A DNA stretch of 64,000 nucleotides, from assembly GCF_010671565.1 (NCBI RefSeq), contig NZ_JAABOQ010000003.1, positions 310,001-374,000 of the forward strand, given 5' to 3'. Positions 1-64,000 of this stretch are shown here, piece by piece. The position numbers and the translations under genes were made by a program. Position 1 is the stretch's first letter. Each line of letters begins with the position of its first letter. Below the pieces are notes generated by a model. The model did not search any database. It saw nothing but the letters and a program-made list of their open reading frames with translations, and had not been told where the DNA came from. Origin of the DNA: Spongiivirga citrea. GTDB taxonomy: Bacteria; Bacteroidota; Bacteroidia; Flavobacteriales; Flavobacteriaceae.

Positions 1-546
1 GATAAGCAAGAATACACTGAGAACCTTCAATTGGTCTCAAATAGTCTTAACGAAACGATTGCTCATTTAAATGAAGTCGTCAACATGCACGACGATCATG
101 ATGAGAAAGTTGCTATTAATATAAATGACTGTTTTTCAACAATACAAAACGCAATTCATCAAATTATTATCGCCAATAACGCCAAAATAATTACTAACTT
201 TGAGGTAACACATATAGACCATATCCCAGCCTATCTAGACAGTATTTTACTTAATTTGCTAACCAATGCAATCAAGTATAAACATCCTTCTAGAGAGCCA
301 GAAATTACGGTTAGCACTTTTAAAGAAAATAACAGAACAGTGTTAACTATAAGTGACAATGGTTTAGGAATTGATCTTGTAAAAAATGAACATAAGCTTT
401 TTGGAATGTATAAGACATTTCACGGTAATGAAGACGCCCGAGGTATCGGGTTATTTATGACCAAAAGCCAGGTAGAAGCCCTTAATGGAAGTATTGAAGT
501 TACAAGTGAACCCAATTTAGGCTCTACATTTAAAATTATCTTTTAA
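1..546 (+). CDS. Sensor histidine kinase, C-terminal part (5' end outside window)
   Basis: The frame is open to the first base, so this is the 3' end of a larger kinase gene. The visible 181 residues hold the HATPase_c ATP-binding domain: an N box (LLNLLTNAIKY, about residues 83-93), a G1 box (ISDNGLGID, 117-125), an F-box-like KLFGMYKTF and a G2 box (ARGIGLFMTK, 146-155). The phospho-accepting histidine and any sensor region lie upstream and cannot be seen. It is followed after 5 nt by a single-domain response regulator, which suggests a phosphotransfer pair. The input signal is unknown. Confidence 0.88.
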   Translation, partial: DKQEYTENLQLVSNSLNETIAHLNEVVNMHDDHDEKVAININDCFSTIQNAIHQIIIANNAKIITNFEVTHIDHIPAYLDSILLNLLTNAIKYKHPSREPEITVSTFKENNRTVLTISDNGLGIDLVKNEHKLFGMYKTFHGNEDARGIGLFMTKSQVEALNGSIEVTSEPNLGSTFKIIF

Positions 547-551
547 CCCAT

Positions 552-968
552 ATGTCTCAGACAAAGCCCGGCCTGACTTGTATTATTGATGATGACAACC
601 TTTACTTGAAAATAGTAAGCCGTATTATTGAAAGTAAAGACCTTTGTAAAGAAATTGTCATTTTTAAAAATGGTAAAGAAGCGATCGACCATTTTAGTAG
701 CATCGTTCAACAGCCTGAAGCAAAACGAGTGCCCGATGTTATATTTCTTGATCTAAACATGCCAGTTATGGACGGATGGGAGTTTTTAGAAGAATTTCTA
801 AAAATTAATGCAGATGTCCGCAAGCGAATTACACTTTATGTGGTAAGCTCGTCTATCGACCCGAGGGACATTAACCGTGCAAAATCATTTGATACAGTCG
901 AAGACTATTTGGTAAAACCATTATCCATTGATGCATTAAAAAAGGTTTTTTCTTTTGAAGATGAATAA
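552..968 (+). CDS. CheY-like single-domain response regulator
   Basis: A 138-residue receiver domain with no output domain. The acidic pocket is IDDD at about 12-15, the phospho-acceptor is Asp67 in VIFLDLNMP, the switch serines are in YVVSSS (about 96-101), and the conserved lysine is Lys122 in VKP. It starts 5 nt after the upstream kinase gene and overlaps the folate gene downstream by 8 nt, so the three are probably co-transcribed. Without a DNA-binding domain it must act by protein contact or in a phosphorelay; its partner cannot be told from sequence. Confidence 0.92.
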   Translation: MSQTKPGLTCIIDDDNLYLKIVSRIIESKDLCKEIVIFKNGKEAIDHFSSIVQQPEAKRVPDVIFLDLNMPVMDGWEFLEEFLKINADVRKRITLYVVSSSIDPRDINRAKSFDTVEDYLVKPLSIDALKKVFSFEDE

Positions 969-1536
969 GAAAGCACTTCGTGATCATTATAAAAAACTAC
1001 GATCAATACTTAATGATATCGAAATAGATGAACGCAGTATAGCAATTGCAAATAGACTATTACAACTCTCCATTTGGGATTTTAGCTACTACCATCTTTT
1101 TCTTCCTATTGAAAAACAACGTGAAGTAGATACTGAGTTTGTCCTAAATATTTTATCGGGAAAAGATAAAAATGTGATCATTTCTAAAAGTGATTTCAAA
1201 GACCACAGCATGCAACATTTTTTGCTGACCGACAATACAAAAATCAAACCAAACAGCTATGGAATTCCGGAACCTGTCGATGGAATTGAAGTACCAATTT
1301 CTAAAATTGATGTTGTATTTGTACCACTTCTAGCATTCGACAAAAAAGGAAATAGAGTTGGATACGGAAAGGGATTCTATGATCGGTTTTTAAATCAATG
1401 CAGTGAGAAGACCCTTAAAATAGGTTTGTCTTTTTTTGATGCAGAAGAAGAAACAATTGATGTTTCAGAATTCGATAAGCCACTAGATTATTGCATTACG
1501 CCTAATAAGGCTTATTCATTTACTACTTCTGATTGA
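961..1536 (+). CDS. 5-formyltetrahydrofolate cyclo-ligase
   Basis: Converts 5-formyl-THF and ATP to 5,10-methenyl-THF, returning a dead-end folate to one-carbon metabolism in the cytoplasm. The family signature VGYGKGFYDRFL is at about residues 133-144, and the length (191 aa) is normal. The frame opens with a TTG at 955, but the ATG at 961, giving MNKKALRDHYKK, matches the usual N-terminus and overlaps the stop of the response-regulator gene. Its last 25 nt overlap the end of lspA on the opposite strand. Linkage to the two-component pair is probably only co-transcription. Confidence 0.92.
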   Translation: MNKKALRDHYKKLRSILNDIEIDERSIAIANRLLQLSIWDFSYYHLFLPIEKQREVDTEFVLNILSGKDKNVIISKSDFKDHSMQHFLLTDNTKIKPNSYGIPEPVDGIEVPISKIDVVFVPLLAFDKKGNRVGYGKGFYDRFLNQCSEKTLKIGLSFFDAEEETIDVSEFDKPLDYCITPNKAYSFTTSD

Positions 1537-2186
1537 ACAGGTTTTGCAAAAGCCCTTTTATTAAATACTAGAAGAATTCCTACCGCAGTACTAATAGCCA
1601 TATCTGCAATATTAAAAACAGGATCGAAAAAGGTAAACCGCTTACCGCCCCAAACAGGAAACCAATCGGGCAAGGTGGTATCAATCATTGGGAATTGAAG
1701 CATATCAACTACACACCCTTGCATAAAACCAGCATATCCCTCGAAATTAGCTTGAGAAACTCCGCCATAGTCAACCCATCGATCTAGCTCGGCATTATAA
1801 ATAGTACCTGAGTCAAAAATATAGTTATAGAAAAGAGAATCGATAATATTACCGAAAGCGCCTGCAAAAATCAATGCGATTGAAATAATTAAAATCTTCG
1901 GTGCATTCTTTTTAATTGAACTATGCAGCCAATAAAAGATTCCTGCTATAGCAAATAACCTAAAAGTTGTTAAAATAATCTTTGATTGCGGCTCGGTTAC
2001 AAACGAGATAAAATCACTTAATTTTTTACCCCAAGCCATCCCAGGATTTTCTACAAATACGATACGAAACCAACCCGCAACCTCAACTCCATCACCTAAA
2101 ACGTAATGTGTTTTGATATAAAATTTTGAAAGTTGATCGACCAACAAGATCAAAAAAATGAGTAAACCAGCTTTTTTAAGATTCAT
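1512..2186 (-). CDS. lspA: Lipoprotein signal peptidase (signal peptidase II)
   Basis: Inner-membrane aspartyl protease that removes the signal peptide of prolipoproteins. Family motifs are present in order: VDQLSK (16-21), FVENPGMAWG (44-53), GNIIDS with catalytic Asp116, VVDML (159-163) and FNIADMA with catalytic Asp195. Four hydrophobic segments are visible. At 224 aa it is longer than the usual 160-200, because a polar loop of about 40 residues separates NIID from VVDML; such insertions are common in Bacteroidota LspA. Several lipoproteins in this window (azurin, a DUF1080 protein, a TIM-barrel protein) are likely substrates. Confidence 0.95.
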   Translation of the reverse strand: MNLKKAGLLIFLILLVDQLSKFYIKTHYVLGDGVEVAGWFRIVFVENPGMAWGKKLSDFISFVTEPQSKIILTTFRLFAIAGIFYWLHSSIKKNAPKILIISIALIFAGAFGNIIDSLFYNYIFDSGTIYNAELDRWVDYGGVSQANFEGYAGFMQGCVVDMLQFPMIDTTLPDWFPVWGGKRFTFFDPVFNIADMAISTAVGILLVFNKRAFAKPVQSEVVNE

Positions 2187-2250
2187 GGTATATGTGCAGG
2201 GTTAAGCGCGCCAAAAATAAGAATATTATATCGAACCTATTTTTAAATAT

Positions 2251-2877
2251 TTAATAATTAGGCGTAGTCACTACAATTGGTCCGTTTACCGTTTTTAACG
2301 AAATAATATTAGGTCCTGGAGTAAGATTCTGCTTAATTATCTTACCACTTGTTGACTTGATTACTACCTGCGCAAAATTTGTCTCCAAAGCAATTTTACC
2401 ATTGTAGGTATTTATGGTTGCATCCCCATAAAAATCGCGACCAACAAAATTTCCTCCTCGTAAATCAACAATTAAATTATCGAACTTTCCTTTTACCTGA
2501 GCATTTGCAATATCGCTGGTTATTTGTACTTGTTTTTTTTCAGGAATAGTGACAATCATCTTTGCAGAAATTACTTTGTGCGCGCTCAACTTATCGTTAA
2601 AATTTTTAAATCCAGCATGGTAATCAACACTAATGGTAATCACGTCTCCATGTTGGTTAGCCGAAACAACCAGTTGGTCGCTATGTTCGCCTTCTGTTTG
2701 CACTTCAAGTTCAATTTGATCCACAGCACCGGTTGCCAACTGTAAATCGAAGACCTTATCGATGTCAAAATCAACTTTATTCACCCCAAACGTACTAATG
2801 GTTTTAACTACTGTATTCTGGGAAAACCCTATTTGAACTCCCAAAAGACAACATAATAAAATGACTAGATATCGCAT
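2251..2877 (-). CDS. Secreted adhesin-like (DUF4097/DUF2807-type) protein
   Basis: A 208-residue exported protein of unknown function. The ATG at 2877 is preferred over the longer frame because it begins a clean signal peptide (MRYLVILLCCLLGVQIGFSQ). The mature part is rich in alternating beta-strand residues with repeated ANAQVKG / GKIALET / GKIIKQ-like turns, as in the beta-helical 'putative adhesin' families. It is the last of three such genes behind the ECF sigma and anti-sigma genes (74 nt after the previous one) and probably belongs to that regulon. Exact family membership is less certain than for its two neighbours. Confidence 0.7.
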   Translation of the reverse strand: MRYLVILLCCLLGVQIGFSQNTVVKTISTFGVNKVDFDIDKVFDLQLATGAVDQIELEVQTEGEHSDQLVVSANQHGDVITISVDYHAGFKNFNDKLSAHKVISAKMIVTIPEKKQVQITSDIANAQVKGKFDNLIVDLRGGNFVGRDFYGDATINTYNGKIALETNFAQVVIKSTSGKIIKQNLTPGPNIISLKTVNGPIVVTTPNY

Positions 2878-2950
2878 AGTGTAAAGATACAGAAAATGCT
2901 CCCTGAGGAGCATTTTACAAAATATATATTTCTTAAAATGATAGCGTTGT

Positions 2951-3670
2951 CTATATTTTTCTTAAAAAAATACTTCCGCTAACCGTAGTAAGTTTCAATT
3001 CATTATCTGCGTTGCCAACTGTTCCTTTTACTTTACTTCCGCCCCATCTATTGCCGCTATCACTTTTATTAAAACTAAGTTTATCATCAGCATAAATAGT
3101 TCCAGTTACAGTTTGAGCGTAGACACTCGATTTTTTAACCTTCACATCAATATCACCACTAATGGTTTTTAAGGCAAAATCTCCACTATAGTTTTTAATG
3201 TTGATGTCACCACTAATAATATCGATATTCAAATTTCCTTGATAAGCTTCTGAGCTTACGTTACTAGAAATACTCTTTACTCTAAGTCTAGCTGTTTTCG
3301 GAACGTAAAGTGTAATGATCACATCCATATCCAGAGAACAGCAATTACAATCCCCGTCTTTATCCTTATTTCTTCTCCAAGTATTTTGCTTTTTAAATAA
3401 GTCTCCATAATCAGAATCAATTCTTAATGCTGGACGATCATTATCAACTTTAATTGTGAAATAGTCATCATATTCACCATCATTTATAGATACCTCTGCT
3501 TTTACATATACTTCGTTCTTATCCCATGTTTTGATATTGATGTCTTCGGCGAATTTGAATTCTACCTCAACAGCATCACTTGATGGTTTAATGTTCTTTT
3601 CAATTACTTTTTGTGCGCTAATTGTTGTCATTGCTAGACAGCATATCAGCATTAAAACTGTTCGTTTCAT
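2951..3670 (-). CDS. Secreted DUF4097 family protein
   Basis: A 239-residue exported protein with signal peptide MKRTVLMLICCLAMTTISAQ. The body has the repeated 'SGDI' pattern of DUF4097 beta-helix proteins (IISGDINIKNYSG, TISGDIDVKV, TVSGSIFLRK). A cysteine cluster, DCNCC, lies near residue 112 and could form disulfides or bind metal in the periplasm; that is inference. Genes of this type commonly follow an ECF sigma and anti-sigma pair in Flavobacteriia, as here. The molecular function is not known. Confidence 0.85.
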   Translation of the reverse strand: MKRTVLMLICCLAMTTISAQKVIEKNIKPSSDAVEVEFKFAEDINIKTWDKNEVYVKAEVSINDGEYDDYFTIKVDNDRPALRIDSDYGDLFKKQNTWRRNKDKDGDCNCCSLDMDVIITLYVPKTARLRVKSISSNVSSEAYQGNLNIDIISGDINIKNYSGDFALKTISGDIDVKVKKSSVYAQTVTGTIYADDKLSFNKSDSGNRWGGSKVKGTVGNADNELKLTTVSGSIFLRKI

Positions 3671-3721
3671 GATTAATTTTTTTCGATTGATATTGATTTA
3701 TAAAATGGTTTTTAAAAGAGA

Positions 3722-4477
3722 TTATTTCTTGCGTAAATAAATATCTCCTGTTGATGATCGTAATGTAATTGACACACCTCCGCTGTTTATTTCTGAAGTT
3801 AAATGTCTTTTTCCCGAAATAATTTTCATGTCCTTTTTCTCATTAGGAAACTTTAGATCAAAATCAGTATAGATCTCTCCCATAGTTGATCTTAGGTCAA
3901 GATTTGCAGGTGTGCTCTTAGGTAGTTTAATATCAACATCGCCAGTCGATGAATACAAAGAAATAGGCGAACTTTGACTTACATCACTAAAATCGACTGT
4001 AATATCTCCAGTAGCTGCTTTAGCAATTACCGGCCCAGTAACATTGGTAATTTTAATATCTCCTGTACTCGTCTTTACTTCAATTTCTGAAGTGAAACCA
4101 TCGACACTCAAATCCCCCAACTGATTACTGTCTGCATATATGGCAACCGATTTTGAAACATACACTACCATTTTAGGACCATGCATACTTTTAAGATTTG
4201 TTACTTCTAGTACATCCCCATTTTTTTCTACATAAATACCTAAACCGGTATTATCAGTTCCACTGGCATACACTGCTGTTAAGCCTTTTGCCTTTTCAGG
4301 ACGTTTGTGATCATCTCCTTTAATAATAATCTCATTTTTGTCATGAGACTTAATAGTAATGTCATTATTAGAAACAAGTTTTATTTTGCTAATACCTTGT
4401 AATGACTGTGTATAATCCTGAGCGTTTATGGTAAATGCTGCAATTATAAATAAGACTAATAATGTTCGTTTTTTCAT
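3722..4477 (-). CDS. Secreted DUF4097 family protein
   Basis: A 251-residue exported protein with signal peptide MKKRTLLVLFIIAAFTINAQ. It shows the regular DUF4097 repeat, with 'STGDI' or similar at TSTGDIKITN, AATGDITVDF, SSTGDVDIKL and SSTGDIYLRKK, consistent with coils of a beta-helix. It lies 22 nt after the anti-sigma gene and is the first of the secreted targets in the operon. It shares the ending YLRKK/FLRKI with the next gene, which suggests tandem duplication. No catalytic motif was recognised. Confidence 0.86.
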   Translation of the reverse strand: MKKRTLLVLFIIAAFTINAQDYTQSLQGISKIKLVSNNDITIKSHDKNEIIIKGDDHKRPEKAKGLTAVYASGTDNTGLGIYVEKNGDVLEVTNLKSMHGPKMVVYVSKSVAIYADSNQLGDLSVDGFTSEIEVKTSTGDIKITNVTGPVIAKAATGDITVDFSDVSQSSPISLYSSTGDVDIKLPKSTPANLDLRSTMGEIYTDFDLKFPNEKKDMKIISGKRHLTSEINSGGVSITLRSSTGDIYLRKK

Positions 4478-4499
4478 CTGTTTGTTTTTTAATTTGATT

Positions 4500-5285
4500 T
4501 TAAATGATTGATGGTAACCCTATTTTTACTTGATCTTTTACATAGGTAGGGGTATCCTCTTTTTGTAAAAGACGCTCCATGGATTCTTTTGCTCCTTTTT
4601 CTTGAATGCTGACTAAAATTTCTATTAAGCTTACTTGTAAACCAGGATCTTTTTCTTGTCCCAGCGCAACTATAAGCTCATCGCGTACCATTTTGGTATT
4701 AGTGAATTTTGATAAGGCCTCGATTGCAGCTAGCCTTACATTTGCGTTTTCATCTAAATGCATGCGCTTTATTAATGCATCTAATACGTCGCTATTTGGT
4801 GTTTGTACTTGATTTACATAGTGCACTCCTTGTACCCTTTTACTGGCCGACTGGTTTTCGACTAATGCCAATAACATAGACTGTTTTATGTTATCCGTTT
4901 GTTTTACCAAGGCATCTATCTTTTCTTGGTTTTTATTTTGTTGTTGATATTTGCCAAACATAAAAGCCGAAAAAATAAACGCAATTACTGCGGCCGACTG
5001 CCAAACTCTATTCCAATTAAAATTATTTGGTTTTGAAAGGGACACTATTTTATCCTGATCTGCCTTCTCATTTTCCAGCATTTCGTAAAACCCGTCTCTT
5101 AATTTAGAGGATGGTATTTGTTGGGGTACATTTTTAAGTTCTGCCAACAATTCTTTTGTTTGCACTAGTTCTATATTACACTCATCACACACAGATAAGT
5201 GATTAGCCACTAATGCTCTTCTTTCTTTATCAAGATTACCTTCTAAATAATCTATCAATACATTATGTACATGATCGTTCTTCAT
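4500..5285 (-). CDS. Anti-sigma factor with zinc finger, one TM helix and HEAT-like repeats
   Basis: Probable membrane-bound regulator of the adjacent ECF sigma factor. The N-terminus has the zf-HC2 signature (His29-x3-Cys33-x2-Cys36), followed by a linker, one transmembrane segment at about 94-111 (VWQSAAVIAFIFSAFMFG) and a C-terminal part with HEAT-like alpha repeats (NANVRLAAIEALSKF, DPGLQVSLIEILVSI). The zinc finger would hold the sigma factor in the cytoplasm while the repeats face the periplasm and could sense a protein partner. It starts 5 nt after the sigma gene, so the two are translationally linked. The sensed signal is unknown. Confidence 0.85.
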   Translation of the reverse strand: MKNDHVHNVLIDYLEGNLDKERRALVANHLSVCDECNIELVQTKELLAELKNVPQQIPSSKLRDGFYEMLENEKADQDKIVSLSKPNNFNWNRVWQSAAVIAFIFSAFMFGKYQQQNKNQEKIDALVKQTDNIKQSMLLALVENQSASKRVQGVHYVNQVQTPNSDVLDALIKRMHLDENANVRLAAIEALSKFTNTKMVRDELIVALGQEKDPGLQVSLIEILVSIQEKGAKESMERLLQKEDTPTYVKDQVKIGLPSII

Positions 5286-5290
5286 CTTTA

Positions 5291-5815
5291 TTAATCTTGA
5301 AAATAAAATGTCTTTAATTTTTTAATTGCTCTATGCACTTTAACTTTAACAGCACCAGCAGTGCTACCCATCATTTCTGCAAGTTGATCGTATTTAATTT
5401 CTTGCAATCTATTTAGAACTATAAGTTCTTTATCTTGATCATCTAGCTTATTCAACATTAAACTTAAATGTGATAAGTCATCATGCTTACCGTTATTTAC
5501 TTCACTAAGTTTATAGGCTACATCGTCTAAGCGATCAATCTTTTCTTTCTTTTTTCGATGATGATTATTCAAACTATTTCTAGCTATTGTAAACATCCAA
5601 GAGGCAAATTTCCCTCCATGGTAAGTCGACTTATATTTTATCGCCTTGTAAAACACCTCTTGAGTAATATCCTCACTCAAATCACGATCGCCATTTGTCA
5701 TTTGACACAAAAAATTAAATATGCGTAGATGATATCTTTCAAAAAGAAAGCTCATACTATCTAAATTTCCTTTAGACACTGCGGTCATTAATTCTTCGTC
5801 AGTTAATTGGCTCAA
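5291..5815 (-). CDS. ECF-type RNA polymerase sigma factor
   Basis: A 174-residue sigma-70 family factor of the extracytoplasmic function type. Region 2 is clear (AVSKGNLDSMSFLFERY, then DLSEDITQEVFYKAI), as is region 4 with its helix-turn-helix (YDQLAEMMGSTAGAVKVKVH). The start is a TTG at 5815; an in-frame TAA 21 nt upstream limits any longer form, and the next ATG would remove part of the usual N-terminus. It heads an operon with its anti-sigma factor and three secreted proteins, and probably drives its own promoter. Confidence 0.93.
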   Translation of the reverse strand: MSQLTDEELMTAVSKGNLDSMSFLFERYHLRIFNFLCQMTNGDRDLSEDITQEVFYKAIKYKSTYHGGKFASWMFTIARNSLNNHHRKKKEKIDRLDDVAYKLSEVNNGKHDDLSHLSLMLNKLDDQDKELIVLNRLQEIKYDQLAEMMGSTAGAVKVKVHRAIKKLKTFYFQD

Positions 5816-5831
5816 ATCGCTAGTTTGGTTC

Positions 5832-5872
5832 GGTTACATTACTATATAGTCCTGTTTTTTGAAAAGGTTACA
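5832..5872 (-). promoter_or_regulatory. Candidate autoregulatory ECF promoter
   Basis: Read on the minus strand, TGTAACC occurs twice upstream of the sigma gene, at 5866-5872 and 5832-5838. The upstream copy is followed 16 nt later by CTATATAG (5842-5849). TGTAAC-like -35 elements with an AAC core are usual for ECF sigma factors, so this may be the operon's own promoter. No transcription data were available. Confidence 0.35.
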
Positions 5873-5905
5873 GGAAGAGGTAAAAAAATTCAAATTATTT
5901 AAAAA

Positions 5906-5940
5906 CAAAAATCCCTTCCAGGATACTGAAAGGGATTTTT
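5906..5940 (-). terminator. Intrinsic terminator after the ileS-traR operon
   Basis: An inverted repeat of 11 bp (AAAAATCCCTT / AAGGGATTTTT, 5907-5917 and 5930-5940) with a 12-nt loop lies 23 nt past the TraR-like gene. On the minus strand it is followed by a T-rich tract. Confidence 0.8.
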
Positions 5941-5962
5941 GCTGCTGTCAATAATGGTTAAA

Positions 5963-6346
5963 TTACTTCTGCATGTTTTTTGCTTCAATACTTAGCGTAG
6001 CATGCGGTACCAGCTTTAAACGCTCTGGGTTAATTAGCTTTCCTGTTACACGACATACGCCATATGTTTTATTTTCAATACGAATCATCGCATTTTTAAG
6101 GTCACGTAAAAACTTTTCTTGTCTGATGGCCAATTGAGTGTTCGCTTCTTTGGACATCGTTGCTGAACCTTCTTCAAACGCCTTAAATGTAGGTGAGGTA
6201 TCATCTGTACCATTATTACCATCATTTTTATATGCACTTTGTATCAATCCTAGGTCATGCTCAACCTTTTCAATTTTTTCTTCTAACAATACTCTAAACT
6301 CATCAAGCTCTTTATCTGAGTATCTTACTTTATCTTCTGTTGCCAT
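5963..6346 (-). CDS. TraR/DksA family protein with degenerate zinc finger
   Basis: A 127-residue DksA/TraR-like protein; such proteins bind the RNA polymerase secondary channel and tune transcription. The ATG at 6346, four nt past the ileS stop, is chosen over a TTG at 6364 inside ileS. A helical hairpin region precedes the C-terminal motif YGVCRVTGKLINPERLKLVP. Canonical DksA has four zinc cysteines; here only the first remains (Cys98), with Thr at the second position and no cysteine later, so it should not bind zinc. The position directly after ileS is the conserved one in this group. It may act in the stringent response, which is inference. Confidence 0.88.
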   Translation of the reverse strand: MATEDKVRYSDKELDEFRVLLEEKIEKVEHDLGLIQSAYKNDGNNGTDDTSPTFKAFEEGSATMSKEANTQLAIRQEKFLRDLKNAMIRIENKTYGVCRVTGKLINPERLKLVPHATLSIEAKNMQK

Positions 6347-6350
6347 AATT

Positions 6351-9300
6351 TTAAAATTTTTCAATAAACAATTTGGTGTTTACCTCATCAAAAGCAATTT
6401 CTATTCCATTCGAAACAGCATCTTCAAAATCTAGTACCGCAGTAAGTGTTTCTGCCTTAATGTACGCTAGATTAGTAGTTACTGCTTTCTCGATATTTCC
6501 GTCACGCTCTAACTGAACTTTAATTTTATCTGTAACCTCAAATCCTGAATCCTTTCTTAGGTTCTGAATTCTGTTTACCAATTCTCTTGCGATGCCTTCT
6601 TCTCGAAGATCATCTGAAATCGTTACATCTAAAGCTACCGTTAATGCTCCTGAATTCGCAACTAACCAGCCTTCTATATCTTGCGAAGTAATCTCAACTT
6701 CGTTTAACCCTAATGTAATACTTTTTCCATTAATTTCGACCTCAATCTCGCCATTTTGCTCGATTTTGACGATTTCATCCTGACCAAAAGTTTTTATTTC
6801 ATTGGCTACCAGTTTCATATCTTTTCCGAAACGAGGCCCTAACACTTTAAAATTGGGTTTTATCTGCTTTACTAAAATACCTGAAGCATCATCTAGTAAT
6901 TCAATTTCCTTGACATTGACTTCAGATTTAATAAGATCGGCCACGGCCAAAATCTCTTCTTTTTCAGCTGCATCTAACACCGGAATCATAATGCGTTGTA
7001 ATGGTTGACGCACTTTGATCATTTCCTTTTTTCGTAACGATAAAACCAACGAACATATTGCTTGCGCTTTTTGCATTTTATGTTCTAATTCGGTATCGAT
7101 CATGGCTGAATCAAAAACAGGGAAATCTGCTAAGTGTACACTTTCAAATGTCTCTCTTGATGTTGCGGCATTTAAATCTTTGTATAATCTATCAGCAAAA
7201 AATGGCGCTATAGGCGCAATTAGTTTAGCTACCGTATTTAAACAGGTATGTAAGGTTTGGTAGGCCGAAATTTTGTCTTGTTGATAATCGCCTTTCCAGA
7301 AACGTCTTCTACTTAATCGCACAAACCAGTTACTCAAATTCTCTTGAACAAATTCTGATACCGCTCTAGCCGCTTTAGTAGGCTCATAATCTGAGTATGC
7401 TTCATCAACAACCTTGGTCAAACTATTTAACTCCGAAAGTATCCATCGATCAATCTCTGGTCGTTTACTTAATTCAATATCACCTTCTTTGTATGAAAAC
7501 TCATCTATATTGGCATATAAACTAAAAAACGAATAAGTGTTATATAAGGTTCCAAAGAACTTACGTCTTACCTCAGCGACTCCTTCTAGGTCAAATTTTA
7601 AATTATCCCAAGGATTGGCATTTGAAATCATGTACCAACGTGTAGCATCTGGCCCATATTTTTCAAGTGTAGAAAATGGGTCGACAGCATTGCCTAAACG
7701 CTTAGACATTTTTTGACCATTCTTGTCAAGAACAAGTCCGTTAGATACTACATTTTTATACGAAACACGATCAAAAACTAATGAACTTATCGCATGTAGC
7801 GTATAGAACCATCCTCGAGTTTGGTCTACTCCCTCAGCAATAAAATCGGCTGGATAAGACTTCCCGCCGTCTATCATATCTTTATTTTCGAACGGATAAT
7901 GCCATTGTGCATAAGGCATAGAACCAGAATCAAACCAAACATCAATTAAATCGCTTTCCCGTTTCATTGGTTTCCCAGAAGCGGACACTAATGTGATTTC
8001 ATCGACGATGTTTTTATGCAAGTCAATAGTATTGTAATTGTCCTCGGACATATCACCAACTTTAAAATCAGCAAAAATATCTTCTGACATTATTCCTGCA
8101 GCAACTGACTTTTCCATTTCAGATTTTAGTTCTTCAACAGACCCGATCAATATTTCTTCTTTTCCATCTTCTGTTCTCCAAATAGGAAGTGGAATTCCCC
8201 AGTAACGTGATCGCGATAAATTCCAATCGTTGGCATTCTTCAACCAGTTACCAAATCGACCTTCGCCAGTCGCTTTTGGTTTCCAGTTTATAGTTTCATT
8301 TAATTGATGCATCCGATCTTTAATCTCAGTCACTTTTATAAACCAAGAGTCAAGAGGATAATATAAAATAGGCTTGTCTGTACGCCAGCAGTTAGGATAA
8401 CTGTGGACATATTTCTCAACCTTAAAAGCTTTATTTTCTGTCTTAAGTTTGATGGCTAACTCAACATCAACAGATTTTTCAGGAGCCTCACCATCAGGAT
8501 AGTATTCATTTTTAACATACTTGCCTCCTAATTCACCTACATGTTTAGTGAATTTACCCTGTAAATCTACTAAAGGAACTAAATTATCATTATCATCTTT
8601 AACCAACAGCGGTGGCACTTCAGGACTAGCTTGTTTAGCCACTAAAGCATCATCTGCACCAAAAGTTGGAGCAGTATGAACGATTCCTGTACCATCTTCA
8701 GTAGTTACAAAATCACCAGAAATTACCCTAAACGCATTCTCTGGATTGTCATTTGGCTGGGCATAATCTAAAAGCTGTTCATATTTTATTTCAACAAGGT
8801 CTTTCCCTTTAAATTCTTTTACCACGTAAAATGGGATTTTCTTATCACCATCTTGATAGGCGAATAAATCTGATTTCTCTTCAACTTGGGTGAACTTCCC
8901 AGAAAATTGCTTTCCAACCAAAGCCTTTGCAAGCACAACATTCATAGGTTTGAATGTGTATTGATTGTAAGTCTCTACTAAAACATAATCAATTTTAGGC
9001 CCAACCGTAAGTGCCGTATTACTTGGTAGTGTCCAAGGCGTTGTCGTCCAAGCTAGAAAGTACACATCGCCTTCATTTTGAAGAAAATCAGGTAAGGTTT
9101 CTTCTTTAGCTTTGAATTGAGCAACGACGGTTGTATCAGTAACATCTTGATAAGTTCCAGGCTGATTTAATTCATGTGAACTAAGTCCTGTCCCCGCTTT
9201 CGGCGAATATGGTTGAATGGTATATCCTTTATAAAGCAATCCCTTATCATAAATCTGCTTTAACAACCACCAAACACTCTCCATATACTTTGGCTTGTAG

Positions 9301-9749
9301 GTGATATAAGGATCATCCATATCTACCCAATAACCAATTTTACGGGTCATGTCATTCCAAATATCTGTATAGCGCATTACGGCTTTCTTACAAGCCTCGT
9401 TATAATCTTGAATTGAAATTTTTTTGCCGATATCTTCTTTGGTGATTCCAAGCTCTTTTTCAACCCCAAGTTCAACCGGTAAGCCATGGGTATCCCATCC
9501 CGCCTTACGTTTTACCTGAAAACCTTTCATGGTTTTATAGCGAGGGAAAATATCTTTAATGGTACGTGCCATTACATGGTGAATACCAGGCAAGCCATTT
9601 GCTGAAGGTGGTCCTTCAAAAAAGATATAAGGTTCAGCTCCTTCGCGCTCGGTTATACTTTTAGAAAAAAGATCATTCTCCTCCCAATAGGTAAGGATTT
9701 CCTCTGCTACTTTCGGTAGATCAAGTCCGCTATATTCGGTAAACTTCAT
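6351..9749 (-). CDS. ileS: Isoleucyl-tRNA synthetase
   Basis: Charges tRNA-Ile in the cytoplasm. The class I signature HIGH appears as GIHH (about 55-58, in PSANGLPGIHHVMART) and KMSKR is at about 680-684. The CP1 editing domain, with a TTPWTLPSN motif, lies between them, and the anticodon-binding domain follows. At 1132 aa it has the length of the eukaryote-like type found in Bacteroidota, and it lacks the C-terminal zinc-binding cysteines of the E. coli type. It is followed by the traR-like gene with a 4-nt gap. The neighbouring lspA seen in many genomes is here separated by the ECF operon. Confidence 0.97.
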   Translation of the reverse strand: MKFTEYSGLDLPKVAEEILTYWEENDLFSKSITEREGAEPYIFFEGPPSANGLPGIHHVMARTIKDIFPRYKTMKGFQVKRKAGWDTHGLPVELGVEKELGITKEDIGKKISIQDYNEACKKAVMRYTDIWNDMTRKIGYWVDMDDPYITYKPKYMESVWWLLKQIYDKGLLYKGYTIQPYSPKAGTGLSSHELNQPGTYQDVTDTTVVAQFKAKEETLPDFLQNEGDVYFLAWTTTPWTLPSNTALTVGPKIDYVLVETYNQYTFKPMNVVLAKALVGKQFSGKFTQVEEKSDLFAYQDGDKKIPFYVVKEFKGKDLVEIKYEQLLDYAQPNDNPENAFRVISGDFVTTEDGTGIVHTAPTFGADDALVAKQASPEVPPLLVKDDNDNLVPLVDLQGKFTKHVGELGGKYVKNEYYPDGEAPEKSVDVELAIKLKTENKAFKVEKYVHSYPNCWRTDKPILYYPLDSWFIKVTEIKDRMHQLNETINWKPKATGEGRFGNWLKNANDWNLSRSRYWGIPLPIWRTEDGKEEILIGSVEELKSEMEKSVAAGIMSEDIFADFKVGDMSEDNYNTIDLHKNIVDEITLVSASGKPMKRESDLIDVWFDSGSMPYAQWHYPFENKDMIDGGKSYPADFIAEGVDQTRGWFYTLHAISSLVFDRVSYKNVVSNGLVLDKNGQKMSKRLGNAVDPFSTLEKYGPDATRWYMISNANPWDNLKFDLEGVAEVRRKFFGTLYNTYSFFSLYANIDEFSYKEGDIELSKRPEIDRWILSELNSLTKVVDEAYSDYEPTKAARAVSEFVQENLSNWFVRLSRRRFWKGDYQQDKISAYQTLHTCLNTVAKLIAPIAPFFADRLYKDLNAATSRETFESVHLADFPVFDSAMIDTELEHKMQKAQAICSLVLSLRKKEMIKVRQPLQRIMIPVLDAAEKEEILAVADLIKSEVNVKEIELLDDASGILVKQIKPNFKVLGPRFGKDMKLVANEIKTFGQDEIVKIEQNGEIEVEINGKSITLGLNEVEITSQDIEGWLVANSGALTVALDVTISDDLREEGIARELVNRIQNLRKDSGFEVTDKIKVQLERDGNIEKAVTTNLAYIKAETLTAVLDFEDAVSNGIEIAFDEVNTKLFIEKF

Positions 9750-9859
9750 GCCTTAAAAATCAATCGCTTGTTACGATGCGCGAAATTAAGGATTTTGAGC
9801 GAAAAGATGCCTAAAATGAAGTGCTAAGAGTCAAATTGAAAGGCTAAAAAGTATGCGTT

Positions 9860-12349
9860 TTAAAAATTTACCGAAGCCATCACTCTAAAATTTCTGCCAG
9901 GAGCACTAATTCCAGAAGCAAACTCACGATAATGACGATCAAAAATATTGTCCATAGAAAGTTGTAGTCGCAAAGATGAAGAAAAGTTGTATGCTATAGC
10001 AGCACCTAAGGTATTCCAAGACGGCAATCCTGCATATCTATCAACATCCTCAGTTGCATTCGGATTAATTAATGGTGTTTCTTCTAGACCATCTTCACCA
10101 CCTTCACTAAAATCCTCCGGATTTTTACTCCCCGAAAATCTAAAATATAATTGTGAATCAATTTTGTTTTTATCATAACTCAAGGTCGCGCTACCAAAAA
10201 ATGGCAGTATAGAAGGCAATGAACGATCTCCGTCAAAAATACGTCCGGCGGTATAGGTTAGATTACTTTTAAATCGTAAGTTTTTAACTATTTGAGTATT
10301 GACATCAAAAGTACCACCAACAATATAGGCATTCCCCAAATTCGTATTGGCCAAAGTCTCAACTTCTTCTCCATTAAATAATATGGTATTAGCGTCAGCA
10401 GTAGTTGTATCTCCTTCAACCACAAAATCATCACGCCCTATTACACTTCGTAACCAAGTATAATAAGTGGTAAATGATATGGCGTTTGATTTTCTTCCAA
10501 GATACTTAGTAATACCTATTTCACCATTGTAGGCAAACTCTGGCTCTAAATATGGATTTGGTATTGTTAATGTACCTCCTTGTTCGCGAATCTTACCTAT
10601 ATCATCAATATTTGGTGACCTAAACCCACTCGACAACACTGCATTTAATTGCCAATTTTTAGTCGGTCTAAAAACATACCCCAAGGTCGCGGTTACCGAA
10701 TTGTTGCTAGTCATAACCTCATCTAGATTACTATCGACTAGCGCTTGCTCATTCCAAGCCGCTTTCAACTTGGTAAAGGTGTACCGAATACCCGAATTAA
10801 AGGTTGAATTCTTATTGATGTCTTGTCGATAATTAGCGTAAGCAGCAGCAGTAGAATAACTACTACCATCACTAGGATATCTCGTTGGAATTGCCTGCCG
10901 TTCTTCTAATCCAACAATGCGATTGCCTTGCAAAACGAGATCTTCAGAAAACGCGGTAGATTGCACATCGTTATAGGTAAATTCAAGCCCGTAACTTAGG
11001 TTTCGTTTCGCTCTCAGGTCAGCAAAAAAATCAGCATTTAAACTGTAAACCTCTACATCTTCTATCTGACTCTCTCGAGTAATGCTACCAAAACTTCGTT
11101 CTATTCTCGACTCCTCAATACTTTGAAAGGCTGCAGTAATTGTCCCCTTAGACATCCATTTACGTTTTGGATTAATCTGTAGCTGTGGAGAAACCAAAAA
11201 CCGTTTTTGAGGACCGTAATCCCAACGGGCGAAACGCAAGGTTCCATCTCTATACTCAGCTAGACGATCAAACCTTGGGACATTTGATGACTCTGAAAAC
11301 TGAATATTTAATCCGAAGCTCGTTTTATCATTCAACTTTACTGAAAACTTTTGCAACAAATCAAATTGATCGTAGCTCGTTCCTTTTTGTTCATTGGGAT
11401 TCGAATTTACAACTGGATCCGGATTGTAAAATTCCTCCGTATTATTAGAATACAGGTTAACCAAACCCCAATCATCAAAACCATGTTTTCGATTGCGGCC
11501 CATTCTAATATCACCGAAACTGCTATATGATATATTTGTGAAAGATGCCCAGCGACCAAAACTAAATTGCATATCTAGACTATTAGTCGTTTCATCGGTC
11601 GCTTGACTGTATCGGCTTAAAAACCCGCCTGAAAAGCGTTTTGTATCATTAATTTGTGGAGTTTTCGTATAATAATGAACAACTCCACCCAAGGCATCTG
11701 ATCCGTAAATAACCGAGGATGGCCCGAAGATTACTTCAGTTCGTTCTAGGCCGTTTGGACTAATCGTAATTGCATTTTGTAAATGCCCAGATCGAAAAAT
11801 GGCATTGTTTAATCTAACTCCATCTACAACTAAAAGCACTCTATTGGCTTCGAATCCCCTTATAACAGGACTCCCACCGCCACCTTGCGATTTTTGAATA
11901 CGCACACCTGGTGCTTCTGTAAGAATATCTGCACTCGTTTGTGGTGCGCTTCGTTGGATAGTTTGACTAGATAGTACTGCAATTTTTTCAGCTACGCGCG
12001 TTTTTGCCTCGCCTGTTTTAGAAGCAGATAGTACTACTTCATTCAGTCGCTCTGCTTCCGGTGATAAATAAACGATAAAGCCATTGCGAAAATAACGGGC
12101 TTTGGTAATCGTCTTTTTAATGAAACCTATGTGTTCAAATATGATCTCTTCTCCCAAATCAAACTGTGAAAGATCTGCCTGTCCATTTTCATTAGTAATA
12201 GTACTTTTAGAGGCATCGGGATTGTAAATAGCAACACCTATAAGAATTTCATCTTCTACCTGATCTTTTACTGTAATTTGTTGAGCGGAAGCTGAAAAAG
12301 ATGACAGAAAAATAAGCACTAGTGCGACCCTAAATATATGTGCCTTCAT
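9860..12349 (-). CDS. TonB-dependent receptor, heme/hemoglobin-receptor-like
   Basis: Outer-membrane active transporter. The ATG at 12349 gives a signal peptide (MKAHIFRVALVLIFLSSFSASAQ) and avoids overlap with recO. Order: signal, a carboxypeptidase-regulatory-like domain, a plug with SADILTEAPGVRIQK, SPVIRGFEANRVLLVVDGV and SVIYGSDALGGVVHYYT, then a 22-strand-type barrel ending in an aromatic (FRVMASVNF). The plug pattern RSGHLQNAITI is that of hemoglobin/transferrin/lactoferrin-type receptors, so heme or iron-complex uptake is the best guess. No heme-handling genes are next to it. Substrate specificity is inference. Confidence 0.85.
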   Translation of the reverse strand: MKAHIFRVALVLIFLSSFSASAQQITVKDQVEDEILIGVAIYNPDASKSTITNENGQADLSQFDLGEEIIFEHIGFIKKTITKARYFRNGFIVYLSPEAERLNEVVLSASKTGEAKTRVAEKIAVLSSQTIQRSAPQTSADILTEAPGVRIQKSQGGGGSPVIRGFEANRVLLVVDGVRLNNAIFRSGHLQNAITISPNGLERTEVIFGPSSVIYGSDALGGVVHYYTKTPQINDTKRFSGGFLSRYSQATDETTNSLDMQFSFGRWASFTNISYSSFGDIRMGRNRKHGFDDWGLVNLYSNNTEEFYNPDPVVNSNPNEQKGTSYDQFDLLQKFSVKLNDKTSFGLNIQFSESSNVPRFDRLAEYRDGTLRFARWDYGPQKRFLVSPQLQINPKRKWMSKGTITAAFQSIEESRIERSFGSITRESQIEDVEVYSLNADFFADLRAKRNLSYGLEFTYNDVQSTAFSEDLVLQGNRIVGLEERQAIPTRYPSDGSSYSTAAAYANYRQDINKNSTFNSGIRYTFTKLKAAWNEQALVDSNLDEVMTSNNSVTATLGYVFRPTKNWQLNAVLSSGFRSPNIDDIGKIREQGGTLTIPNPYLEPEFAYNGEIGITKYLGRKSNAISFTTYYTWLRSVIGRDDFVVEGDTTTADANTILFNGEEVETLANTNLGNAYIVGGTFDVNTQIVKNLRFKSNLTYTAGRIFDGDRSLPSILPFFGSATLSYDKNKIDSQLYFRFSGSKNPEDFSEGGEDGLEETPLINPNATEDVDRYAGLPSWNTLGAAIAYNFSSSLRLQLSMDNIFDRHYREFASGISAPGRNFRVMASVNF

Positions 12350-12395
12350 TGCTATTAAAAACAGCCGGCTTTGTTCAGGAAAATTTGGAGAAAAA

Positions 12396-13115
12396 CTAAT
12401 TAAAAACTTCATTTAAAACCGCTAAAGATCTGGGTTTTCTAAATCCCTGCAAATGTAACTCAAAATATTCAATTAGTATTCCAAGTAATTGCTGTCTATC
12501 CGTTCCGGAAAACCCTGTCTCATCTAATGCATCAAAAGTTGTACCCAATAGGCGTTTAAACAGTGTTAAATTTTTATCGCTAATGGAATGAAGCTCAAAA
12601 GGGGATATTATAAACGCGCCTTCCAACAGACTAAAAGCTGGTAATGTTGACTCACTTGTATCTGGATAAAAACCCAAAAAACGGGTAAGATTTAGTAAGA
12701 ACAGCATATGAAAATTAGCAACCTGATCATGCGCATCAAGCCATTGAAATGCCATTTCTAAGTATTCAAATAGCGCTTCGTTAGCTTCTTCTTCAACTAT
12801 AGATACATTCAACATCTCTGACAAAAACATCGCAATGGATGCTTTTTTAATATCTGTATGAACACTTTTGTAAGCATAGGCCGTTTTCACTTCTCGTATA
12901 CTTTCCAAAGTGCCTTTATTTTTGTGGTTAACATCGATAACCAACTGTGATAAAGGTTGAAAATATGCTGTCTTAAGCTTTCCTTTTTTTGACTTTAGAA
13001 CACCCTTCAACATATATGATTTTAAACCAGCTTCCTGCGTAAAACACTTAACGATTAAACTAGTATCGCCGTATTTTAAAGAAGAAATAACTATGGCTTT
13101 TGTGGTGAGTAGCAT
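12396..13115 (-). CDS. recO: DNA repair protein RecO
   Basis: Recombination mediator of the RecFOR pathway that helps load RecA on SSB-coated DNA. The N-terminal OB-fold is recognisable (TTKAIVISSLKYGDTSLIVKC, then a KSKKGKLKTAYFQPLSQLV segment), followed by the helical C-terminal domain with LNLTRFLGFYPD. At 239 aa it has normal length. As in related Bacteroidota, the zinc-binding cysteines of some RecO proteins are not seen. It lies upstream of the TonB receptor, 46 nt apart, and could share its transcript. Confidence 0.92.
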   Translation of the reverse strand: MLLTTKAIVISSLKYGDTSLIVKCFTQEAGLKSYMLKGVLKSKKGKLKTAYFQPLSQLVIDVNHKNKGTLESIREVKTAYAYKSVHTDIKKASIAMFLSEMLNVSIVEEEANEALFEYLEMAFQWLDAHDQVANFHMLFLLNLTRFLGFYPDTSESTLPAFSLLEGAFIISPFELHSISDKNLTLFKRLLGTTFDALDETGFSGTDRQQLLGILIEYFELHLQGFRKPRSLAVLNEVFN

Positions 13116-13144
13116 GAATTCAAAAATACATCGTTTTATTCAAC

Positions 13145-13168
13145 AAAAAACCCCGCTTCTCAGCAGGG
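13145..13168 (-). terminator. Intrinsic terminator of gdhA
   Basis: On the minus strand, CCCTGCT-GAGA-AGCGGGG (about 13151-13168) forms a 7-bp stem with one U-G pair and is followed by six T residues. On the plus strand the same pair would be an A-C mismatch, which assigns it to the minus strand. It lies about 30 nt past the gdhA stop. Confidence 0.8.
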
Positions 13169-13198
13169 CTTTTTATATATAGCTAAATGACTAAATTC

Positions 13199-14554
<1,356 letters not shown>

Positions 14555-14590
14555 TTATTGGATTCGTAGTTATTGATTAAAATTTGAGTG

Positions 14591-14598
14591 CAAAGATA
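14591..14598 (-). promoter_or_regulatory. Promoter -7 box of gdhA
   Basis: TATCTTTG on the minus strand matches the Bacteroidetes -7 consensus TAnnTTTG, about 49 nt upstream of the gdhA start. No convincing -33 TTTG is seen at the usual 19-nt spacing. Confidence 0.4.
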
Positions 14599-14748
14599 TG
14601 ATATTGATAAAAATAAGGTGTGATTTTTTTCATATTAATAAATCTCAACAAAAATCCTCTCCACTAATGAAAGAAGACCACTTCATCAATGCCATATTAT
14701 TGCATAATTCAAGAAGAAATATACATTAAATTATTGATATACAGATAA

Positions 14749-15906
14749 TTAACCTATCGCTTGCTTTAAATCATCGATAAGATCATTTACATCTTCAATA
14801 CCAACACTTAATCTGATCAAAGAATCGACAACTCCTGTTTTTTCGCGCTCCTCTTTTGGGATAGATGCGTGCGTCATACTCGCAGGGTGTCCTGCTAAAC
14901 TTTCTACACCGCCTAGAGATTCGGCTAGTGTGAATATTTTAAGGTTTTCAACAATTCGAATAGCCTCGTCATAATCATTTCCTTTGGTCACAAAAGAAAT
15001 CATCCCTCCAAAATCATTCATTTGTCGTTTTGCTATATTGTGATTTGGGTGTGATTCAAATCCTGGCCAATATACTTTTTCAATTTTTGGATGCTTTGCT
15101 AAATACTCAGCTATCGCCTTGCCATTTTCGCAATGGCGTTGCATGCGTACATGTAGTGTTTTAATTCCTCTTAGTACTAAAAAACTATCCATTGGACCGC
15201 AAACAGCGCCACTTGCATTTTGGATAAAGTATAAACGATCGGCTAGATCTTTATCCTTAACTACCAATGCGCCCATAACTACATCACTATGTCCGCCAAG
15301 ATATTTTGTCGCTGAGTGCATTACAATATCAGCCCCTAAATCTATTGGCTGTTGCAAATACGGTGTCGCAAATGTATTATCAACTGCCAGCAAAATATCG
15401 TGTTTTTTAGCTACTGATGCTACTAACTCAATATCAATAATATTCATCATCGGGTTTGTTGGTGTTTCTACCCAAATAAGCTTCGTATTATCATTCACAT
15501 AATTCTCGATATCAGCGGCATTTTCCATTCCAATGAAATGAAATTTTATACCGAAATCTTCAAATACTTTGGTGAATAAACGATATGTACCACCATAAAG
15601 ATCATTAGTAGACACAACCTCATCGCCAGGCTTCAGCAATTTTATAACCGCATCGATTGCTGCAAGGCCACTGCCAAAAGCAAGTCCAAAATTCCCATTT
15701 TCAATACTGGCCAAACTCTTTTCCAAGGCAGTACGCGTCGGATTCGCTGAACGAGAATATTCAAAGCCTTTATGACCTCCCGGAGTCGTTTGAGAGTAGG
15801 TACTTGTTTGGTATATAGGTGGCATTACTGAACCATATGCAGGATCTATATTGTCTTGCCCACCATGTATTGTTTTTGTGTTGAAGTTTGTTTTTTCAGA
15901 ACTCAT
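14749..15906 (-). CDS. metB: Cys/Met transsulfuration PLP enzyme (cystathionine gamma-synthase-like)
   Basis: PLP enzyme of the cystathionine gamma-synthase/lyase family. It shows SRSANPTRTALEKSLA (51-66), the AFGSGLAAIDA loop, LAVDNTFATPY (173-183) and the PLP lysine Lys201 in MHSATKYLGGHSD. It would either join O-acyl-homoserine with cysteine (MetB) or cleave cystathionine (MetC/CGL); sequence alone does not separate these well. Length 385 aa is normal. It is monocistronic, between gdhA and the antiporter gene. Confidence 0.88.
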   Translation of the reverse strand: MSSEKTNFNTKTIHGGQDNIDPAYGSVMPPIYQTSTYSQTTPGGHKGFEYSRSANPTRTALEKSLASIENGNFGLAFGSGLAAIDAVIKLLKPGDEVVSTNDLYGGTYRLFTKVFEDFGIKFHFIGMENAADIENYVNDNTKLIWVETPTNPMMNIIDIELVASVAKKHDILLAVDNTFATPYLQQPIDLGADIVMHSATKYLGGHSDVVMGALVVKDKDLADRLYFIQNASGAVCGPMDSFLVLRGIKTLHVRMQRHCENGKAIAEYLAKHPKIEKVYWPGFESHPNHNIAKRQMNDFGGMISFVTKGNDYDEAIRIVENLKIFTLAESLGGVESLAGHPASMTHASIPKEEREKTGVVDSLIRLSVGIEDVNDLIDDLKQAIG

Positions 15907-16021
15907 AATATGTGTTTAAGTCGGCACAAAATTACATTTATTATATGGGTTAACATATACTAATTTGCAACTTGGCTGATGCCTTTTGTGGTAAAAAAGT
16001 TAGAGTCCTTACAAGCCTTAA

Positions 16022-17266
16022 TTATGATTTACTCGCTAGCCGTTTTACAAGAGGGCCTACAGTGAGTCCTTGCGCGATAATTGAGAAAACCACAATAATA
16101 TAAGTGACTACTAAAAAGAGTTCTCTATTCATATCTGCGGTCAGACTTAGTGCCAACGCAATCGAAATTCCGCCGCGAAGTCCACCCCATGTCATTATTA
16201 TGTTGGTTTTTGGAACAAAGTCTAATTTTTTAGAATAAAAATTGATTGGTAACCAGAGTGAGATATAGCGAGATAGTAAAACGATAGGAATTCCGAGTAA
16301 GCCAGCGATAACATATTTACCTTCGAAGGTTAGCACCAACATTTCCATACCGATCATGACGAATAAAACAGTATTTAGAAGCACATCGATTAATTCCCAA
16401 AACTTGTCGACATAGGCCTCGGTTATTTCTGACATTGAGGTCCCTCTAATTGTATCATTTCCTACAATCAATCCAGCAGTAACCATAGCCAATGGTGCGG
16501 AAACGTGAATTTGATGTGCTAATAAAGTCCCCCCCATTACAGCCGCAAGCGTAATGATAACCTCCACGTCGTAATTGTCGATAGACTTCATCATTCGATA
16601 TGCACCAAAGCCGAGAGCAGCCCCAAGTGCTATTCCACCCAATACCTCTAAACCAAACAATTTGGCAACTTCTGCAACCTCAAAAGAGGCATCAGCCGAT
16701 TTTGCAATAGAAAAAATAGTCAAAAAAATGACTACGCCTACGCCATCATTAAAAAGTGATTCGCCTACAATTTTTGTCTCTAGTTTTTTAGGAACGTTTG
16801 CTTTTTTCAAAATTCCTAAAACCGCAATAGGATCGGTTGGCGAGATAAGTGCTCCAAAGAGTAGACAGTAAATAAAATCGACCGGAAAATCGATTAACTT
16901 CAAAATCATAAACATTAAGCCTCCTATTATAAAAGTAGAAGCTAATACTCCTAATGTTGCAAAAATGAAAATTGGCTTTCGTTGAACTTTTAATTGTTCA
17001 AAATTTGTGTGCAGCGCACCTGCAAATAACAAAAAGCTAAGCATGCCATCTAGTAATACAGTCTTAAAATCTATTTGAGATATAAACTCTTTTTCTTTGA
17101 TTAATAGCGTTTCATCAAAATATCCTAAGGCAAGAATTAGCAAAGTAAATACTATAGTAATCAACATTAATCCTATAGTAATTGGCAGTTTTAAAAAACG
17201 CACATTTACAAAACCAAAAAGTGCCGATAAAACTATGAGAACAGTCGCAATTGAATAATAATCCAT
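16022..17266 (-). CDS. Na+/H+ antiporter, CPA1/NhaP type
   Basis: Inner-membrane cation:proton antiporter of 414 aa with about 12 hydrophobic segments. The transport-core motifs are present: [17 protein letters not shown] in the first half, then [15 protein letters not shown] with the conserved Asn-Asp pair, and later [15 protein letters not shown]. These are the marks of NhaP-like exchangers, which would expel Na+ in a marine-type bacterium. The DinB-like gene lies only 7 nt upstream, so the two are probably one operon. Ion selectivity is inferred from the family. Confidence 0.9.
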
Positions 17267-17273
17267 ACCTAAT

Positions 17274-17732
17274 TTATGCCGCCTTTATAAGTGCCATTAT
17301 ATATCCAATATGCAATCCTTCGTGATACAGATTAAATTGCATGGCATCTTCTACTGATTTTAATGTCATTTTCACTGTTGAAAGATCATATGGCTCGTAG
17401 GTTGTAAACGATCCATCTTGGAAATCTGAAATAGTCTGGTCAATAGTTGTAAAAACCGATTTTTTTAGTTCCTCTACCTCATCGATCGTAGCATCTTTTT
17501 CTGGTTTTGTTCCTTTTTTATAGGCCCCTACAAATTCATCATCTACCAACAACTTCTTGCCAGATAAACCATATACCAAACGTTGTTGCGTTGCAACTGA
17601 ATGGGCAATATTCCAAAAAATATTGTTATTGAATCCGTTTGGAATGTGATTTAGCTTTTCTAATGGAATTGTTTTGAGAAAATAGTATAGCAATTTTCGA
17701 TTTTGTAAGGTAGCTTCTAAAACTAAACTCAT
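17274..17732 (-). CDS. DinB-like four-helix metal-binding protein
   Basis: A 152-residue protein of the DinB/YfiT superfamily (unrelated to polymerase IV). The predicted metal histidines fall in [16 protein letters not shown] (about residue 44) and in the C-terminal [14 protein letters not shown] pair (His-x3-His), the usual three-histidine pattern. Members include bacillithiol-dependent transferases and damage-inducible proteins; the substrate here is unknown. It precedes the antiporter gene by 7 nt. Confidence 0.8.
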
Positions 17733-17802
17733 CTTTTATTTTTTTATAAATATAGCTGAATTTGCCCTAAATGAATTTTCTTTGCTTAGCAATTCTACTA
17801 CA

Positions 17803-18153
17803 ATGAAAAAAATATATCACTTAGGCTCTTGCAGCACCTGTATTCGCATTATTAAAGAGCTGAATTTGCCAACAGATTTTATTTTACAGGATATCAAGAA
17901 AGAAGCAATTACCGAAGCTCAATTAGCGGAGATGAAGGACATGGCTGGCGATTACGAAACCTTATTTAGTAAAAGAGCTCAATTGTTCAAACAACGTGAT
18001 CTAAAGAATCAAAATCTTGATGAAAGCGACTTTAAAAATCTCATTTTAGAACATTACACTTTTCTAAAGCGACCAGTAATTATTGTTGATGACAAGATTT
18101 TTGTTGGCAATAATAAAAGTGTGGTTGAAGCAGCTAAAAATGCTATTCACTAA
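17803..18153 (+). CDS. ArsC/Spx-like thioredoxin-fold protein
   Basis: A 116-residue protein of the arsenate reductase (ArsC)/Spx family. It has the N-terminal redox motif Cys-x-x-Cys (LGSCSTCIRI, about residues 6-15) and the conserved C-terminal FLKRPVIIVDDKIFVG. The ATG at 17803 is preferred over a TTG at 17782, as it starts directly with the beta strand KKIYHLGS. It could reduce arsenate or a mixed disulfide, but no ars genes are near. It is followed 9 nt later by an EamA transporter gene. Confidence 0.85.
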   Translation: MKKIYHLGSCSTCIRIIKELNLPTDFILQDIKKEAITEAQLAEMKDMAGDYETLFSKRAQLFKQRDLKNQNLDESDFKNLILEHYTFLKRPVIIVDDKIFVGNNKSVVEAAKNAIH

Positions 18154-18162
18154 AATATCATA

Positions 18163-19053
18163 ATGAGCAAACGCACGCTGGCTATTTTAGCCGCACTTGG
18201 CGCTAATTTAATCTATGCTATTAATCATACTGTAGCAAAAGATGTTATGCCGACTTATATAAAACCATTCGGCTTTATTTTACTGCGAGTTGTAGGTGCG
18301 ACTATCTTATTTTGGTTAATTAGCATTTGGGCACCAAAGCAAAAAATTGATAAGAAAGATTGGCTTCGCATAATAGGTGCTGCTTGCTTTGGTATGTTCA
18401 TTAATATGCTTGCCTTTTTTAAAGGACTTAGTTTATCTACCCCTATACAAAGTTCTATTGTAATTACTATAACTCCAATTGTAGTTTTTATTTTATCTGC
18501 TTACTTGATAAAAGAAAAGATAAGAGGCTTACGTTGGATTGGTATTTTTATGGGTTTCACAGGGGCACTTGTTTTAATTGTTTTTGGCCAAGAAATTAGA
18601 ATGGATGCGCCTAATATCCCTCTTGGCAATTCACTTTTTGTAGTCAACGCCATTGCCTATGCATTCTATTTAGTTATGGTAAAACCACTCACTGCAAAAT
18701 ACAACGTTTTTACCTTAATGAAATGGCTCTTTTTATTCGGGTTGCTAATTAATATACCCTTCACCATCAATGAATTCACTGAAGTAAAATGGACAACACT
18801 CCCATTTGATGCTATATGGAGAATGATATTTGTTGTTGTGGGAACTACGTTTTCTACCTATTTACTTGGTGTATTTGCATTAAGTCATCTAAGAGCTTCT
18901 ACGATGGGTGCTTTTGTATATTTACAACCATTAATGGCAATTGCTTTCGCCGTTATTGTTGGCTCAGATTCCCTAAACGTTGTAAAGATAATAGCCGCCT
19001 TTACTGTTTTAGCAGGAGTATATTTGGTCACCAAAAAATCAGCTTCCAACTAG
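18163..19053 (+). CDS. EamA/DMT family transporter
   Basis: Inner-membrane drug/metabolite transporter of 296 aa with ten hydrophobic helices in two EamA repeats. The first begins LAALGANLIYAINHTVAKDVM and the second near IPLGNSLFVVNAIAYAFYLV. Helix 4-like segments with SSIVITITPIVVFILS and AFVYLQPLMAIAFA are conserved in the family. The substrate is unknown. Its stop overlaps the end of the convergent thioesterase gene by 4 nt. Confidence 0.9.
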   Translation: MSKRTLAILAALGANLIYAINHTVAKDVMPTYIKPFGFILLRVVGATILFWLISIWAPKQKIDKKDWLRIIGAACFGMFINMLAFFKGLSLSTPIQSSIVITITPIVVFILSAYLIKEKIRGLRWIGIFMGFTGALVLIVFGQEIRMDAPNIPLGNSLFVVNAIAYAFYLVMVKPLTAKYNVFTLMKWLFLFGLLINIPFTINEFTEVKWTTLPFDAIWRMIFVVVGTTFSTYLLGVFALSHLRASTMGAFVYLQPLMAIAFAVIVGSDSLNVVKIIAAFTVLAGVYLVTKKSASN

Positions 19054-19526
19054 CTGAGATCCTTAGGTATTTTAGCTGCTTTCCTAGTATCTTCTTTTGT
19101 TAGTATTTTAAAATCATCGGCGTGATGAAGTTTATCTACAATAGCTAATAACTCTTTGGGTAATGCCGTGAGCCTCCTTGTTTTAAGATCAATCCAAGAG
19201 CCAATCATGTTCCCATATGTCATATTTCGCCCATTCTCATCATAAAAGTTATGTCGAAATTCATAAAACATACCATCTTCTGACATTCCTCCTAGTTCCA
19301 TCGATACCCGTATCACAGAACCGGCCATCACTTCTCTAAAATAATACACATGTTCATGAAATACGATTGGGCCTAAATTGTATTGCTGCATCTGTTTTTG
19401 ACCAAAGCCATTTTCTCCCAAAAAACTCATACGGGTATGAGCCATAAATACTATATATGATGAGTTAGCTAAATGCCTATTGGCATCAAGATCATTCCAT
19501 CGAATATCGAATTCTTTATAATACAT
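19050..19526 (-). CDS. Acyl-CoA thioesterase, hot-dog fold (4HBT/YbgC-like)
   Basis: A 158-residue single hot-dog domain. The N-terminus FDIRWNDLDANRHLANSSYIVFM carries the aspartate (NDLDANRH) expected to act in hydrolysis, in the pattern of YbgC/4-hydroxybenzoyl-CoA thioesterases. Likely hydrolyses acyl-CoA or acyl-ACP thioesters in the cytoplasm; chain preference is not visible. It is the second gene on the minus strand after the LpxR-like gene, 43 nt apart. Confidence 0.85.
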   Translation of the reverse strand: MYYKEFDIRWNDLDANRHLANSSYIVFMAHTRMSFLGENGFGQKQMQQYNLGPIVFHEHVYYFREVMAGSVIRVSMELGGMSEDGMFYEFRHNFYDENGRNMTYGNMIGSWIDLKTRRLTALPKELLAIVDKLHHADDFKILTKEDTRKAAKIPKDLS

Positions 19527-19569
19527 ATTTCCTTTTTTAGATCGCTCTATATTTAGTTAGGGAGCCCAT

Positions 19570-20559
19570 TTAAAACCGGACACTACCATGAAGGCCTCCA
19601 TAGATATGAGTGCTTTTAGGCACTACTCTGCCATACTCCCATGTATAAACCAACCCAAGGGTTAGCCAATCTGCATTTAAATGAATGCCATGAATCATGG
19701 TTGCAAAACTGTTACTAAGATCGTCAATTTTATAGGGACTATCAGATCGCAACAAATTTCCTTGTGCAGTTCCGTCGAAAGCCACTAAACCAAGGCCGAA
19801 TTTAGATTGAAAAAAGTACTCCGTCACTTTCTTATTTGCCATTAATTGGTTACCAAATGATGCCGTTTTACTAATAGACTCAAATAATCCTAACCTAAAA
19901 CCGAAAACAGGCATTGCATCAATATACAAATTCCCAAAACGGGCTTGACCTCCCGCAAATAAACCAAAGGTTTTACTCGTCGGCGTAAGATCGTAAATGT
20001 ATTCGCTTGAAATATTAAGCAATAACTGATCAGGGTTTTGAAATTGCCAACCCTCGTATTCTAGATCATTAGAAATATCGGCATGCCAATACAGCTGTAA
20101 TGCTCCTGCCTGAGAGGAGGGGCCCATGATACCTGTTAATAATCCTAGCCTAACGAAAGATCGTTCAAAAGCATAGGTCGTTTTAAGCTGCGCATAAAGA
20201 ATTCCAGTCCACGGTCGGTCAAAATTCTCAGGCCCTTCTATATCAATAGTTGCGGCAAATTTCTCAGCATTCGAAGAAGTAAAACCCTCAAGACTGGCAT
20301 CAATTGTATAAGACTGATCTATTTTGTTTTTAAACAATTTTTGAAGTCCAAGAAACCGTTCTGTTTTAAACTGATACCCTAATTTTATCCCAAACGAATA
20401 ATAGCGATCGAAGTCGCGACCGATAACGAATATATCATTGTCAGTAGAAAAACTAAGCTGGTTTTTATACGTATCTGTCTCTTGGGCTGCAACACAAAAA
20501 ATGCCAGCAAAAAACGCCAGCAAACTACTTTTAAATAATCGTAAAACTTTCTTTTTCAT
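19570..20559 (-). CDS. LpxR-like outer-membrane lipid A deacylase family protein
   Basis: A 329-residue exported beta-barrel protein of the LpxR (DUF2219) family. After a signal peptide (MKKKVLRLFKSSLLAFFAG, with cleavage near VAAQ) comes the family signature QLSFSTDNDIFVIG then DRYYSFGIKLGY, with the Asn-Asp pair in the place of LpxR active-site residues. A later segment has YWHADISNDLEYEGWQ, matching the conserved histidine region. LpxR removes the 3'-acyloxyacyl group of lipid A. Whether this enzyme does the same in this organism is inference. Confidence 0.8.
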   Translation of the reverse strand: MKKKVLRLFKSSLLAFFAGIFCVAAQETDTYKNQLSFSTDNDIFVIGRDFDRYYSFGIKLGYQFKTERFLGLQKLFKNKIDQSYTIDASLEGFTSSNAEKFAATIDIEGPENFDRPWTGILYAQLKTTYAFERSFVRLGLLTGIMGPSSQAGALQLYWHADISNDLEYEGWQFQNPDQLLLNISSEYIYDLTPTSKTFGLFAGGQARFGNLYIDAMPVFGFRLGLFESISKTASFGNQLMANKKVTEYFFQSKFGLGLVAFDGTAQGNLLRSDSPYKIDDLSNSFATMIHGIHLNADWLTLGLVYTWEYGRVVPKSTHIYGGLHGSVRF

Positions 20560-20663
20560 TTAGTGATTGCAATGTACACAGAATATATTTTCATTCACAA
20601 ACTTAAACTGCAATTAAGGATAATTTTAGCTAATTTTAACCAACACTATACAATCATCAATCT

Positions 20664-21668
20664 ATGTACATAAAAAGAAATATTGGCTGGGGTATTATTA
20701 TGCGCTATGCCTGGAAAAATCTTGTTTTCTTCACTTTTTGGGCAGCATTAATATTTTCATTTTACTACTTTTTAGGATGGAATAGTATTTACATCCCCTT
20801 TCAACCTTTAAGTGTTATTGGTATTGCTGTTGCCTTTTATATTGGATTTAAAAACAGTCAGAGTTACGATCGTTTTTGGGAAGGGCGAAAAATTTGGGGT
20901 GGTATTGTCAACTACTCTCGTACATGGGCAAATCAGGTTTTAGCAATTGTAGATGACGTTCCAGAAACAAAGCGCATTTTGATTTATCGTCATATTGCTT
21001 GGCTTAATGCCCTACGAATTCAACTTCGTCAACCTAGTTCATTTAGTATTAGAGAATCACGATCAGTCGAGCGAATGTTTGATCGTCATGGCGAACGCAA
21101 CCCAACTTGTATCGGGCTTGAGCATTATCTAAGTGATGCCGAAGAACAAGACCTTGAGAACCGAAAAAATGTAGCGACACACCTAATCAAAAACCAAGCG
21201 CAGCATTTAAAACAGCTATTAAATGACGGCAAGATTACCGAGTTTGATAAGCAGACTTTTCACAATACCCTAGCAGAATTTTATAATCTTCAAGGCAAAT
21301 GTGAGCGAATTAAAAACACTCCGTTTCCAAGACAATATGCATATTTCAGCACGGTCTTTACATGGATTTTTGTGCTTTTGCTTCCGTTCGGTTTATTATC
21401 AGTTTTCGAAAGTCAGATTGATCAACTGCCTACTAATTTTAAAAAGGAATGGTTTTTATTGTTAATGGTTCCATTTTCTGTATTAATTTCCTGGATTTTC
21501 ACCACCATGGAAAAGGTTGGTAGTAATAGTGAAGATCCTTTTGAAGGTCGAATCAATGATGTTCCGATGACGGCGCTATGCCGAACTATTGAAATCGATT
21601 TATGCGATATGCTTGATGAAAAAGACCTACCTCCAAAAATAACTCCACAAGATAATATCCTGTATTAA
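20664..21668 (+). CDS. Bestrophin family channel protein
   Basis: A 334-residue membrane protein of the bacterial bestrophin-like (UPF0187/RFP-TM) family. Recognisable segments are the first helices (LVFFTFWAALIFSFYYFLGW), AVAFYIGFKNSQSYDRFWEGRK split over about residues 53-75, and the C-terminal DPFEGRINDVPMTALCRTIE. Bacterial bestrophins form pentameric cation or anion channels in the inner membrane. The stop overlaps the start of the next gene by 1 nt (TAATG), so the two are translationally coupled. Confidence 0.92.
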   Translation: MYIKRNIGWGIIMRYAWKNLVFFTFWAALIFSFYYFLGWNSIYIPFQPLSVIGIAVAFYIGFKNSQSYDRFWEGRKIWGGIVNYSRTWANQVLAIVDDVPETKRILIYRHIAWLNALRIQLRQPSSFSIRESRSVERMFDRHGERNPTCIGLEHYLSDAEEQDLENRKNVATHLIKNQAQHLKQLLNDGKITEFDKQTFHNTLAEFYNLQGKCERIKNTPFPRQYAYFSTVFTWIFVLLLPFGLLSVFESQIDQLPTNFKKEWFLLLMVPFSVLISWIFTTMEKVGSNSEDPFEGRINDVPMTALCRTIEIDLCDMLDEKDLPPKITPQDNILY

Positions 21669-22627
21669 TGCCATTAGTACCTTCTCATTACAATCCGCCT
21701 CATTTATTTAAAAATGGGCACTTCTCTACGATCTATGCGGGCCTGATACGCAAAGTAAATGGTGTAAACTACGAGAGAGAACGTATCAAAACGCCAGATA
21801 ATGACTTTATAGATTTAGATTGGAGCTTTACTAAAAATGGCTCGCGAAAATTGGGTATTATTCTACATGGTCTTGAAGGCAGCGCAGAACGTCCTTATGT
21901 TATAGGAAGTGCAAAAATTTTCAACCAACACAACTTTGACACGGTATCGATGAATATGCGCGGATGCAGTGGCGAATCGAATGCTACGTTTAGGGCATAT
22001 CATTCTGGAGCAACCGAAGATTTGGAAGCTGTTGTAAATCACATTCTTGAAAAGTACAGTTATGATGATATCGTCATTAAAGGATTTAGCTTGGGTGGTA
22101 ATCTAACGTTGAAATATTTGGGTGAAGGTCGAGAGATTCCTAAACCTATAAAAGCAGGAATTGCAATTTCGGTTCCTTGTAATTTGTATGGCTCTATGTT
22201 AGAAATACACAAACTTAAAAACAAGATATACGCGAATCGCTTTAAAAGGAATCTAATCGCCAAATTAGAACAAAAAAAAGTGCAGTTTCCGGAGTGGTTT
22301 AATGGCAAACGCATCGATGAAATAATCACCTTAAAAGACTTTGATGATTTTTACACATCAAAGGCACACGGATTTGAGGATGCCTTAGATTATTATGAAA
22401 AAGCAAGTGCCCTACCACATCTGGCAAAAATTAAGACCCCTACATTACTGATTAATGCACTCAATGATTCTTTTTTGTCTCCAGCCTGTTTTCCGACTCA
22501 AATCGCTGAGCAAAATGAATTTTTGTTTTTGGAAACCCCAAAATATGGAGGTCACGTTGGTTTTTATGACAAAAACAATCAATATTATAACGAAAAACGC
22601 GCATTAAATTTCGTGAATGAATTGTAA
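21668..22627 (+). CDS. YheT-like alpha/beta hydrolase
   Basis: A 319-residue alpha/beta hydrolase of the YheT/AB-hydrolase-4 family. The N-terminus with NPPHLFKNGHFSTIY is typical, the oxyanion region is LGIILHGLEGSAERPY, the nucleophile elbow is GFSLGGNLTLKYLG with Ser in GFSLGG, and the catalytic His is in YGGHVGFYD near the end. Substrates of this family are mostly unknown esters. It is coupled to the bestrophin gene and followed 25 nt later by azurin. Confidence 0.88.
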   Translation: MPLVPSHYNPPHLFKNGHFSTIYAGLIRKVNGVNYERERIKTPDNDFIDLDWSFTKNGSRKLGIILHGLEGSAERPYVIGSAKIFNQHNFDTVSMNMRGCSGESNATFRAYHSGATEDLEAVVNHILEKYSYDDIVIKGFSLGGNLTLKYLGEGREIPKPIKAGIAISVPCNLYGSMLEIHKLKNKIYANRFKRNLIAKLEQKKVQFPEWFNGKRIDEIITLKDFDDFYTSKAHGFEDALDYYEKASALPHLAKIKTPTLLINALNDSFLSPACFPTQIAEQNEFLFLETPKYGGHVGFYDKNNQYYNEKRALNFVNEL

Positions 22628-22652
22628 CTTTACCATATAAATTAATCAGTAC

Positions 22653-23162
22653 ATGAAAACAGTAGTAAAAGTAGCTTACATGCTTGTTCTTTCAATCGCA
22701 TTAGTAAGTTGCGGTGGTAAAGAGAAAAAAGAAGACAAACCAAAAATTCAACTTAAAGGTCAAAGCAGTTCTAGCGAGTCAGAAGATCCGAATACTGCAG
22801 TAATTTCTATTACAGGTAATGATCTAATGCGTTTTAATAAAACCGAAATCAAAGTAAAAGCTGGTCAAAAAGTAAAACTAACCTTGACCCACGTTGGTAA
22901 AATGGATATCAATATTATGGGACATAATTTTGTATTGCTGAAACAAGGCACCAACCTACAAAAATATGTTTCAAATGCAGTTGAGTTTAAAGATAATGGC
23001 TATATCCCTGATGGTGATGAAACCATTGCACATACCAAAATGTTAGGTGGTGGTCAAAATGATACAATCGAGTTTGATGCACCAGCTCCAGGCAGCTATG
23101 ATTTTATTTGTAGCTTCCCAGGGCATTTAGCATTAATGAAAGGAAAATTTATTGTGGAATAG
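22653..23162 (+). CDS. Azurin (type 1 copper protein), lipoprotein
   Basis: Blue-copper electron carrier anchored to a periplasm-facing membrane. A lipoprotein signal (MLVLSIALVSC, lipobox VSC, followed by GGKEKKEDK) precedes an azurin domain. Copper ligands are all present with azurin spacing: His in MGHNFVLL, then Cys, His and Met in CSFPGHLALM (Cys-x4-His-x3-Met). It likely carries electrons between respiratory or oxidising enzymes. It could serve the GMC dehydrogenase encoded nearby, but that is speculation. A terminator follows the stop. Confidence 0.93.
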   Translation: MKTVVKVAYMLVLSIALVSCGGKEKKEDKPKIQLKGQSSSSESEDPNTAVISITGNDLMRFNKTEIKVKAGQKVKLTLTHVGKMDINIMGHNFVLLKQGTNLQKYVSNAVEFKDNGYIPDGDETIAHTKMLGGGQNDTIEFDAPAPGSYDFICSFPGHLALMKGKFIVE

Positions 23163-23187
23163 CATTTTCCATAAAAATGTATTAAAC

Positions 23188-23225
23188 AAACCTCAAAGGT
23201 CTTATGGCTTTTGGGGTTTTATTTT
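23188..23225 (+). terminator. Intrinsic terminator after azurin
   Basis: AAACCTCAAAGG (23188-23199) pairs with CTTTTGGGGTTT (23208-23219) as a 12-bp stem with G-U pairs and an 8-nt loop, followed by TATTTTT. It lies just past the azurin stop and before the OsmC start. Confidence 0.75.
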
Positions 23226-23232
23226 TAAACCT

Positions 23233-23706
23233 ATGAAAACACATCATTATACAACCAATTTAAAATGGACAGGAAATAAAGGAAAAGGAACAGCCTCCTA
23301 CACCTCTTATTCCAGAGATTACGAAATTAAAGCCAACAATAAAAAAACTACAATTCCTGGATCTTCAGACCCCTCATTTAGAGGGAATCCTGAACATTAT
23401 AATCCTGAAGAATTATTAGTCGCTTCCTTATCGTCCTGCCATATGTTGTGGTACTTGCACTTATGCAGTGTAAACAAGATCGTTGTATTAGATTATATTG
23501 ATCAAGCTAGCGGCATAATGGAGGAAACTAAAGATGGTAGTGGCCGTTTTACATCGGTAACATTAAAACCCAAGATTGTAATCTCCTTTGAAAGTAATGT
23601 GGAAAAAGCGCACCAGCTTCATGAAGAAGCGAACAGACTTTGTTTTATTGCGAACTCCTGTAATTTTGAGATTTTACACGAAGCAGAGATTCAATTAAGT
23701 GAATAG
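23233..23706 (+). CDS. OsmC family peroxidase-like protein
   Basis: A 157-residue OsmC/Ohr-type protein; these reduce organic hydroperoxides using two cysteines. The redox cysteines are in VASLSSCHMLWYL and NRLCFIANSC. The ATG at 23233 is chosen because the longer frame runs back through the azurin stop and terminator. The start KTHHYTTNLKWTGNKGKGT and SRDYEIKAN pattern fit the YhfA/OsmC branch. The cellular thiol partner is unknown. Confidence 0.88.
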   Translation: MKTHHYTTNLKWTGNKGKGTASYTSYSRDYEIKANNKKTTIPGSSDPSFRGNPEHYNPEELLVASLSSCHMLWYLHLCSVNKIVVLDYIDQASGIMEETKDGSGRFTSVTLKPKIVISFESNVEKAHQLHEEANRLCFIANSCNFEILHEAEIQLSE

Positions 23707-23748
23707 TTAAACTGAAGGTATAGACTACACTCACTCAAACATAACAAA

Positions 23749-23786
23749 TAAAAAAGGGTCCGCATTATTTACATAATTACAGACCC
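23749..23786 (-). terminator. Intrinsic terminator of the GMC dehydrogenase operon
   Basis: On the minus strand GGGTCTG pairs with CGGACCC (23756-23786), with an inner ATTAT/ATAAT stem, and a run of T follows. It lies about 30 nt past the small-subunit stop. Confidence 0.75.
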
Positions 23787-23815
23787 AGGTTTTTGGTTGG
23801 ATTCAATTATCTAGC

Positions 23816-24457
23816 CTAAAGCGACCAAGCTTGTCCTCCTGTTAATTCTTCTAATGACTCACATCCCTTGTAGCTGCCAGGAACAGGTAAGTACACCTCT
23901 GGTCGTTCGCCTATTGCTTCGCTTGTATGAAATGCCCAAACAGTCATTCCCTTTATTCCATTTGCAAATGAGTAGGCCAGTTGATCTTGAGTCAAATCAG
24001 GTTCACCGTCTTCTCCAGCTGCTGCAAAAGCTTCACCAATTGCTTCATCATATACTTTTCTTCCATCTTTATTCAATCGAAGATATTTGTCAAACAAATC
24101 GGTATAAGCCTTATCATCAAGTTTTTTAGCTGGGTTTTCCCCACTAACACCAAGTACTTTCATAAAACCATCAATGCCTTTTTTAAACATAGACTGTCCT
24201 TCTTCATCTACCACTTGATCATGGAATGAGTCAATAAATTGCGCAATATTCAATTCTTTAGCTCCAGGAAGCCCTTCCGTTTTTGGTAGAATAATATCTA
24301 CCATTTTCGAAACCACAGTACCCTCTTCTTCTGTCATAAAACTCGGAATCCATGGAGTTTCTTCTTTACAGCCCTCTAGAATACTTAAAATTGTTGGAGT
24401 AGCAACCAAGAATCCTGCTCCAAGTCCTATATTTTTTAATGCATGTCTTCTATCCAT
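23816..24457 (-). CDS. Gluconate 2-dehydrogenase subunit 3 family protein (Tat-exported partner of GMC dehydrogenase)
   Basis: Small subunit of a GMC-type sugar dehydrogenase (213 aa). The N-terminus MDRRHALKNIGLGAGFLVA has a twin-arginine motif (RRHALK) and is followed by ILEGC, a possible lipobox. In this family the small subunit carries the export signal and the catalytic subunit, which has none, travels with it. The body contains the conserved MVDIILPKTEGLPGAKELN region. It starts 9 nt after the GMC gene. It would place the enzyme at the periplasmic side of the membrane. Confidence 0.88.
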   Translation of the reverse strand: MDRRHALKNIGLGAGFLVATPTILSILEGCKEETPWIPSFMTEEEGTVVSKMVDIILPKTEGLPGAKELNIAQFIDSFHDQVVDEEGQSMFKKGIDGFMKVLGVSGENPAKKLDDKAYTDLFDKYLRLNKDGRKVYDEAIGEAFAAAGEDGEPDLTQDQLAYSFANGIKGMTVWAFHTSEAIGERPEVYLPVPGSYKGCESLEELTGGQAWSL

Positions 24458-24466
24458 TTCGTATGA

Positions 24467-26179
24467 TTAAGCATTGTTTTCTTTTGATTTTTCTTCGTTC
24501 ACCCACTTTGCAGCATGATCAGCCGCTCTTGCAGTAAATGCCATATAAGTTAGTGATGGGTTTTGACATCCAGCACTAGTCATACAAGCACCATCAGTAA
24601 CATACACATTAGGTACCGTATGCAATTGGTTGTTGGCATTTAGGACAGACGTTTTAGGATCACGACCCATTCGGGCAGTCCCCATTTCATGAATGCCGAT
24701 TCCAGGTGCAGCTACATTATCAAAAGTTTGTACATCGACAAAACCAGCTTTTTCAAGCATCTCTTTAGCTTCAGACTTCATGTCCTCACGCATCTTATAT
24801 TCATTCTCTTTCCACTCTGCATCAAAGGTCACGGTTGGTAAACCCCATTCATCAAGCTTATCGTAATCTAAGGTCATTTTGTTCTCATGATAAGGCAGTG
24901 TTTCTCCAAAACCACCTAGGCCCATACTCCAATCTCCAGGTTTTAACACACCTTCTTTAAACTCTTCTCCATAACCCATTTCTGCAACATGTTCGGCTAT
25001 TCCGTTGCGACCTGCTCCTCCTTGATATCCAAAACCTCTTATATATTTATCCGATTTTGTTTCCTTATCTCCTAAGTTTTTAAAACGTGGAATATAAATA
25101 CCATTTGGTCTTCTTCCTTTGTAATACTTATCATCAAAACCTGGATACTTGCCTGAAGCTCCGGCACCTAAATGATGGTCCATAATATTATGTCCTAATT
25201 CACCACTATCGTTACCAAGTCCGTTTGGAAAACGCTTAGATTTAGACTGCATTAGTATTGAAGCAGAAGCAATTGCCGATGCACAACAAAAAATAACCTT
25301 GGCATTAAATACCATAGTTTCTTTACTTTCCGCATCAATCACTTTTACACCTGTTGCTCTTTTTGTATTGTCATCGTAAAGAATTTCCGCTACGATTGAG
25401 TGCGGTCTTAGAGTCATATTTCCTGTACGTTCTGCTGCAGGTAACGTACTAGAGTTAGAGCTAAAATACCCCCCAAAAGGACACCCACGAATACACCTAT
25501 TTCTATATTGACAAGCGCTGCGCCCCTCAAATTCTTTATCAACTGAGGTATTGTGTGCTGTCCGACCTATAGTTAAAAGGCGATCTTTATAATTTTCAGC
25601 AATATTCTTTTTTAAATGCTCCTCCACACAATTCAATTCCATTGGAGGCAGAAATTTACCATCTGGTAATTGAGGTAAGCCAAGATTTTCTCCGCTAACC
25701 CCGATATATTCTTCTACATAATCATACCATTTTTCAAGATCTTCATAACGAACAGGCCAATCGACAGCAATACCATCTTTTTTATTCGCCTCAAAATCAA
25801 GATTACTCAAGCGGTAACTTTGTCTTCCCCACATGATCGATCTTCCACCTACGTGATAACCACGCATCCAATCAAAGCGTTTTGTCTCATTATATGGATG
25901 CTTTATATCATCAACAAACCAGTGCGCACTTCCTTTTCTCGTAGTATAGCCTGTACGGGCTTGTTTTTCTTGTCTCTTAGCCTCTTCAGCTGTCTGGCTT
26001 CCTTTAAATTTAAAATCCCAAGGATCCTTGTTCATTGTAGGGTATTCAAGGTGCCTTACCATGCGACCACGCTCCAAAACCAAGGTTTTTAGTCCTTTTT
26101 CACATAGCTCTTTGGCGGCCCATCCACCACTTATTCCAGAACCGATTACGATAGCATCGTATTTTGGTTGTTCCTCCAT
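24467..26179 (-). CDS. GMC-family FAD-dependent sugar dehydrogenase, large subunit
   Basis: FAD oxidoreductase of 570 aa. The ADP-binding motif is GSGISGGWAAKELCEKG (13-29), and the active site is His497 (IHEMGTARMG) with Asn540 (CQNPSLTYMAF). A cysteine-rich loop Cys223-x5-Cys229-x3-Cys233 resembles the iron-sulfur-binding region of bacterial FAD glucose dehydrogenases. It has no signal peptide and would be exported with its small subunit. Family members oxidise sugar C1 or, as in glucoside 3-dehydrogenases, C3. The DUF1080 genes opposite favour C3 oxidation, which is inference. Confidence 0.88.
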   Translation of the reverse strand: MEEQPKYDAIVIGSGISGGWAAKELCEKGLKTLVLERGRMVRHLEYPTMNKDPWDFKFKGSQTAEEAKRQEKQARTGYTTRKGSAHWFVDDIKHPYNETKRFDWMRGYHVGGRSIMWGRQSYRLSNLDFEANKKDGIAVDWPVRYEDLEKWYDYVEEYIGVSGENLGLPQLPDGKFLPPMELNCVEEHLKKNIAENYKDRLLTIGRTAHNTSVDKEFEGRSACQYRNRCIRGCPFGGYFSSNSSTLPAAERTGNMTLRPHSIVAEILYDDNTKRATGVKVIDAESKETMVFNAKVIFCCASAIASASILMQSKSKRFPNGLGNDSGELGHNIMDHHLGAGASGKYPGFDDKYYKGRRPNGIYIPRFKNLGDKETKSDKYIRGFGYQGGAGRNGIAEHVAEMGYGEEFKEGVLKPGDWSMGLGGFGETLPYHENKMTLDYDKLDEWGLPTVTFDAEWKENEYKMREDMKSEAKEMLEKAGFVDVQTFDNVAAPGIGIHEMGTARMGRDPKTSVLNANNQLHTVPNVYVTDGACMTSAGCQNPSLTYMAFTARAADHAAKWVNEEKSKENNA

Positions 26180-26229
26180 AGATTGATATATTACTGGGTA
26201 TTTGTTAATTTTTCCTCGAAAAGACTATC

Positions 26230-26237
26230 AAATATAT
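26230..26237 (-). promoter_or_regulatory. Promoter -7 box of the GMC operon
   Basis: TATATTTG on the minus strand fits TAnnTTTG, about 50 nt upstream of the GMC start, in the 174-nt divergent intergenic region. A -33 TTTG is not evident. No convincing match was found for the plus-strand operon. Confidence 0.35.
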
Positions 26238-26353
26238 AAAATTTGAAGTATTATTTTGCAGCTTTCGAAAATAGCTTAAATTTAGATTTCGTTAAATTTT
26301 ACGCTACCTTTCAACGAAAACGATAAAGTATTAGACATCTATAAATCCAACCA

Positions 26354-27325
26354 ATGAAAAAAATAGTTTTTACGTTAGTCGCTTTGACTTTTTTTCTTGT
26401 TTCATGCAAGAAAAATTCTGACAAAAAGGAAAATTCTGAAGCCGAAACTGCGCAAATTGAATCTCAAAAAGCCGCAGAACCTTTCTTTAAATTATCACTC
26501 GCACAATGGTCTTTTAACCGTGCTATTAGAGGAGGAGAAATGAGTCCATTCGATTTTGCCAAAAAAGCTAAAGAACTCGATTTTGAAGGCATTGAATATG
26601 TGAGTCAACTATACACTAAAGAAATTGAAAAAGTAGGAATGGACAGTGTTGTCTCCAGAATGAAAAGCGAAAGCGAAAAATATGGTGTTACCAATGTCCT
26701 AATAATGATTGATCGCGAAGGAGATCTTGCTGCTGAAGATGAAAAAGACAGAGATGCTGCCGTCGAAAATCACAAAAAGTGGGTAGACGCTGCCGCAACT
26801 TTAGGCTGTCATTCAGTTAGAGTCAATTTATTTGGCACAAATGACGAAGCGACCTGGTTAAAGACCGCACCTGATGGTTTGAAAAAACTATCGGATTATG
26901 CAGCTACCAAAAATATCAGTGTTATAGTTGAAAATCATGGATACTTATCTTCCAATGCAGGTTTATTAATGCAAGTAATGAATGCAGTAGCTATGGATAA
27001 TTGCGGTACACTTCCTGATTTTGGGAACTTCTGTTTAAAAAGAGAAGGTGGTGCGCAATGGGATGCGAAGTGTGTTGAAGAATATGACCGCTACAAAGGA
27101 GTGGAGGAAATGATGCCAAAGGCGTTCGCTGTGAGTGCAAAATCACATGAGTTTAATGCTGAAGGTAATGAAACCGCAACTGATTATGTGAAAATGATGA
27201 AAATTGTAAAGGATGCAGGTTATAATGGCTTTGTTGGTGTAGAATATGAAGGACAAACACTAGCAGAAGAAGCAGGTATTATTGCAACTAGAGATTTACT
27301 TCTAAAAGTAGCTAAAGAGTTATAA
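26354..27325 (+). CDS. Sugar isomerase/epimerase-like TIM barrel, lipoprotein
   Basis: A 323-residue xylose-isomerase-like TIM-barrel protein carrying a lipoprotein signal (MKKIVFTLVALTFFLVSCKK). The metal-binding pattern is visible in SVIVENHGYLS, TLPDFGNFC and VSAKSHEFNAEG, with FVGVEYEGQ near the end. Such proteins act as isomerases, epimerases or hydratases on sugars; in 3-keto-glycoside pathways related proteins handle the keto-sugar product. The lipid anchor puts this one in the periplasm or at the outer membrane. It opens the plus-strand operon. Confidence 0.82.
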   Translation: MKKIVFTLVALTFFLVSCKKNSDKKENSEAETAQIESQKAAEPFFKLSLAQWSFNRAIRGGEMSPFDFAKKAKELDFEGIEYVSQLYTKEIEKVGMDSVVSRMKSESEKYGVTNVLIMIDREGDLAAEDEKDRDAAVENHKKWVDAAATLGCHSVRVNLFGTNDEATWLKTAPDGLKKLSDYAATKNISVIVENHGYLSSNAGLLMQVMNAVAMDNCGTLPDFGNFCLKREGGAQWDAKCVEEYDRYKGVEEMMPKAFAVSAKSHEFNAEGNETATDYVKMMKIVKDAGYNGFVGVEYEGQTLAEEAGIIATRDLLLKVAKEL

Positions 27326-27356
27326 ACACAGCGTAAAATAACCAAACTAATTATAT

Positions 27357-28586
27357 ATGAAAGCAGGAACTAGGTTTCAACTATCGTTCATGATGTTTCT
27401 CGAATTTTTTATTTGGGGAGGATGGTTTGTGACACTTGGAACATTTTTAGGAAATAACTTAAGTGCAGCAGATGGAGAAATTGCACAGGCATTTTCTACA
27501 CAGTCATGGGGGGCCATTATTGCCCCATTCATTATTGGATTAATTGCTGATAGATATTTCAACGCCGAACGAATTTTAGGTGTACTTCATCTAATTGGTG
27601 CTGGGCTAATGTATTTAATGTACCAGTCAACAGACTTTGGTAGTTTTTATCCTTTAGTATTAGGATATATGATTGGCTATATGCCAACATTAGCTTTGGT
27701 AAACTCTGTCGCATTTAATCAGATGAAAGACCCTGCTAAGGATTTCCCACTAGTTCGTGTTTTTGGAACCATTGGATGGATTTTAGCTGGATGGATTATC
27801 AGTCTTGCATTCGCATGGGATTCACCTGAGAATATTGCTAATGGGATGTTGAAAAACACTTTTTTGATGGTTGCAATTGCTTCTGGGGTTTTAGGGCTGT
27901 TTAGTTTTACATTGCCCAAAACACCTCCAAGAATTGATAGGAGTGAAAAGGTTACCATTTCCGATATTTTAGGTTTAGAAGCTCTTTCACTCCTAAAGGA
28001 TCGAAACTTTTTAATCTTCTTTTTATCATCCGTCCTCATATGTATTCCTTTGGCCTTCTACTACCAAAATTTGAGCCCGTTTTTAACCGAATTAAAGGTA
28101 GAAAATTCGACAGCATGGGCCTCGGCAGGTCAAATTTCAGAAGTCCTTTTCATGCTTTTGTTACCAATATTTTTTAAGAAATTCGGATTTAAAAAGACCA
28201 TTCTTGTAGGTATGCTAGCATGGGCAATTCGATACGTATTATTCGCTTATGGTAATGCTGGTGATTTGTTTTTCATGTTAGCTGTAGGTATTGCATTGCA
28301 TGGTATCTGTTATGATTTCTTTTTCGTTTCAGGTCAAATCTACACAGACAGCAAAGCTGGAGAAAAATATAAAAGTGCGGCTCAGGGTCTTATTACACTT
28401 GCAACCTATGGAGTTGGGATGTTGATTGGCTTTTGGATAGCCGGTAAAATCTCAGCAAATTTCACTAATGCTGATGGAATTCACTCCTGGGGAGATATCT
28501 GGATTTATCCAGCTGCATTTGCTGCGGGTGTTTTAGTTCTTTTCGCACTGGCCTTTAAAAACGAAAAAATAGAATACAAAGAATAG
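27357..28586 (+). CDS. MFS transporter, nucleoside:H+ symporter-like
   Basis: A 409-residue inner-membrane transporter with 12 hydrophobic segments, of the NupG-like (NHS) branch of the major facilitator superfamily. The start RFQLSFMMFLEFFIWGGWFV and IAPFIIGLIADRYFNAERIL are typical. Inside a sugar-oxidation cluster it more probably imports the oxidised sugar or its product than nucleosides; that is inference from context. It starts 31 nt after the TIM-barrel gene. Confidence 0.88.
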   Translation: MKAGTRFQLSFMMFLEFFIWGGWFVTLGTFLGNNLSAADGEIAQAFSTQSWGAIIAPFIIGLIADRYFNAERILGVLHLIGAGLMYLMYQSTDFGSFYPLVLGYMIGYMPTLALVNSVAFNQMKDPAKDFPLVRVFGTIGWILAGWIISLAFAWDSPENIANGMLKNTFLMVAIASGVLGLFSFTLPKTPPRIDRSEKVTISDILGLEALSLLKDRNFLIFFLSSVLICIPLAFYYQNLSPFLTELKVENSTAWASAGQISEVLFMLLLPIFFKKFGFKKTILVGMLAWAIRYVLFAYGNAGDLFFMLAVGIALHGICYDFFFVSGQIYTDSKAGEKYKSAAQGLITLATYGVGMLIGFWIAGKISANFTNADGIHSWGDIWIYPAAFAAGVLVLFALAFKNEKIEYKE

Positions 28587-28615
28587 CTCAATTTTAAACA
28601 CAACAAATCAATCAA

Positions 28616-29755
28616 ATGAGTGCTAAAATAAGATTAGGAATTTTAGGTGGCGGTGGCGATTCGCTTATCGGTGTGCTGCATCGTGTAGCATCAGCCATGT
28701 ACGATCAATATGAAATTGTAGGTGGAGTTTTTAATCCTAACTATGATGACAATTTAGCTTTTGCTAATAAAATCGGAATTCCTACCGATCGTATTTATAC
28801 CGATTTTGAAACTATGATCGCAGAGGAAACCAAGCTTCCTGAGAGCCAACGGATGCAGGTAGTATCAGTTTTGACGCCAAATTTTTTGCATTTCCCAATG
28901 GCAAAAACCTTACTCGAAAATGGATTTCATGTCATTTGTGAAAAACCAATGACTACAACCTATGATGAGGCTAAGATCATCAAAAAATTGGTTCAAGAAA
29001 ACGAAAGCATCTTCGCTGTCACATATACCTACACTGGCTACCCAATGATACGCCAAATGCGTAAAATGATCACTAGTGGTGCCATTGGAAAAATTCAAAA
29101 GATAGATGCCAGGTATTACCAAGGTTGGATTAACCCAATTATTCATGATAAATCAAAGCGTTCAAGCACTTGGCGTCTTGATCCTAAAAAATCGGGCATC
29201 AGCTGTTGCATTGGTGATATTGGAACTCACGCCTTTGATATGGTTGAGTTCGTAACTGGTAAACATGTTAGTAAAATTCTAGCAGACCTCAATTATCTGT
29301 ATGATGATAATCAAATGGATATCGATGGAACCATCCTGATCAGACTCGATGAAAATACCAAAGGTGTTATTCGAGCTAGTCAGATCGCAACTGGCGAAGA
29401 AAACGGTTTGGCAATTCGAGTGTATGGTGATAAAGGCGGATTAAAATGGGAACAGGAAAACCCTAATTATCTATATCATTTGGAAGATGGAACGCCACTT
29501 CGTGTTTTAAAACCAGGACACGAATATAATACTGAACTATCTTTAGACGGTACTAAGTTACCTCCAGGACATCCTGAGGGCATATTCGATTCGATGGGAA
29601 ATATCTATAAAGGTGTTGCCAAAGCTATCAAAGGCGAAGCATACGACCATGCGGAGTTTCCAACCGTAATCGATGGTACTCGAGGAATGGACTTTATAGA
29701 AAAAGCAGTCGATTCTCATAAAAAAGGAAATGTTTGGGTGGATATTGACAAATAA
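28616..29755 (+). CDS. Gfo/Idh/MocA family oxidoreductase
   Basis: A 379-residue NAD(P)-dependent sugar oxidoreductase without a signal peptide. The Rossmann motif is RLGILGGGGDSLIG, the catalytic-lysine motif is HVICEKPMTTTYDEA (Glu-Lys-Pro), and the later conserved DIGTHAFDMVEFV contains the active-site histidine. It could reduce the 3-keto group back after import, or oxidise a sugar. It follows the MFS gene by 29 nt and precedes a second TIM barrel. Confidence 0.9.
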   Translation: MSAKIRLGILGGGGDSLIGVLHRVASAMYDQYEIVGGVFNPNYDDNLAFANKIGIPTDRIYTDFETMIAEETKLPESQRMQVVSVLTPNFLHFPMAKTLLENGFHVICEKPMTTTYDEAKIIKKLVQENESIFAVTYTYTGYPMIRQMRKMITSGAIGKIQKIDARYYQGWINPIIHDKSKRSSTWRLDPKKSGISCCIGDIGTHAFDMVEFVTGKHVSKILADLNYLYDDNQMDIDGTILIRLDENTKGVIRASQIATGEENGLAIRVYGDKGGLKWEQENPNYLYHLEDGTPLRVLKPGHEYNTELSLDGTKLPPGHPEGIFDSMGNIYKGVAKAIKGEAYDHAEFPTVIDGTRGMDFIEKAVDSHKKGNVWVDIDK

Positions 29756-29790
29756 AACCCATTCTAACCAACCAAAAAGTATAGTAACAA

Positions 29791-30843
29791 ATGAAAACGA
29801 TAAAGGGACCTGCGGTATTTTTAGCTCAGTTTATGGACGACAAAGCACCATTTAATAGTCTTGACGGATTGTGTAAATGGGCGAGCGATCTAGGATATAA
29901 AGGTATTCAAATTCCCACTTGGGAAAGTCGACTTATCGATCTTGATAAGGCTGCAGATAGCCAGGATTATTGTGATGAGTTAAAGGGAAAAATAAATAGC
30001 TACGGACTAGAGGTTACAGAGCTCTCAACGCATCTACAAGGTCAATTAGTTGCGGTACACCCAGCTTATGATATCATGTTCGATAACTTTGCGCCTGATG
30101 ATTGTAAGAACAATCCTAAGAAGCGTACGGAATGGGCCGTTAAACAGGTAACCAATGCAGCAAAAGCGAGTAGAAAACTGGGTATAAATGCACACGCCAC
30201 TTTTTCTGGAGCATTAATCTGGCATACATGGCACCCATGGCCACAGCGCCCTGACGGTTTGGTTGAAATGGCATTTGAAGAGTTGGCAAAACGGTGGCTT
30301 CCTATTTTAAATGTATTTGATGAACAAGGTGTTGATGTTTGTTATGAAATTCATCCAGGAGAAGACCTTCATGACGGTGTAACTTTCGAGCGTTTTCTAG
30401 AAGCGACAGGAAAGCACAAACGCGTAAATATTTTATATGACCCGAGTCATTTTGTGCTTCAACAATTAGATTATATTAAATACATTGACCATTATCACGA
30501 GTTTATAAAATCGTTTCATGTAAAAGACTCTGAGTTTAATCCTACAGGGAAAAAAGGAGCTTTTGGTGGTTATCTAGACTGGGGAGATCGCGCTGGTCGC
30601 TACCGTTCTCTAGGCGATGGACAGATCGATTTTAAAACCATTTTTTCAAAACTTACACAATATGGTTGTGATGTTTGGGCAGTAATGGAATGGGAATGCT
30701 GTATAAAAAGCCCGGAGCAAGGAGCTCGCGAAGGCGCAAAATTCATAGCCGATCATATTATTGAAGCCACACAAAAAACCTTTGATGATTTCGCCGGTGG
30801 TGAAGTGGATAAAGAAAAATTAAAGCGGATTTTAGGTATTTAA
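29791..30843 (+). CDS. Sugar phosphate isomerase/epimerase-like TIM barrel, cytoplasmic
   Basis: A 350-residue xylose-isomerase-like TIM-barrel protein with no signal peptide. Metal-ligand segments include VCYEIHPGEDLHDG, NILYDPSHFVLQQ, IKSFHVKDSEFNP and VWAVMEWECC. It is larger than, and differs clearly from, the lipoprotein paralog at the head of the operon, suggesting that one acts outside and one inside the cell. It probably isomerises or epimerises the product of the oxidoreductase encoded just before it. Confidence 0.86.
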   Translation: MKTIKGPAVFLAQFMDDKAPFNSLDGLCKWASDLGYKGIQIPTWESRLIDLDKAADSQDYCDELKGKINSYGLEVTELSTHLQGQLVAVHPAYDIMFDNFAPDDCKNNPKKRTEWAVKQVTNAAKASRKLGINAHATFSGALIWHTWHPWPQRPDGLVEMAFEELAKRWLPILNVFDEQGVDVCYEIHPGEDLHDGVTFERFLEATGKHKRVNILYDPSHFVLQQLDYIKYIDHYHEFIKSFHVKDSEFNPTGKKGAFGGYLDWGDRAGRYRSLGDGQIDFKTIFSKLTQYGCDVWAVMEWECCIKSPEQGAREGAKFIADHIIEATQKTFDDFAGGEVDKEKLKRILGI

Positions 30844-30855
30844 TATTTTGAAAGA

Positions 30856-31587
30856 ATGAAAAAAACAATATTTGGTCTAGCACTTTTAATGATCCTTAGC
30901 GGGTGCAAGCAAACCAATAAGGAAGAAAAAACAGCGGAAGTTGAAGAAAAGGCTACTGAATGGGTTTTGCTATTTAATAGTACTGATCTTTCAGGTTGGC
31001 ACTCCTATGGTAAAGACTCGGTTATGGAACATTGGACTGTAGAAAATGGCACTATGAAATTCACTCCACCAACAGAGCGTTCTGATAATAGCCCCTTAGA
31101 TATTGTTACCGATGGTGAATACACTAATTTTGAGTTATCAGTCGATTGGAAAATTTCTGAAGGTGGTAATAGTGGAATTTTCTGGGGAGTAAAGGAGAAT
31201 GAGAAGTTTGGTGTGCCCTATGCAACTGGTCCAGAAATTCAAATACTAGATAATGAGCGTCATCCTGATGCCAAAAATGGCCCAGATAGAATGGCTGGTG
31301 CATTATATGATATGATTCCAACAAAAGTAGAGGCTGCTAAGCCTGCTGGAGAATGGAATACCTGTGTAATTCAAATAGATCATAATGCCAATAAAGGAAA
31401 AGTCACTCTAAATGATATAAAGATTTCAGAATTCGCGGTGCATGGTCCAGAATGGGATGCCATGGTTGCTGATAGTAAATTTAATGGCTGGGATGGTTTT
31501 GGCGAATTTAGAACAGGAAGGATTTGCTTGCAGGATCACAACGATATTGTTTGGTATCGAAATATTAAAATAAAAGAGTTAAAATAA
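30856..31587 (+). CDS. DUF1080 protein (3-keto-glycoside hydrolase/lyase family), lipoprotein
   Basis: A 243-residue lipoprotein (MKKTIFGLALLMILSGCKQ) with a DUF1080 domain, now known as a 3-keto-disaccharide hydrolase family of jelly-roll fold. Family landmarks are LLFNSTDLSGWHSYG, FELSVDWKISEGGNSGIFWG, GPEIQILDN and GRICLQDHNDIVWYRNIKIK. Characterised relatives cleave the glycosidic bond of 3-keto-glycosides. Its lipid anchor and the exported GMC enzyme would work on the same periplasmic pool. It ends where the next DUF1080 gene starts (no gap). Confidence 0.88.
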   Translation: MKKTIFGLALLMILSGCKQTNKEEKTAEVEEKATEWVLLFNSTDLSGWHSYGKDSVMEHWTVENGTMKFTPPTERSDNSPLDIVTDGEYTNFELSVDWKISEGGNSGIFWGVKENEKFGVPYATGPEIQILDNERHPDAKNGPDRMAGALYDMIPTKVEAAKPAGEWNTCVIQIDHNANKGKVTLNDIKISEFAVHGPEWDAMVADSKFNGWDGFGEFRTGRICLQDHNDIVWYRNIKIKELK

Positions 31588-32337
31588 ATGACTTCAAAGC
31601 GTATTTATACTTTCTTTACGATTGGATTAGTTGGTTTTCTTGGCCTTTCTGCTCAGGAAAAGAAATCAGAAATGAGTCCGAAAGAAACTGAAGATTGGAC
31701 CAACGAACCCAAGCAACTCTCATTTAATGAAAACAACGTCCCATCAGACGCTATTGTGCTTTTTGATGGCACCAACTTAGATGCTTGGCAAAACAGAAAA
31801 GAAGAGACTCCAGCTAAATGGACAGTAAATGGTGATGGAACCATGACTGTAAAACCCGGCACTGGTGATATTAAAACCAAAGAAAAATTTGGAAGTATTC
31901 AATTGCATTTAGAATGGAGTGCTCCAGACAAAATTGAAAGTGAAGGACAAGGTCGTGGCAACAGCGGTGTGTTTTTTCAAGAAAAATATGAGGTTCAAAT
32001 TCTAGATAGTTATAATAATCGCACCTATAGCAATGGCCAAGCTACGGCAATTTATAAGCAAACTATCCCGCTGGCAAATGCTACAAAATCACCAACTGAA
32101 TGGCAGACCTATGATATCATTTTCCATCAACCTGTTTTTCACAATGGTAAAAAAGTACAATCTGGCACATTTACAGTAATCCATAATGGTGTTGTGGTAC
32201 AAGATCATGTTGAAATAAAAGGCTCTACAGAATATATTGGCCCACCCTTAAACGACGTCCATGGAGTAGGATCTATCGTGCTTCAAGATCACGGTAATCT
32301 AGTGCAATACCGAAATATTTGGCTTCGCAAACTATAG
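31588..32337 (+). CDS. DUF1080 protein (3-keto-glycoside hydrolase/lyase family), secreted
   Basis: A 249-residue DUF1080 protein with an ordinary signal peptide (YTFFTIGLVGFLGLSAQ) rather than a lipobox. Landmarks are IVLFDGTNLDAWQN, LHLEWSAP, GNSGVFFQEKYEVQILDSY and GSIVLQDHGNLVQYRNIWLR. It is adjacent to, but clearly diverged from, the preceding DUF1080 gene, so the two probably have different substrates or act at different steps. The ATG begins directly after the previous stop, as expected for coupled translation. Confidence 0.88.
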   Translation: MTSKRIYTFFTIGLVGFLGLSAQEKKSEMSPKETEDWTNEPKQLSFNENNVPSDAIVLFDGTNLDAWQNRKEETPAKWTVNGDGTMTVKPGTGDIKTKEKFGSIQLHLEWSAPDKIESEGQGRGNSGVFFQEKYEVQILDSYNNRTYSNGQATAIYKQTIPLANATKSPTEWQTYDIIFHQPVFHNGKKVQSGTFTVIHNGVVVQDHVEIKGSTEYIGPPLNDVHGVGSIVLQDHGNLVQYRNIWLRKL

Positions 32338-32345
32338 AACTTTTC

Positions 32346-32768
32346 ATGGAACAGCGAATGACCATTATCGGATTGGGAGTAAACGATCTCAAAGTGTCTA
32401 CAGCATTCTATGAACAAAAATTCGGTTGGAAAAAAACAAACGCAAGCAACGAATCCATTTCGTTTTTCCAACTAAATGGTATTTTATTGTCACTCTATCC
32501 GAAAGATAAACTCGCAGAAGATGCCGAAGTGAGTCCTGAAGGGTCAGGATTTAAAGCATTCTCCTTAGCTCATAATACTAAAACCGAGCAAGAAGTTGAT
32601 ACTATCGTAAACGAGCTAAGAAGCAAAGGAGTCAAAATCGTCAAGGAACCTCAAAAAGTATTTTGGGGTGGCTACAGTAGTTATGTGGCCGACCCAGATG
32701 ATAATCTTTGGGAAATTGCATATAATCCCTTTTTAGAACTTGATGACAAAGGAAATGCCGTCGAATAA
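32346..32768 (+). CDS. VOC (glyoxalase/bleomycin-resistance) superfamily protein
   Basis: A 140-residue vicinal-oxygen-chelate protein with the beta-alpha-beta-beta-beta layout: TIIGLGVNDLKVSTAFYEQKFGW at the start and YVADPDDNLWEIAYNPF near the end, with the usual metal-ligand glutamate in WEIA. The ATG at 32346 is preferred to a TTG at 32319 that lies inside the DUF1080 gene. It closes the sugar operon, 8 nt after DUF1080. A role in the pathway is possible but not shown. A bidirectional terminator follows. Confidence 0.82.
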   Translation: MEQRMTIIGLGVNDLKVSTAFYEQKFGWKKTNASNESISFFQLNGILLSLYPKDKLAEDAEVSPEGSGFKAFSLAHNTKTEQEVDTIVNELRSKGVKIVKEPQKVFWGGYSSYVADPDDNLWEIAYNPFLELDDKGNAVE

Positions 32769-32790
32769 TTTCAATTCACTGAAAAACATA

Positions 32791-32820
32791 AAAAAGCCTC
32801 TTGGTAAAAAGAGGCTTTTT
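32791..32820. terminator. Bidirectional intrinsic terminator
   Basis: AAAAAGCCTCTT (32791-32802) pairs perfectly with AAGAGGCTTTTT (32809-32820) around a 6-nt loop, with T runs on both strands. It ends the sugar operon on the plus strand and the decayed small gene on the minus strand. Confidence 0.9.
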
Positions 32821-32897
32821 CTTTTGGTAATTAACCAAAACTATTAATCACTAATCCAAACAAACTCTAATGTTTTAGTCGTCGTTTCTTTTATCTC

Positions 32898-33086
32898 TTA
32901 GTTAAATACCGAGATGGTAAAGAAAACGATCATTGGTAGTACGAACAATGCTGTAAGTACATTACCTAATACTTAATATTCTTTTGGCTCACTTGCTAAA
33001 ACAGCGTCCAATTCTTTTTCAAAAGCTTCTGCGTGTACATCAATTGCTTTGATGGCTTGAGTAAGTGAAGTATTGAAGAACTTTAT
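32898..33086 (-). pseudogene. Decayed small membrane-protein gene
   Basis: A 63-codon reading frame on the minus strand shows protein-like character but is broken twice. Its first codon is ATA where an ATG is expected (reading xKFFNTSLTQAIKAIDVHAE), and codon 38 is TAA (32973-32975). After that stop the same frame continues with a clear transmembrane helix (GNVLTALFVLPMIVFF) and ends SVFN before a TAA. A promoter-like pair TTG-N19-TACATTTG lies upstream and a shared terminator downstream. No homolog is recognised. Alternatives are sequencing errors at two sites, or a short peptide from an ATA start. Confidence 0.55.
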
Positions 33087-33141
33087 GGTAAGAAATGTTT
33101 AATGGAATATTGATTTATATAGTTTTGTTTGTGCGATAGTT

Positions 33142-33171
33142 CAAATGTACAATAAAATCGATTATATGCAA
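33142..33171 (-). promoter_or_regulatory. Promoter of the decayed small gene
   Basis: On the minus strand, TTG (33169-33171), a 19-nt spacer and TACATTTG (33142-33149) match the Bacteroidetes consensus TTTG-N19-TAnnTTTG. It would give a leader of about 50 nt before codon 1 of the decayed gene. The rest of 33172-33360 holds nothing recognised. Confidence 0.5.
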
Positions 33172-33369
33172 TTTAATATCGATAAAATGCACTTTTATTA
33201 ACGTTATTTAGTGTTTTTAATCTATTTTAATTGTTTTTAATCGGTAACATTAATAAATAAGGCTGTTTTTGAGTGGATTACGAATTTAAATCTAATTTTA
33301 GACCTACAAGCTCCCATTTTCACCTTCATCTAAGATTTAATCCACCAAACGCACTAACCAATTTTGCAC

Positions 33370-33377
33370 TACCTTTG
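33370..33377 (+). promoter_or_regulatory. Promoter -7 box of yicC
   Basis: TACCTTTG matches TAnnTTTG and lies 19 nt upstream of the yicC start, giving a short leader. The -33 element is weak. Confidence 0.45.
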
Positions 33378-33396
33378 CACAACTATATTTTAGATT

Positions 33397-34269
33397 ATGA
33401 TTCAATCAATGACGGGTTTCGGAAAATCCGTACTTCAACTTCCAAACAAAAAAATCACCATCGAGATCAAATCTTTAAACAGTAAAAACCTGGATCTGAA
33501 TACCAGAATTCCAAGTTTATACCGGGAAAAAGAACTTGCTATTAGACAACTTATTTCCAAATCGCTTAACCGTGGTAAGGTCGATTTTTCACTTTATTTA
33601 GAAATTACAGGTGAAGAAACATCTAGTAAGGTAAATGAGGTGGTTGTTAAGGAATATATGAACCAAATTCGAGATTTAAGTCCATATTTTAAAGGTGGAG
33701 ATCAAGAAGTTGAATTAGCCAAAATGGCAATTCGCATGCCCGACTCATTAACTACTACTCGTGAAGAGCTTGATGAAAGTGAATTCAAGGCTATTGAAAA
33801 TGAGATTAAATTAGCCCTTGAGGCAATTAATAAATACCGCTTAGACGAGGGAAAAGTTTTAGAAAAAGATTTCCTAGACCGTGTTAGCAATATAGACAGT
33901 TTATTAAATCGAGTAATAGAAATCGATCCTGAACGTATTGAGCAAGTTCGTGAGCGACTTACTAAAGGCATTAATGAGTTAAAAGAGCAGCACGACCCAA
34001 ACCGTTTTGAGCAGGAGTTGATTTACTATATTGAAAAATACGATATCACCGAAGAAAAAGTAAGGCTTAAAAATCACTTAGACTACTTTAAAGAAACACT
34101 TGCATCAGCTGATAGTAATGGGAAAAAATTAGGTTTTATCTGCCAAGAAATCGGTCGTGAAATAAACACTATTGGTTCTAAATCTAATTATGCAGCTATG
34201 CAGCAACTAGTGGTGCAAATGAAAGACGAGCTTGAGAAAATTAAGGAACAAATGCTAAATGTATTGTAA
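33397..34269 (+). CDS. YicC family endoribonuclease
   Basis: A 290-residue YicC family protein, starting with the typical MIQSMTGFGKS and ending with EKIKEQMLNVL. Conserved parts are EIKSLNSKNLDLNTRIPS, RGKVDFSLYLE and the C-terminal KLGFICQEIGREINTIGSK. YicC of E. coli is reported to act as an endoribonuclease in RNA turnover. It overlaps gmk by 1 nt (TAATG), a gene pairing conserved in many bacteria. Confidence 0.93.
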   Translation: MIQSMTGFGKSVLQLPNKKITIEIKSLNSKNLDLNTRIPSLYREKELAIRQLISKSLNRGKVDFSLYLEITGEETSSKVNEVVVKEYMNQIRDLSPYFKGGDQEVELAKMAIRMPDSLTTTREELDESEFKAIENEIKLALEAINKYRLDEGKVLEKDFLDRVSNIDSLLNRVIEIDPERIEQVRERLTKGINELKEQHDPNRFEQELIYYIEKYDITEEKVRLKNHLDYFKETLASADSNGKKLGFICQEIGREINTIGSKSNYAAMQQLVVQMKDELEKIKEQMLNVL

Positions 34270-34850
34270 TGTCAGATTTTGAAGGAAAACTCATCGTTTT
34301 TTCTGCACCTTCAGGATCAGGGAAAACGACCATCGTAAGACACCTTTTAGATATTGAGCAACTTAATTTAGCGTTTTCAGTATCAGCTACCTCTCGTGAA
34401 CCGCGCAAATACGAAGTGGATAAAAAAGATTACTACTTTCTGTCGCTAAAACAATTTAAGCAACACATAAAAAACGATGACTTTTTAGAATGGGAAGAAG
34501 TTTATCGTGACAATTTTTACGGAACCTTAAAGAGCGAAGTAGAACGCATTTGGGCACTTGGAAAGCATGTTATTTTTGATATTGATGTTGTAGGTGGACT
34601 TCGTATAAAGAAAAAATTCCCCGATCGCACCCTTGCGGTTTTTGTAAAACCCCCAAGTGTTGATGAGCTTAAAATACGTTTAAAAAAGCGCAAGACAGAA
34701 AGTGAAGATAAGATTAATATGCGTATCGCTAAAGCTTCGGTTGAGCTAGCGACAGCACCTCAGTTTGATAAGGTTATTAAAAATTACGATCTTGACGTAG
34801 CCCTTCAAGAGGCTGAAGAATTGGTGGCTGATTTTGTTGGTGCAAAGTAA
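34269..34850 (+). CDS. gmk: Guanylate kinase
   Basis: Phosphorylates GMP to GDP. The P-loop is FSAPSGSGKTTIVRHLL (11-27) and the GMP-binding region has SVSATSREPRKYEVDKKDYYF. At 193 aa it has normal length. It is coupled to yicC by a 1-nt overlap and followed 5 nt later by nadD, so the three form one operon. Confidence 0.97.
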   Translation: MSDFEGKLIVFSAPSGSGKTTIVRHLLDIEQLNLAFSVSATSREPRKYEVDKKDYYFLSLKQFKQHIKNDDFLEWEEVYRDNFYGTLKSEVERIWALGKHVIFDIDVVGGLRIKKKFPDRTLAVFVKPPSVDELKIRLKKRKTESEDKINMRIAKASVELATAPQFDKVIKNYDLDVALQEAEELVADFVGAK

Positions 34851-34855
34851 TTACT

Positions 34856-35437
34856 ATGAAGCATGTCGGATTATATTTTGGCACTTTTAATCCTATCCAT
34901 GTAGGACATTTAGCCATTGCGAATCATTTAGCGGAATTTAGTGAGCTAGATGAAGTTTGGTTTGTGGTCACACCAAGAAGTCCGTTTAAACAAAAAACAA
35001 GCTTGCTAGATGATCGCCAGCGATTAGATATGGTTTTTCAGGCAACAAAAGACTATCCAAAACTAAAAGCGAGCGATATTGAATTCAGTTTAAAACAACC
35101 TAATTATACTGTTGATACGCTGGCTTACATTCAAGAAAAATATCCTGAGTACCAATTTGCGTTGATTATGGGTGAAGACAATCTGAAGAGTTTTCACAAA
35201 TGGAAAAACTACGAAGTGATTATCGAAAATCACCAACTGTTTGTGTATCCTCGTATTTCCAATAGTAAAGTCGATTTGCAGTTTAACGATCATCCTAAAA
35301 TAACCCATGTTGCTGCGCCTATTATGGAAATCTCTTCCACATTTATTAGAAAATCTATAAAAGAAGGAAAGAATATACGCCCACTATTACCCGAAAATGT
35401 TTGGCAGTATGTCGATGAGATGAATTTTTATAGATAG
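34856..35437 (+). CDS. nadD: Nicotinate-nucleotide adenylyltransferase
   Basis: Adenylates nicotinate mononucleotide to deamido-NAD in NAD synthesis. The nucleotidyltransferase motifs are present: GLYFGTFNPIHVGHLAIAN (4-22, GxFxPxHxGH) and the C-terminal ISSTFIRKSIKEG (ISSTxIR). The length of 193 aa is normal. It is the third gene of the yicC-gmk-nadD operon. Confidence 0.95.
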   Translation: MKHVGLYFGTFNPIHVGHLAIANHLAEFSELDEVWFVVTPRSPFKQKTSLLDDRQRLDMVFQATKDYPKLKASDIEFSLKQPNYTVDTLAYIQEKYPEYQFALIMGEDNLKSFHKWKNYEVIIENHQLFVYPRISNSKVDLQFNDHPKITHVAAPIMEISSTFIRKSIKEGKNIRPLLPENVWQYVDEMNFYR

Positions 35438-35441
35438 AGAT

Positions 35442-35463
35442 TGGTCTCGACTGCGCTCGACCA
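35442..35463. repeat. Short palindromic element (REP-like)
   Basis: TGGT-CT-CGA pairs with TCG-ACCA around a CTGCGC loop, in the sequence tctcgactgcgctcgaccag, between the convergent nadD and lpxH genes. The GC-rich 'CGACTGCGCTCGACC' core looks like the interspersed intergenic palindromes seen in flavobacterial genomes. Only one copy is present in this window, so the repeat status rests on resemblance. Confidence 0.35.
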
Positions 35464-35474
35464 GACAACCATTA

Positions 35475-36230
35475 TTATTTGTATTCCTTTAGCTCCATCT
35501 TCTCTCCATCAAAAACTCCATAGGTGTAGTAGTGAATCCAATCACCAAGGTTCACATATTTTGATTGTTCCTTAAGGTTAATTTCCATAGGTAAATGACG
35601 ATGGCCGAACACAAAATAATCGCGATGCTTATCTTCTAATTTCTTTTTTGAATATTGAACCAACCACTCGTTTTCTTTACCTAGAAATTTGACATCATCA
35701 TCACCGCTAATCAGCTTGTTTTTGACTGAAAAATATTGTGCTAGCCTTACTCCTAAATCAGGATGTAACCATCGATATAACCATTTTGCAAATGGATTGG
35801 TAAACACCTTTTTCATTCGTTTATAGCCTTTATCCCCAGGGCCTAAGCCATCACCATGACCAATAAAAAATGTGGTATCATTGAATGTGAATTCTTTTGG
35901 TTTATGAAATACTGGTATGTTGAGCTCTTCCTCAAAATAACCATTCATCCATAAATCGTGGTTGCCTACAAAATAATAAATAGGAATTCCGCTATCGGTT
36001 ATCTCAGCAAGCTTTCCGAGCGTTCTAGTAAAACCTTTAGGAACTACCGTTTTATATTCAAACCAAAAATCAAAAAGATCACCTAACAGAAAGATTGCAG
36101 CGGCATCTTCTTTAACCTCATCGAGCCATTTTACGAACTTTTGTTCACGCGGAAAACTCTTTTCACGATCAGGTGCGCCTAAGTGGTTGTCGGATGCGAA
36201 ATATATTTTTTTACCGTTGGGTAATTGCAT
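35475..36230 (-). CDS. lpxH: UDP-2,3-diacylglucosamine diphosphatase
   Basis: Metallophosphatase of lipid A synthesis that forms lipid X from UDP-2,3-diacyl-GlcN. Calcineurin-like motifs in order: FASDNHLG (Asp-x-His), LLGDLFDFWFEY (GDxFDF), VGNHDLW (GNHD), GHGDGLGP and FGHRHLP. The ATG at 36230, giving MQLPNGKKIYFASDNH, is used; the longer frame begins in the intergenic region. At 251 aa it is normal. It is 68 nt from queD on the same strand. Confidence 0.9.
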   Translation of the reverse strand: MQLPNGKKIYFASDNHLGAPDREKSFPREQKFVKWLDEVKEDAAAIFLLGDLFDFWFEYKTVVPKGFTRTLGKLAEITDSGIPIYYFVGNHDLWMNGYFEEELNIPVFHKPKEFTFNDTTFFIGHGDGLGPGDKGYKRMKKVFTNPFAKWLYRWLHPDLGVRLAQYFSVKNKLISGDDDVKFLGKENEWLVQYSKKKLEDKHRDYFVFGHRHLPMEINLKEQSKYVNLGDWIHYYTYGVFDGEKMELKEYK

Positions 36231-36298
36231 AGTGTAAATATAAACAAAAGGCAAAAGCTGTTTATAGAGATTCTAGTAACGGTTTAAAGCAGGAGGGT

Positions 36299-36748
36299 TT
36301 AATTCTCAGATGCAAACCATTCTGCAAAACTAGTCTCTGTCTCTTGTAGTTTTAAGGAATGGAGCTGAATGTCTTCTGGAAGTCTAGCTTTGATTTTTTC
36401 AGCAAAATCGATGACCATTTCTTCACTAGTTGGCTGATAGTCTACCAACAGCACATTATGTCCTCGACTTTCTAGCTCTTTTGCTAATTCGACGTGTGGT
36501 GTATTCTTATTAAAAACAGTGGCATGGTCAAACTTATCGACGATTTCTGAGTTTACGATCTTTTTCAAATCGCCAAAATCAATGACCATTCCCAATTTAA
36601 CGTGTGATGTATCTGATATTGGTGTGCCAATAACCGTAACTGACAATTTATAACTGTGTCCATGAACGTTTTTGCACTTGCCGTCATAGCCATATAAGGC
36701 GTGTCCTGTTTCAAAACTAAATTGCTTGGTGATCCTGATTCTACTCAT
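36299..36748 (-). CDS. queD: 6-carboxy-5,6,7,8-tetrahydropterin synthase
   Basis: Converts dihydroneopterin triphosphate to 6-carboxytetrahydropterin in queuosine/7-deazaguanine synthesis. The zinc histidines and catalytic Cys are in FETGHALYGYDGKCKNVHGH (the first His in GHAL, two in VHGH, Cys in GKCKN), followed by a HATVFN and the C-terminal LQETETSFAEWF with the substrate-binding Glu. At 149 aa the length fits. The rest of the queuosine genes are not in the window. Confidence 0.93.
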   Translation of the reverse strand: MSRIRITKQFSFETGHALYGYDGKCKNVHGHSYKLSVTVIGTPISDTSHVKLGMVIDFGDLKKIVNSEIVDKFDHATVFNKNTPHVELAKELESRGHNVLLVDYQPTSEEMVIDFAEKIKARLPEDIQLHSLKLQETETSFAEWFASEN

Positions 36749-36792
36749 GACACAAAGGTACTAATTGAAACCATTTGCGCTACCATTTTGTA

Positions 36793-36909
36793 CTATCGTT
36801 TATACTTCCTATTTGCAATCACTCTTCTTGCTACAAATATTAAAATAACAATGGCGAGTGCTGCAGGAAACAGTAGGTCGTTATTGAAAAAGTCAAGTAT
36901 GGCTCTCAT
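36793..36909 (-). CDS. Small membrane protein, 38 residues, coupled to enoyl-CoA hydratase
   Basis: A 38-codon ORF too short for standard gene finders. Its ATG (36909) overlaps the TGA of the enoyl-CoA hydratase gene (ATGA), the arrangement of translationally coupled genes. The peptide begins MRAILDFFNN, then has a single hydrophobic segment LLFPAALAIVILIFVA (about 12-27) and a strongly basic tail RRVIANRKYKR, which fits an N-out, C-in single-pass protein by the positive-inside rule. No family is recognised. Codons are ordinary and the frame ends in TAG. It may still be fortuitous. Confidence 0.55.
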   Translation of the reverse strand: MRAILDFFNNDLLFPAALAIVILIFVARRVIANRKYKR

Positions 36910-37676
36910 TTAGTCTTAATTTTTGCTAGTGCCGTTTTTGTAAAATCAGAAAGGACTAATTTTCCTGATAATGCTGCACGCTCACTCAATAATTCATCCC
37001 AATGGTCGGTATCTTCCCACAAAACTTTCTTCATAGCAGCAAGTGCTTCGGGGTTATAAGATGCCAATTTGGTAGCAAATATGTCAATAGCATTATCCAT
37101 TTCTGAAATCGATTCGAAAACTTTTGCAAATAAGCCTTTTTCTTTTGCCCAGTAGGCATTTTGCCATTGATCAGCCCCTAAGGTTAATTCTGCCAAAGCG
37201 GCTTTTCCCATTTTTCGCTCTACTGCCGGAGCGATCACAAAAGGCCCGATACCAATCGTAAATTCTGATAATTTGATAGCTGCATGGTCTGTAGCAAAGA
37301 CATAATCACAAGCTGATACGAGTCCAACGCCACCACCAACGGCCTTACCTTGTACACGACCAATAATCAACTTACCACAGCTTCGCATTGCATTAATAAC
37401 ATTAGCGAAACCGCTAAAAAATGTCTTGCCCTCTTCTAAATTGCTAATCTTCAACAATTCATCAAAAGACGCGCCTGCACAAAAAGCCCGTTCTCCTTCA
37501 GATTTTAAAATTATAACTAAAACTGAACCATCATTAGCTAACTCATTTAGCTTTTGGGTTAACCGACTTAATAATGCTCCTGGAAAAGAGTTCCCGGCAG
37601 GATGGCCAAACTCAATAGTTGCAATCTTATTCTGAACATTCGTATATAAACTACCGTTGGATCTTGTTGTGGTCAT
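36906..37676 (-). CDS. Enoyl-CoA hydratase/isomerase family protein
   Basis: A 256-residue crotonase-fold protein. The oxyanion-hole regions are GERAFCAGASFDELL and GKAVGGGVGLVSACDYVFA, with the trimer-forming C-terminal helix following. The usual catalytic glutamates are not obvious, so the reaction (hydration, isomerisation or hydrolysis of an acyl-CoA) is not fixed; it resembles methylglutaconyl-CoA hydratase-type proteins. Its stop overlaps the start of a small membrane-protein ORF. Confidence 0.85.
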   Translation of the reverse strand: MTTTRSNGSLYTNVQNKIATIEFGHPAGNSFPGALLSRLTQKLNELANDGSVLVIILKSEGERAFCAGASFDELLKISNLEEGKTFFSGFANVINAMRSCGKLIIGRVQGKAVGGGVGLVSACDYVFATDHAAIKLSEFTIGIGPFVIAPAVERKMGKAALAELTLGADQWQNAYWAKEKGLFAKVFESISEMDNAIDIFATKLASYNPEALAAMKKVLWEDTDHWDELLSERAALSGKLVLSDFTKTALAKIKTK

Positions 37677-37720
37677 GTTGCTTAAATGAGTTTATCAAAA
37701 ATATTCAATTTTAAACAAGA

Positions 37721-39052
37721 TTATTCCATTGCCAGCGGATAATACGTCTTCCAGTATTTATAAATGAGTGATACCGCTCGAAAGCCAATCCAAACGATAA
37801 TTGCAATCCATATACCATGTATACCCATATCGGCTTTTTGAGTTATCACCAAAGTAGGTACGAATGCAAAGAACGTAGCTCCTAAAAGCGTATTTCTCAG
37901 GTAACTTGTTTCCCCCATCCCTTTAAACAATCCATCCAGGACGAAGGCAATTGCATTTATGGGTAGCGCTAGAATCGCTAAGTAGAAAAAACTTTTGAAA
38001 ACGGACAATACCTGAAGGTCATCACTAAAGATTGTTCCAACGAAATTATATCCAAGGAATCCAATCAGCATCAATAGTAATGATACCACAAGACCATATT
38101 GACAAATCTTTTTTGTAAGAATAAACAACTGCTTATAGTCCTTGGCGCCAAGTAATTTACCGCCTAAAATATTACCTGCCGCACCATATCCATCAATAAA
38201 GAAAGCACTAAAAAGCCATAACTGCATAGCAATGGTATGTGCAGCAATATAGTCCGTACCCAAACTAGTGGCTTGTCGCACTGCGACAATTAGTGCGACA
38301 TTTAAGGCAATTGCCCGAATAAATAAGTTTCCGCTCATCACCAGAAAACGACTCATTTCTGGATGCCATTGTTTAGAAAGCTTAAAGGAAATAGTTGTTT
38401 TTCTAATCAATAAAACAACCGACATAATCGCCATAATTATTTGCGAAATTAGACTTGCCCATGCCGCTCCCTCCAAATTCATCGCTGGAATGTATCCTTC
38501 AATTCCATAAACCAAAACAAAGTCTAGAATAATATTCGCAACTACACCTACCAATGATATAATCATCGGCCAAAAAGTATTTTGAAGCCCGCGAAAAACG
38601 CCGAAAATAGCAAAGACTAATAGGGTTAACGGAAAGCCCCAAACGCGTATGCTGTAATAGGAAATACAATATTCCAACACCTCATTTTTTGCTTCTAAAA
38701 ATTGAAATATCTCAGAAATAAAAGGGATTGTAGACACTAAAACAATGATGCTTAGACTAATATTAAATGCAATTGCTTGCATAGGTAATGACTTAACAGC
38801 ATCTATTTTTCCAGCGCCTAAGTATTGTGAGATAATGGCTGAAATTGCACTTCGTGTTTGGGCTAATACCCAAATTAACATCGATAAAAATGTCCCTACG
38901 ATGCCTACTGCTGCCAAGGACTCAGTCCCTATCCCAGGAATGTTGCCTACAATAGCAGTATCTGTTGCAGATAAAACAGGCTCCGCAATTCCGGAAATAA
39001 TGGCAGGAATTGCAAGATTATTAATTGATTTTAGATTGATCTCTTGTTTCAT
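37721..39052 (-). CDS. MATE family efflux transporter
   Basis: A 443-residue inner-membrane transporter with 12 hydrophobic segments in two repeats. The start INNLAIPAIISGIAEPVLSATDTAIVG and the AAVGIVGTFLSMLIW segment carry the MATE signature, and the second repeat includes QLWLFSAFFIDGYGAAGNILGG. It belongs to the DinF-like branch, likely Na+ or H+ driven. It overlaps the upstream GNAT gene by 4 nt (ATGA), suggesting joint translation. The exported substrate is unknown. Confidence 0.92.
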   Translation of the reverse strand: MKQEINLKSINNLAIPAIISGIAEPVLSATDTAIVGNIPGIGTESLAAVGIVGTFLSMLIWVLAQTRSAISAIISQYLGAGKIDAVKSLPMQAIAFNISLSIIVLVSTIPFISEIFQFLEAKNEVLEYCISYYSIRVWGFPLTLLVFAIFGVFRGLQNTFWPMIISLVGVVANIILDFVLVYGIEGYIPAMNLEGAAWASLISQIIMAIMSVVLLIRKTTISFKLSKQWHPEMSRFLVMSGNLFIRAIALNVALIVAVRQATSLGTDYIAAHTIAMQLWLFSAFFIDGYGAAGNILGGKLLGAKDYKQLFILTKKICQYGLVVSLLLMLIGFLGYNFVGTIFSDDLQVLSVFKSFFYLAILALPINAIAFVLDGLFKGMGETSYLRNTLLGATFFAFVPTLVITQKADMGIHGIWIAIIVWIGFRAVSLIYKYWKTYYPLAME

Positions 39053-39552
39053 TCCAACACTAGCTCATAACAGTAAAAAGGATGCTCGCTCTGTTTAGGG
39101 AAAAAGATATTTCCTAGACGTTGATAACCTCTATTTTCATAAAATTTCTGATTCCGATTATTCTGGCTAAACGTATCTAAGCGCACTGATACAGCTCCTT
39201 GTTTTTTGGCGAAATCCTCGGCAAAGTCCATCATTTTTTGAGCATATCCTTTCTTTTGATAGTCAGGATGTACACCTAGCCTGTGAATATAATAGCTGTT
39301 TTCTGATTCTGTCAACCATTGTATCAGGATATACTCCTCATCCATTAAGGTTGATATCACGATACAACCCACCAAAGTACCATCGAGCACCATTACCCAT
39401 AACTCATCTCTATTAATATCGTTCTCAAACGCCTTTTGAGACGGATAATGCTCGTTCCATTGAAAAATACCCTGATCTTGCATGTACTTTGCACATGCTT
39501 TGGTCATACTCATTATTGTTGGAATATCACCCCATGATGCTTTTCGAATCAT
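39049..39552 (-). CDS. GNAT family N-acetyltransferase
   Basis: A 167-residue acetyltransferase. The acetyl-CoA-binding motif is HRLGVHPDYQKKGYAQKMMDFA (about 95-115), with Arg/Gln-x-x-Gly-x-Ala, and the last part VSVRLDTFSQNNRNQKFYENRGY is typical. The substrate is not known. It overlaps the MATE transporter gene by 4 nt; a joint role in detoxification is possible. Confidence 0.9.
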   Translation of the reverse strand: MIRKASWGDIPTIMSMTKACAKYMQDQGIFQWNEHYPSQKAFENDINRDELWVMVLDGTLVGCIVISTLMDEEYILIQWLTESENSYYIHRLGVHPDYQKKGYAQKMMDFAEDFAKKQGAVSVRLDTFSQNNRNQKFYENRGYQRLGNIFFPKQSEHPFYCYELVLE

Positions 39553-39585
39553 TGTAAGAATTTTACCGTTGTAAAATTAACATTG

Positions 39586-39593
39586 TATCTTTG
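39586..39593 (+). promoter_or_regulatory. Promoter -7 box of the universal stress protein gene
   Basis: TATCTTTG matches TAnnTTTG and lies 27 nt upstream of the TTG start. The -33 region is not a clear match. Confidence 0.45.
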
Positions 39594-39620
39594 CCCCATC
39601 AATAAATAATCAATAATGTA

Positions 39621-40412
39621 TTGAAAAATATTCTTGTACCCTTATCGTCTTCTTTAAATAATAAACAAACACTACAGTACGCTGTCGATTTCGCGGCACA
39701 GGTTGGATGTGATGTTTACGTGACTTCATTATTCAAAATAGCCCGAGCTAAAAATCTACCGAAAGATGTTTCTGTTCCTGCTATTGCAAAACAACAATTA
39801 GATAGTTGTATTCAAAGTGTTGACAAAAAAAATGTAAGTGTAGAATCACTTCCGCTTGAAGGCGATGATATTCAAGAATCTATCGAATTACTGCACCAAA
39901 AACTACATATTGATCTTATTATTCTTGCTCCACAAGGCCTTTCCGTTAATGAGACCTTGTATTTAGGGGAACATGCAGGTGCGGTGGTAAAACGTACTCA
40001 AATTCCCGTATTAATCGTGCCAAGAGGTTATGAATATAAGCCTATTAAACGAATTTTAATGGCCCTAAAATCTGGGGTGGTTAAGCGAACGCAAAAGCTT
40101 AAGGTATTAGAAATAATTAAAGACAAACTACAGGCCGAAATTCGACTTTTTCTTGTCAAAACCGCAACATTTAAGGATGAAGATGCTGCTATTAATCCGG
40201 TTTTACACTCCTTAGTTAATTCTGAAAAAACTACCGAAAACAGCACCATTTTTCAAGCAGTATTAGAACATCTCAACGAAAATGAGCCTGACCTTTTATG
40301 TGTATTTAAGAGGAAGCAAGGTTTTTTTGAAAAACTTTGGGATGATAATACGGTAAAAAAGATCGACTTCGAAAGTCGTATTCCTTTGCTTGTTTTAAAA
40401 GGAGCGGATTAA
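39621..40412 (+). CDS. Universal stress protein, two-domain
   Basis: A 263-residue UspA-type protein. The first domain runs from KNILVPLSSSLNNKQTLQYA to VVKRTQIPVLIVPRG (about residue 135), and a second, more diverged domain follows (PIKRILMALKSGVVKRTQK to SRIPLLVLKG). The usual ATP-binding G-x2-G-x9-G-S pattern is not clear in either half. The start is TTG (39621); the only nearby ATG (39616) reads into a stop after two codons. Likely involved in survival under stress; the ligand is unknown. Confidence 0.85.
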   Translation: MKNILVPLSSSLNNKQTLQYAVDFAAQVGCDVYVTSLFKIARAKNLPKDVSVPAIAKQQLDSCIQSVDKKNVSVESLPLEGDDIQESIELLHQKLHIDLIILAPQGLSVNETLYLGEHAGAVVKRTQIPVLIVPRGYEYKPIKRILMALKSGVVKRTQKLKVLEIIKDKLQAEIRLFLVKTATFKDEDAAINPVLHSLVNSEKTTENSTIFQAVLEHLNENEPDLLCVFKRKQGFFEKLWDDNTVKKIDFESRIPLLVLKGAD

Positions 40413-41074
40413 GCACCTAGTTTCTGTAAAACATCTGACTCAACAATAGTGCTATCAAACTGATCATTGGCTAGCCGCACCATTGCCTTTGCTATTTTTG
40501 AAGGGTGAATTAATCGGTATTTTTTCAGGCTGCCAATCATTAGCGGATTCAAAATTTTAAACAGCTGTTTACCGAAATACTCGCCAGGCCTTGATTCATT
40601 TCGTTCACCTCCGATTAACGATGGCCTTACCATATAGGTATTAGCAATTCCAGTCGCTCGCACATCATCTTCCATTGTGCCTTTTAGCCTGTTATAAAAA
40701 ACAGTACTCCTACTATTCGCCCCCATAGAAGACATGACAATAAAGGTTGAAATCCCATTTTCTTTTGCCAGTCGAGCCGCATTTACAGGAATTCCGTAAT
40801 CAATTTGTTTGTATAATTCTTTGTCTGGGGTTTTCTTGGCAGTTGTGCCAATGCAACAAAAAACCTCATCGGCCATAAAGTCGGATTTCGCACTTTGTAA
40901 GTCAAACATATCTATAAAATATTCCTTGATCTTGGGATGTTTTTTTTTAACTGAACTTCTTGAAAATAGCTTGACAGTTGCATAACGATCATCGTTAAGA
41001 AGAGTATCTAACAAGTAACCACCAGTTAACCCAGTAGCACCAATGACAATTGCGGTTTTTTTGATGTTGTTCAT
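40409..41074 (-). CDS. NAD(P)-binding Rossmann-fold oxidoreductase (HTATIP2-like)
   Basis: A 221-residue short-chain, atypical SDR-type protein. The nucleotide-binding motif is AIVIGATGLTGGYLLDTLL (about 8-26), followed by the conserved CIGTTAKKT and the MSSMGANSRSTVFYNRLKG segment, where Ser and Tyr/Lys of the SDR type may lie. The PSLIGGERNESRPGE segment is typical of the NmrA/HTATIP2 branch. The substrate is unknown. It overlaps the 3' end of the convergent stress-protein gene by 4 nt. Confidence 0.85.
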   Translation of the reverse strand: MNNIKKTAIVIGATGLTGGYLLDTLLNDDRYATVKLFSRSSVKKKHPKIKEYFIDMFDLQSAKSDFMADEVFCCIGTTAKKTPDKELYKQIDYGIPVNAARLAKENGISTFIVMSSMGANSRSTVFYNRLKGTMEDDVRATGIANTYMVRPSLIGGERNESRPGEYFGKQLFKILNPLMIGSLKKYRLIHPSKIAKAMVRLANDQFDSTIVESDVLQKLGA

Positions 41075-41096
41075 TTAGTTAAAGGTATTAATTTTG
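41067..41096 (+). promoter_or_regulatory. Promoter of dinB
   Basis: TTG (41067-41069), a 19-nt spacer and TAATTTTG (41089-41096) match the Bacteroidetes promoter consensus. The box ends only 8 nt before the ATG, so the transcript would be nearly leaderless. The -33 element lies inside the first codons of the divergent oxidoreductase gene. Confidence 0.5.
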
Positions 41097-41104
41097 GAGT
41101 ATTC

Positions 41105-42211
41105 ATGACCGATCTAAAAGATATACCGCTGCGAAAAATCATCCATGTTGATATGGATGCGTTCTATGCTTCGGTGGAGCAATTAGACAATCCTGACTTG
41201 AGAGGACTACCTATTGCAGTCGGTGGTGGTGGAACCAGGGGAGTAATATCTGCCGCGAGCTATGAAGCCCGAAAATTTGGCGTTCGAAGTGCCATGAGTG
41301 GTGTCTTAGCTAGACAGAAATGCCGAGACCTCATTTTTGTAAAAACACGTTTTGATCGCTACAAGGAGATTTCCAAACAAATACGTGCCATCTTTTTTGA
41401 TTATACCGACTTGGTTGAACCGCTGTCATTGGACGAAGCTTATCTTGATGTTACCCAAAATAAAAAAGGACATCCTTCTGCCAGTATGTTAGCAGAAGAA
41501 ATACGGCAACGTATTTTTGATGAAGTAGGGCTGACTGCTTCTGCTGGTATCTCAATTAATAAGTTCATTGCAAAAGTTGCTAGCGATTACAACAAACCTA
41601 ATGGTCAAAAAACAGTAAACCCAGAAGAGGTACTAGATTTTTTAGAAGCGCTGGATATTCGCAAATTTTATGGTGTTGGAAAAGTGACTGCCGAAAAAAT
41701 GTATCAATTAGGAATCTTTACTGGGAAGGATTTGAAAGACCAAACCCTCGACTTTTTAAACGAGCGTTTTGGCAAGTCGGGACAGTTCTATTATAATGTG
41801 GTTCGCGGTATTCATTTAAGTGAAGTAAAACCGAATAGAATTGCAAAATCTGTAGGAGCAGAACGAACCTTCTCAAATAACTTGACTAGTGAGATCTTCA
41901 TGCTAGAAAAGTTAGATCATATTGCTGAAGAATTAGAACGGAGATTAAAAAACTATTCAATCGCAGGAAAGACCATCACTTTAAAAATAAAATACAGTGA
42001 TTTTACTACACAGACAAGAAGTAAAACGCTTTCTTATTTTGTGTCCGCCAAAAGTCTAATTTTTGAAACGGCTAAAGAGCTTTTATATCAGGAAAAACTA
42101 AAAAATTCTGTACGTCTTTTAGGTATTTCATTAGCGAATTTAAACACTAAAAAAGGAACTGAAAAACCTGATAAAAAAGTCGTCTCTGTTCAGTTAAAGT
42201 TCGATTTTTAG
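41105..42211 (+). CDS. dinB: DNA polymerase IV (Y family)
   Basis: Error-prone translesion polymerase of 368 aa. Catalytic motifs are present: HVDMDAFYASVEQLDNP (about 15-31) with the metal aspartates, and VEPLSLDEAYLDVT with Asp-Glu. HhH and little-finger domains follow, and the C-terminus QLKFDF resembles a beta-clamp-binding motif. The start is at the ATG 8 nt after the promoter box. A LexA-type operator is not seen. Confidence 0.95.
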   Translation: MTDLKDIPLRKIIHVDMDAFYASVEQLDNPDLRGLPIAVGGGGTRGVISAASYEARKFGVRSAMSGVLARQKCRDLIFVKTRFDRYKEISKQIRAIFFDYTDLVEPLSLDEAYLDVTQNKKGHPSASMLAEEIRQRIFDEVGLTASAGISINKFIAKVASDYNKPNGQKTVNPEEVLDFLEALDIRKFYGVGKVTAEKMYQLGIFTGKDLKDQTLDFLNERFGKSGQFYYNVVRGIHLSEVKPNRIAKSVGAERTFSNNLTSEIFMLEKLDHIAEELERRLKNYSIAGKTITLKIKYSDFTTQTRSKTLSYFVSAKSLIFETAKELLYQEKLKNSVRLLGISLANLNTKKGTEKPDKKVVSVQLKFDF

Positions 42212-42377
42212 TCAAGTTTTGATAATTTCTTGTTTAGTCTTTTTACCCTTTTTACCCTACTTAAAACAAAAGAATTAAACAAAAGTCACAAACTGTCTTA
42301 TTATCTTGTTAGTTGTACATATAATTTCTAATATTGAAATCTTCACAGCAAAAAATTGAACCTTAAAAAAGAAAATT

Positions 42378-42842
42378 ATGTTCGTATCGCCCTTGTCTTG
42401 CTGGGATATTTATAGCACTTTTTTAGAAAGTGTTAATCAGGCTGCAGAAGATGTTTTAAAACTTACCGAATTGGCTAAATCCAATAGGTGGAAACAATCA
42501 ATTGATTTTAAAAAAGAACTAGTTTCTAACGACCATGTAATCGTTGTTACAAATGCCGATTTAAAGATTGTACACAGTACTTATAACATGCTTGAAATGA
42601 ACGGCTATACTAATGAAGAAGTACTGGGAAAAAGGCCAAGTATTTTTCAAGGTAAAGATACATGCCAAATCACTTCAGCCCGGATCAGGACTGCAATTAG
42701 AAATGAGCAAGCTTTTGAGGAAGTACTAACAAACTACAAAAAAGATGGCTCCGCTTACAAATGCTGGATCAAGGGAGTACCTGTTCACGACTACAAAGGA
42801 AAGCTAGTAAACTTTATAGCATTTGAACGTTACGTTGCTTAA
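42378..42842 (+). CDS. PAS-domain protein, LOV-like without the photoactive cysteine
   Basis: A 154-residue protein with one PAS domain from about residue 52 (VIVVTNADLKIVHSTYNMLEM) to the end, and no output domain. The segment EVLGKRPSIFQGKDT (about 81-95) aligns with the GRNCRFLQG motif of LOV photoreceptors, but Pro87 stands where the flavin-binding cysteine would be, so normal LOV photochemistry is not expected. It could bind another ligand or act as a protein-interaction module. It is monocistronic, converging on pyk. Confidence 0.8.
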   Translation: MFVSPLSCWDIYSTFLESVNQAAEDVLKLTELAKSNRWKQSIDFKKELVSNDHVIVVTNADLKIVHSTYNMLEMNGYTNEEVLGKRPSIFQGKDTCQITSARIRTAIRNEQAFEEVLTNYKKDGSAYKCWIKGVPVHDYKGKLVNFIAFERYVA

Positions 42843-42859
42843 CGACCTAACACTTTACT

Positions 42860-44302
42860 TTAGAAAGTACAGCTTGTAATTTCAGTTACTCTTAGCGTAT
42901 TTACCATACCTTTTTCCTGAATTGGCATTGCAGCTAAACTAATTAGCATATCTCCAACATCTAAAAATCCTTTTTGACAAGCAATTTTGTTTACATCTTC
43001 AATGGTTTCATCTGTGCTTACAAACTTATCATAGTAAAATGCTTTTACACCCCACAACAAACTCAGCTGAGTTAGTATACGCTCATTGCTTGTAAATACC
43101 AAAATGTGTGCTTCTGGTCGCCAAGCAGAAATTTGAAATGCCGTATAGCCACTATTGGTTAGAGTAGAAATGGCTTTGGCATGAATTTCATTAGCCATAT
43201 GAGCCGCATGATAACAAACCGATTTGGTAATGTATCGTTTTGTCTTAATATGCGGAGGCGATTGTGGTACTTTGATAAGCTCAGAATCTTCGACACTTTT
43301 TAAAATAGATGTCATTTTTTCGATTACCTGTACTGGATAATTCCCTACAGATGTTTCTCCAGAAAGCATTACAGCATCAGCTCCATCCATCACGGAGTTA
43401 GCGACATCATTTACCTCTGCACGTGTTGGCGTAAGACTATTAATCATAGTCTCCATCATCTGTGTAGCAATAATCACTGGTATACGAGCGCGTTTCGCTC
43501 GTAAAACTAATTGCTTTTGAATTAAAGGAACCTCATGAGCGGGAACTTCTACTCCTAAATCTCCACGAGCAACCATCAAACCATCACAATACGCTACGAT
43601 TTTATCAATATTTGCTACACCTTCCGGCTTTTCGATCTTGGCAATAATCGGAATTTTATGCTCTGAATTCTCTTTGATCAAGGTTTGCAATTCCATTAAA
43701 TCTTCAGCATTACGCACGAAAGACAATGCCATCCAATCGACCTCTTGCTCTATGGCAAAAAGTGCGTCCTTTACATCTTTTTCAGTTAAGGCAGGTAATG
43801 AAATATCGGTATTAGGTAGATTCACCCCTTTTTTAGAGCGAAGTGGTCCACCTTGAACAACCTTGGCAACTACTTCATTCTTTTTATTTGTGCTTACTAC
43901 TTCAAAAATCAACTTTCCATCATCTAATAAAATACGCTCACCAGCTTTTACATCCTTAGGAAAACTTTCATAGTTCATGTAAACCCTCTTAGATGTTCCT
44001 TTGAATGATTTTCCAGTTGCAAACGTTATTTCATCACCATCATTTACAATAACATCTTCGGCCATAACGCCAACACGCAATTTAGGCCCCTGTAAGTCTC
44101 CTAAAATAGCCGCATTATATCCAAACTCTTTATTGAGTTCGCGAATCATTGTAATTCGTTCCTTTACATCATCGTAATCGGCATGAGAAAAATTAATTCG
44201 GAATACGTTAGCTCCTGCGTCTAACATATCTTTTATAACTTCTTTGGTGCTAGTAGCCGGCCCAAGGGTTGCTACTATTTTTGTCTTTTTCTGTCCTGGC
44301 AT
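42860..44302 (-). CDS. pyk: Pyruvate kinase
   Basis: Last step of glycolysis, forming ATP and pyruvate from phosphoenolpyruvate. It begins MPGQKKTKIVATLGPAT, has the active-site segments VFRINFSHAD and ALSFVRNAEDL, IIAKIEKPEGVANID and MDGADAVMLSGETSVGNYP. The C-terminal regulatory domain is present and the length, 480 aa, is normal. It starts 1 nt after the end of the IPExxxVDY gene upstream, a pairing common in Flavobacteriia. Confidence 0.97.
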   Translation of the reverse strand: MPGQKKTKIVATLGPATSTKEVIKDMLDAGANVFRINFSHADYDDVKERITMIRELNKEFGYNAAILGDLQGPKLRVGVMAEDVIVNDGDEITFATGKSFKGTSKRVYMNYESFPKDVKAGERILLDDGKLIFEVVSTNKKNEVVAKVVQGGPLRSKKGVNLPNTDISLPALTEKDVKDALFAIEQEVDWMALSFVRNAEDLMELQTLIKENSEHKIPIIAKIEKPEGVANIDKIVAYCDGLMVARGDLGVEVPAHEVPLIQKQLVLRAKRARIPVIIATQMMETMINSLTPTRAEVNDVANSVMDGADAVMLSGETSVGNYPVQVIEKMTSILKSVEDSELIKVPQSPPHIKTKRYITKSVCYHAAHMANEIHAKAISTLTNSGYTAFQISAWRPEAHILVFTSNERILTQLSLLWGVKAFYYDKFVSTDETIEDVNKIACQKGFLDVGDMLISLAAMPIQEKGMVNTLRVTEITSCTF

Positions 44303-44782
44303 TTATTCAAATATTAAATTGCTGCGTGATCTTAGCGATTCATGATCTAACATATACGCTGTTTCTAAATGAGGTATACTCTTTAATTTTAGAAGTAGCT
44401 GGTTGACCATGAATTGATTATAATCGCCTTCAATTTTTAAGAAATAGTCTACTTTAGGTTGTTCTGGTATTAAATGATATTGAATGGTTGTATTGTCACC
44501 TCCGTCAAATAATGATAATTGGTCTGGCTTTGATACAGCATTTACAACTACCTTATTAGTGACGATATTCCAAATAGTGTCGATGTTTTCATTATTCCAT
44601 TCGAATCTAGAAAATCGCACTCCTTGTTGAATAAGATCAATATCGTTTCGTACTCTATAAAACTTACTTGATAAAAGATTGTTCATTTCGTAAACAAGCT
44701 TGTAATCTTCAACTGGACTGTGTAAAGCAAACAAGGAATACGAGGCTTCAAAGTCTTCGATAAAAAGCTTATGTACAGCCAT
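44303..44782 (-). CDS. IPExxxVDY family protein
   Basis: A 159-residue protein named for the motif IPEQPKVDYFLKIEGDY, found at about residues 116-132. This Bacteroidota family has no known function and is usually encoded directly upstream of pyruvate kinase, as here, which suggests a link to glycolysis or to Pyk itself. The N-terminal half (EDFEASYSLFALHSPVEDYKL) matches the family. No membrane or export signal is seen. Confidence 0.93.
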   Translation of the reverse strand: MAVHKLFIEDFEASYSLFALHSPVEDYKLVYEMNNLLSSKFYRVRNDIDLIQQGVRFSRFEWNNENIDTIWNIVTNKVVVNAVSKPDQLSLFDGGDNTTIQYHLIPEQPKVDYFLKIEGDYNQFMVNQLLLKLKSIPHLETAYMLDHESLRSRSNLIFE

Positions 44783-44892
44783 GAGACAACTGAATTAAAT
44801 GTAAAGATAGGGCTTCTTATCTATAAAATTTGAATAGAAAGCCTAATCTTAACGCTATCATAATCGAAAACGTTAAAGTAGTAGTGTTGTAT

Positions 44893-46533
44893 TTATTTTT
44901 CTGTAATAGGTAGCGAAAAACTAAAAGTGCTTCCGATATTCTCCTTGCTTTCTACCCAGATCGTGCCGTTGTTCTTTTCGACAAATTCTTTGCAAAGCAC
45001 AAGGCCTAAACCTGTGCCTTTTTCGGCATTTGTACCCAATCTTGTTTTGCTAGTTGCAATATTAAAAATTGCAGCTAAATGCTCTTGTTCGACTCCAATA
45101 CCATTATCGTGAATACTAACGGTTACCTTATTATTTAATTTCTGAATTGAAATTGTAATAAGCCCCTTTTGGGGTGTGAACTTAATGGCATTTGAAAGAA
45201 TATTTCTAAGTACCGTGGCAATCATATTCTGATCGGCCATTACTAAAACCTCAGCGGTATCTTCAAATTGTAGTTGCAGTTCTTTTTCTTGTATGGCCGG
45301 GTCAAAAAGAACACAGGTTTCTTTAATAAGCTTAATAATGTTAAACGGCTCTGGATTAAAGTTCATACTCGAAGTCTGTACTCTAGCCCAAGTAAGTAAG
45401 TTATCAAGGAGATTGAGAGTGTTTTTAGTATGGTCCTTTAATTTCAGTAACAGATTGGTTTGCTCGCCTTCATTTGCACTCCCTGTCTTTAAAATATTCA
45501 TCAAAGCTATAATGTACGCAAGAGGACTGCGTAGATCATGAGCAATGATAGAGAAGAACTTATTTTTATCGGCCACTGTAGTTGCCAGTTCTTGTCGCTG
45601 CCTATCGATTGCACGGTTTACTTTTCGATAGTATTGTATTTGGCTAACAACCAAAATAAGTAACAATACCATGACACCATACCAAGCTGATAATAGATAG
45701 GTAATATATGTATCCGGTTTGTACGGATTTTTATAGGCCAATCCGATCTCTAAACCAATGTTATAGAAACTGGCATCGGAATAAATGAAGCTTTCAGGAT
45801 CTATCTCATAATTCTTATAATACTCAGGGTCCTTTATTGTATTATGAACAGTACTGCCATCATATACCCTTTTTCTATCAAAATCATGCCCTCTTGCAGT
45901 TCTAAAATTAAATACGAACTCCTCTTGCAAATTGGCATCATACACACGATCTATAATCGGCTTAAAATCAGTTACGGCTGTTATATAGCCCAGCGATTTT
46001 TCATTTTTCACGATGCCAAAGTCTAAAGGAATTCCCACAAAGCCTTCGACAGTATTGAAAGGATTAAAAGCAAAAAAATCTCTACTTTGTTTCACCTTAT
46101 TTAAATTTCGAATACCTGCATTACCGACGATTTTTCGTATTGAGGTTCCAACGAGATTAGTGGGGTTAATCTCGTTTAAGGTGAAGGAATATTTGAATAC
46201 ATGGCTGGTATCGACATATGAAATAACAAAGGTCTCCATATTTGCGAGCTCTTTGTTTTGTTGCTTTATAAAAGACTGAAGTTGTTCTGCCGTAGGCATC
46301 TCATCCGAGTTATGGATGTAAGAACGTATTCCCGCAAGCAAAAGACTATAATTACTTAATGCCTCTTCTAATTCAAATCTGGCGACATCATTAAAACTCT
46401 CAAGGCGTTGCTGCCGTTCTTTTAAAGCTTTTTCCTGGTATTTTTCATGTACAAAAAAGAGCAGTACACCTCCAAGTATTAGCACAGCTGCCGCAACTAT
46501 TAGCCAAAAAATGTTAGACCTAAATTTAAGCAT
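44893..46533 (-). CDS. CHASE-domain sensor histidine kinase
   Basis: A 546-residue transmembrane kinase. After TM1 (IFWLIVAAAVLILGGVLLFF, about 8-27) comes a periplasmic CHASE-type sensor (about 35-245), including ARFELEEALSNYSLLLAGIR, then TM2 near 265-285. The HisKA domain has FFSIIAHDLRSPLAYIIAL with the phospho-histidine in AHD, and the HATPase has NILSNAIKFT, HDNGIGVEQ and GTGLGLVLCKEF. No response regulator is adjacent, so its partner is elsewhere. The signal is unknown; CHASE domains bind small ligands. It sits between IPExxxVDY and rnc. Confidence 0.9.
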   Translation of the reverse strand: MLKFRSNIFWLIVAAAVLILGGVLLFFVHEKYQEKALKERQQRLESFNDVARFELEEALSNYSLLLAGIRSYIHNSDEMPTAEQLQSFIKQQNKELANMETFVISYVDTSHVFKYSFTLNEINPTNLVGTSIRKIVGNAGIRNLNKVKQSRDFFAFNPFNTVEGFVGIPLDFGIVKNEKSLGYITAVTDFKPIIDRVYDANLQEEFVFNFRTARGHDFDRKRVYDGSTVHNTIKDPEYYKNYEIDPESFIYSDASFYNIGLEIGLAYKNPYKPDTYITYLLSAWYGVMVLLLILVVSQIQYYRKVNRAIDRQRQELATTVADKNKFFSIIAHDLRSPLAYIIALMNILKTGSANEGEQTNLLLKLKDHTKNTLNLLDNLLTWARVQTSSMNFNPEPFNIIKLIKETCVLFDPAIQEKELQLQFEDTAEVLVMADQNMIATVLRNILSNAIKFTPQKGLITISIQKLNNKVTVSIHDNGIGVEQEHLAAIFNIATSKTRLGTNAEKGTGLGLVLCKEFVEKNNGTIWVESKENIGSTFSFSLPITEK

Positions 46534-46550
46534 GTGTTATTTTATAAAGA

Positions 46551-47288
46551 TCAAGCTTTTTCTATTCGTTCTTGAAAAGAAAAATAGGCTCGTTTGGAGG
46601 CAATTTCTTCTGCTTTCTTCTTCGATGTAGCACGAGCTTTCGATACTACTTTGTTATTAATATGAAGTTTTACCGCAAAGTGTTTCAACTTATCTTTGCC
46701 AGTATCTTCATAGACTTCATATCTAAATGTACGCTTTTCTTTCTGACACCACTCGATCAATAAACTTTTGTAGCTAATAACCTTCCCTTCCAAACGCTCG
46801 ATATCGACATAAGGCACAATCACTTTTTCGTAAATGAATCGCTCGCAATATTTATATCCGCGGTCTAAAAAAATAGCGCCGACCAAAGATTCGAAAATGT
46901 TTCCATAAATATTGTCGCCAAAACTGTTTTTAGGAATGCGAGAGCGAATCATACTTAATAAATCGAGATCTCTACCTAGCTCGTTTAAGTGTTCACGGCT
47001 TACCACTTTTGATCGCATCTTGGTGAGGTAACCTTCATCTCCTCTTGGCACTTCTTTAAAAAGATGTGAAGCGATAACAGCTCCAAGCATAGCATCTCCT
47101 AAAAATTCAAGGCGCTCATAATTAAGAGGACGCCCTTTACTGTCTTTTTTATTAAGAGATCGATGCGTAAATGCTTTCTTGTAGAACTTTAATTTTTTAG
47201 GTTTAAACCCTAATACTTTTTTTAATTGAATAGAAAACTTCCCGTCAGATTTTGATCGGGAATACCATATTTTTGGCATAAGTCCCAT
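46551..47288 (-). CDS. rnc: Ribonuclease III
   Basis: Double-strand-specific endonuclease for rRNA and mRNA processing. The signature ERLEFLGDAMLGAVIASHLF is at about 59-78, followed by the second catalytic Glu in FESLVGAIFLD, and a double-stranded RNA-binding domain is at the C-terminus (YEVYEDTGKDKLKHFAVK to ASKKKAEEIASKRA). At 245 aa it is normal. It starts 4 nt after fabF; the order acpP-fabF-rnc is widely conserved. Confidence 0.96.
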   Translation of the reverse strand: MGLMPKIWYSRSKSDGKFSIQLKKVLGFKPKKLKFYKKAFTHRSLNKKDSKGRPLNYERLEFLGDAMLGAVIASHLFKEVPRGDEGYLTKMRSKVVSREHLNELGRDLDLLSMIRSRIPKNSFGDNIYGNIFESLVGAIFLDRGYKYCERFIYEKVIVPYVDIERLEGKVISYKSLLIEWCQKEKRTFRYEVYEDTGKDKLKHFAVKLHINNKVVSKARATSKKKAEEIASKRAYFSFQERIEKA

Positions 47289-47292
47289 TGGG

Positions 47293-48546
47293 CTATGCGT
47301 CGATTTTTTTGAAGATTACACAAGCATTATGCCCTCCAAAACCGAAGGTATTGCTCATTGCAATATTTACATCGCGTTTTTGTGATTTATTGAGCGTTAA
47401 GTTTAATGAAGAATCGATGTTCTCATCAACTGTAGTGTGATTTATTGTCGGTGGCACCTCACCATGTTTCATGGCTAAAATAGAAGCAATAGCCTCAATA
47501 GCACCAGCTGCACCCAACAAATGACCAGTCATTGATTTTGTCGAGTTGATATTGATATTTGGTGCATGATCACCAAACACTTTTTTAATTGCTTTTAACT
47601 CGGCAACATCACCAAGTGGGGTTGATGTACCATGGGTATTAATTGCATCTACTTCTTCTGGTTTTACACCAGCATCTCGTAAACAATTAAGCATTACACG
47701 TTCTACGCCAATTCCTTCAGGATGCGGTGCCGTCATATGATATGCATCACTTGACATACCTCCACCAATTACCTCAGCATAAATTTGTGCACCACGTGCT
47801 TTTGCATGTTCATACTCTTCAAGAACCAATGCACCACCACCTTCTCCTAACACAAAACCATCTCGGGTTCCGTCAAAAGGTCTAGATGCTGTTTGCGGAT
47901 CGTCATTACGCGTCGAAAGTGCATGCATAGCATTAAAACCACCCATACCAGCTATGGTAACAGCAGCTTCACTTCCACCAGTAATAATAATATCACAATG
48001 TCCTAAACGAATATAATTTAATGCATCAATCATAGCATTTGCTGATGATGCACAGGCCGATACTGTTGTATAATTAGGACCCATAAATCCATGTTTAATG
48101 GAAATGTTTCCAGGAGCAATATCAGCTATCATTTTTGGTATAAAGAATGGATTAAATCGCGGGGTGCCATCACCTTGCGCAAAGTTTAATACTTCATTTT
48201 GGAAGGTTTCAAGCCCTCCAATTCCAGCTCCCCAAATAACTCCTACTCTAAATTTGTCAACGGCTTCTAGATCGAAACCGGAATCTTTTATTGCCTCATC
48301 AGACGAAACAAGCGCGTACTGAGCAAATCTGTCCAGTTTACGCGCTTCTTTTCTGTCAAAATGATCTGTTGCCACGAAGTTCTTAACCTCGCAAGCGAAT
48401 TTAGTTTTAAACTTCTCAGTGTCGAAATAAGTGATAGGGGCACAACCGCTTTTGCCGTTTACCAAACCATCCCAATACTCACTAAGATTATTACCAATCG
48501 GAGTCAATGCTCCCATGCCGGTAACTACAACTCGCTTCAACTTCAT
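47293..48546 (-). CDS. fabF: Beta-ketoacyl-ACP synthase II
   Basis: Condensing enzyme of fatty-acid elongation, acting on acyl-ACP and malonyl-ACP. The nucleophile Cys is in TVSACASSANAM and the catalytic histidines are in NTHGTSTPLGD and STKSMTGHLLGAAG. The N-terminus VVVTGMGALTPIGNNLSEYW is typical. It has 417 aa and lies 13 nt after acpP in the acpP-fabF-rnc operon. Confidence 0.97.
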   Translation of the reverse strand: MKLKRVVVTGMGALTPIGNNLSEYWDGLVNGKSGCAPITYFDTEKFKTKFACEVKNFVATDHFDRKEARKLDRFAQYALVSSDEAIKDSGFDLEAVDKFRVGVIWGAGIGGLETFQNEVLNFAQGDGTPRFNPFFIPKMIADIAPGNISIKHGFMGPNYTTVSACASSANAMIDALNYIRLGHCDIIITGGSEAAVTIAGMGGFNAMHALSTRNDDPQTASRPFDGTRDGFVLGEGGGALVLEEYEHAKARGAQIYAEVIGGGMSSDAYHMTAPHPEGIGVERVMLNCLRDAGVKPEEVDAINTHGTSTPLGDVAELKAIKKVFGDHAPNININSTKSMTGHLLGAAGAIEAIASILAMKHGEVPPTINHTTVDENIDSSLNLTLNKSQKRDVNIAMSNTFGFGGHNACVIFKKIDA

Positions 48547-48559
48547 AAAAAGGTATTAC

Positions 48560-48793
48560 TTATTTTGCCTCTTCGATATACGATACCGCTTGGCCAACTG
48601 TTGCAATGTTTTCCGCTTGATCATCTGGAATCTGAATATCAAATTCTTTTTCGAATTCCATGATCAGCTCAACTGTGTCTAAAGAATCAGCTCCTAGATC
48701 GTTAGTGAAGCTCGCTTCATTTACCACTTCATTTTCGTCTACACCTAACTTATCTACGATGATAGCTTTAACTCTTGATGCAATGTCTGACAT
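48560..48793 (-). CDS. acpP: Acyl carrier protein
   Basis: A 77-residue carrier of fatty-acid intermediates. The phosphopantetheine attachment serine is in [18 protein letters not shown] (DSL motif, about residue 36), with the usual acidic composition and helix pattern. It is the first gene of the acpP-fabF-rnc operon. Confidence 0.98.
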
Positions 48794-48822
48794 AATCTTT
48801 TAATTTTAATTTTAGTTGTTGG

Positions 48823-48830
48823 CAAAAATA
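48823..48830 (-). promoter_or_regulatory. Promoter -7 box of acpP
   Basis: TATTTTTG on the minus strand fits TAnnTTTG, about 30 nt upstream of the acpP start. The -33 region has no clear TTTG at the expected distance. Confidence 0.35.
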
Positions 48831-48900
48831 TAAAACTTTGGTTTAATACCTTGTCTTCCTATAAATAATGTGAATGTAATTTATGAAAAATAAGTCAAAG

Positions 48901-48908
48901 TATTTTTG
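48901..48908 (+). promoter_or_regulatory. Candidate -7 box of purN
   Basis: TATTTTTG fits TAnnTTTG and lies about 60 nt upstream of purN, in the region divergent from acpP. The -33 element is not clear. Confidence 0.3.
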
Positions 48909-48967
48909 CATTCTCAACCTTTGTAAATAATAATTTGTTTTTTTGAACTCGGATAACCCAGCTATCT

Positions 48968-49540
48968 ATGAAACGTATTGTGATTTTTGCTTCCGGCTCA
49001 GGTACGAATGCCGAAAATATAATAAAGTATTTTAATCATACCGGCGGGGCGACCGTTGTTCAAGTACTCTCTAACAAAAGGGATGCCAAAGTTTTAGACA
49101 AGTCTAATTCTCATAAAATTAGCAGCCTATATTTTAACCGAACTGCCTTCTATGACAGCGATGATGTGTTAAATTTGGTAATGGCTGCAAAACCCGATCT
49201 AATTGTATTAGCTGGGTTTTTATGGAAATTTCCTAAGAAGATCTTAGCTCAATTCCCAAATAAAGTCATTAATATACATCCTGCATTATTACCAAATTAT
49301 GGTGGAAAAGGAATGTATGGTATGAATGTGCATCAAGCGGTTATAAATAATAAGGAGAAAGCGTCTGGCATTACTATTCATTACGTAAATGAAGCATATG
49401 ATGAAGGGGCTATTATTTTTCAGGCGAAGACTTCCATTGAAACTGATGATACGGCTGAAGATTTAGCGGCTAAAATTCATGAGCTTGAATATGAACATTT
49501 TCCTAAAGTTATTGAGAAGTTGTTAGATAAGAATGAGTAA
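48968..49540 (+). CDS. purN: Phosphoribosylglycinamide formyltransferase
   Basis: Transfers a formyl group from 10-formyl-THF to GAR in purine synthesis. It begins KRIVIFASGSGTNAENIIKYF, with LAGFLWKFPK and the catalytic region NIHPALLPNYGGKGMYGMNVH (Asn-His) and later YDEGAIIFQ. At 190 aa it is normal. It overlaps the start of the RNase H gene by 8 nt. Confidence 0.95.
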   Translation: MKRIVIFASGSGTNAENIIKYFNHTGGATVVQVLSNKRDAKVLDKSNSHKISSLYFNRTAFYDSDDVLNLVMAAKPDLIVLAGFLWKFPKKILAQFPNKVINIHPALLPNYGGKGMYGMNVHQAVINNKEKASGITIHYVNEAYDEGAIIFQAKTSIETDDTAEDLAAKIHELEYEHFPKVIEKLLDKNE

Positions 49541-50174
49541 AAAACAAAAATATTATGTGGTTTGGGAGGGTCATAAAATCGGCATTGTCGATTCATGGAC
49601 GAAATGCCAACTTGCCATAAAAGGTTACTCTTCTGCCAAATACAAATCTTTCGAAACATTAAAAGAAGCAAAAAAAGCATTCGATGATGGCCCTGAAGCC
49701 TATTGGGGGAAAGGAAAATCAAAAAAGAAAAAAGCACTAACTGCAGTTGAAAAAGCCAAGTATGGTGAGCCTAACTTATATTCTATTTCCGTGGATGCTG
49801 CATCTAGTGGAAATCCTGGGAAAATGGAATATCAGGGTGTTGATACGCAAACAGGAAAAAGGTTATTTCATCAAGGTGTTTTTCCTCTAGGTACGAATAA
49901 CGTGGGTGAGTTTTTAGCACTTGTACATGGGTTGGCCTATTTAAAAAAGAAAGGAAGCGACCGACTTATTTATACTGATAGTAAAATCGCTATGAGTTGG
50001 GTACGTCAAAAAAAATGCAAAACTAAGCTGATTAAAAACAAGAAAAACGCCGAAATGTTTGAGCTTGTTCATCGCGCCGAAGATTGGCTAAAAAACAATA
50101 GCTACTCCACCAAAATAGTCAAATGGGAAACAAAAGCATGGGGTGAAATTCCAGCCGATTTTGGGAGGAAGTAA
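49533..50174 (+). CDS. Ribonuclease H with viroplasmin domain
   Basis: A 213-residue two-domain RNase H. The N-terminus (KYYVVWEGHKIGIVDSW to FETLKEAKKAF, about 5-48) is a viroplasmin/caulimovirus-VI-like domain that binds nucleic acid. The catalytic domain follows with SVDAASSGNPG (first Asp), NNVGEFLALVHGL (Glu), YTDSKIAMSW (Asp) and the final Asp in IPADFGRK. It degrades RNA in RNA-DNA hybrids. It overlaps purN by 8 nt. Confidence 0.92.
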   Translation: MSKKQKYYVVWEGHKIGIVDSWTKCQLAIKGYSSAKYKSFETLKEAKKAFDDGPEAYWGKGKSKKKKALTAVEKAKYGEPNLYSISVDAASSGNPGKMEYQGVDTQTGKRLFHQGVFPLGTNNVGEFLALVHGLAYLKKKGSDRLIYTDSKIAMSWVRQKKCKTKLIKNKKNAEMFELVHRAEDWLKNNSYSTKIVKWETKAWGEIPADFGRK

Positions 50175-50225
50175 AAACATATTCAGTACGATTGACGAAT
50201 CCAATCTTTTGCTATGGAATAAAAA

Positions 50226-52922
50226 TTAAAATCGATATTCAATTTTAAGCAAAACATACCTAGGCAATAAGCGATATTCCGTTACAGTGCTACCAATATC
50301 ACTTATATTAAAATTTCTAAAGGTTGTTGTATTAAACAAGTTTTTACCCGAAATACCCAAGGTAAGCTTATCTTTTTTCACCGTATATCTTCCGTCAAAA
50401 TCTAAAAACGAATAAGTATTGTCGTTTTCAAGATTTCCGAAATAGTAATGCTCTCCTTGAATCATAAGGCTGACTTTTTCATTAAATACAAAGTTTAAAT
50501 CTAAAAAAGTAGTGTTGTCTGTAAAGTTATTTGTAAACGTTGTTTCAATTGATCTTGTAATCCAATTAGTGCCTAAATGGTAATTAAAAAAACCGCTAAA
50601 TCCGGAACGTAACTCGACTCCGTACTTATAATTTCTTGAAGTAATTTCCCTCAAATCTGAATTATTTACGATGTTTTTAAATTGACTACGGTTATAACCC
50701 AGTTTTAATTTTAGGTTCGATCTAACGAACTTGAAATAATAATCAAATCTTGAACTTAGGGTGAGAGAGTTGCGATCCTTTATTAGAATTTTTTCAGCAG
50801 TAACCACGTTTTGATTTATGATGCTATTTGTAGAAAAGAAATCATGATTTTCAGTGTAAAATAAAAAGGTACTTGCAAAAAAACGGTCACCCCAACCCCT
50901 AAATTGATAATTAAAATTAAATGATGAAGCTTCTAATTGATTAAAACTAGCTGTTCCTTTTCTTAAGGTTCGAAAACCAGTCAACACAAAATCACTATAC
51001 ACATCTAAAATACGCGCATTGGTTGTTGTGTGCGAAAAAGCAGCATTAACTTTATTTGTCTTATCAATATTCCAATCAAAACCCACACTTGGATTGATAA
51101 AAAAGGGGCTTTCGTTAGTCTCGGTAGTGTTATTCACTAAGGTGTTAAATAATTGATGCGCATTTAACCTTCCTGTAATAGCAACATCTTTTAGTTTTTT
51201 TCGGTATGCTGATTTTATGTATAAATCATTGACCTTGTAAGTTGTTTCATTTTGATAACCATCGGGTGACAATAGGAGATTATCATCTTCAAAAAGTGAA
51301 AAATTGCTATTTAGCAGATTTTTACGATATTCGTTACCAAGCTGTAACTCGAACAAATCGTTGTTCTTTGTACGATTTAATAAGTGCGCATTAAGTCCTA
51401 AATATTCAAGTTTACTTTCTATCTGCTGTTCAACGTTATTAGCGGTAGTATTGGCAAATAAATCTTCGTAATTAAACCGATTTATCTGATAATTTTGCGG
51501 CGCTTTTTCATTAATAAAACGACCGGTTAGCAGTAACGCCCTTCGATCATTGATTTTGTTGGTATAGGTAATATTTTGGTCAATAAGCGTGTTTTGATGT
51601 TCTAAACTTTGCACGGTAGACGCTTCATTAAAAAGTAAATTAGATACATCATTAAAATCACCATTATTATATTTTGTAGTGCCTTCAAGCATTTTGGTTT
51701 TAGAAATATTGTAGGTAAAATCTAGTTTACCAAATGCAATATGCTTTTTGTTTTTTAGTTTGTAATCTTCAGTATTGGTAAAATTTGTGCTGTTAAAGCT
51801 GACGTTTTCCAAAGCATTTCTAAAAAAATCGGTTTCATCCCAATTAAAAAAGCCAAGGGTTTTAATTTTCAGTTTCTCCGTTGGGTTAAAAATGGCATTT
51901 AGTGATAGCAATTCTGCATTATTAAAATTGGTGCGGCTACGTTTAAAATCTAATATTGGTGTCGATAAATTAAGTATGGATTGTATTTGCTGATCATCGC
52001 CAATAATACCAGCATTTTCTGTGCGATACGGACGTATAAGGCTATTAATATCTCCTATCGCATCATAACCTATGCTATTAAGGTTGGAAAAGAAGTAGTA
52101 CTTGTTTTTTTTGCCAAAATTCATAAGGTTGGCTTTAAGCTCATAAAAGCTGTCATTTCCAATACTTGTTTTTATATTGCCAAACCATATGCGTTTGGCA
52201 TTCTCATTTAATTTCAGGTTTAGCGCTACTTTATTACTTTCTTCTATATTTTTAAGTAAGCGGTTATTAGAAAAGCGTTTAAGTACTTCGACCTCGTCAA
52301 TAGGGTAGGCAGGCATATTTTTAGATAATAGCTTATAACCGCGCTCAAAAAGGTCATCACCATCGACCATTAGCTTCTCTATCTCCTGATTACCGACTTT
52401 TATGGTACCATTATCATCTACATTTAAACCGGGGATTTTTTTTAACAAATCTTCAACGGTTTCTTCGGTACCGTCGGTAAAAAATTTAGTCTTAATATTA
52501 ATGGTGTCTTTACCTATAGATAAAGGCTTTTCAGCAGATATGACAACTTCATCTAAGGTCGTTACAGCTTCTTGTAAGACGATATTTTGATTAATTTCTG
52601 ATGGATTTTGTGAAACTACAACGGGAATAACACTTGGTTGAAAACCTAATGACGACACATTGAGGTTAAAGGTGCCAACCGTTTCAATAATGACAACGTA
52701 TTGCCCTTTGTCGTCACTAAACCCATAATTGATGATTTTTTGATTAAGGCTATCTTTTACAACAACACTTGCATAAGGCAACGGCTTATTACCTTTACTT
52801 GATATCGTACCCTTTATGGTCGTTTGAGCGAAACAAGACACACCCAATGTTAGGAAGATGATAAGTAAAAAAGAAATCTTCAAAGTGTAGGTTTTATGAT
52901 AGGTGAGATGGTTAAAAGGCAC
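50226..52922 (-). CDS. TonB-dependent-receptor-like outer-membrane barrel protein
   Basis: An 898-residue outer-membrane protein. After the signal peptide (LKISFLLIIFLTLGVSCFA) comes a carboxypeptidase-regulatory-like domain (TTIKGTISSKGNKPLPYASV), a plug-like region (EETVEDLLKKIPGLNVDDNG and DEVEVLKRFSNNRLL) and a long barrel ending in LLKIEYRF. This architecture, paired with a GLPGLI gene upstream, is common in Bacteroidota. The start is GTG (52922), overlapping the GLPGLI stop by 1 nt. The substrate is unknown, and a TonB box was not identified. Confidence 0.82.
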   Translation of the reverse strand: MPFNHLTYHKTYTLKISFLLIIFLTLGVSCFAQTTIKGTISSKGNKPLPYASVVVKDSLNQKIINYGFSDDKGQYVVIIETVGTFNLNVSSLGFQPSVIPVVVSQNPSEINQNIVLQEAVTTLDEVVISAEKPLSIGKDTINIKTKFFTDGTEETVEDLLKKIPGLNVDDNGTIKVGNQEIEKLMVDGDDLFERGYKLLSKNMPAYPIDEVEVLKRFSNNRLLKNIEESNKVALNLKLNENAKRIWFGNIKTSIGNDSFYELKANLMNFGKKNKYYFFSNLNSIGYDAIGDINSLIRPYRTENAGIIGDDQQIQSILNLSTPILDFKRSRTNFNNAELLSLNAIFNPTEKLKIKTLGFFNWDETDFFRNALENVSFNSTNFTNTEDYKLKNKKHIAFGKLDFTYNISKTKMLEGTTKYNNGDFNDVSNLLFNEASTVQSLEHQNTLIDQNITYTNKINDRRALLLTGRFINEKAPQNYQINRFNYEDLFANTTANNVEQQIESKLEYLGLNAHLLNRTKNNDLFELQLGNEYRKNLLNSNFSLFEDDNLLLSPDGYQNETTYKVNDLYIKSAYRKKLKDVAITGRLNAHQLFNTLVNNTTETNESPFFINPSVGFDWNIDKTNKVNAAFSHTTTNARILDVYSDFVLTGFRTLRKGTASFNQLEASSFNFNYQFRGWGDRFFASTFLFYTENHDFFSTNSIINQNVVTAEKILIKDRNSLTLSSRFDYYFKFVRSNLKLKLGYNRSQFKNIVNNSDLREITSRNYKYGVELRSGFSGFFNYHLGTNWITRSIETTFTNNFTDNTTFLDLNFVFNEKVSLMIQGEHYYFGNLENDNTYSFLDFDGRYTVKKDKLTLGISGKNLFNTTTFRNFNISDIGSTVTEYRLLPRYVLLKIEYRF

Positions 52923-53695
52923 TAATTATCTTCCCATTCGTATTGCATTTCTTTTAAAGATGAGCGGTCAATCACTGAAGATTCTATCGTTATCGATCGA
53001 TCTAGTTGCGCATTTAAACGACTATTTATCTCTTCCATTTTTTTAGGCTTAATTTCAGTAATAAATGTTTTTAAAGATACCGCCTTATCGAAGGTTGGAA
53101 TATCGAGGGTCACGTCTGCATTTAACTTAATTTTTGTTGCCCTATAGAAAAAAATACCTTGACTATCTTGGGCATCAACTATTAAGCCAGGCAACCCTTG
53201 TAGTTTCCATGGTCCGAGATTAATGGGAATATCTGGAGTAAACCACACAACATAGGTTCTACCCCGAAAGTAACCCTCCGCTTTTTGACAGTGTAATCCA
53301 TCTAAGGTTTTAAACTCTTGTTTTATTTTCCAGGGAATTTTGGGTATATCTTCGGTTAACAAATAATTTTTTTTAAAACTCCAAATTTTAGAAATCAGCA
53401 TGTTTTTCTTCTTGTCAAGAAAATAAATTGGCTTTTTTCCAGAATCATTTCTCATTAAGTATGATCTGTCACTACCCTTACTTGGAATAAGTGTAAGTGT
53501 AGTATCGTTCATGCTTTCGTTTCTGAATGTCCTAAATACAGACTTTTCTGAATCAAATTTCAAAACACTTTTGGTAGTGTAATTTACAACATGTATGACA
53601 CTATAATCGTACTCCACATAACCCGTACTAGATTGTGCATTTAAAAAATTGCTGCCTATAAGCAGAATAAAAAATATTTTATGTAACATAGACAT
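52922..53695 (-). CDS. GLPGLI family protein
   Basis: A 257-residue exported protein with the family motif LQGLPGLIVDAQDSQG, after VWFTPDIPINLGPWK. The signal peptide is MLHKIFFILLIGSNFLNAQS. GLPGLI proteins occur only in Bacteroidota, usually next to outer-membrane barrel proteins; their function is unknown, and they may help assemble or modify the partner. It starts 55 nt after a small secreted-protein gene and overlaps the barrel gene by 1 nt. Confidence 0.92.
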   Translation of the reverse strand: MSMLHKIFFILLIGSNFLNAQSSTGYVEYDYSVIHVVNYTTKSVLKFDSEKSVFRTFRNESMNDTTLTLIPSKGSDRSYLMRNDSGKKPIYFLDKKKNMLISKIWSFKKNYLLTEDIPKIPWKIKQEFKTLDGLHCQKAEGYFRGRTYVVWFTPDIPINLGPWKLQGLPGLIVDAQDSQGIFFYRATKIKLNADVTLDIPTFDKAVSLKTFITEIKPKKMEEINSRLNAQLDRSITIESSVIDRSSLKEMQYEWEDN

Positions 53696-53750
53696 TATTA
53701 AAATAGAAAGGAGTTATATCATAAAATATAACCCCTTAAAAATGATCTTA

Positions 53751-54047
53751 TTAGTATCCAATTGAAGCAAGAGTAGCACGAGCTGAAGCTTCTGCAGCAG
53801 CTGCGGCGGCATCACAATCTCCTGAATGACTAGTAGCTCTACCTCTTGCTACTACACCATTTGAGAGTGTAATAGTTACTGTTACAGTGCAAATATCATC
53901 TACAACCTCGACTGAAGTATTTAACTTGTAATCGACCTTTTTTATCGAATTTTCAAGCGTATTTTCTAGTTTGTCAACAGCTTCTGAATTAGCAAAACCA
54001 ACGCCACTAAACAACATTAATGCCAATACCAAAAATAAATTTCTCAT
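53751..54047 (-). CDS. Small secreted protein, function unknown
   Basis: A 98-residue protein with a clean signal peptide (MRNLFLVLALMLFSGVGFA). The mature part has two cysteines (VDDICTVTV and HSGDCDAAA) that could form a disulfide, a threonine/valine-rich strand region (CTVTVTITLSNGVVARG) and an alanine-rich C-terminal helix ending ASIGY. No family is recognised. It heads the operon with the GLPGLI and barrel genes and may be a substrate, an anchor or a signal for them; that is speculation. Confidence 0.7.
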   Translation of the reverse strand: MRNLFLVLALMLFSGVGFANSEAVDKLENTLENSIKKVDYKLNTSVEVVDDICTVTVTITLSNGVVARGRATSHSGDCDAAAAAAEASARATLASIGY

Positions 54048-54633
54048 AATTTTAAATATTATGTCTTTTAAATTTAAAGACAGATTGATAAATAAGATAA
54101 CGGCAAAGTTTTGGCAAATAGAAGTTTTGGCAAATAGAATAAAACACCGTTATCTAAACGGCGTTAAAAAAGATAGTTTTCGATTTGGCAAGATCAAAAA
54201 CTATACTCTATAAAAAACCAGCTGGTTTTGGCATATACCTGATTGAAATTGAAACAAAAGCCTTTGCCAAAACTAATGTATCTATTTCAGTGAACTAATA
54301 TATGAAAAAAATTTATGTAAAAATTAAATTATATGCTCTATTCTTCATTTATAAAATGCTTTATATCTTCATAATACAAAATACTGTAGTATTTTATCAA
54401 TGAATATTTCTTATAGCCTGTTTTAGCTCGTTTTAAATCTAGATTAATTTTAAAGGATACTTATGTTTTATCAAAATAAACTAAACCAAGCAGAATAATA
54501 CATTGAATTTGGACTCTGTTACGTCTCAAATTTTCTTTCAAATAGGCACTCACTAATTAGGCTGTATAAAAAGTAAATTGATTTTTTAACCAGCAAATTG
54601 TAATGATAGCCCCATTATGGCTACTAAGCCTCC
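54048..54633. other. AT-rich divergent intergenic region with repeats
   Basis: No convincing gene is seen in 586 nt. It contains a perfect tandem 16-bp duplication (AGTTTTGGCAAATAGA, 54107-54122 and 54123-54138), further TTTGGCA-like words near 54184 and 54226 and an inverted TTTGCCAAAA near 54273, and an inverted repeat at 54143-54165 that is stronger on the minus strand. A 33-codon ATG frame at 54302-54403 is low-complexity and is not called. Confidence 0.6.
54143..54165 (-). other. Hairpin in the leader of the small secreted-protein gene
   Basis: On the minus strand AACGCCGTT pairs with AACGGTGTT (9 bp, one G-U) around a 5-nt loop and is followed by TTATT. It lies about 96 nt upstream of the 98-residue protein's start. 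It could be a leader terminator or a 5' stabiliser; no function is shown. Confidence 0.35.
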
Positions 54634-55227
54634 ATGAAAATCAAACTTTTAACCATATTACTATTTGCTTCCACAGCAATCTTTACACAGGAACAATAGA
54701 AACTTCGTAAGGAGGCCAATGAGATAAAAGTGTACATTAAAAACACTGAATCATCCACATTAAATAGCTTTAAAGCAGTAACTAAGGTAAAAGCACCAAT
54801 TGACAAAGTGCTTAAAGTTATCATTGATGCACCTCAGCTAGATATCGACAAGGTAAAAAGTGCGGTTACCTATAAGGTTAAACAAATAGATTCTACCCAT
54901 CATATATATTACTTTAAAAACAAGCTGCCTTGGCCTATCCGCAATCGCGACAATGTCTCTATTGTAGAAATAGAAAAAGTTAGTGATACTTTAATAAGGT
55001 GTAATATTAATGCAATTGATGAGACCATTCCTAAAGAAAAAAATACAATTCGTGTAAACAATTTAAAAGGTTATTGGTTGCTTGAAGAAAAGGATGGGTA
55101 TACAATGGTTTCGCAAGAATTGTTTATAGATCCGGGAGGTAGTATTCCGTCTTTTATTGTAAATTCTCTATTGCATAAAGGGCCCTATAATACCTTTTTA
55201 GCATTAAAACGCGAGGTTGAGATTTAA
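54634..55227 (+). pseudogene. START-domain protein gene interrupted by an in-frame TAG
   Basis: The full frame starts with ATG at 54634 and a signal peptide (MKIKLLTILLFASTAIFTQE) but meets TAG at codon 22 (54697-54699). It then runs on uninterrupted for 176 codons as a START-domain protein (KLRKEANEIKVYIK, FKAVTKVKAPIDKVLKVI, WPIRNRDNVSIVEIEK and NNLKGYWLLEEKDGY). Homologous proteins usually have Trp-x-Leu-x-x-Glu at the domain start, so TGG to TAG is the likely change. A GTG at 54730 could start a cytoplasmic remnant of 165 residues. Function of intact homologs: lipid binding. Confidence 0.75.
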
Positions 55228-55254
55228 TCTTAGTTATTAACTGGTTTAATCAAC

Positions 55255-55262
55255 TATATTTG
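55255..55262 (+). promoter_or_regulatory. Promoter -7 box of the PfkB-purF genes
   Basis: TATATTTG matches TAnnTTTG, 25 nt upstream of the PfkB start. The -33 region (TTAGTT) is a weak match. Confidence 0.45.
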
Positions 55263-55287
55263 CAAAAAATTTAGAGCTTTAAAGCAC

Positions 55288-56214
55288 ATGAGCAAGTTAG
55301 TTATTGTTGGCACAGTTGCCTTTGATGAAATTGAAACTCCTTTCGGAAAAACAGGAAAAATTTTAGGCGGTGCTGGCACCTTTATTGGTCTTGCTGCTTC
55401 ACAATTTAATGTAGACGCTGCAATCGTTTCTATTGTCGGCGATGATCTTCCAAAAGAATATTTAGACTTACTTTCTTCTAGAAACATTGATATTTCGGGA
55501 ATCGAAGTTGTTGAAGGCGGAAAGACATTCTACTGGAGCGGACGCTATCACAATGACATGAACAGTCGTGATACCTTGGTTACCGAACTAAATACATTGG
55601 CCGATTTTAATCCAGTAGTGCCTGCTAATTATAAAGATGCAGAAATTGTGATGCTAGGAAATCTTCATCCTGCAGTACAGCTTAGTGTACTAGACCAGAT
55701 GGATGAAAAGCCCAAACTAGCTGTTCTAGATACCATGAATTTCTGGATGGACAGTGCACTTGAAGATCTTAAAAAAGTAATCGCTCGTGTTGATGTTATT
55801 ACTATTAATGACGAAGAAGCAAGACAATTATCAGGTGAATATTCATTAGTATCTGCCGCACGCAAGATTCATGAAATGGGACCGAAATATGTGGTAATTA
55901 AAAAAGGAGAACACGGAGCCTTACTATTTAATAACGACAATGTATTTTTTGCTCCCGCCTTACCTTTAGAAGAGGTTTTTGATCCAACTGGAGCTGGTGA
56001 CACTTTTGCTGGAGGATTTTCTGGATATATTGCAAGCACAAAAAACATCTCATTCGACAATATGAAAAATGCCATTATACAAGGTAGTAATCTAGCTTCT
56101 TTTTGTGTAGAGAAGTTTGGGACAGAGCGAATGGTCAATTTATCGAAAGACGAAATAAAACAACGGTTAACGCAATTTAAAGCCTTGACCCAATTTGAAA
56201 TAGAATTAGATTAA
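55288..56214 (+). CDS. PfkB family carbohydrate kinase
   Basis: A 308-residue ribokinase-like sugar kinase. It begins KLVIVGTVAFDEIETPFG with LGGAGTFIGLAASQFN (Gly-rich substrate site), and has the C-terminal active-site motif DPTGAGDTFAGGFSGY at about 232-247 with catalytic Asp238. The phosphorylated sugar or nucleoside is not known; the position next to purF hints at purine or ribose metabolism. A terminator separates it from purF. Confidence 0.9.
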   Translation: MSKLVIVGTVAFDEIETPFGKTGKILGGAGTFIGLAASQFNVDAAIVSIVGDDLPKEYLDLLSSRNIDISGIEVVEGGKTFYWSGRYHNDMNSRDTLVTELNTLADFNPVVPANYKDAEIVMLGNLHPAVQLSVLDQMDEKPKLAVLDTMNFWMDSALEDLKKVIARVDVITINDEEARQLSGEYSLVSAARKIHEMGPKYVVIKKGEHGALLFNNDNVFFAPALPLEEVFDPTGAGDTFAGGFSGYIASTKNISFDNMKNAIIQGSNLASFCVEKFGTERMVNLSKDEIKQRLTQFKALTQFEIELD

Positions 56215-56218
56215 TAAC

Positions 56219-56244
56219 GCGCCCTTTTTTAAGGGCGCTTTTAT
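56219..56244 (+). terminator. Intrinsic terminator between PfkB and purF
   Basis: GCGCCCTT (56219-56226) pairs perfectly with AAGGGCGC (56231-56238) around a TTTT loop, followed by TTTTATT. It lies 4 nt past the PfkB stop and 29 nt before purF. Confidence 0.85.
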
Positions 56245-56272
56245 TAAGTATAGATACCTTTTACAATATATA

Positions 56273-58171
56273 ATGAGTGACGCCATTAAGCACGAGTGCG
56301 GTATTGCACTAATTAGGTTATTAAAACCCTTAGCATATTATAAAGAAAAGTACGGGAGTGCATTTTACGGAGTGCAAAAAATGTACTTATTGATGGAAAA
56401 ACAGCACAACCGTGGTCAAGATGGAGCCGGTTTTGCAAGTATTAAATTAGATGTTGAGCCTGGACAGCGTTATATAAGTCGTGTACGATCGGTTGAACAA
56501 CAGCCCATTCAGGATATTTTTGCTCAAATAAACAGTCGTATTAATACTGTATTAGAAAAGCATCCGGAATATGCCGATGATGTAAACAAGCAAAAAGAAA
56601 ATATACCTTATATAGGAGAACTACTTTTGGGCCACGTTCGCTATGGTACTTTTGGCAAGAACAGTGTAGAGAGCGTACACCCATTCCTAAGACAAAATAA
56701 CTGGATGCACCGTAACTTGATCGTTGCGGGTAACTTTAATATGACTAATAATAATGAGTTATTCCAAAATTTAGTCGACTTAGGGCAGCACCCGAAAGAT
56801 AAGGTGGATACTATTACTGTAATGGAAAAAATTGGCCACTTTTTAGATGATGAAGTTGCTAAAATTTATAAAGATCTTAAGAAGGAAGGCTTCAATAAAA
56901 AAGAAGCGACGGCCGAAATTCATAAACGTATACGAGTTGGTAAGATCTTAAAACGTGCCTGTAAAAACTTTGATGGTGGCTATGCCATGGCTGGAATGAT
57001 GGGTCACGGTGATTCATTTGTGCTTCGGGATCCTGCAGGTATTCGACCTGTTTACTATTATAAAGATGATGAAGTTGTAGTAGTCGCTTCCGAAAGACCT
57101 GTGATTCAGACCGTATTCAACGTTCCTTTTGATAAGGTAGAAGAACTGGCGCCTGGGCATGCTATTATTACCAAGAAAAATGGCACAACGAATATCAAAC
57201 AAATTTTAGCGCCAATCGAAAGAAAGGCCTGCTCGTTTGAGCGGATCTATTTTTCTAGGGGAAGTGATGCCGAAATATATAAAGAGCGAAAAATGCTCGG
57301 GAAGCTAATCATGCCAAAGGTTTTAAAGGCCATCGATCATGATACTGTAAATACAGTCTTCTCATTTATACCAAATACCGCTGAGACTTCTTTTTATGGA
57401 ATGGTTGAAGCAGCACAAGATGAACTGAACAAACAGAAAACAGAAACCATTCTTGCCGAAAAAGACACCTTAACCGATGAGCGACTAAAAGAAATATTAG
57501 CACACCGTCTTCGCACTGAAAAAATTGCGATAAAAGATGCCAAGCTACGAACCTTCATTACTGAGGATAGTAGTCGAGACGACCTGGTTGCCCATGTTTA
57601 TGACATTACATATGGTGTTATAAAACCGGAAGATACACTTGTAATTATTGATGATAGCGTTGTAAGAGGTACTACCTTAAAGAAGAGTATCATAAAAATG
57701 ATGGATCGATTAAATCCTAAAAAGATTGTAGTCGTTTCATCTGCACCGCAAATACGGTATCCCGATTGTTACGGTATTGATATGGCGCGTATAGAAGACT
57801 TTATTGCTTTTAAAGCTGCTGTTGCACTTTTAAAAGAAACTAACAAATACGACCTGATTGATTCAATATATAAAAAGTGTCTTGCTCAAACCGAACTTAA
57901 AGATGATGAAGTTCAAAATTTTGTAAAAGAACTGTACGAACCATTTACTGAAGAGGAGATATCCGATAAAATTGGCGAACTACTTACCAGTGAGGATGTT
58001 AATGCCGAAGTAAAGATCATTTTTCAAAGTGTGGACAAATTACATCTAGCATGTCCTGACAATCTTGGTGATTGGTATTTTACAGGTGATTACCCCACTG
58101 CTGGTGGAAATCGTGTTGTAAATAGGGCTTTTATCAACTTTGTAGAGGGTAATAAACAGCGTGCTTATTAA
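56273..58171 (+). CDS. purF: Amidophosphoribosyltransferase, long form
   Basis: First committed step of purine synthesis: PRPP and glutamine to phosphoribosylamine. It is an Ntn-type glutamine amidotransferase with Cys9 (HECGIALIRLL), so an 8-residue propeptide must be removed, plus HVRYGTFGKNSVESVHPF. The PRPP site is TLVIIDDSVVRGTTLKKSI. At 632 aa it exceeds the usual 470-510 because of insertions, including NINSRINTVLEK-type and charged helices, and a C-terminal extension. This long form is found in Flavobacteriia. Whether a shorter PurF also exists cannot be told from the window. Confidence 0.92.
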   Translation: MSDAIKHECGIALIRLLKPLAYYKEKYGSAFYGVQKMYLLMEKQHNRGQDGAGFASIKLDVEPGQRYISRVRSVEQQPIQDIFAQINSRINTVLEKHPEYADDVNKQKENIPYIGELLLGHVRYGTFGKNSVESVHPFLRQNNWMHRNLIVAGNFNMTNNNELFQNLVDLGQHPKDKVDTITVMEKIGHFLDDEVAKIYKDLKKEGFNKKEATAEIHKRIRVGKILKRACKNFDGGYAMAGMMGHGDSFVLRDPAGIRPVYYYKDDEVVVVASERPVIQTVFNVPFDKVEELAPGHAIITKKNGTTNIKQILAPIERKACSFERIYFSRGSDAEIYKERKMLGKLIMPKVLKAIDHDTVNTVFSFIPNTAETSFYGMVEAAQDELNKQKTETILAEKDTLTDERLKEILAHRLRTEKIAIKDAKLRTFITEDSSRDDLVAHVYDITYGVIKPEDTLVIIDDSVVRGTTLKKSIIKMMDRLNPKKIVVVSSAPQIRYPDCYGIDMARIEDFIAFKAAVALLKETNKYDLIDSIYKKCLAQTELKDDEVQNFVKELYEPFTEEEISDKIGELLTSEDVNAEVKIIFQSVDKLHLACPDNLGDWYFTGDYPTAGGNRVVNRAFINFVEGNKQRAY

Positions 58172-58294
58172 TTGTAAATCACTATTAAACAAGACATAAA
58201 GGAGTTTCCTTATTAATTTCCTGTTAACGATTGTTATTTAACTAATAAAGATGTCGTTTAACTATAATATTATAATCGCTGAACAAACACCAGC

Positions 58295-58302
58295 TATATT
58301 TG
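58295..58302 (+). promoter_or_regulatory. Promoter -7 box of the first 72-nt RNA unit
   Basis: TATATTTG matches TAnnTTTG and ends 5 nt before the conserved unit at 58307. A -33 TTTG is not seen at the usual spacing. Confidence 0.5.
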
Positions 58303-58306
58303 TGTC

Positions 58307-58378
58307 ACCATAGCATAAGTAGGTTAAGTTCATGGTAAGATTTGGGGCAAAAAAAGGTGGATTATTCCGCCTTTTTTT
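58307..58378 (+). ncRNA. Candidate small RNA, copy 1
   Basis: A 72-nt unit that starts ACCATAGCATAAGTAGG, 5 nt after a TATATTTG box, and ends in an intrinsic terminator (GGTGGA-TTAT-TCCGCC flanked by A7 and T7). The 5' part can close a stem ACCAT/ATGGT (58307-58311 with 58331-58335) around a 19-nt loop, followed by a linker AAGATTTGGGGC. It matches copy 2 at 70 of 72 positions while the flanks have diverged. A 35-codon ATG frame (from 58331) crosses the terminator and is not favoured. No known RNA family is recognised from memory. Confidence 0.65.
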
Positions 58379-58482
58379 ACGTCTAGACTTTTCTATAAAA
58401 AGTGCAATTAATCGTGAAAAAAACCGATTAAACTTCTAAAATTGCATTTCATCGGATAAAAATGCTTTTCATCAACTAATTG

Positions 58483-58512
58483 TTTGCAGTATGAATATCT
58501 GCTCTATATTCG
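58483..58512 (+). promoter_or_regulatory. Promoter of the second 72-nt RNA unit
   Basis: TTTG (58483-58486), an 18-nt spacer and TATATTCG (58505-58512), a one-base variant of TAnnTTTG, end 5 nt before the unit at 58517. The distance to the unit is the same as for copy 1. Confidence 0.5.
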
Positions 58513-58516
58513 AAGA

Positions 58517-58588
58517 ACCATAGCATAAGTAGGTTAAGTTCATGGTAAGATTTGGGGCAAAAAAAGGTGGATTCTTCCACCTTTTTTT
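58517..58588 (+). ncRNA. Candidate small RNA, copy 2
   Basis: The second 72-nt unit, 210 nt downstream of the first, with the same 5' end, the same ACCAT/ATGGT stem and a terminator GGTGGA-TTCT-TCCACC with flanking A7/T7. It differs from copy 1 at only two bases: one in the terminator loop and one that changes a G-U pair to A-U, so the stem is kept. Both would be amino-acid-changing in the ATG frame, which argues against a conserved peptide. Transcription would be on the plus strand, ending before the convergent sod gene. Confidence 0.65.
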
Positions 58589-58763
58589 ATGGACTAAAGT
58601 CAACTCTTCTAAGACACTTTCTGACGTATCCTATTTGGGCCTAAATTCTTTTGAATATTTACTCTCTTGAAAAGACGATTGATTCAGAAATAAATTTTAA
58701 ATGCTTGGTCTACAAGGGATCTAGGAATTAAGTTCAAGTTGTCTTAAAAAAATTATGCACAAA

Positions 58764-58786
58764 AAAATCCGCCAATGGCGGATTTT
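58764..58786 (-). terminator. Intrinsic terminator of sod
   Basis: AAAATCCGCC and GGCGGATTTT form a 10-bp stem with a short AAT loop. On the minus strand a run of T follows, 24 nt past the superoxide dismutase stop. The rest of 58589-58763 holds nothing recognised. Confidence 0.85.
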
Positions 58787-58809
58787 AATATTCAGTAATC
58801 AAGTTAATC

Positions 58810-59418
58810 TTACTTGCCTTGCGCGTATAGAGCAGAGACTTTCTCCCAATTAATCACATTAAAAAATGCGTTGATATAATCCGGTCTTCTATTTTGGTAA
58901 TTTAAGTAATAGGCGTGTTCCCAAACATCTAATCCTAAAACAGGAGTTCCGCCACAGCCTACACCGGGCATAATAGGGTTATCTTGGTTTGGCGATGAAC
59001 ATACCTCAACTTTTCCGCCTTCATGCACACATAACCAAGCCCATCCTGAGCCAAAACGCGTTGCAGCAGCTTTTGAAAAAGCTTCTTTAAATGCTTCAAA
59101 AGATCCGTATGCATCATTAATCGCACTAGCAAGATCACCACTTGGTTCACCACCACCATTAGGGCTCATTACTTCCCAAAAAAGTCGGTGATTGTAAAAT
59201 CCGCCGCCATTATTTCTAACAGCACCGTTGTTCATATCAAGATTGATTAAAATATTCTCGATCGTCAATCCATCAAGATCAGTACCCTCTATTGCGGCGT
59301 TTAACTTGCTTGTATATCCGTTATGATGTTTACTGTGATGTATTTCCATTGTACGAGCATCGATATGCGGTTCTAATGCATCGTACGCGTATTCTAATTT
59401 TGGTAATTGAAAAGCCAT
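58810..59418 (-). CDS. Superoxide dismutase (Fe/Mn type)
   Basis: Converts superoxide to hydrogen peroxide and oxygen in the cytoplasm. Metal ligands follow the family: His27 ([12 protein letters not shown]), a His in [15 protein letters not shown], and Asp and His in the signature [19 protein letters not shown]. At 202 aa it is normal. Whether iron or manganese is used cannot be read reliably from these residues. It has its own TAACTTTG promoter box and a terminator. Confidence 0.96.
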
Positions 59419-59449
59419 TGTTTATGGTTTTAGTTATTATTTCTACTTT

Positions 59450-59457
59450 CAAAGTTA
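59450..59457 (-). promoter_or_regulatory. Promoter -7 box of sod
   Basis: TAACTTTG on the minus strand matches TAnnTTTG, about 32 nt upstream of the sod start. The -33 region is T-rich but not a clear TTTG. Confidence 0.45.
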
Positions 59458-59523
59458 CGCATTAGCCGTTTCAATTAAAAATAATAAGTTGTTATACACT
59501 GATTGAGTATTTTTATACTAAAT

Positions 59524-62500
59524 ATGGCTAGCACAACCACCAATCATCCTTTTCTAATTTACAATGCCTCGGCTGGTAGTGGTAAGACACATACCCTTAC
59601 TAAAGAATATATTAAGGCGTTAATTACCGCAAAATCTCCAACAAAATACCGCAACATTCTCGCCATAACTTTCACTAACAAAGCAGTAAGTGAAATGAAA
59701 GCACGCATTGTAAAAAAACTAGTAGATTTTGCCAATCACCAATCGCATGAAGATGATGATATGTGGACTGATGTACTAAAGGAAACAGGCCTACAACCAG
59801 AAGAGTTACAAAAGCGATCTCAAAATATACTGCGCTACCTAATTCATGATTATGCAGGATTCGACTTGCAGACCATCGATGGCTTTACGCATAAACTTAT
59901 TCGCACGTTTGCTCACGATCTTAAATTACCAATGAATTTTGAGGTGACTCTAGATATCGATTTGTTATTAGCCCAAGCTGTAGATAGATTACTGGCTAAA
60001 GCTGGTAGTGATGAACAACTGACACAGACTTTGGTTGATTTTGCATTAGATAAGGCTGACGATGACAAAAGTTGGGATATACAACGCGACTTAAACACCA
60101 CTTCAAAATTACTCACGAAGGAAGATGAAATTAAGTATGTCGAACTATTACGTCAGAAAAATTTATCCGATTTCAACCAGTTAAAAAAGATTTTAGGTCA
60201 GGAAAAAGCAACTTTGAAAAATGAGATCGTCCAAACTGCTAAACAAGTACTTGAGCTTATTTCGGAAAGTGGATTAGAATTTAAAGATTTTTCTAGAGGA
60301 TCAGTACCGGGATATTTTGAAAAATTAGCCAATAACGATCTAAATCCTAAGTTTGGAGCACAATGGCAGGAAAAATTGATCAATGGCGAAGAACTTTATA
60401 ATAAAGGATTGCATGATGACTTAAAAGCAACCATTGATTCTATTCAACCAACATTGGCAGATGCTTTTACAAAGACTAAAAAAGGGATGTCAAGATTAAA
60501 ATTCCTGGATAATTTTTATCTCAATATAACGCCCTTATCTGTTTTAAAAGCTATTTATGAAGAAGTAAAAACCATCAAAGACGAAGAAGGTCTATTGCCA
60601 ATATCAGAATTCAACCAGATTATTAGTAATGAAATAAAAAATCAGCCTGCGCCTTTTATTTATGAGCGCTTAGGTGAAAAGTACCATCATTATTTTATTG
60701 ATGAGTTTCAAGATACGTCCACCTTACAATGGCATAATCTAATTCCGTTGGTCGATAACGCATTATCGTCAAACGAAAAAAACAATGTCCTTTTAGTAGG
60801 TGACCCTAAGCAAGCAATTTACCGGTGGCGCGGTGGCGACCCCGAACAATTTATAGGACTCATAAATGGTGAAACACCTTTTTCAAGAGCAAATGCACAT
60901 ATTCAAAATTTACCAACCAACTTTCGAAGTAATCAAACCATCGTCGATTTTTGCAATAGCCTTTTTACTCATGCTAAATCTATTTTTTTAAATCAGGATC
61001 ATACCTATATATATAAGGTAGGAAATGAGCAACGATCAAATAATCCAGAAGAAGGCTATGTCAATATTCAATTTTTAGAAAAAAACGATGACGAAAAAGT
61101 AGCCGAACAATATGCCAATTCGGTTATTCAAACAATACAAGACTTACAGCAAAAAAACGTGCCATTAGGGGACATCTGTATTTTGGTGCGCAAAAATAAA
61201 CAGGGGGTCGCTTTGGCAGAAGCATTGTCAGAAGTTGGGATTGATGTGGTATCCTCAGAAAGTTTATTGTTAAAAAATAATCCTAAGGTTCAATTTATAA
61301 ATAACCTGATTAAACTGGCCTACCAACCAGAAAATGCCGAGTTAAAGATCAATATCCTCAGCTTTCTAGCAAATCATCTTTTAAATATAGACAATGAATA
61401 TCTCTTTTATAAAACGCATTTAAATAAAATACCACAGGACTTATTCGCCGGCTTAAAAGAATTTGATATTCACTTCAATTTTAATGAATTCATTAATCGC
61501 AATTTATACGAAGCCGCAGAGTTGGTTATTGATGTTTTTGCACTGTCAAAAAATGCCGATGCTTACATTCAATTTTATCTAGATGTTGTCTACGAATATT
61601 TACAACGAAATCAAGCTGGGTTTGCAGGGTTCATTTCGTATTGGGAGAAAAAAGAGAATTCTTTAAGCATTGTAAGTACCAAAAGTGAGCATGCCGTTCA
61701 AATTATGTCGGTTCATAAATCAAAAGGATTGGCGTTTCCGATCGTAATCTACCCACATGTAGATGATACCATTATAGATCATAAAAAAGATATGGCTTGG
61801 GTTCCGATCGATCAAGACACCTATGGTTTTGAATATGCTCATGTAAAGGTCAACGATGATCTTAATAATTTAAATGAAACGGCATCTCAAATTCTTCAAC
61901 TAAAAAAGGAACAAAACCAGTTAGATGCTATCAATATTTTATATGTAGCACTTACTCGTGCTGAGCATCAAATTTTTATCATAAGTCAAAAACCGAGCAC
62001 TAAAAACTTTAACGCATCAAAAACCTATTCAACGCTACTAGTTAGTTTTTTGATGGAAAGACAAGCTTGGAACGATGGTCAATTAATATATGAATTTGGA
62101 AATGCCGATGCTGCATTACCCCAAACTAAAGATGATAAAAGTAAAAAGCCCTCATATCTATTCGAATTTAATGCTCGGGACACTAAAAATTTAAACATTC
62201 TTACCAAATCTGGTCTATTGTGGAATACGAAGCAAGCAAGTGCTATTGAAAAAGGGAATATTATTCACAATATATTATCGTTCGTAACCTATTCAGAAGA
62301 TGTGGAAGCTGCAGTGCAAAAAGCCATCGATCAAGGTATGATTACGACGGATGAAAAACAGGAAGTGCTCCAATCTTTAATTAGTATTACCGAGCACGAA
62401 GAACTTAGTAATTACTATAATAAAACCTATACCATATATAATGAACGTGATATTATTAGTGAAACTGGAATGCTGCTAAGACCAGATCGCGTATGTATTG

Positions 62501-62667
62501 ATGCTAATAACCATGCCATTTTAATCGACTATAAAACTGGTGCAATACATAAAGAACATAAGCAACAGCTCGTTGGCTATGAAGATATTTTAAAAGAGAT
62601 GGGCTTTACAGTAACTACAAAACTGTTAGTCTATATTAATGACACGATTAATATTGTTGCTGCTTGA
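59524..62667 (+). CDS. AddA-like UvrD-family helicase-nuclease
   Basis: A 1047-residue superfamily 1 helicase with a C-terminal nuclease, resembling AddA (RecB-like) of double-strand-break repair. Walker A is ASAGSGKTHTLTKEY (about 15-29), Walker B is YFIDEFQDTSTLQW, later motifs are VGDPKQAIYRWRGGD, VMSVHKSKGLAFPIVIY and LYVALTRAEHQ. The nuclease motif at the end is ILIDYKTGAIHKEHKQQL, the PD-(D/E)xK type. The ATG at 59524 is chosen over an upstream TTG. An AddB-type partner is not in the window. Confidence 0.9.
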   Translation: MASTTTNHPFLIYNASAGSGKTHTLTKEYIKALITAKSPTKYRNILAITFTNKAVSEMKARIVKKLVDFANHQSHEDDDMWTDVLKETGLQPEELQKRSQNILRYLIHDYAGFDLQTIDGFTHKLIRTFAHDLKLPMNFEVTLDIDLLLAQAVDRLLAKAGSDEQLTQTLVDFALDKADDDKSWDIQRDLNTTSKLLTKEDEIKYVELLRQKNLSDFNQLKKILGQEKATLKNEIVQTAKQVLELISESGLEFKDFSRGSVPGYFEKLANNDLNPKFGAQWQEKLINGEELYNKGLHDDLKATIDSIQPTLADAFTKTKKGMSRLKFLDNFYLNITPLSVLKAIYEEVKTIKDEEGLLPISEFNQIISNEIKNQPAPFIYERLGEKYHHYFIDEFQDTSTLQWHNLIPLVDNALSSNEKNNVLLVGDPKQAIYRWRGGDPEQFIGLINGETPFSRANAHIQNLPTNFRSNQTIVDFCNSLFTHAKSIFLNQDHTYIYKVGNEQRSNNPEEGYVNIQFLEKNDDEKVAEQYANSVIQTIQDLQQKNVPLGDICILVRKNKQGVALAEALSEVGIDVVSSESLLLKNNPKVQFINNLIKLAYQPENAELKINILSFLANHLLNIDNEYLFYKTHLNKIPQDLFAGLKEFDIHFNFNEFINRNLYEAAELVIDVFALSKNADAYIQFYLDVVYEYLQRNQAGFAGFISYWEKKENSLSIVSTKSEHAVQIMSVHKSKGLAFPIVIYPHVDDTIIDHKKDMAWVPIDQDTYGFEYAHVKVNDDLNNLNETASQILQLKKEQNQLDAINILYVALTRAEHQIFIISQKPSTKNFNASKTYSTLLVSFLMERQAWNDGQLIYEFGNADAALPQTKDDKSKKPSYLFEFNARDTKNLNILTKSGLLWNTKQASAIEKGNIIHNILSFVTYSEDVEAAVQKAIDQGMITTDEKQEVLQSLISITEHEELSNYYNKTYTIYNERDIISETGMLLRPDRVCIDANNHAILIDYKTGAIHKEHKQQLVGYEDILKEMGFTVTTKLLVYINDTINIVAA

Positions 62668-62718
62668 TTATTTCCACTAAAAATCAGCTAATTTTACAGT
62701 ATTAAACACACACCAATC

Positions 62719-63912
62719 ATGTACGGAAAAATACAAGAACACCTGCAAGCTGAAATTCAGGATATAAAGGAACAAGGTCTTTTTAAAAAAGAACGGATCA
62801 TAACCTCTAAACAAGATGCGGTTATTAAAATTAGTACCGGAGAAGAAGTCATTAACTTTTGTGCTAATAATTATTTGGGCTTGTCATCACATCCTGATGT
62901 AATTCAAGCGGCAAAAGATACCTTAGATTCTCATGGTTTCGGAATGTCGTCGGTACGTTTTATTTGCGGAACTCAGGATATTCATAAAGAGCTGGAAGAA
63001 AAAATAGCTGAATTCTACCATACCGAAGACACCATTTTATATGCCGCTGCTTTTGATGCGAACGGCGGTGTTTTCGAACCACTTTTGAGTAAGGAAGATG
63101 CTATTATATCCGATTCATTGAATCATGCATCTATTATAGACGGTGTTCGTTTATGTAAAGCTGCTCGTTATCGCTATCAAAATAATGATATGACTGATCT
63201 TGAAGCCCAACTTCAAAAAGCTAATGAAGACGGTGCCCGTTTTAAGATCATTGTAACCGATGGTGTATTTTCTATGGATGGTCTTGTAGCCCCTTTAGAT
63301 AAAATATGCGATCTGGCCGATAAATATGACGCAATGGTAATGATTGACGAATGTCATGCAGCTGGCTTTATAGGTAGTACTGGTCGTGGCACTCTAGAAG
63401 ATAAAAAAGTAATTGGGCGTATTGACATTATAACAGGAACCTTGGGCAAAGCGCTTGGTGGTGCAATGGGCGGTTATACAACTGGTAAAAAAGAGATTAT
63501 TGAGATCTTAAGACAACGTTCAAGACCCTATTTATTTTCCAATTCTCTAGCACCCGCTATTGTAGGTGCATCCATTAAGGTATTCGATATGTTAAGCAAT
63601 GACACAAGGTTACGGGATAAGCTTAGTGACAATACCGCTTATTTTAAGAAAGGAATGATTGATGCAGGCTTTGACATCATAGACGGAGATTCGGCAATAG
63701 TGCCCGTAATGCTATATGATGCCAAGCTGTCTCAAGTAATGGCCGATAAATTATTAGAAGAGGGTATTTATGTTATTGGCTTCTTTTTCCCTGTCGTACC
63801 AAAAGGAAAAGCACGAATACGCGTGCAATTATCAGCAGCACATACTAAGGAACACATTGATAAAGCTGTTAACGCTTTTACGAAAGTAGGAAAGGAATTA
63901 GGAGTACTCTAA
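62719..63912 (+). CDS. kbl: Glycine C-acetyltransferase (2-amino-3-ketobutyrate CoA ligase)
   Basis: PLP enzyme of threonine breakdown; cleaves 2-amino-3-ketobutyrate with CoA to glycine and acetyl-CoA. It shows [18 protein letters not shown] (45-62), [20 protein letters not shown] (206-225) and the PLP lysine Lys244 in [15 protein letters not shown]. At 397 aa it is normal for alpha-oxoamine synthases; the sequence fits Kbl better than BioF or serine palmitoyltransferase. The threonine dehydrogenase partner is not in the window. Confidence 0.95.
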
Positions 63913-63918
63913 ATCGTT

Positions 63919-63940
63919 CGGCACTAGCCGTTATTTCTTA
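63919..63940 (+). terminator. Weak terminator-like hairpin after kbl
   Basis: CGGC-ACTA-GCCG (63919-63930) is a 4-bp stem followed by TTATTTCTTA, 7 nt past the kbl stop. The short stem makes it uncertain. Confidence 0.3.
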
Positions 63941-63969
63941 TATTCTATTAAATTTTTAATATATTTACC

Positions 63970-64000
63970 TTTGTTAATAAACTTTAACAACTTACATTTG
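63970..64000 (+). promoter_or_regulatory. Consensus Bacteroidetes promoter of the next gene
   Basis: TTTG (63970-63973), exactly 19 nt, then TACATTTG (63993-64000), the last base of the window. This is a full match to the Bacteroidetes consensus TTTG-N19-TAnnTTTG, and implies a strongly expressed plus-strand gene just past the end. Confidence 0.75.

Follow-up and report, generated by a model that had tools for sequence, protein, structure and literature searches.

The window analysed here, a 64,000-nt stretch of a Spongiivirga citrea contig, contains two near-identical short units arranged in tandem between a purF-like gene and a convergent superoxide dismutase gene. The name purF is our reading of the Pfam amidotransferase domain. 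The features of the locus are:

56273 to 58171, forward strand: purF-like gene with a glutamine amidotransferase domain, the conserved upstream neighbour
58233 to 58266, forward strand: putative LytTR-like operator of unit 1, with TTTAAC-N14-TTTAAC at 58237 to 58262
58295 to 58302, forward strand: -7 box TATATTTG of unit 1, at -12 to -5
58307 to 58379, forward strand: candidate small RNA (sRNA) unit 1, predicted transcript about 72 nt
58307 to 58336, forward strand: predicted 5' hairpin of unit 1, with loop GUAGG
58329 to 58347, forward strand: proposed seed UUCAUGGUAAGAUUUGGGG of unit 1, its 5' half inside the hairpin
58349 to 58378, forward strand: predicted A/U-flanked terminator hairpin of unit 1
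58444 to 58477, forward strand: putative LytTR-like operator of unit 2, with TTCATC-N14-TTCATC at 58448 to 58473
58505 to 58512, forward strand: -7 box TATATTCG of unit 2
58517 to 58589, forward strand: candidate sRNA unit 2, predicted transcript about 72 nt
58517 to 58546, forward strand: predicted 5' hairpin of unit 2
58539 to 58557, forward strand: proposed seed of unit 2
58559 to 58588, forward strand: predicted A/U-flanked terminator hairpin of unit 2
58810 to 59418, reverse strand: Fe/Mn superoxide dismutase gene sodA, the conserved convergent downstream neighbour

Elsewhere in the window, a 98-aa ORF on the reverse strand (53751 to 54047) has a signal-peptide-like start and a sub-threshold match to S30AE (22.4 bits against a cut-off of 23.7).

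The two 72-nt units (58307 to 58378 and 58517 to 58588) are identical at 70 of 72 positions with an offset of 210 nt, as the original prediction had stated, and the base that follows is A in both. Each unit starts at the fifth base after its box, since TATATTTG and TATATTCG end 4 nt upstream. Both are predicted to form the same two hairpins, with folds far better than those of shuffled sequences (z of -4.15 and -3.59). One of the two differences between the units lies in the terminator loop and the other turns a U-G pair into U-A. The latter had been described as a compensatory terminator change, but it is a one-sided compatible change rather than a compensatory double change. Both differences alter residues of the ATG frame (L to F and R to H), as had been noted. 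The proposed intrinsic terminator at the end of each unit agrees with the predicted fold and with related copies, in which the hairpin and U-run are maintained while the sequence varies. A mechanical terminator scan listed no site at either unit, probably because the A-run and T-run form part of the stem.

To place the units in a wider context, we carried out the Rfam and relatives searches that had been proposed with the original prediction. Rfam 15 gave no match at gathering score in the window or in 16 loci of the family (20 sources in all); a match to sraA (25 bits against a gathering score of 56) and other low-scoring hits owe most of their score to the terminator and were set aside. One unit searched against 99 relatives matched at E < 1e-9 in 44 of 60 same-family genomes (its own included), and the 39 relatives from other families gave no match better than 1.2e-4. 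A family model built from 25 sequences matches 240 of 299 Flavobacteriaceae genomes, covering 193 of 236 genera (213 of 249 among good genomes); the remaining 59 of the 299 have no match at E 0.001. Copy number ranges from 1 to 7 per genome among the matches listed. All 26 matching genomes in a sample of 196 from the order belong to the Flavobacteriaceae, and six of 247 genomes in a class sample match, five from this family plus one weak match outside it; these large samples were searched with stricter filters, under which weak matches are lost. An exact 23-mer occurs in at least 117 stretches of the species collection, under record titles that include Maribacter, Zobellia, Aquimarina, Cellulophaga, Robiginitalea and others, which we take to be Flavobacteriaceae, as well as a few vaguer ones such as 'Bacteroidetes bacterium'.

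Several borderline matches were examined individually. The out-of-family match in G376 (E 0.006, 29 bits) lacks most of the core and was taken as chance, and an apparent intermediate in G408 reads, in our judgement, as coding sequence. Locus L243 (genome G015), in which the loop is replaced, reaches 37 bits; neither purF nor sodA was matched in its vicinity, and its membership in the family is uncertain. Core fragments matched no paper in the full-text collection searched, and among the papers listed by wider literature searches no title or abstract opening points to the family. On these sequence comparisons, a new and widespread sRNA family in the Flavobacteriaceae is well supported: the reading of the units as small RNA genes is supported by their spread, the promoter box at a fixed distance, the maintained terminator hairpin, and the lack of both a conserved reading frame and an Rfam match.

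The position of the array is also conserved. In 104 of 149 loci with copies, the array is preceded by the purF-like gene in the same orientation and followed by sodA in the opposite one; where enough sequence was available on the relevant side, the purF-like gene was present in 117 of 126 and sodA in 88 of 99 (some genomes are included twice, so these are not species counts). Sequence was ample on either side of the array at 62 loci, of which 48 carry two to six copies and 14 a single copy. The median copy-to-copy spacing is 209 nt. Both neighbours were also found at 10 of 11 further loci holding mostly diverged copies, the exception being L243. The original prediction had recognised the tandem pair but overlooked the synteny, the copy number, and the upstream direct repeat and likeness of the core's 3' half to the FopS seed described below.

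We examined which parts of the gene are conserved using 370 distinct copies (394 BLAST matches, reduced to 388 by dropping those with a query start over 5 and to 370 by removing duplicates). Three versions of the 41-nt core account for 291 of them. Between tandem neighbours (233 pairs, some loci having been fetched twice), identity is 0.965 in the core and 0.706 in the terminator, against 0.471 upstream and 0.428 in the downstream spacer, where shuffled spacers give 0.392; the flanks have indeed diverged, as had been proposed from the window's pair. In the 5' hairpin, common copies show one-sided changes only, and RNAalifold detected no pair in which the two partners both differ. Of 21 variants that were folded (two of them with one and the same sequence), 20 retain an outer stem close to the two ends, L241 being the exception. 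In the variant ACCUGAAC..GUUCAUGGU the stem is re-paired with a moved bulge, at -8.0 kcal/mol, a value reached by 1.7% of random substitutions. For seven of nine tested hairpin variants more than 5% of random substitutions fold equally well, and support for the 5' stem is therefore moderate.

A TAnnTTTG box lies at -12 to -5 relative to the first base of the core, within one base (-13 to -11), in 334 of 358 copies, compared with 3 to 9 copies in five shuffles; a few genomes supplied loci twice here as well, so that these totals do not count species. According to an excerpt of PMC9723704, the flavobacterial sigma-A box sits at the same position. Further upstream, a TTYAWC motif is repeated after 20 bp. 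For this analysis the 358 upstream regions were thinned to 140, comprising 125 of type A and 15 of type B (a separate thinning reduced 366 to 196). The looser pattern TTNRNC-N14-TTNRNC occurs in 96 of the 125 type-A upstreams, against a shuffle mean of 0.85, and starts at -69 to -72 in 89 of those 96. A 21-bp period is present in 28 of the 125, a minority beside the 20-bp form. None of the 15 type-B upstreams has the direct repeat. A loose, uncontrolled pattern for an inverted half-site (GATGAAA-like) was also seen before the direct repeats in 26 of the 125 upstreams, for example at L013, L014 and L112.

The layout of this repeat is perhaps that of a LytTR operator, a likeness that we regard as a lead. 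Direct repeats are also used by other regulators, and the AgrA-RNAIII system provides an example of a LytTR-controlled promoter with a direct-repeat operator. LytTR sites consist of two repeats of 9 to 11 nt placed 11 to 13 nt apart, and YpdB binds GGCATTTCAT repeats (PMC4847170, in part); several upstream sites of the sRNA family read GCATTTCATC, and their 20-bp period fits only 9-nt repeats with an 11-nt spacer. The YpdB-yhjX operator, as described there, likewise has direct repeats about two helical turns apart. Genome-wide, the operator pattern occurs at 10 sites and its reversed control at 11, which reveals no regulon. The genome contains 24 LytTR matches as candidate regulators, and a choice among them would be a guess. 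An operator-like repeat at G000:C12:586364 (L264 1501) precedes small hydrophobic ORFs beside an apparent TonB-receptor gene, possibly a further target of the same regulator.

Copies with the type-B core (UUUAUGG, GGGA) are the last in the array in 77 of 78 cases and have their own conserved upstream stretch, TTTTTTATTTCCCACAATACCAGTAATTTAG (for example L012 1697 and L024 739). These copies may answer to another regulator. Because they combine this separate upstream sequence with the lack of the direct repeat, the array seems to unite operator-driven copies with one that is differently driven.

The closest described relatives in appearance are the FopS sRNAs of Bacteroides. FopS-10 pairs through its seed region with the start of a susC mRNA and blocks translation (PMC11697453, in part), and GibS, also from the Bacteroidaceae, likewise pairs around start codons (PMC7366714, in part). 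Like the present family, FopS comprises multicopy paralogous sRNAs of about 65 to 70 nt with a TAnnTTTG-type box a few nucleotides upstream (PMC11697453), and a 5' part UUCAU(A/G)GUA..AGAUUU followed by a terminator hairpin. In our units UUCAUGGUAAGAUUUGGGG, following on from the 5' hairpin, is antisense to a start-codon region and resembles the FopS seed, and the Rfam alignment shows UUCAUGGUA--AGAUUU in both core and FopS. For our family, for FopS and for the f2 copies described below alike, the seed's complement has the form of a start region.

There are also differences. The R1-type FopS seed UUCAU(A/G)GUAUUAGAUUU is a 5'-end feature, preceded by about 6 nt, while its likely counterpart in the core is internal, preceded by 22 nt that fold over it in a 5' hairpin absent from the FopS consensus. 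The seed is followed by GGGG here and by AAGG in FopS; our copies are tandem at one locus and those of FopS that we observed lie apart; and our copies have a putative direct-repeat operator. The FopS model (RF04319) scores 17.8 to 18.3 bits in the window, below its gathering score of 56, and in none of 40 relatives was that threshold exceeded; by the same model the FopS-type loci L281 and L284 reach 78 bits. FopS has an unstructured 5' part directly before the terminator, whereas both of our units are predicted to carry a 5' hairpin. Because of the score and the lack of an open 5' end, we do not regard the units as FopS members.

Five weak FopS hits in G060, a genome of another family in the order, led to a third group. 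Three are GAGUUUUUCAUAGUAAGAUUUUGGG or nearly so, one is a looser variant and one is unrelated; the GAGUUUUUCAUAGUAAGAUUUUGGG copies are followed by a terminator-like hairpin. These copies, from family f2 of the order (genomes G060, G075 and G086), equal the core at 17 of 19 positions, are spread over several contigs and score below the FopS gathering threshold; no purF or sodA match was found at the four loci examined, which represent three distinct copies. The f2 loci L271, L273, L275 and L312 to L314 (L275 and L312 being the same copy) look like FopS-like sRNA genes outside the Bacteroidaceae, sub-cut-off and with the start-antisense seed UUCAUAGUAAGAUUUUGGG.

We gauged the resemblance among the three groups with shuffled sequences. 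The f2 form was equalled by 2 and 6 of 5000 shuffles against two FopS forms and by 7 of 5000 against the main core; FopS against the main core alone gave 98 and 76 of 5000. A 5'-region profile made from seven FopS and two f2 forms (weak FopS-search hits L272, L274 and L276 being excluded) was reached by none of 30,000 shuffled cores, compared with 277 of 30,000 for a FopS-only profile. Although the combined profile contains no sequence of our family, its best matches in 90.8 kb are core copies, with 15.6 bits for the top copy, 14.0 for window unit 1 and 8.7 for the best non-core match. The AGA-type and type-B cores reach only about 7 to 8 bits, and their comparison with FopS is not significant. 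Over 296 genomes of the order, the profile attains E 5e-6 or better only in the three f2 genomes, 109 of the 296 contain at least one match at E 0.05, and both hits listed for the window's genome lie elsewhere than at the units; a search with the family's own model misses FopS (best E 0.67). A motif search covering 395 genomes of the class found 69 matches, spread over 32 genomes, while the reversed motif had 7; by our count 39 belong to the FopS type, 12 belong to the core type and 18 to neither, with FopS and core both present by construction because the motif was written from both families. A seed common to FopS and the core is likely, through either descent or convergence on start-codon pairing.

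We propose, with a probability of roughly 0.6, that the units are paralogous trans-acting sRNAs, perhaps under LytTR control, that block translation starts by seed pairing. Each unit would be a complete gene with a direct-repeat operator, a sigma-A-type promoter, an invariant 5' part of about 41 nt and its own terminator. A LytTR-family response regulator would switch the array on, and the tandem copies would increase dosage. The segment UUYAUGGUA(A)GAUUUGGGG, whose complement reads CCCCAAAUCUUACCAUGAA, would pair with the start-codon regions of mRNAs and hinder ribosome loading, by analogy with the experimentally shown action of FopS. In the predicted fold the 5' hairpin covers the UUYAUGGU half of the seed and leaves AAGAUUUGGGG and the GUAGG loop free, and this lid would open on the target. 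What comparison supports is the make-up of the gene, its multiplicity in tandem, its spread through the family, purifying selection acting on the RNA and the lack of a conserved peptide; the regulator, the dosage effect and the pairing are inferred.

Target scans were close to null. Across 697 start regions, drawn from 864 kb or 21% of the genome, complements of the seed show no enrichment, with 7 occurrences of 7-mers against 15.2 in shuffles and 53 of 6-mers against 58.2. Duplex energies over 1024 start windows are only slightly better than those of 12 shuffled cores (10 windows at or below -26, against 0 to 7). The 13 SusC genes of the genome show no convincing pairing at the first start; at one of them an alternative third ATG pairs at -29.3 kcal/mol. 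For the patterns tried in the 864 kb, a single bipartite match lies at an ORF start, namely CCAAATCAAAAAACCATGAA where an amidohydrolase gene begins (C12:218922); this is a lead only.

The conserved ATG within the core could instead mark a short peptide gene, and ATGGT is present in 368 of 370 copies. However, 66 of the 370 have a one-base indel directly behind it that puts the only ATG frame out of register, residues vary beyond the fifth codon, and in 250 of 368 copies no stop closes the frame within the 85 nt examined, which reach past the terminator. A peptide gene is therefore very unlikely, to the point that we rule it out, and the earlier preference for function at the RNA rather than the peptide level stands; purifying selection appears to act on the RNA. 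A repeat or mobile element with no regulatory role would account for the tandem copies, some of which we read as recent duplicates (for example L012 and L024), but such elements would not be expected from the fixed synteny, the copies' own conserved promoter and direct repeat, or the viral contigs, none of which has the exact core pattern. This explanation is very unlikely too, as is an artefact. We consider it improbable, if somewhat less so, that the units regulate their neighbours sodA or purF locally. The conserved gene order would suit such a role and the sodA leader in the window contains ACCATAAAC, but of 109 distinct sodA leaders just two, including that of the window, contain ACCATAA, which rules out sodA as a conserved cis target; each unit also has its own promoter and terminator, and some genomes (for example G007, G014 and G024) have extra matches elsewhere.

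The main rival is a protein-binding role, in which the hairpin and single-stranded stretch would bind an RNA-binding protein and the tandem copies titrate it, much as CsrB-type RNAs titrate CsrA. The almost unchanging stretch of about 41 nt, GUAGG loop included, the multiplicity of copies within genomes and the lack of clear mRNA targets in our scans are all in keeping with titration, and FopS itself is bound by RbpB (PMC11697453, in part). Each transcript would nevertheless present a single copy of the element, and the start-antisense UUCAUGGUA..AGAUUU is common to FopS, where this region is the pairing seed. We judge titration unlikely and favour antisense pairing at translation starts.

More tentatively, and with rather less than even confidence, FopS/GibS, the f2 copies and this family may be branches of one old Bacteroidota-wide class of start-antisense sRNAs, to which the Flavobacteriaceae would have added a hairpin lid and a tandem, LytTR-driven dosage array between purF and sodA. 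To our knowledge, few sRNA families have been described in Bacteroidota. LhrC and Qrr are tandem or multicopy sRNAs under two-component control; they resemble the array in having several near-identical sRNAs with their own promoters, but come from different phyla and are not known to be related in sequence. The Rfp sRNAs of Flavobacterium psychrophilum, a member of the Flavobacteriaceae, are independent sRNAs, some conserved in other species (PMC9723704, in part), and the RNA described here may be one of them.

If the proposal is correct, a tandem sRNA that has stayed at a single locus through much of the Flavobacteriaceae, its 41-nt core almost unchanged, would act as a core regulator in a large family of environmental bacteria. 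Bacteroidota ribosomes seldom use Shine-Dalgarno pairing, and the array would offer a ready test system for start-codon targeting in such a phylum, with an operator that would make the driving two-component system identifiable by test.
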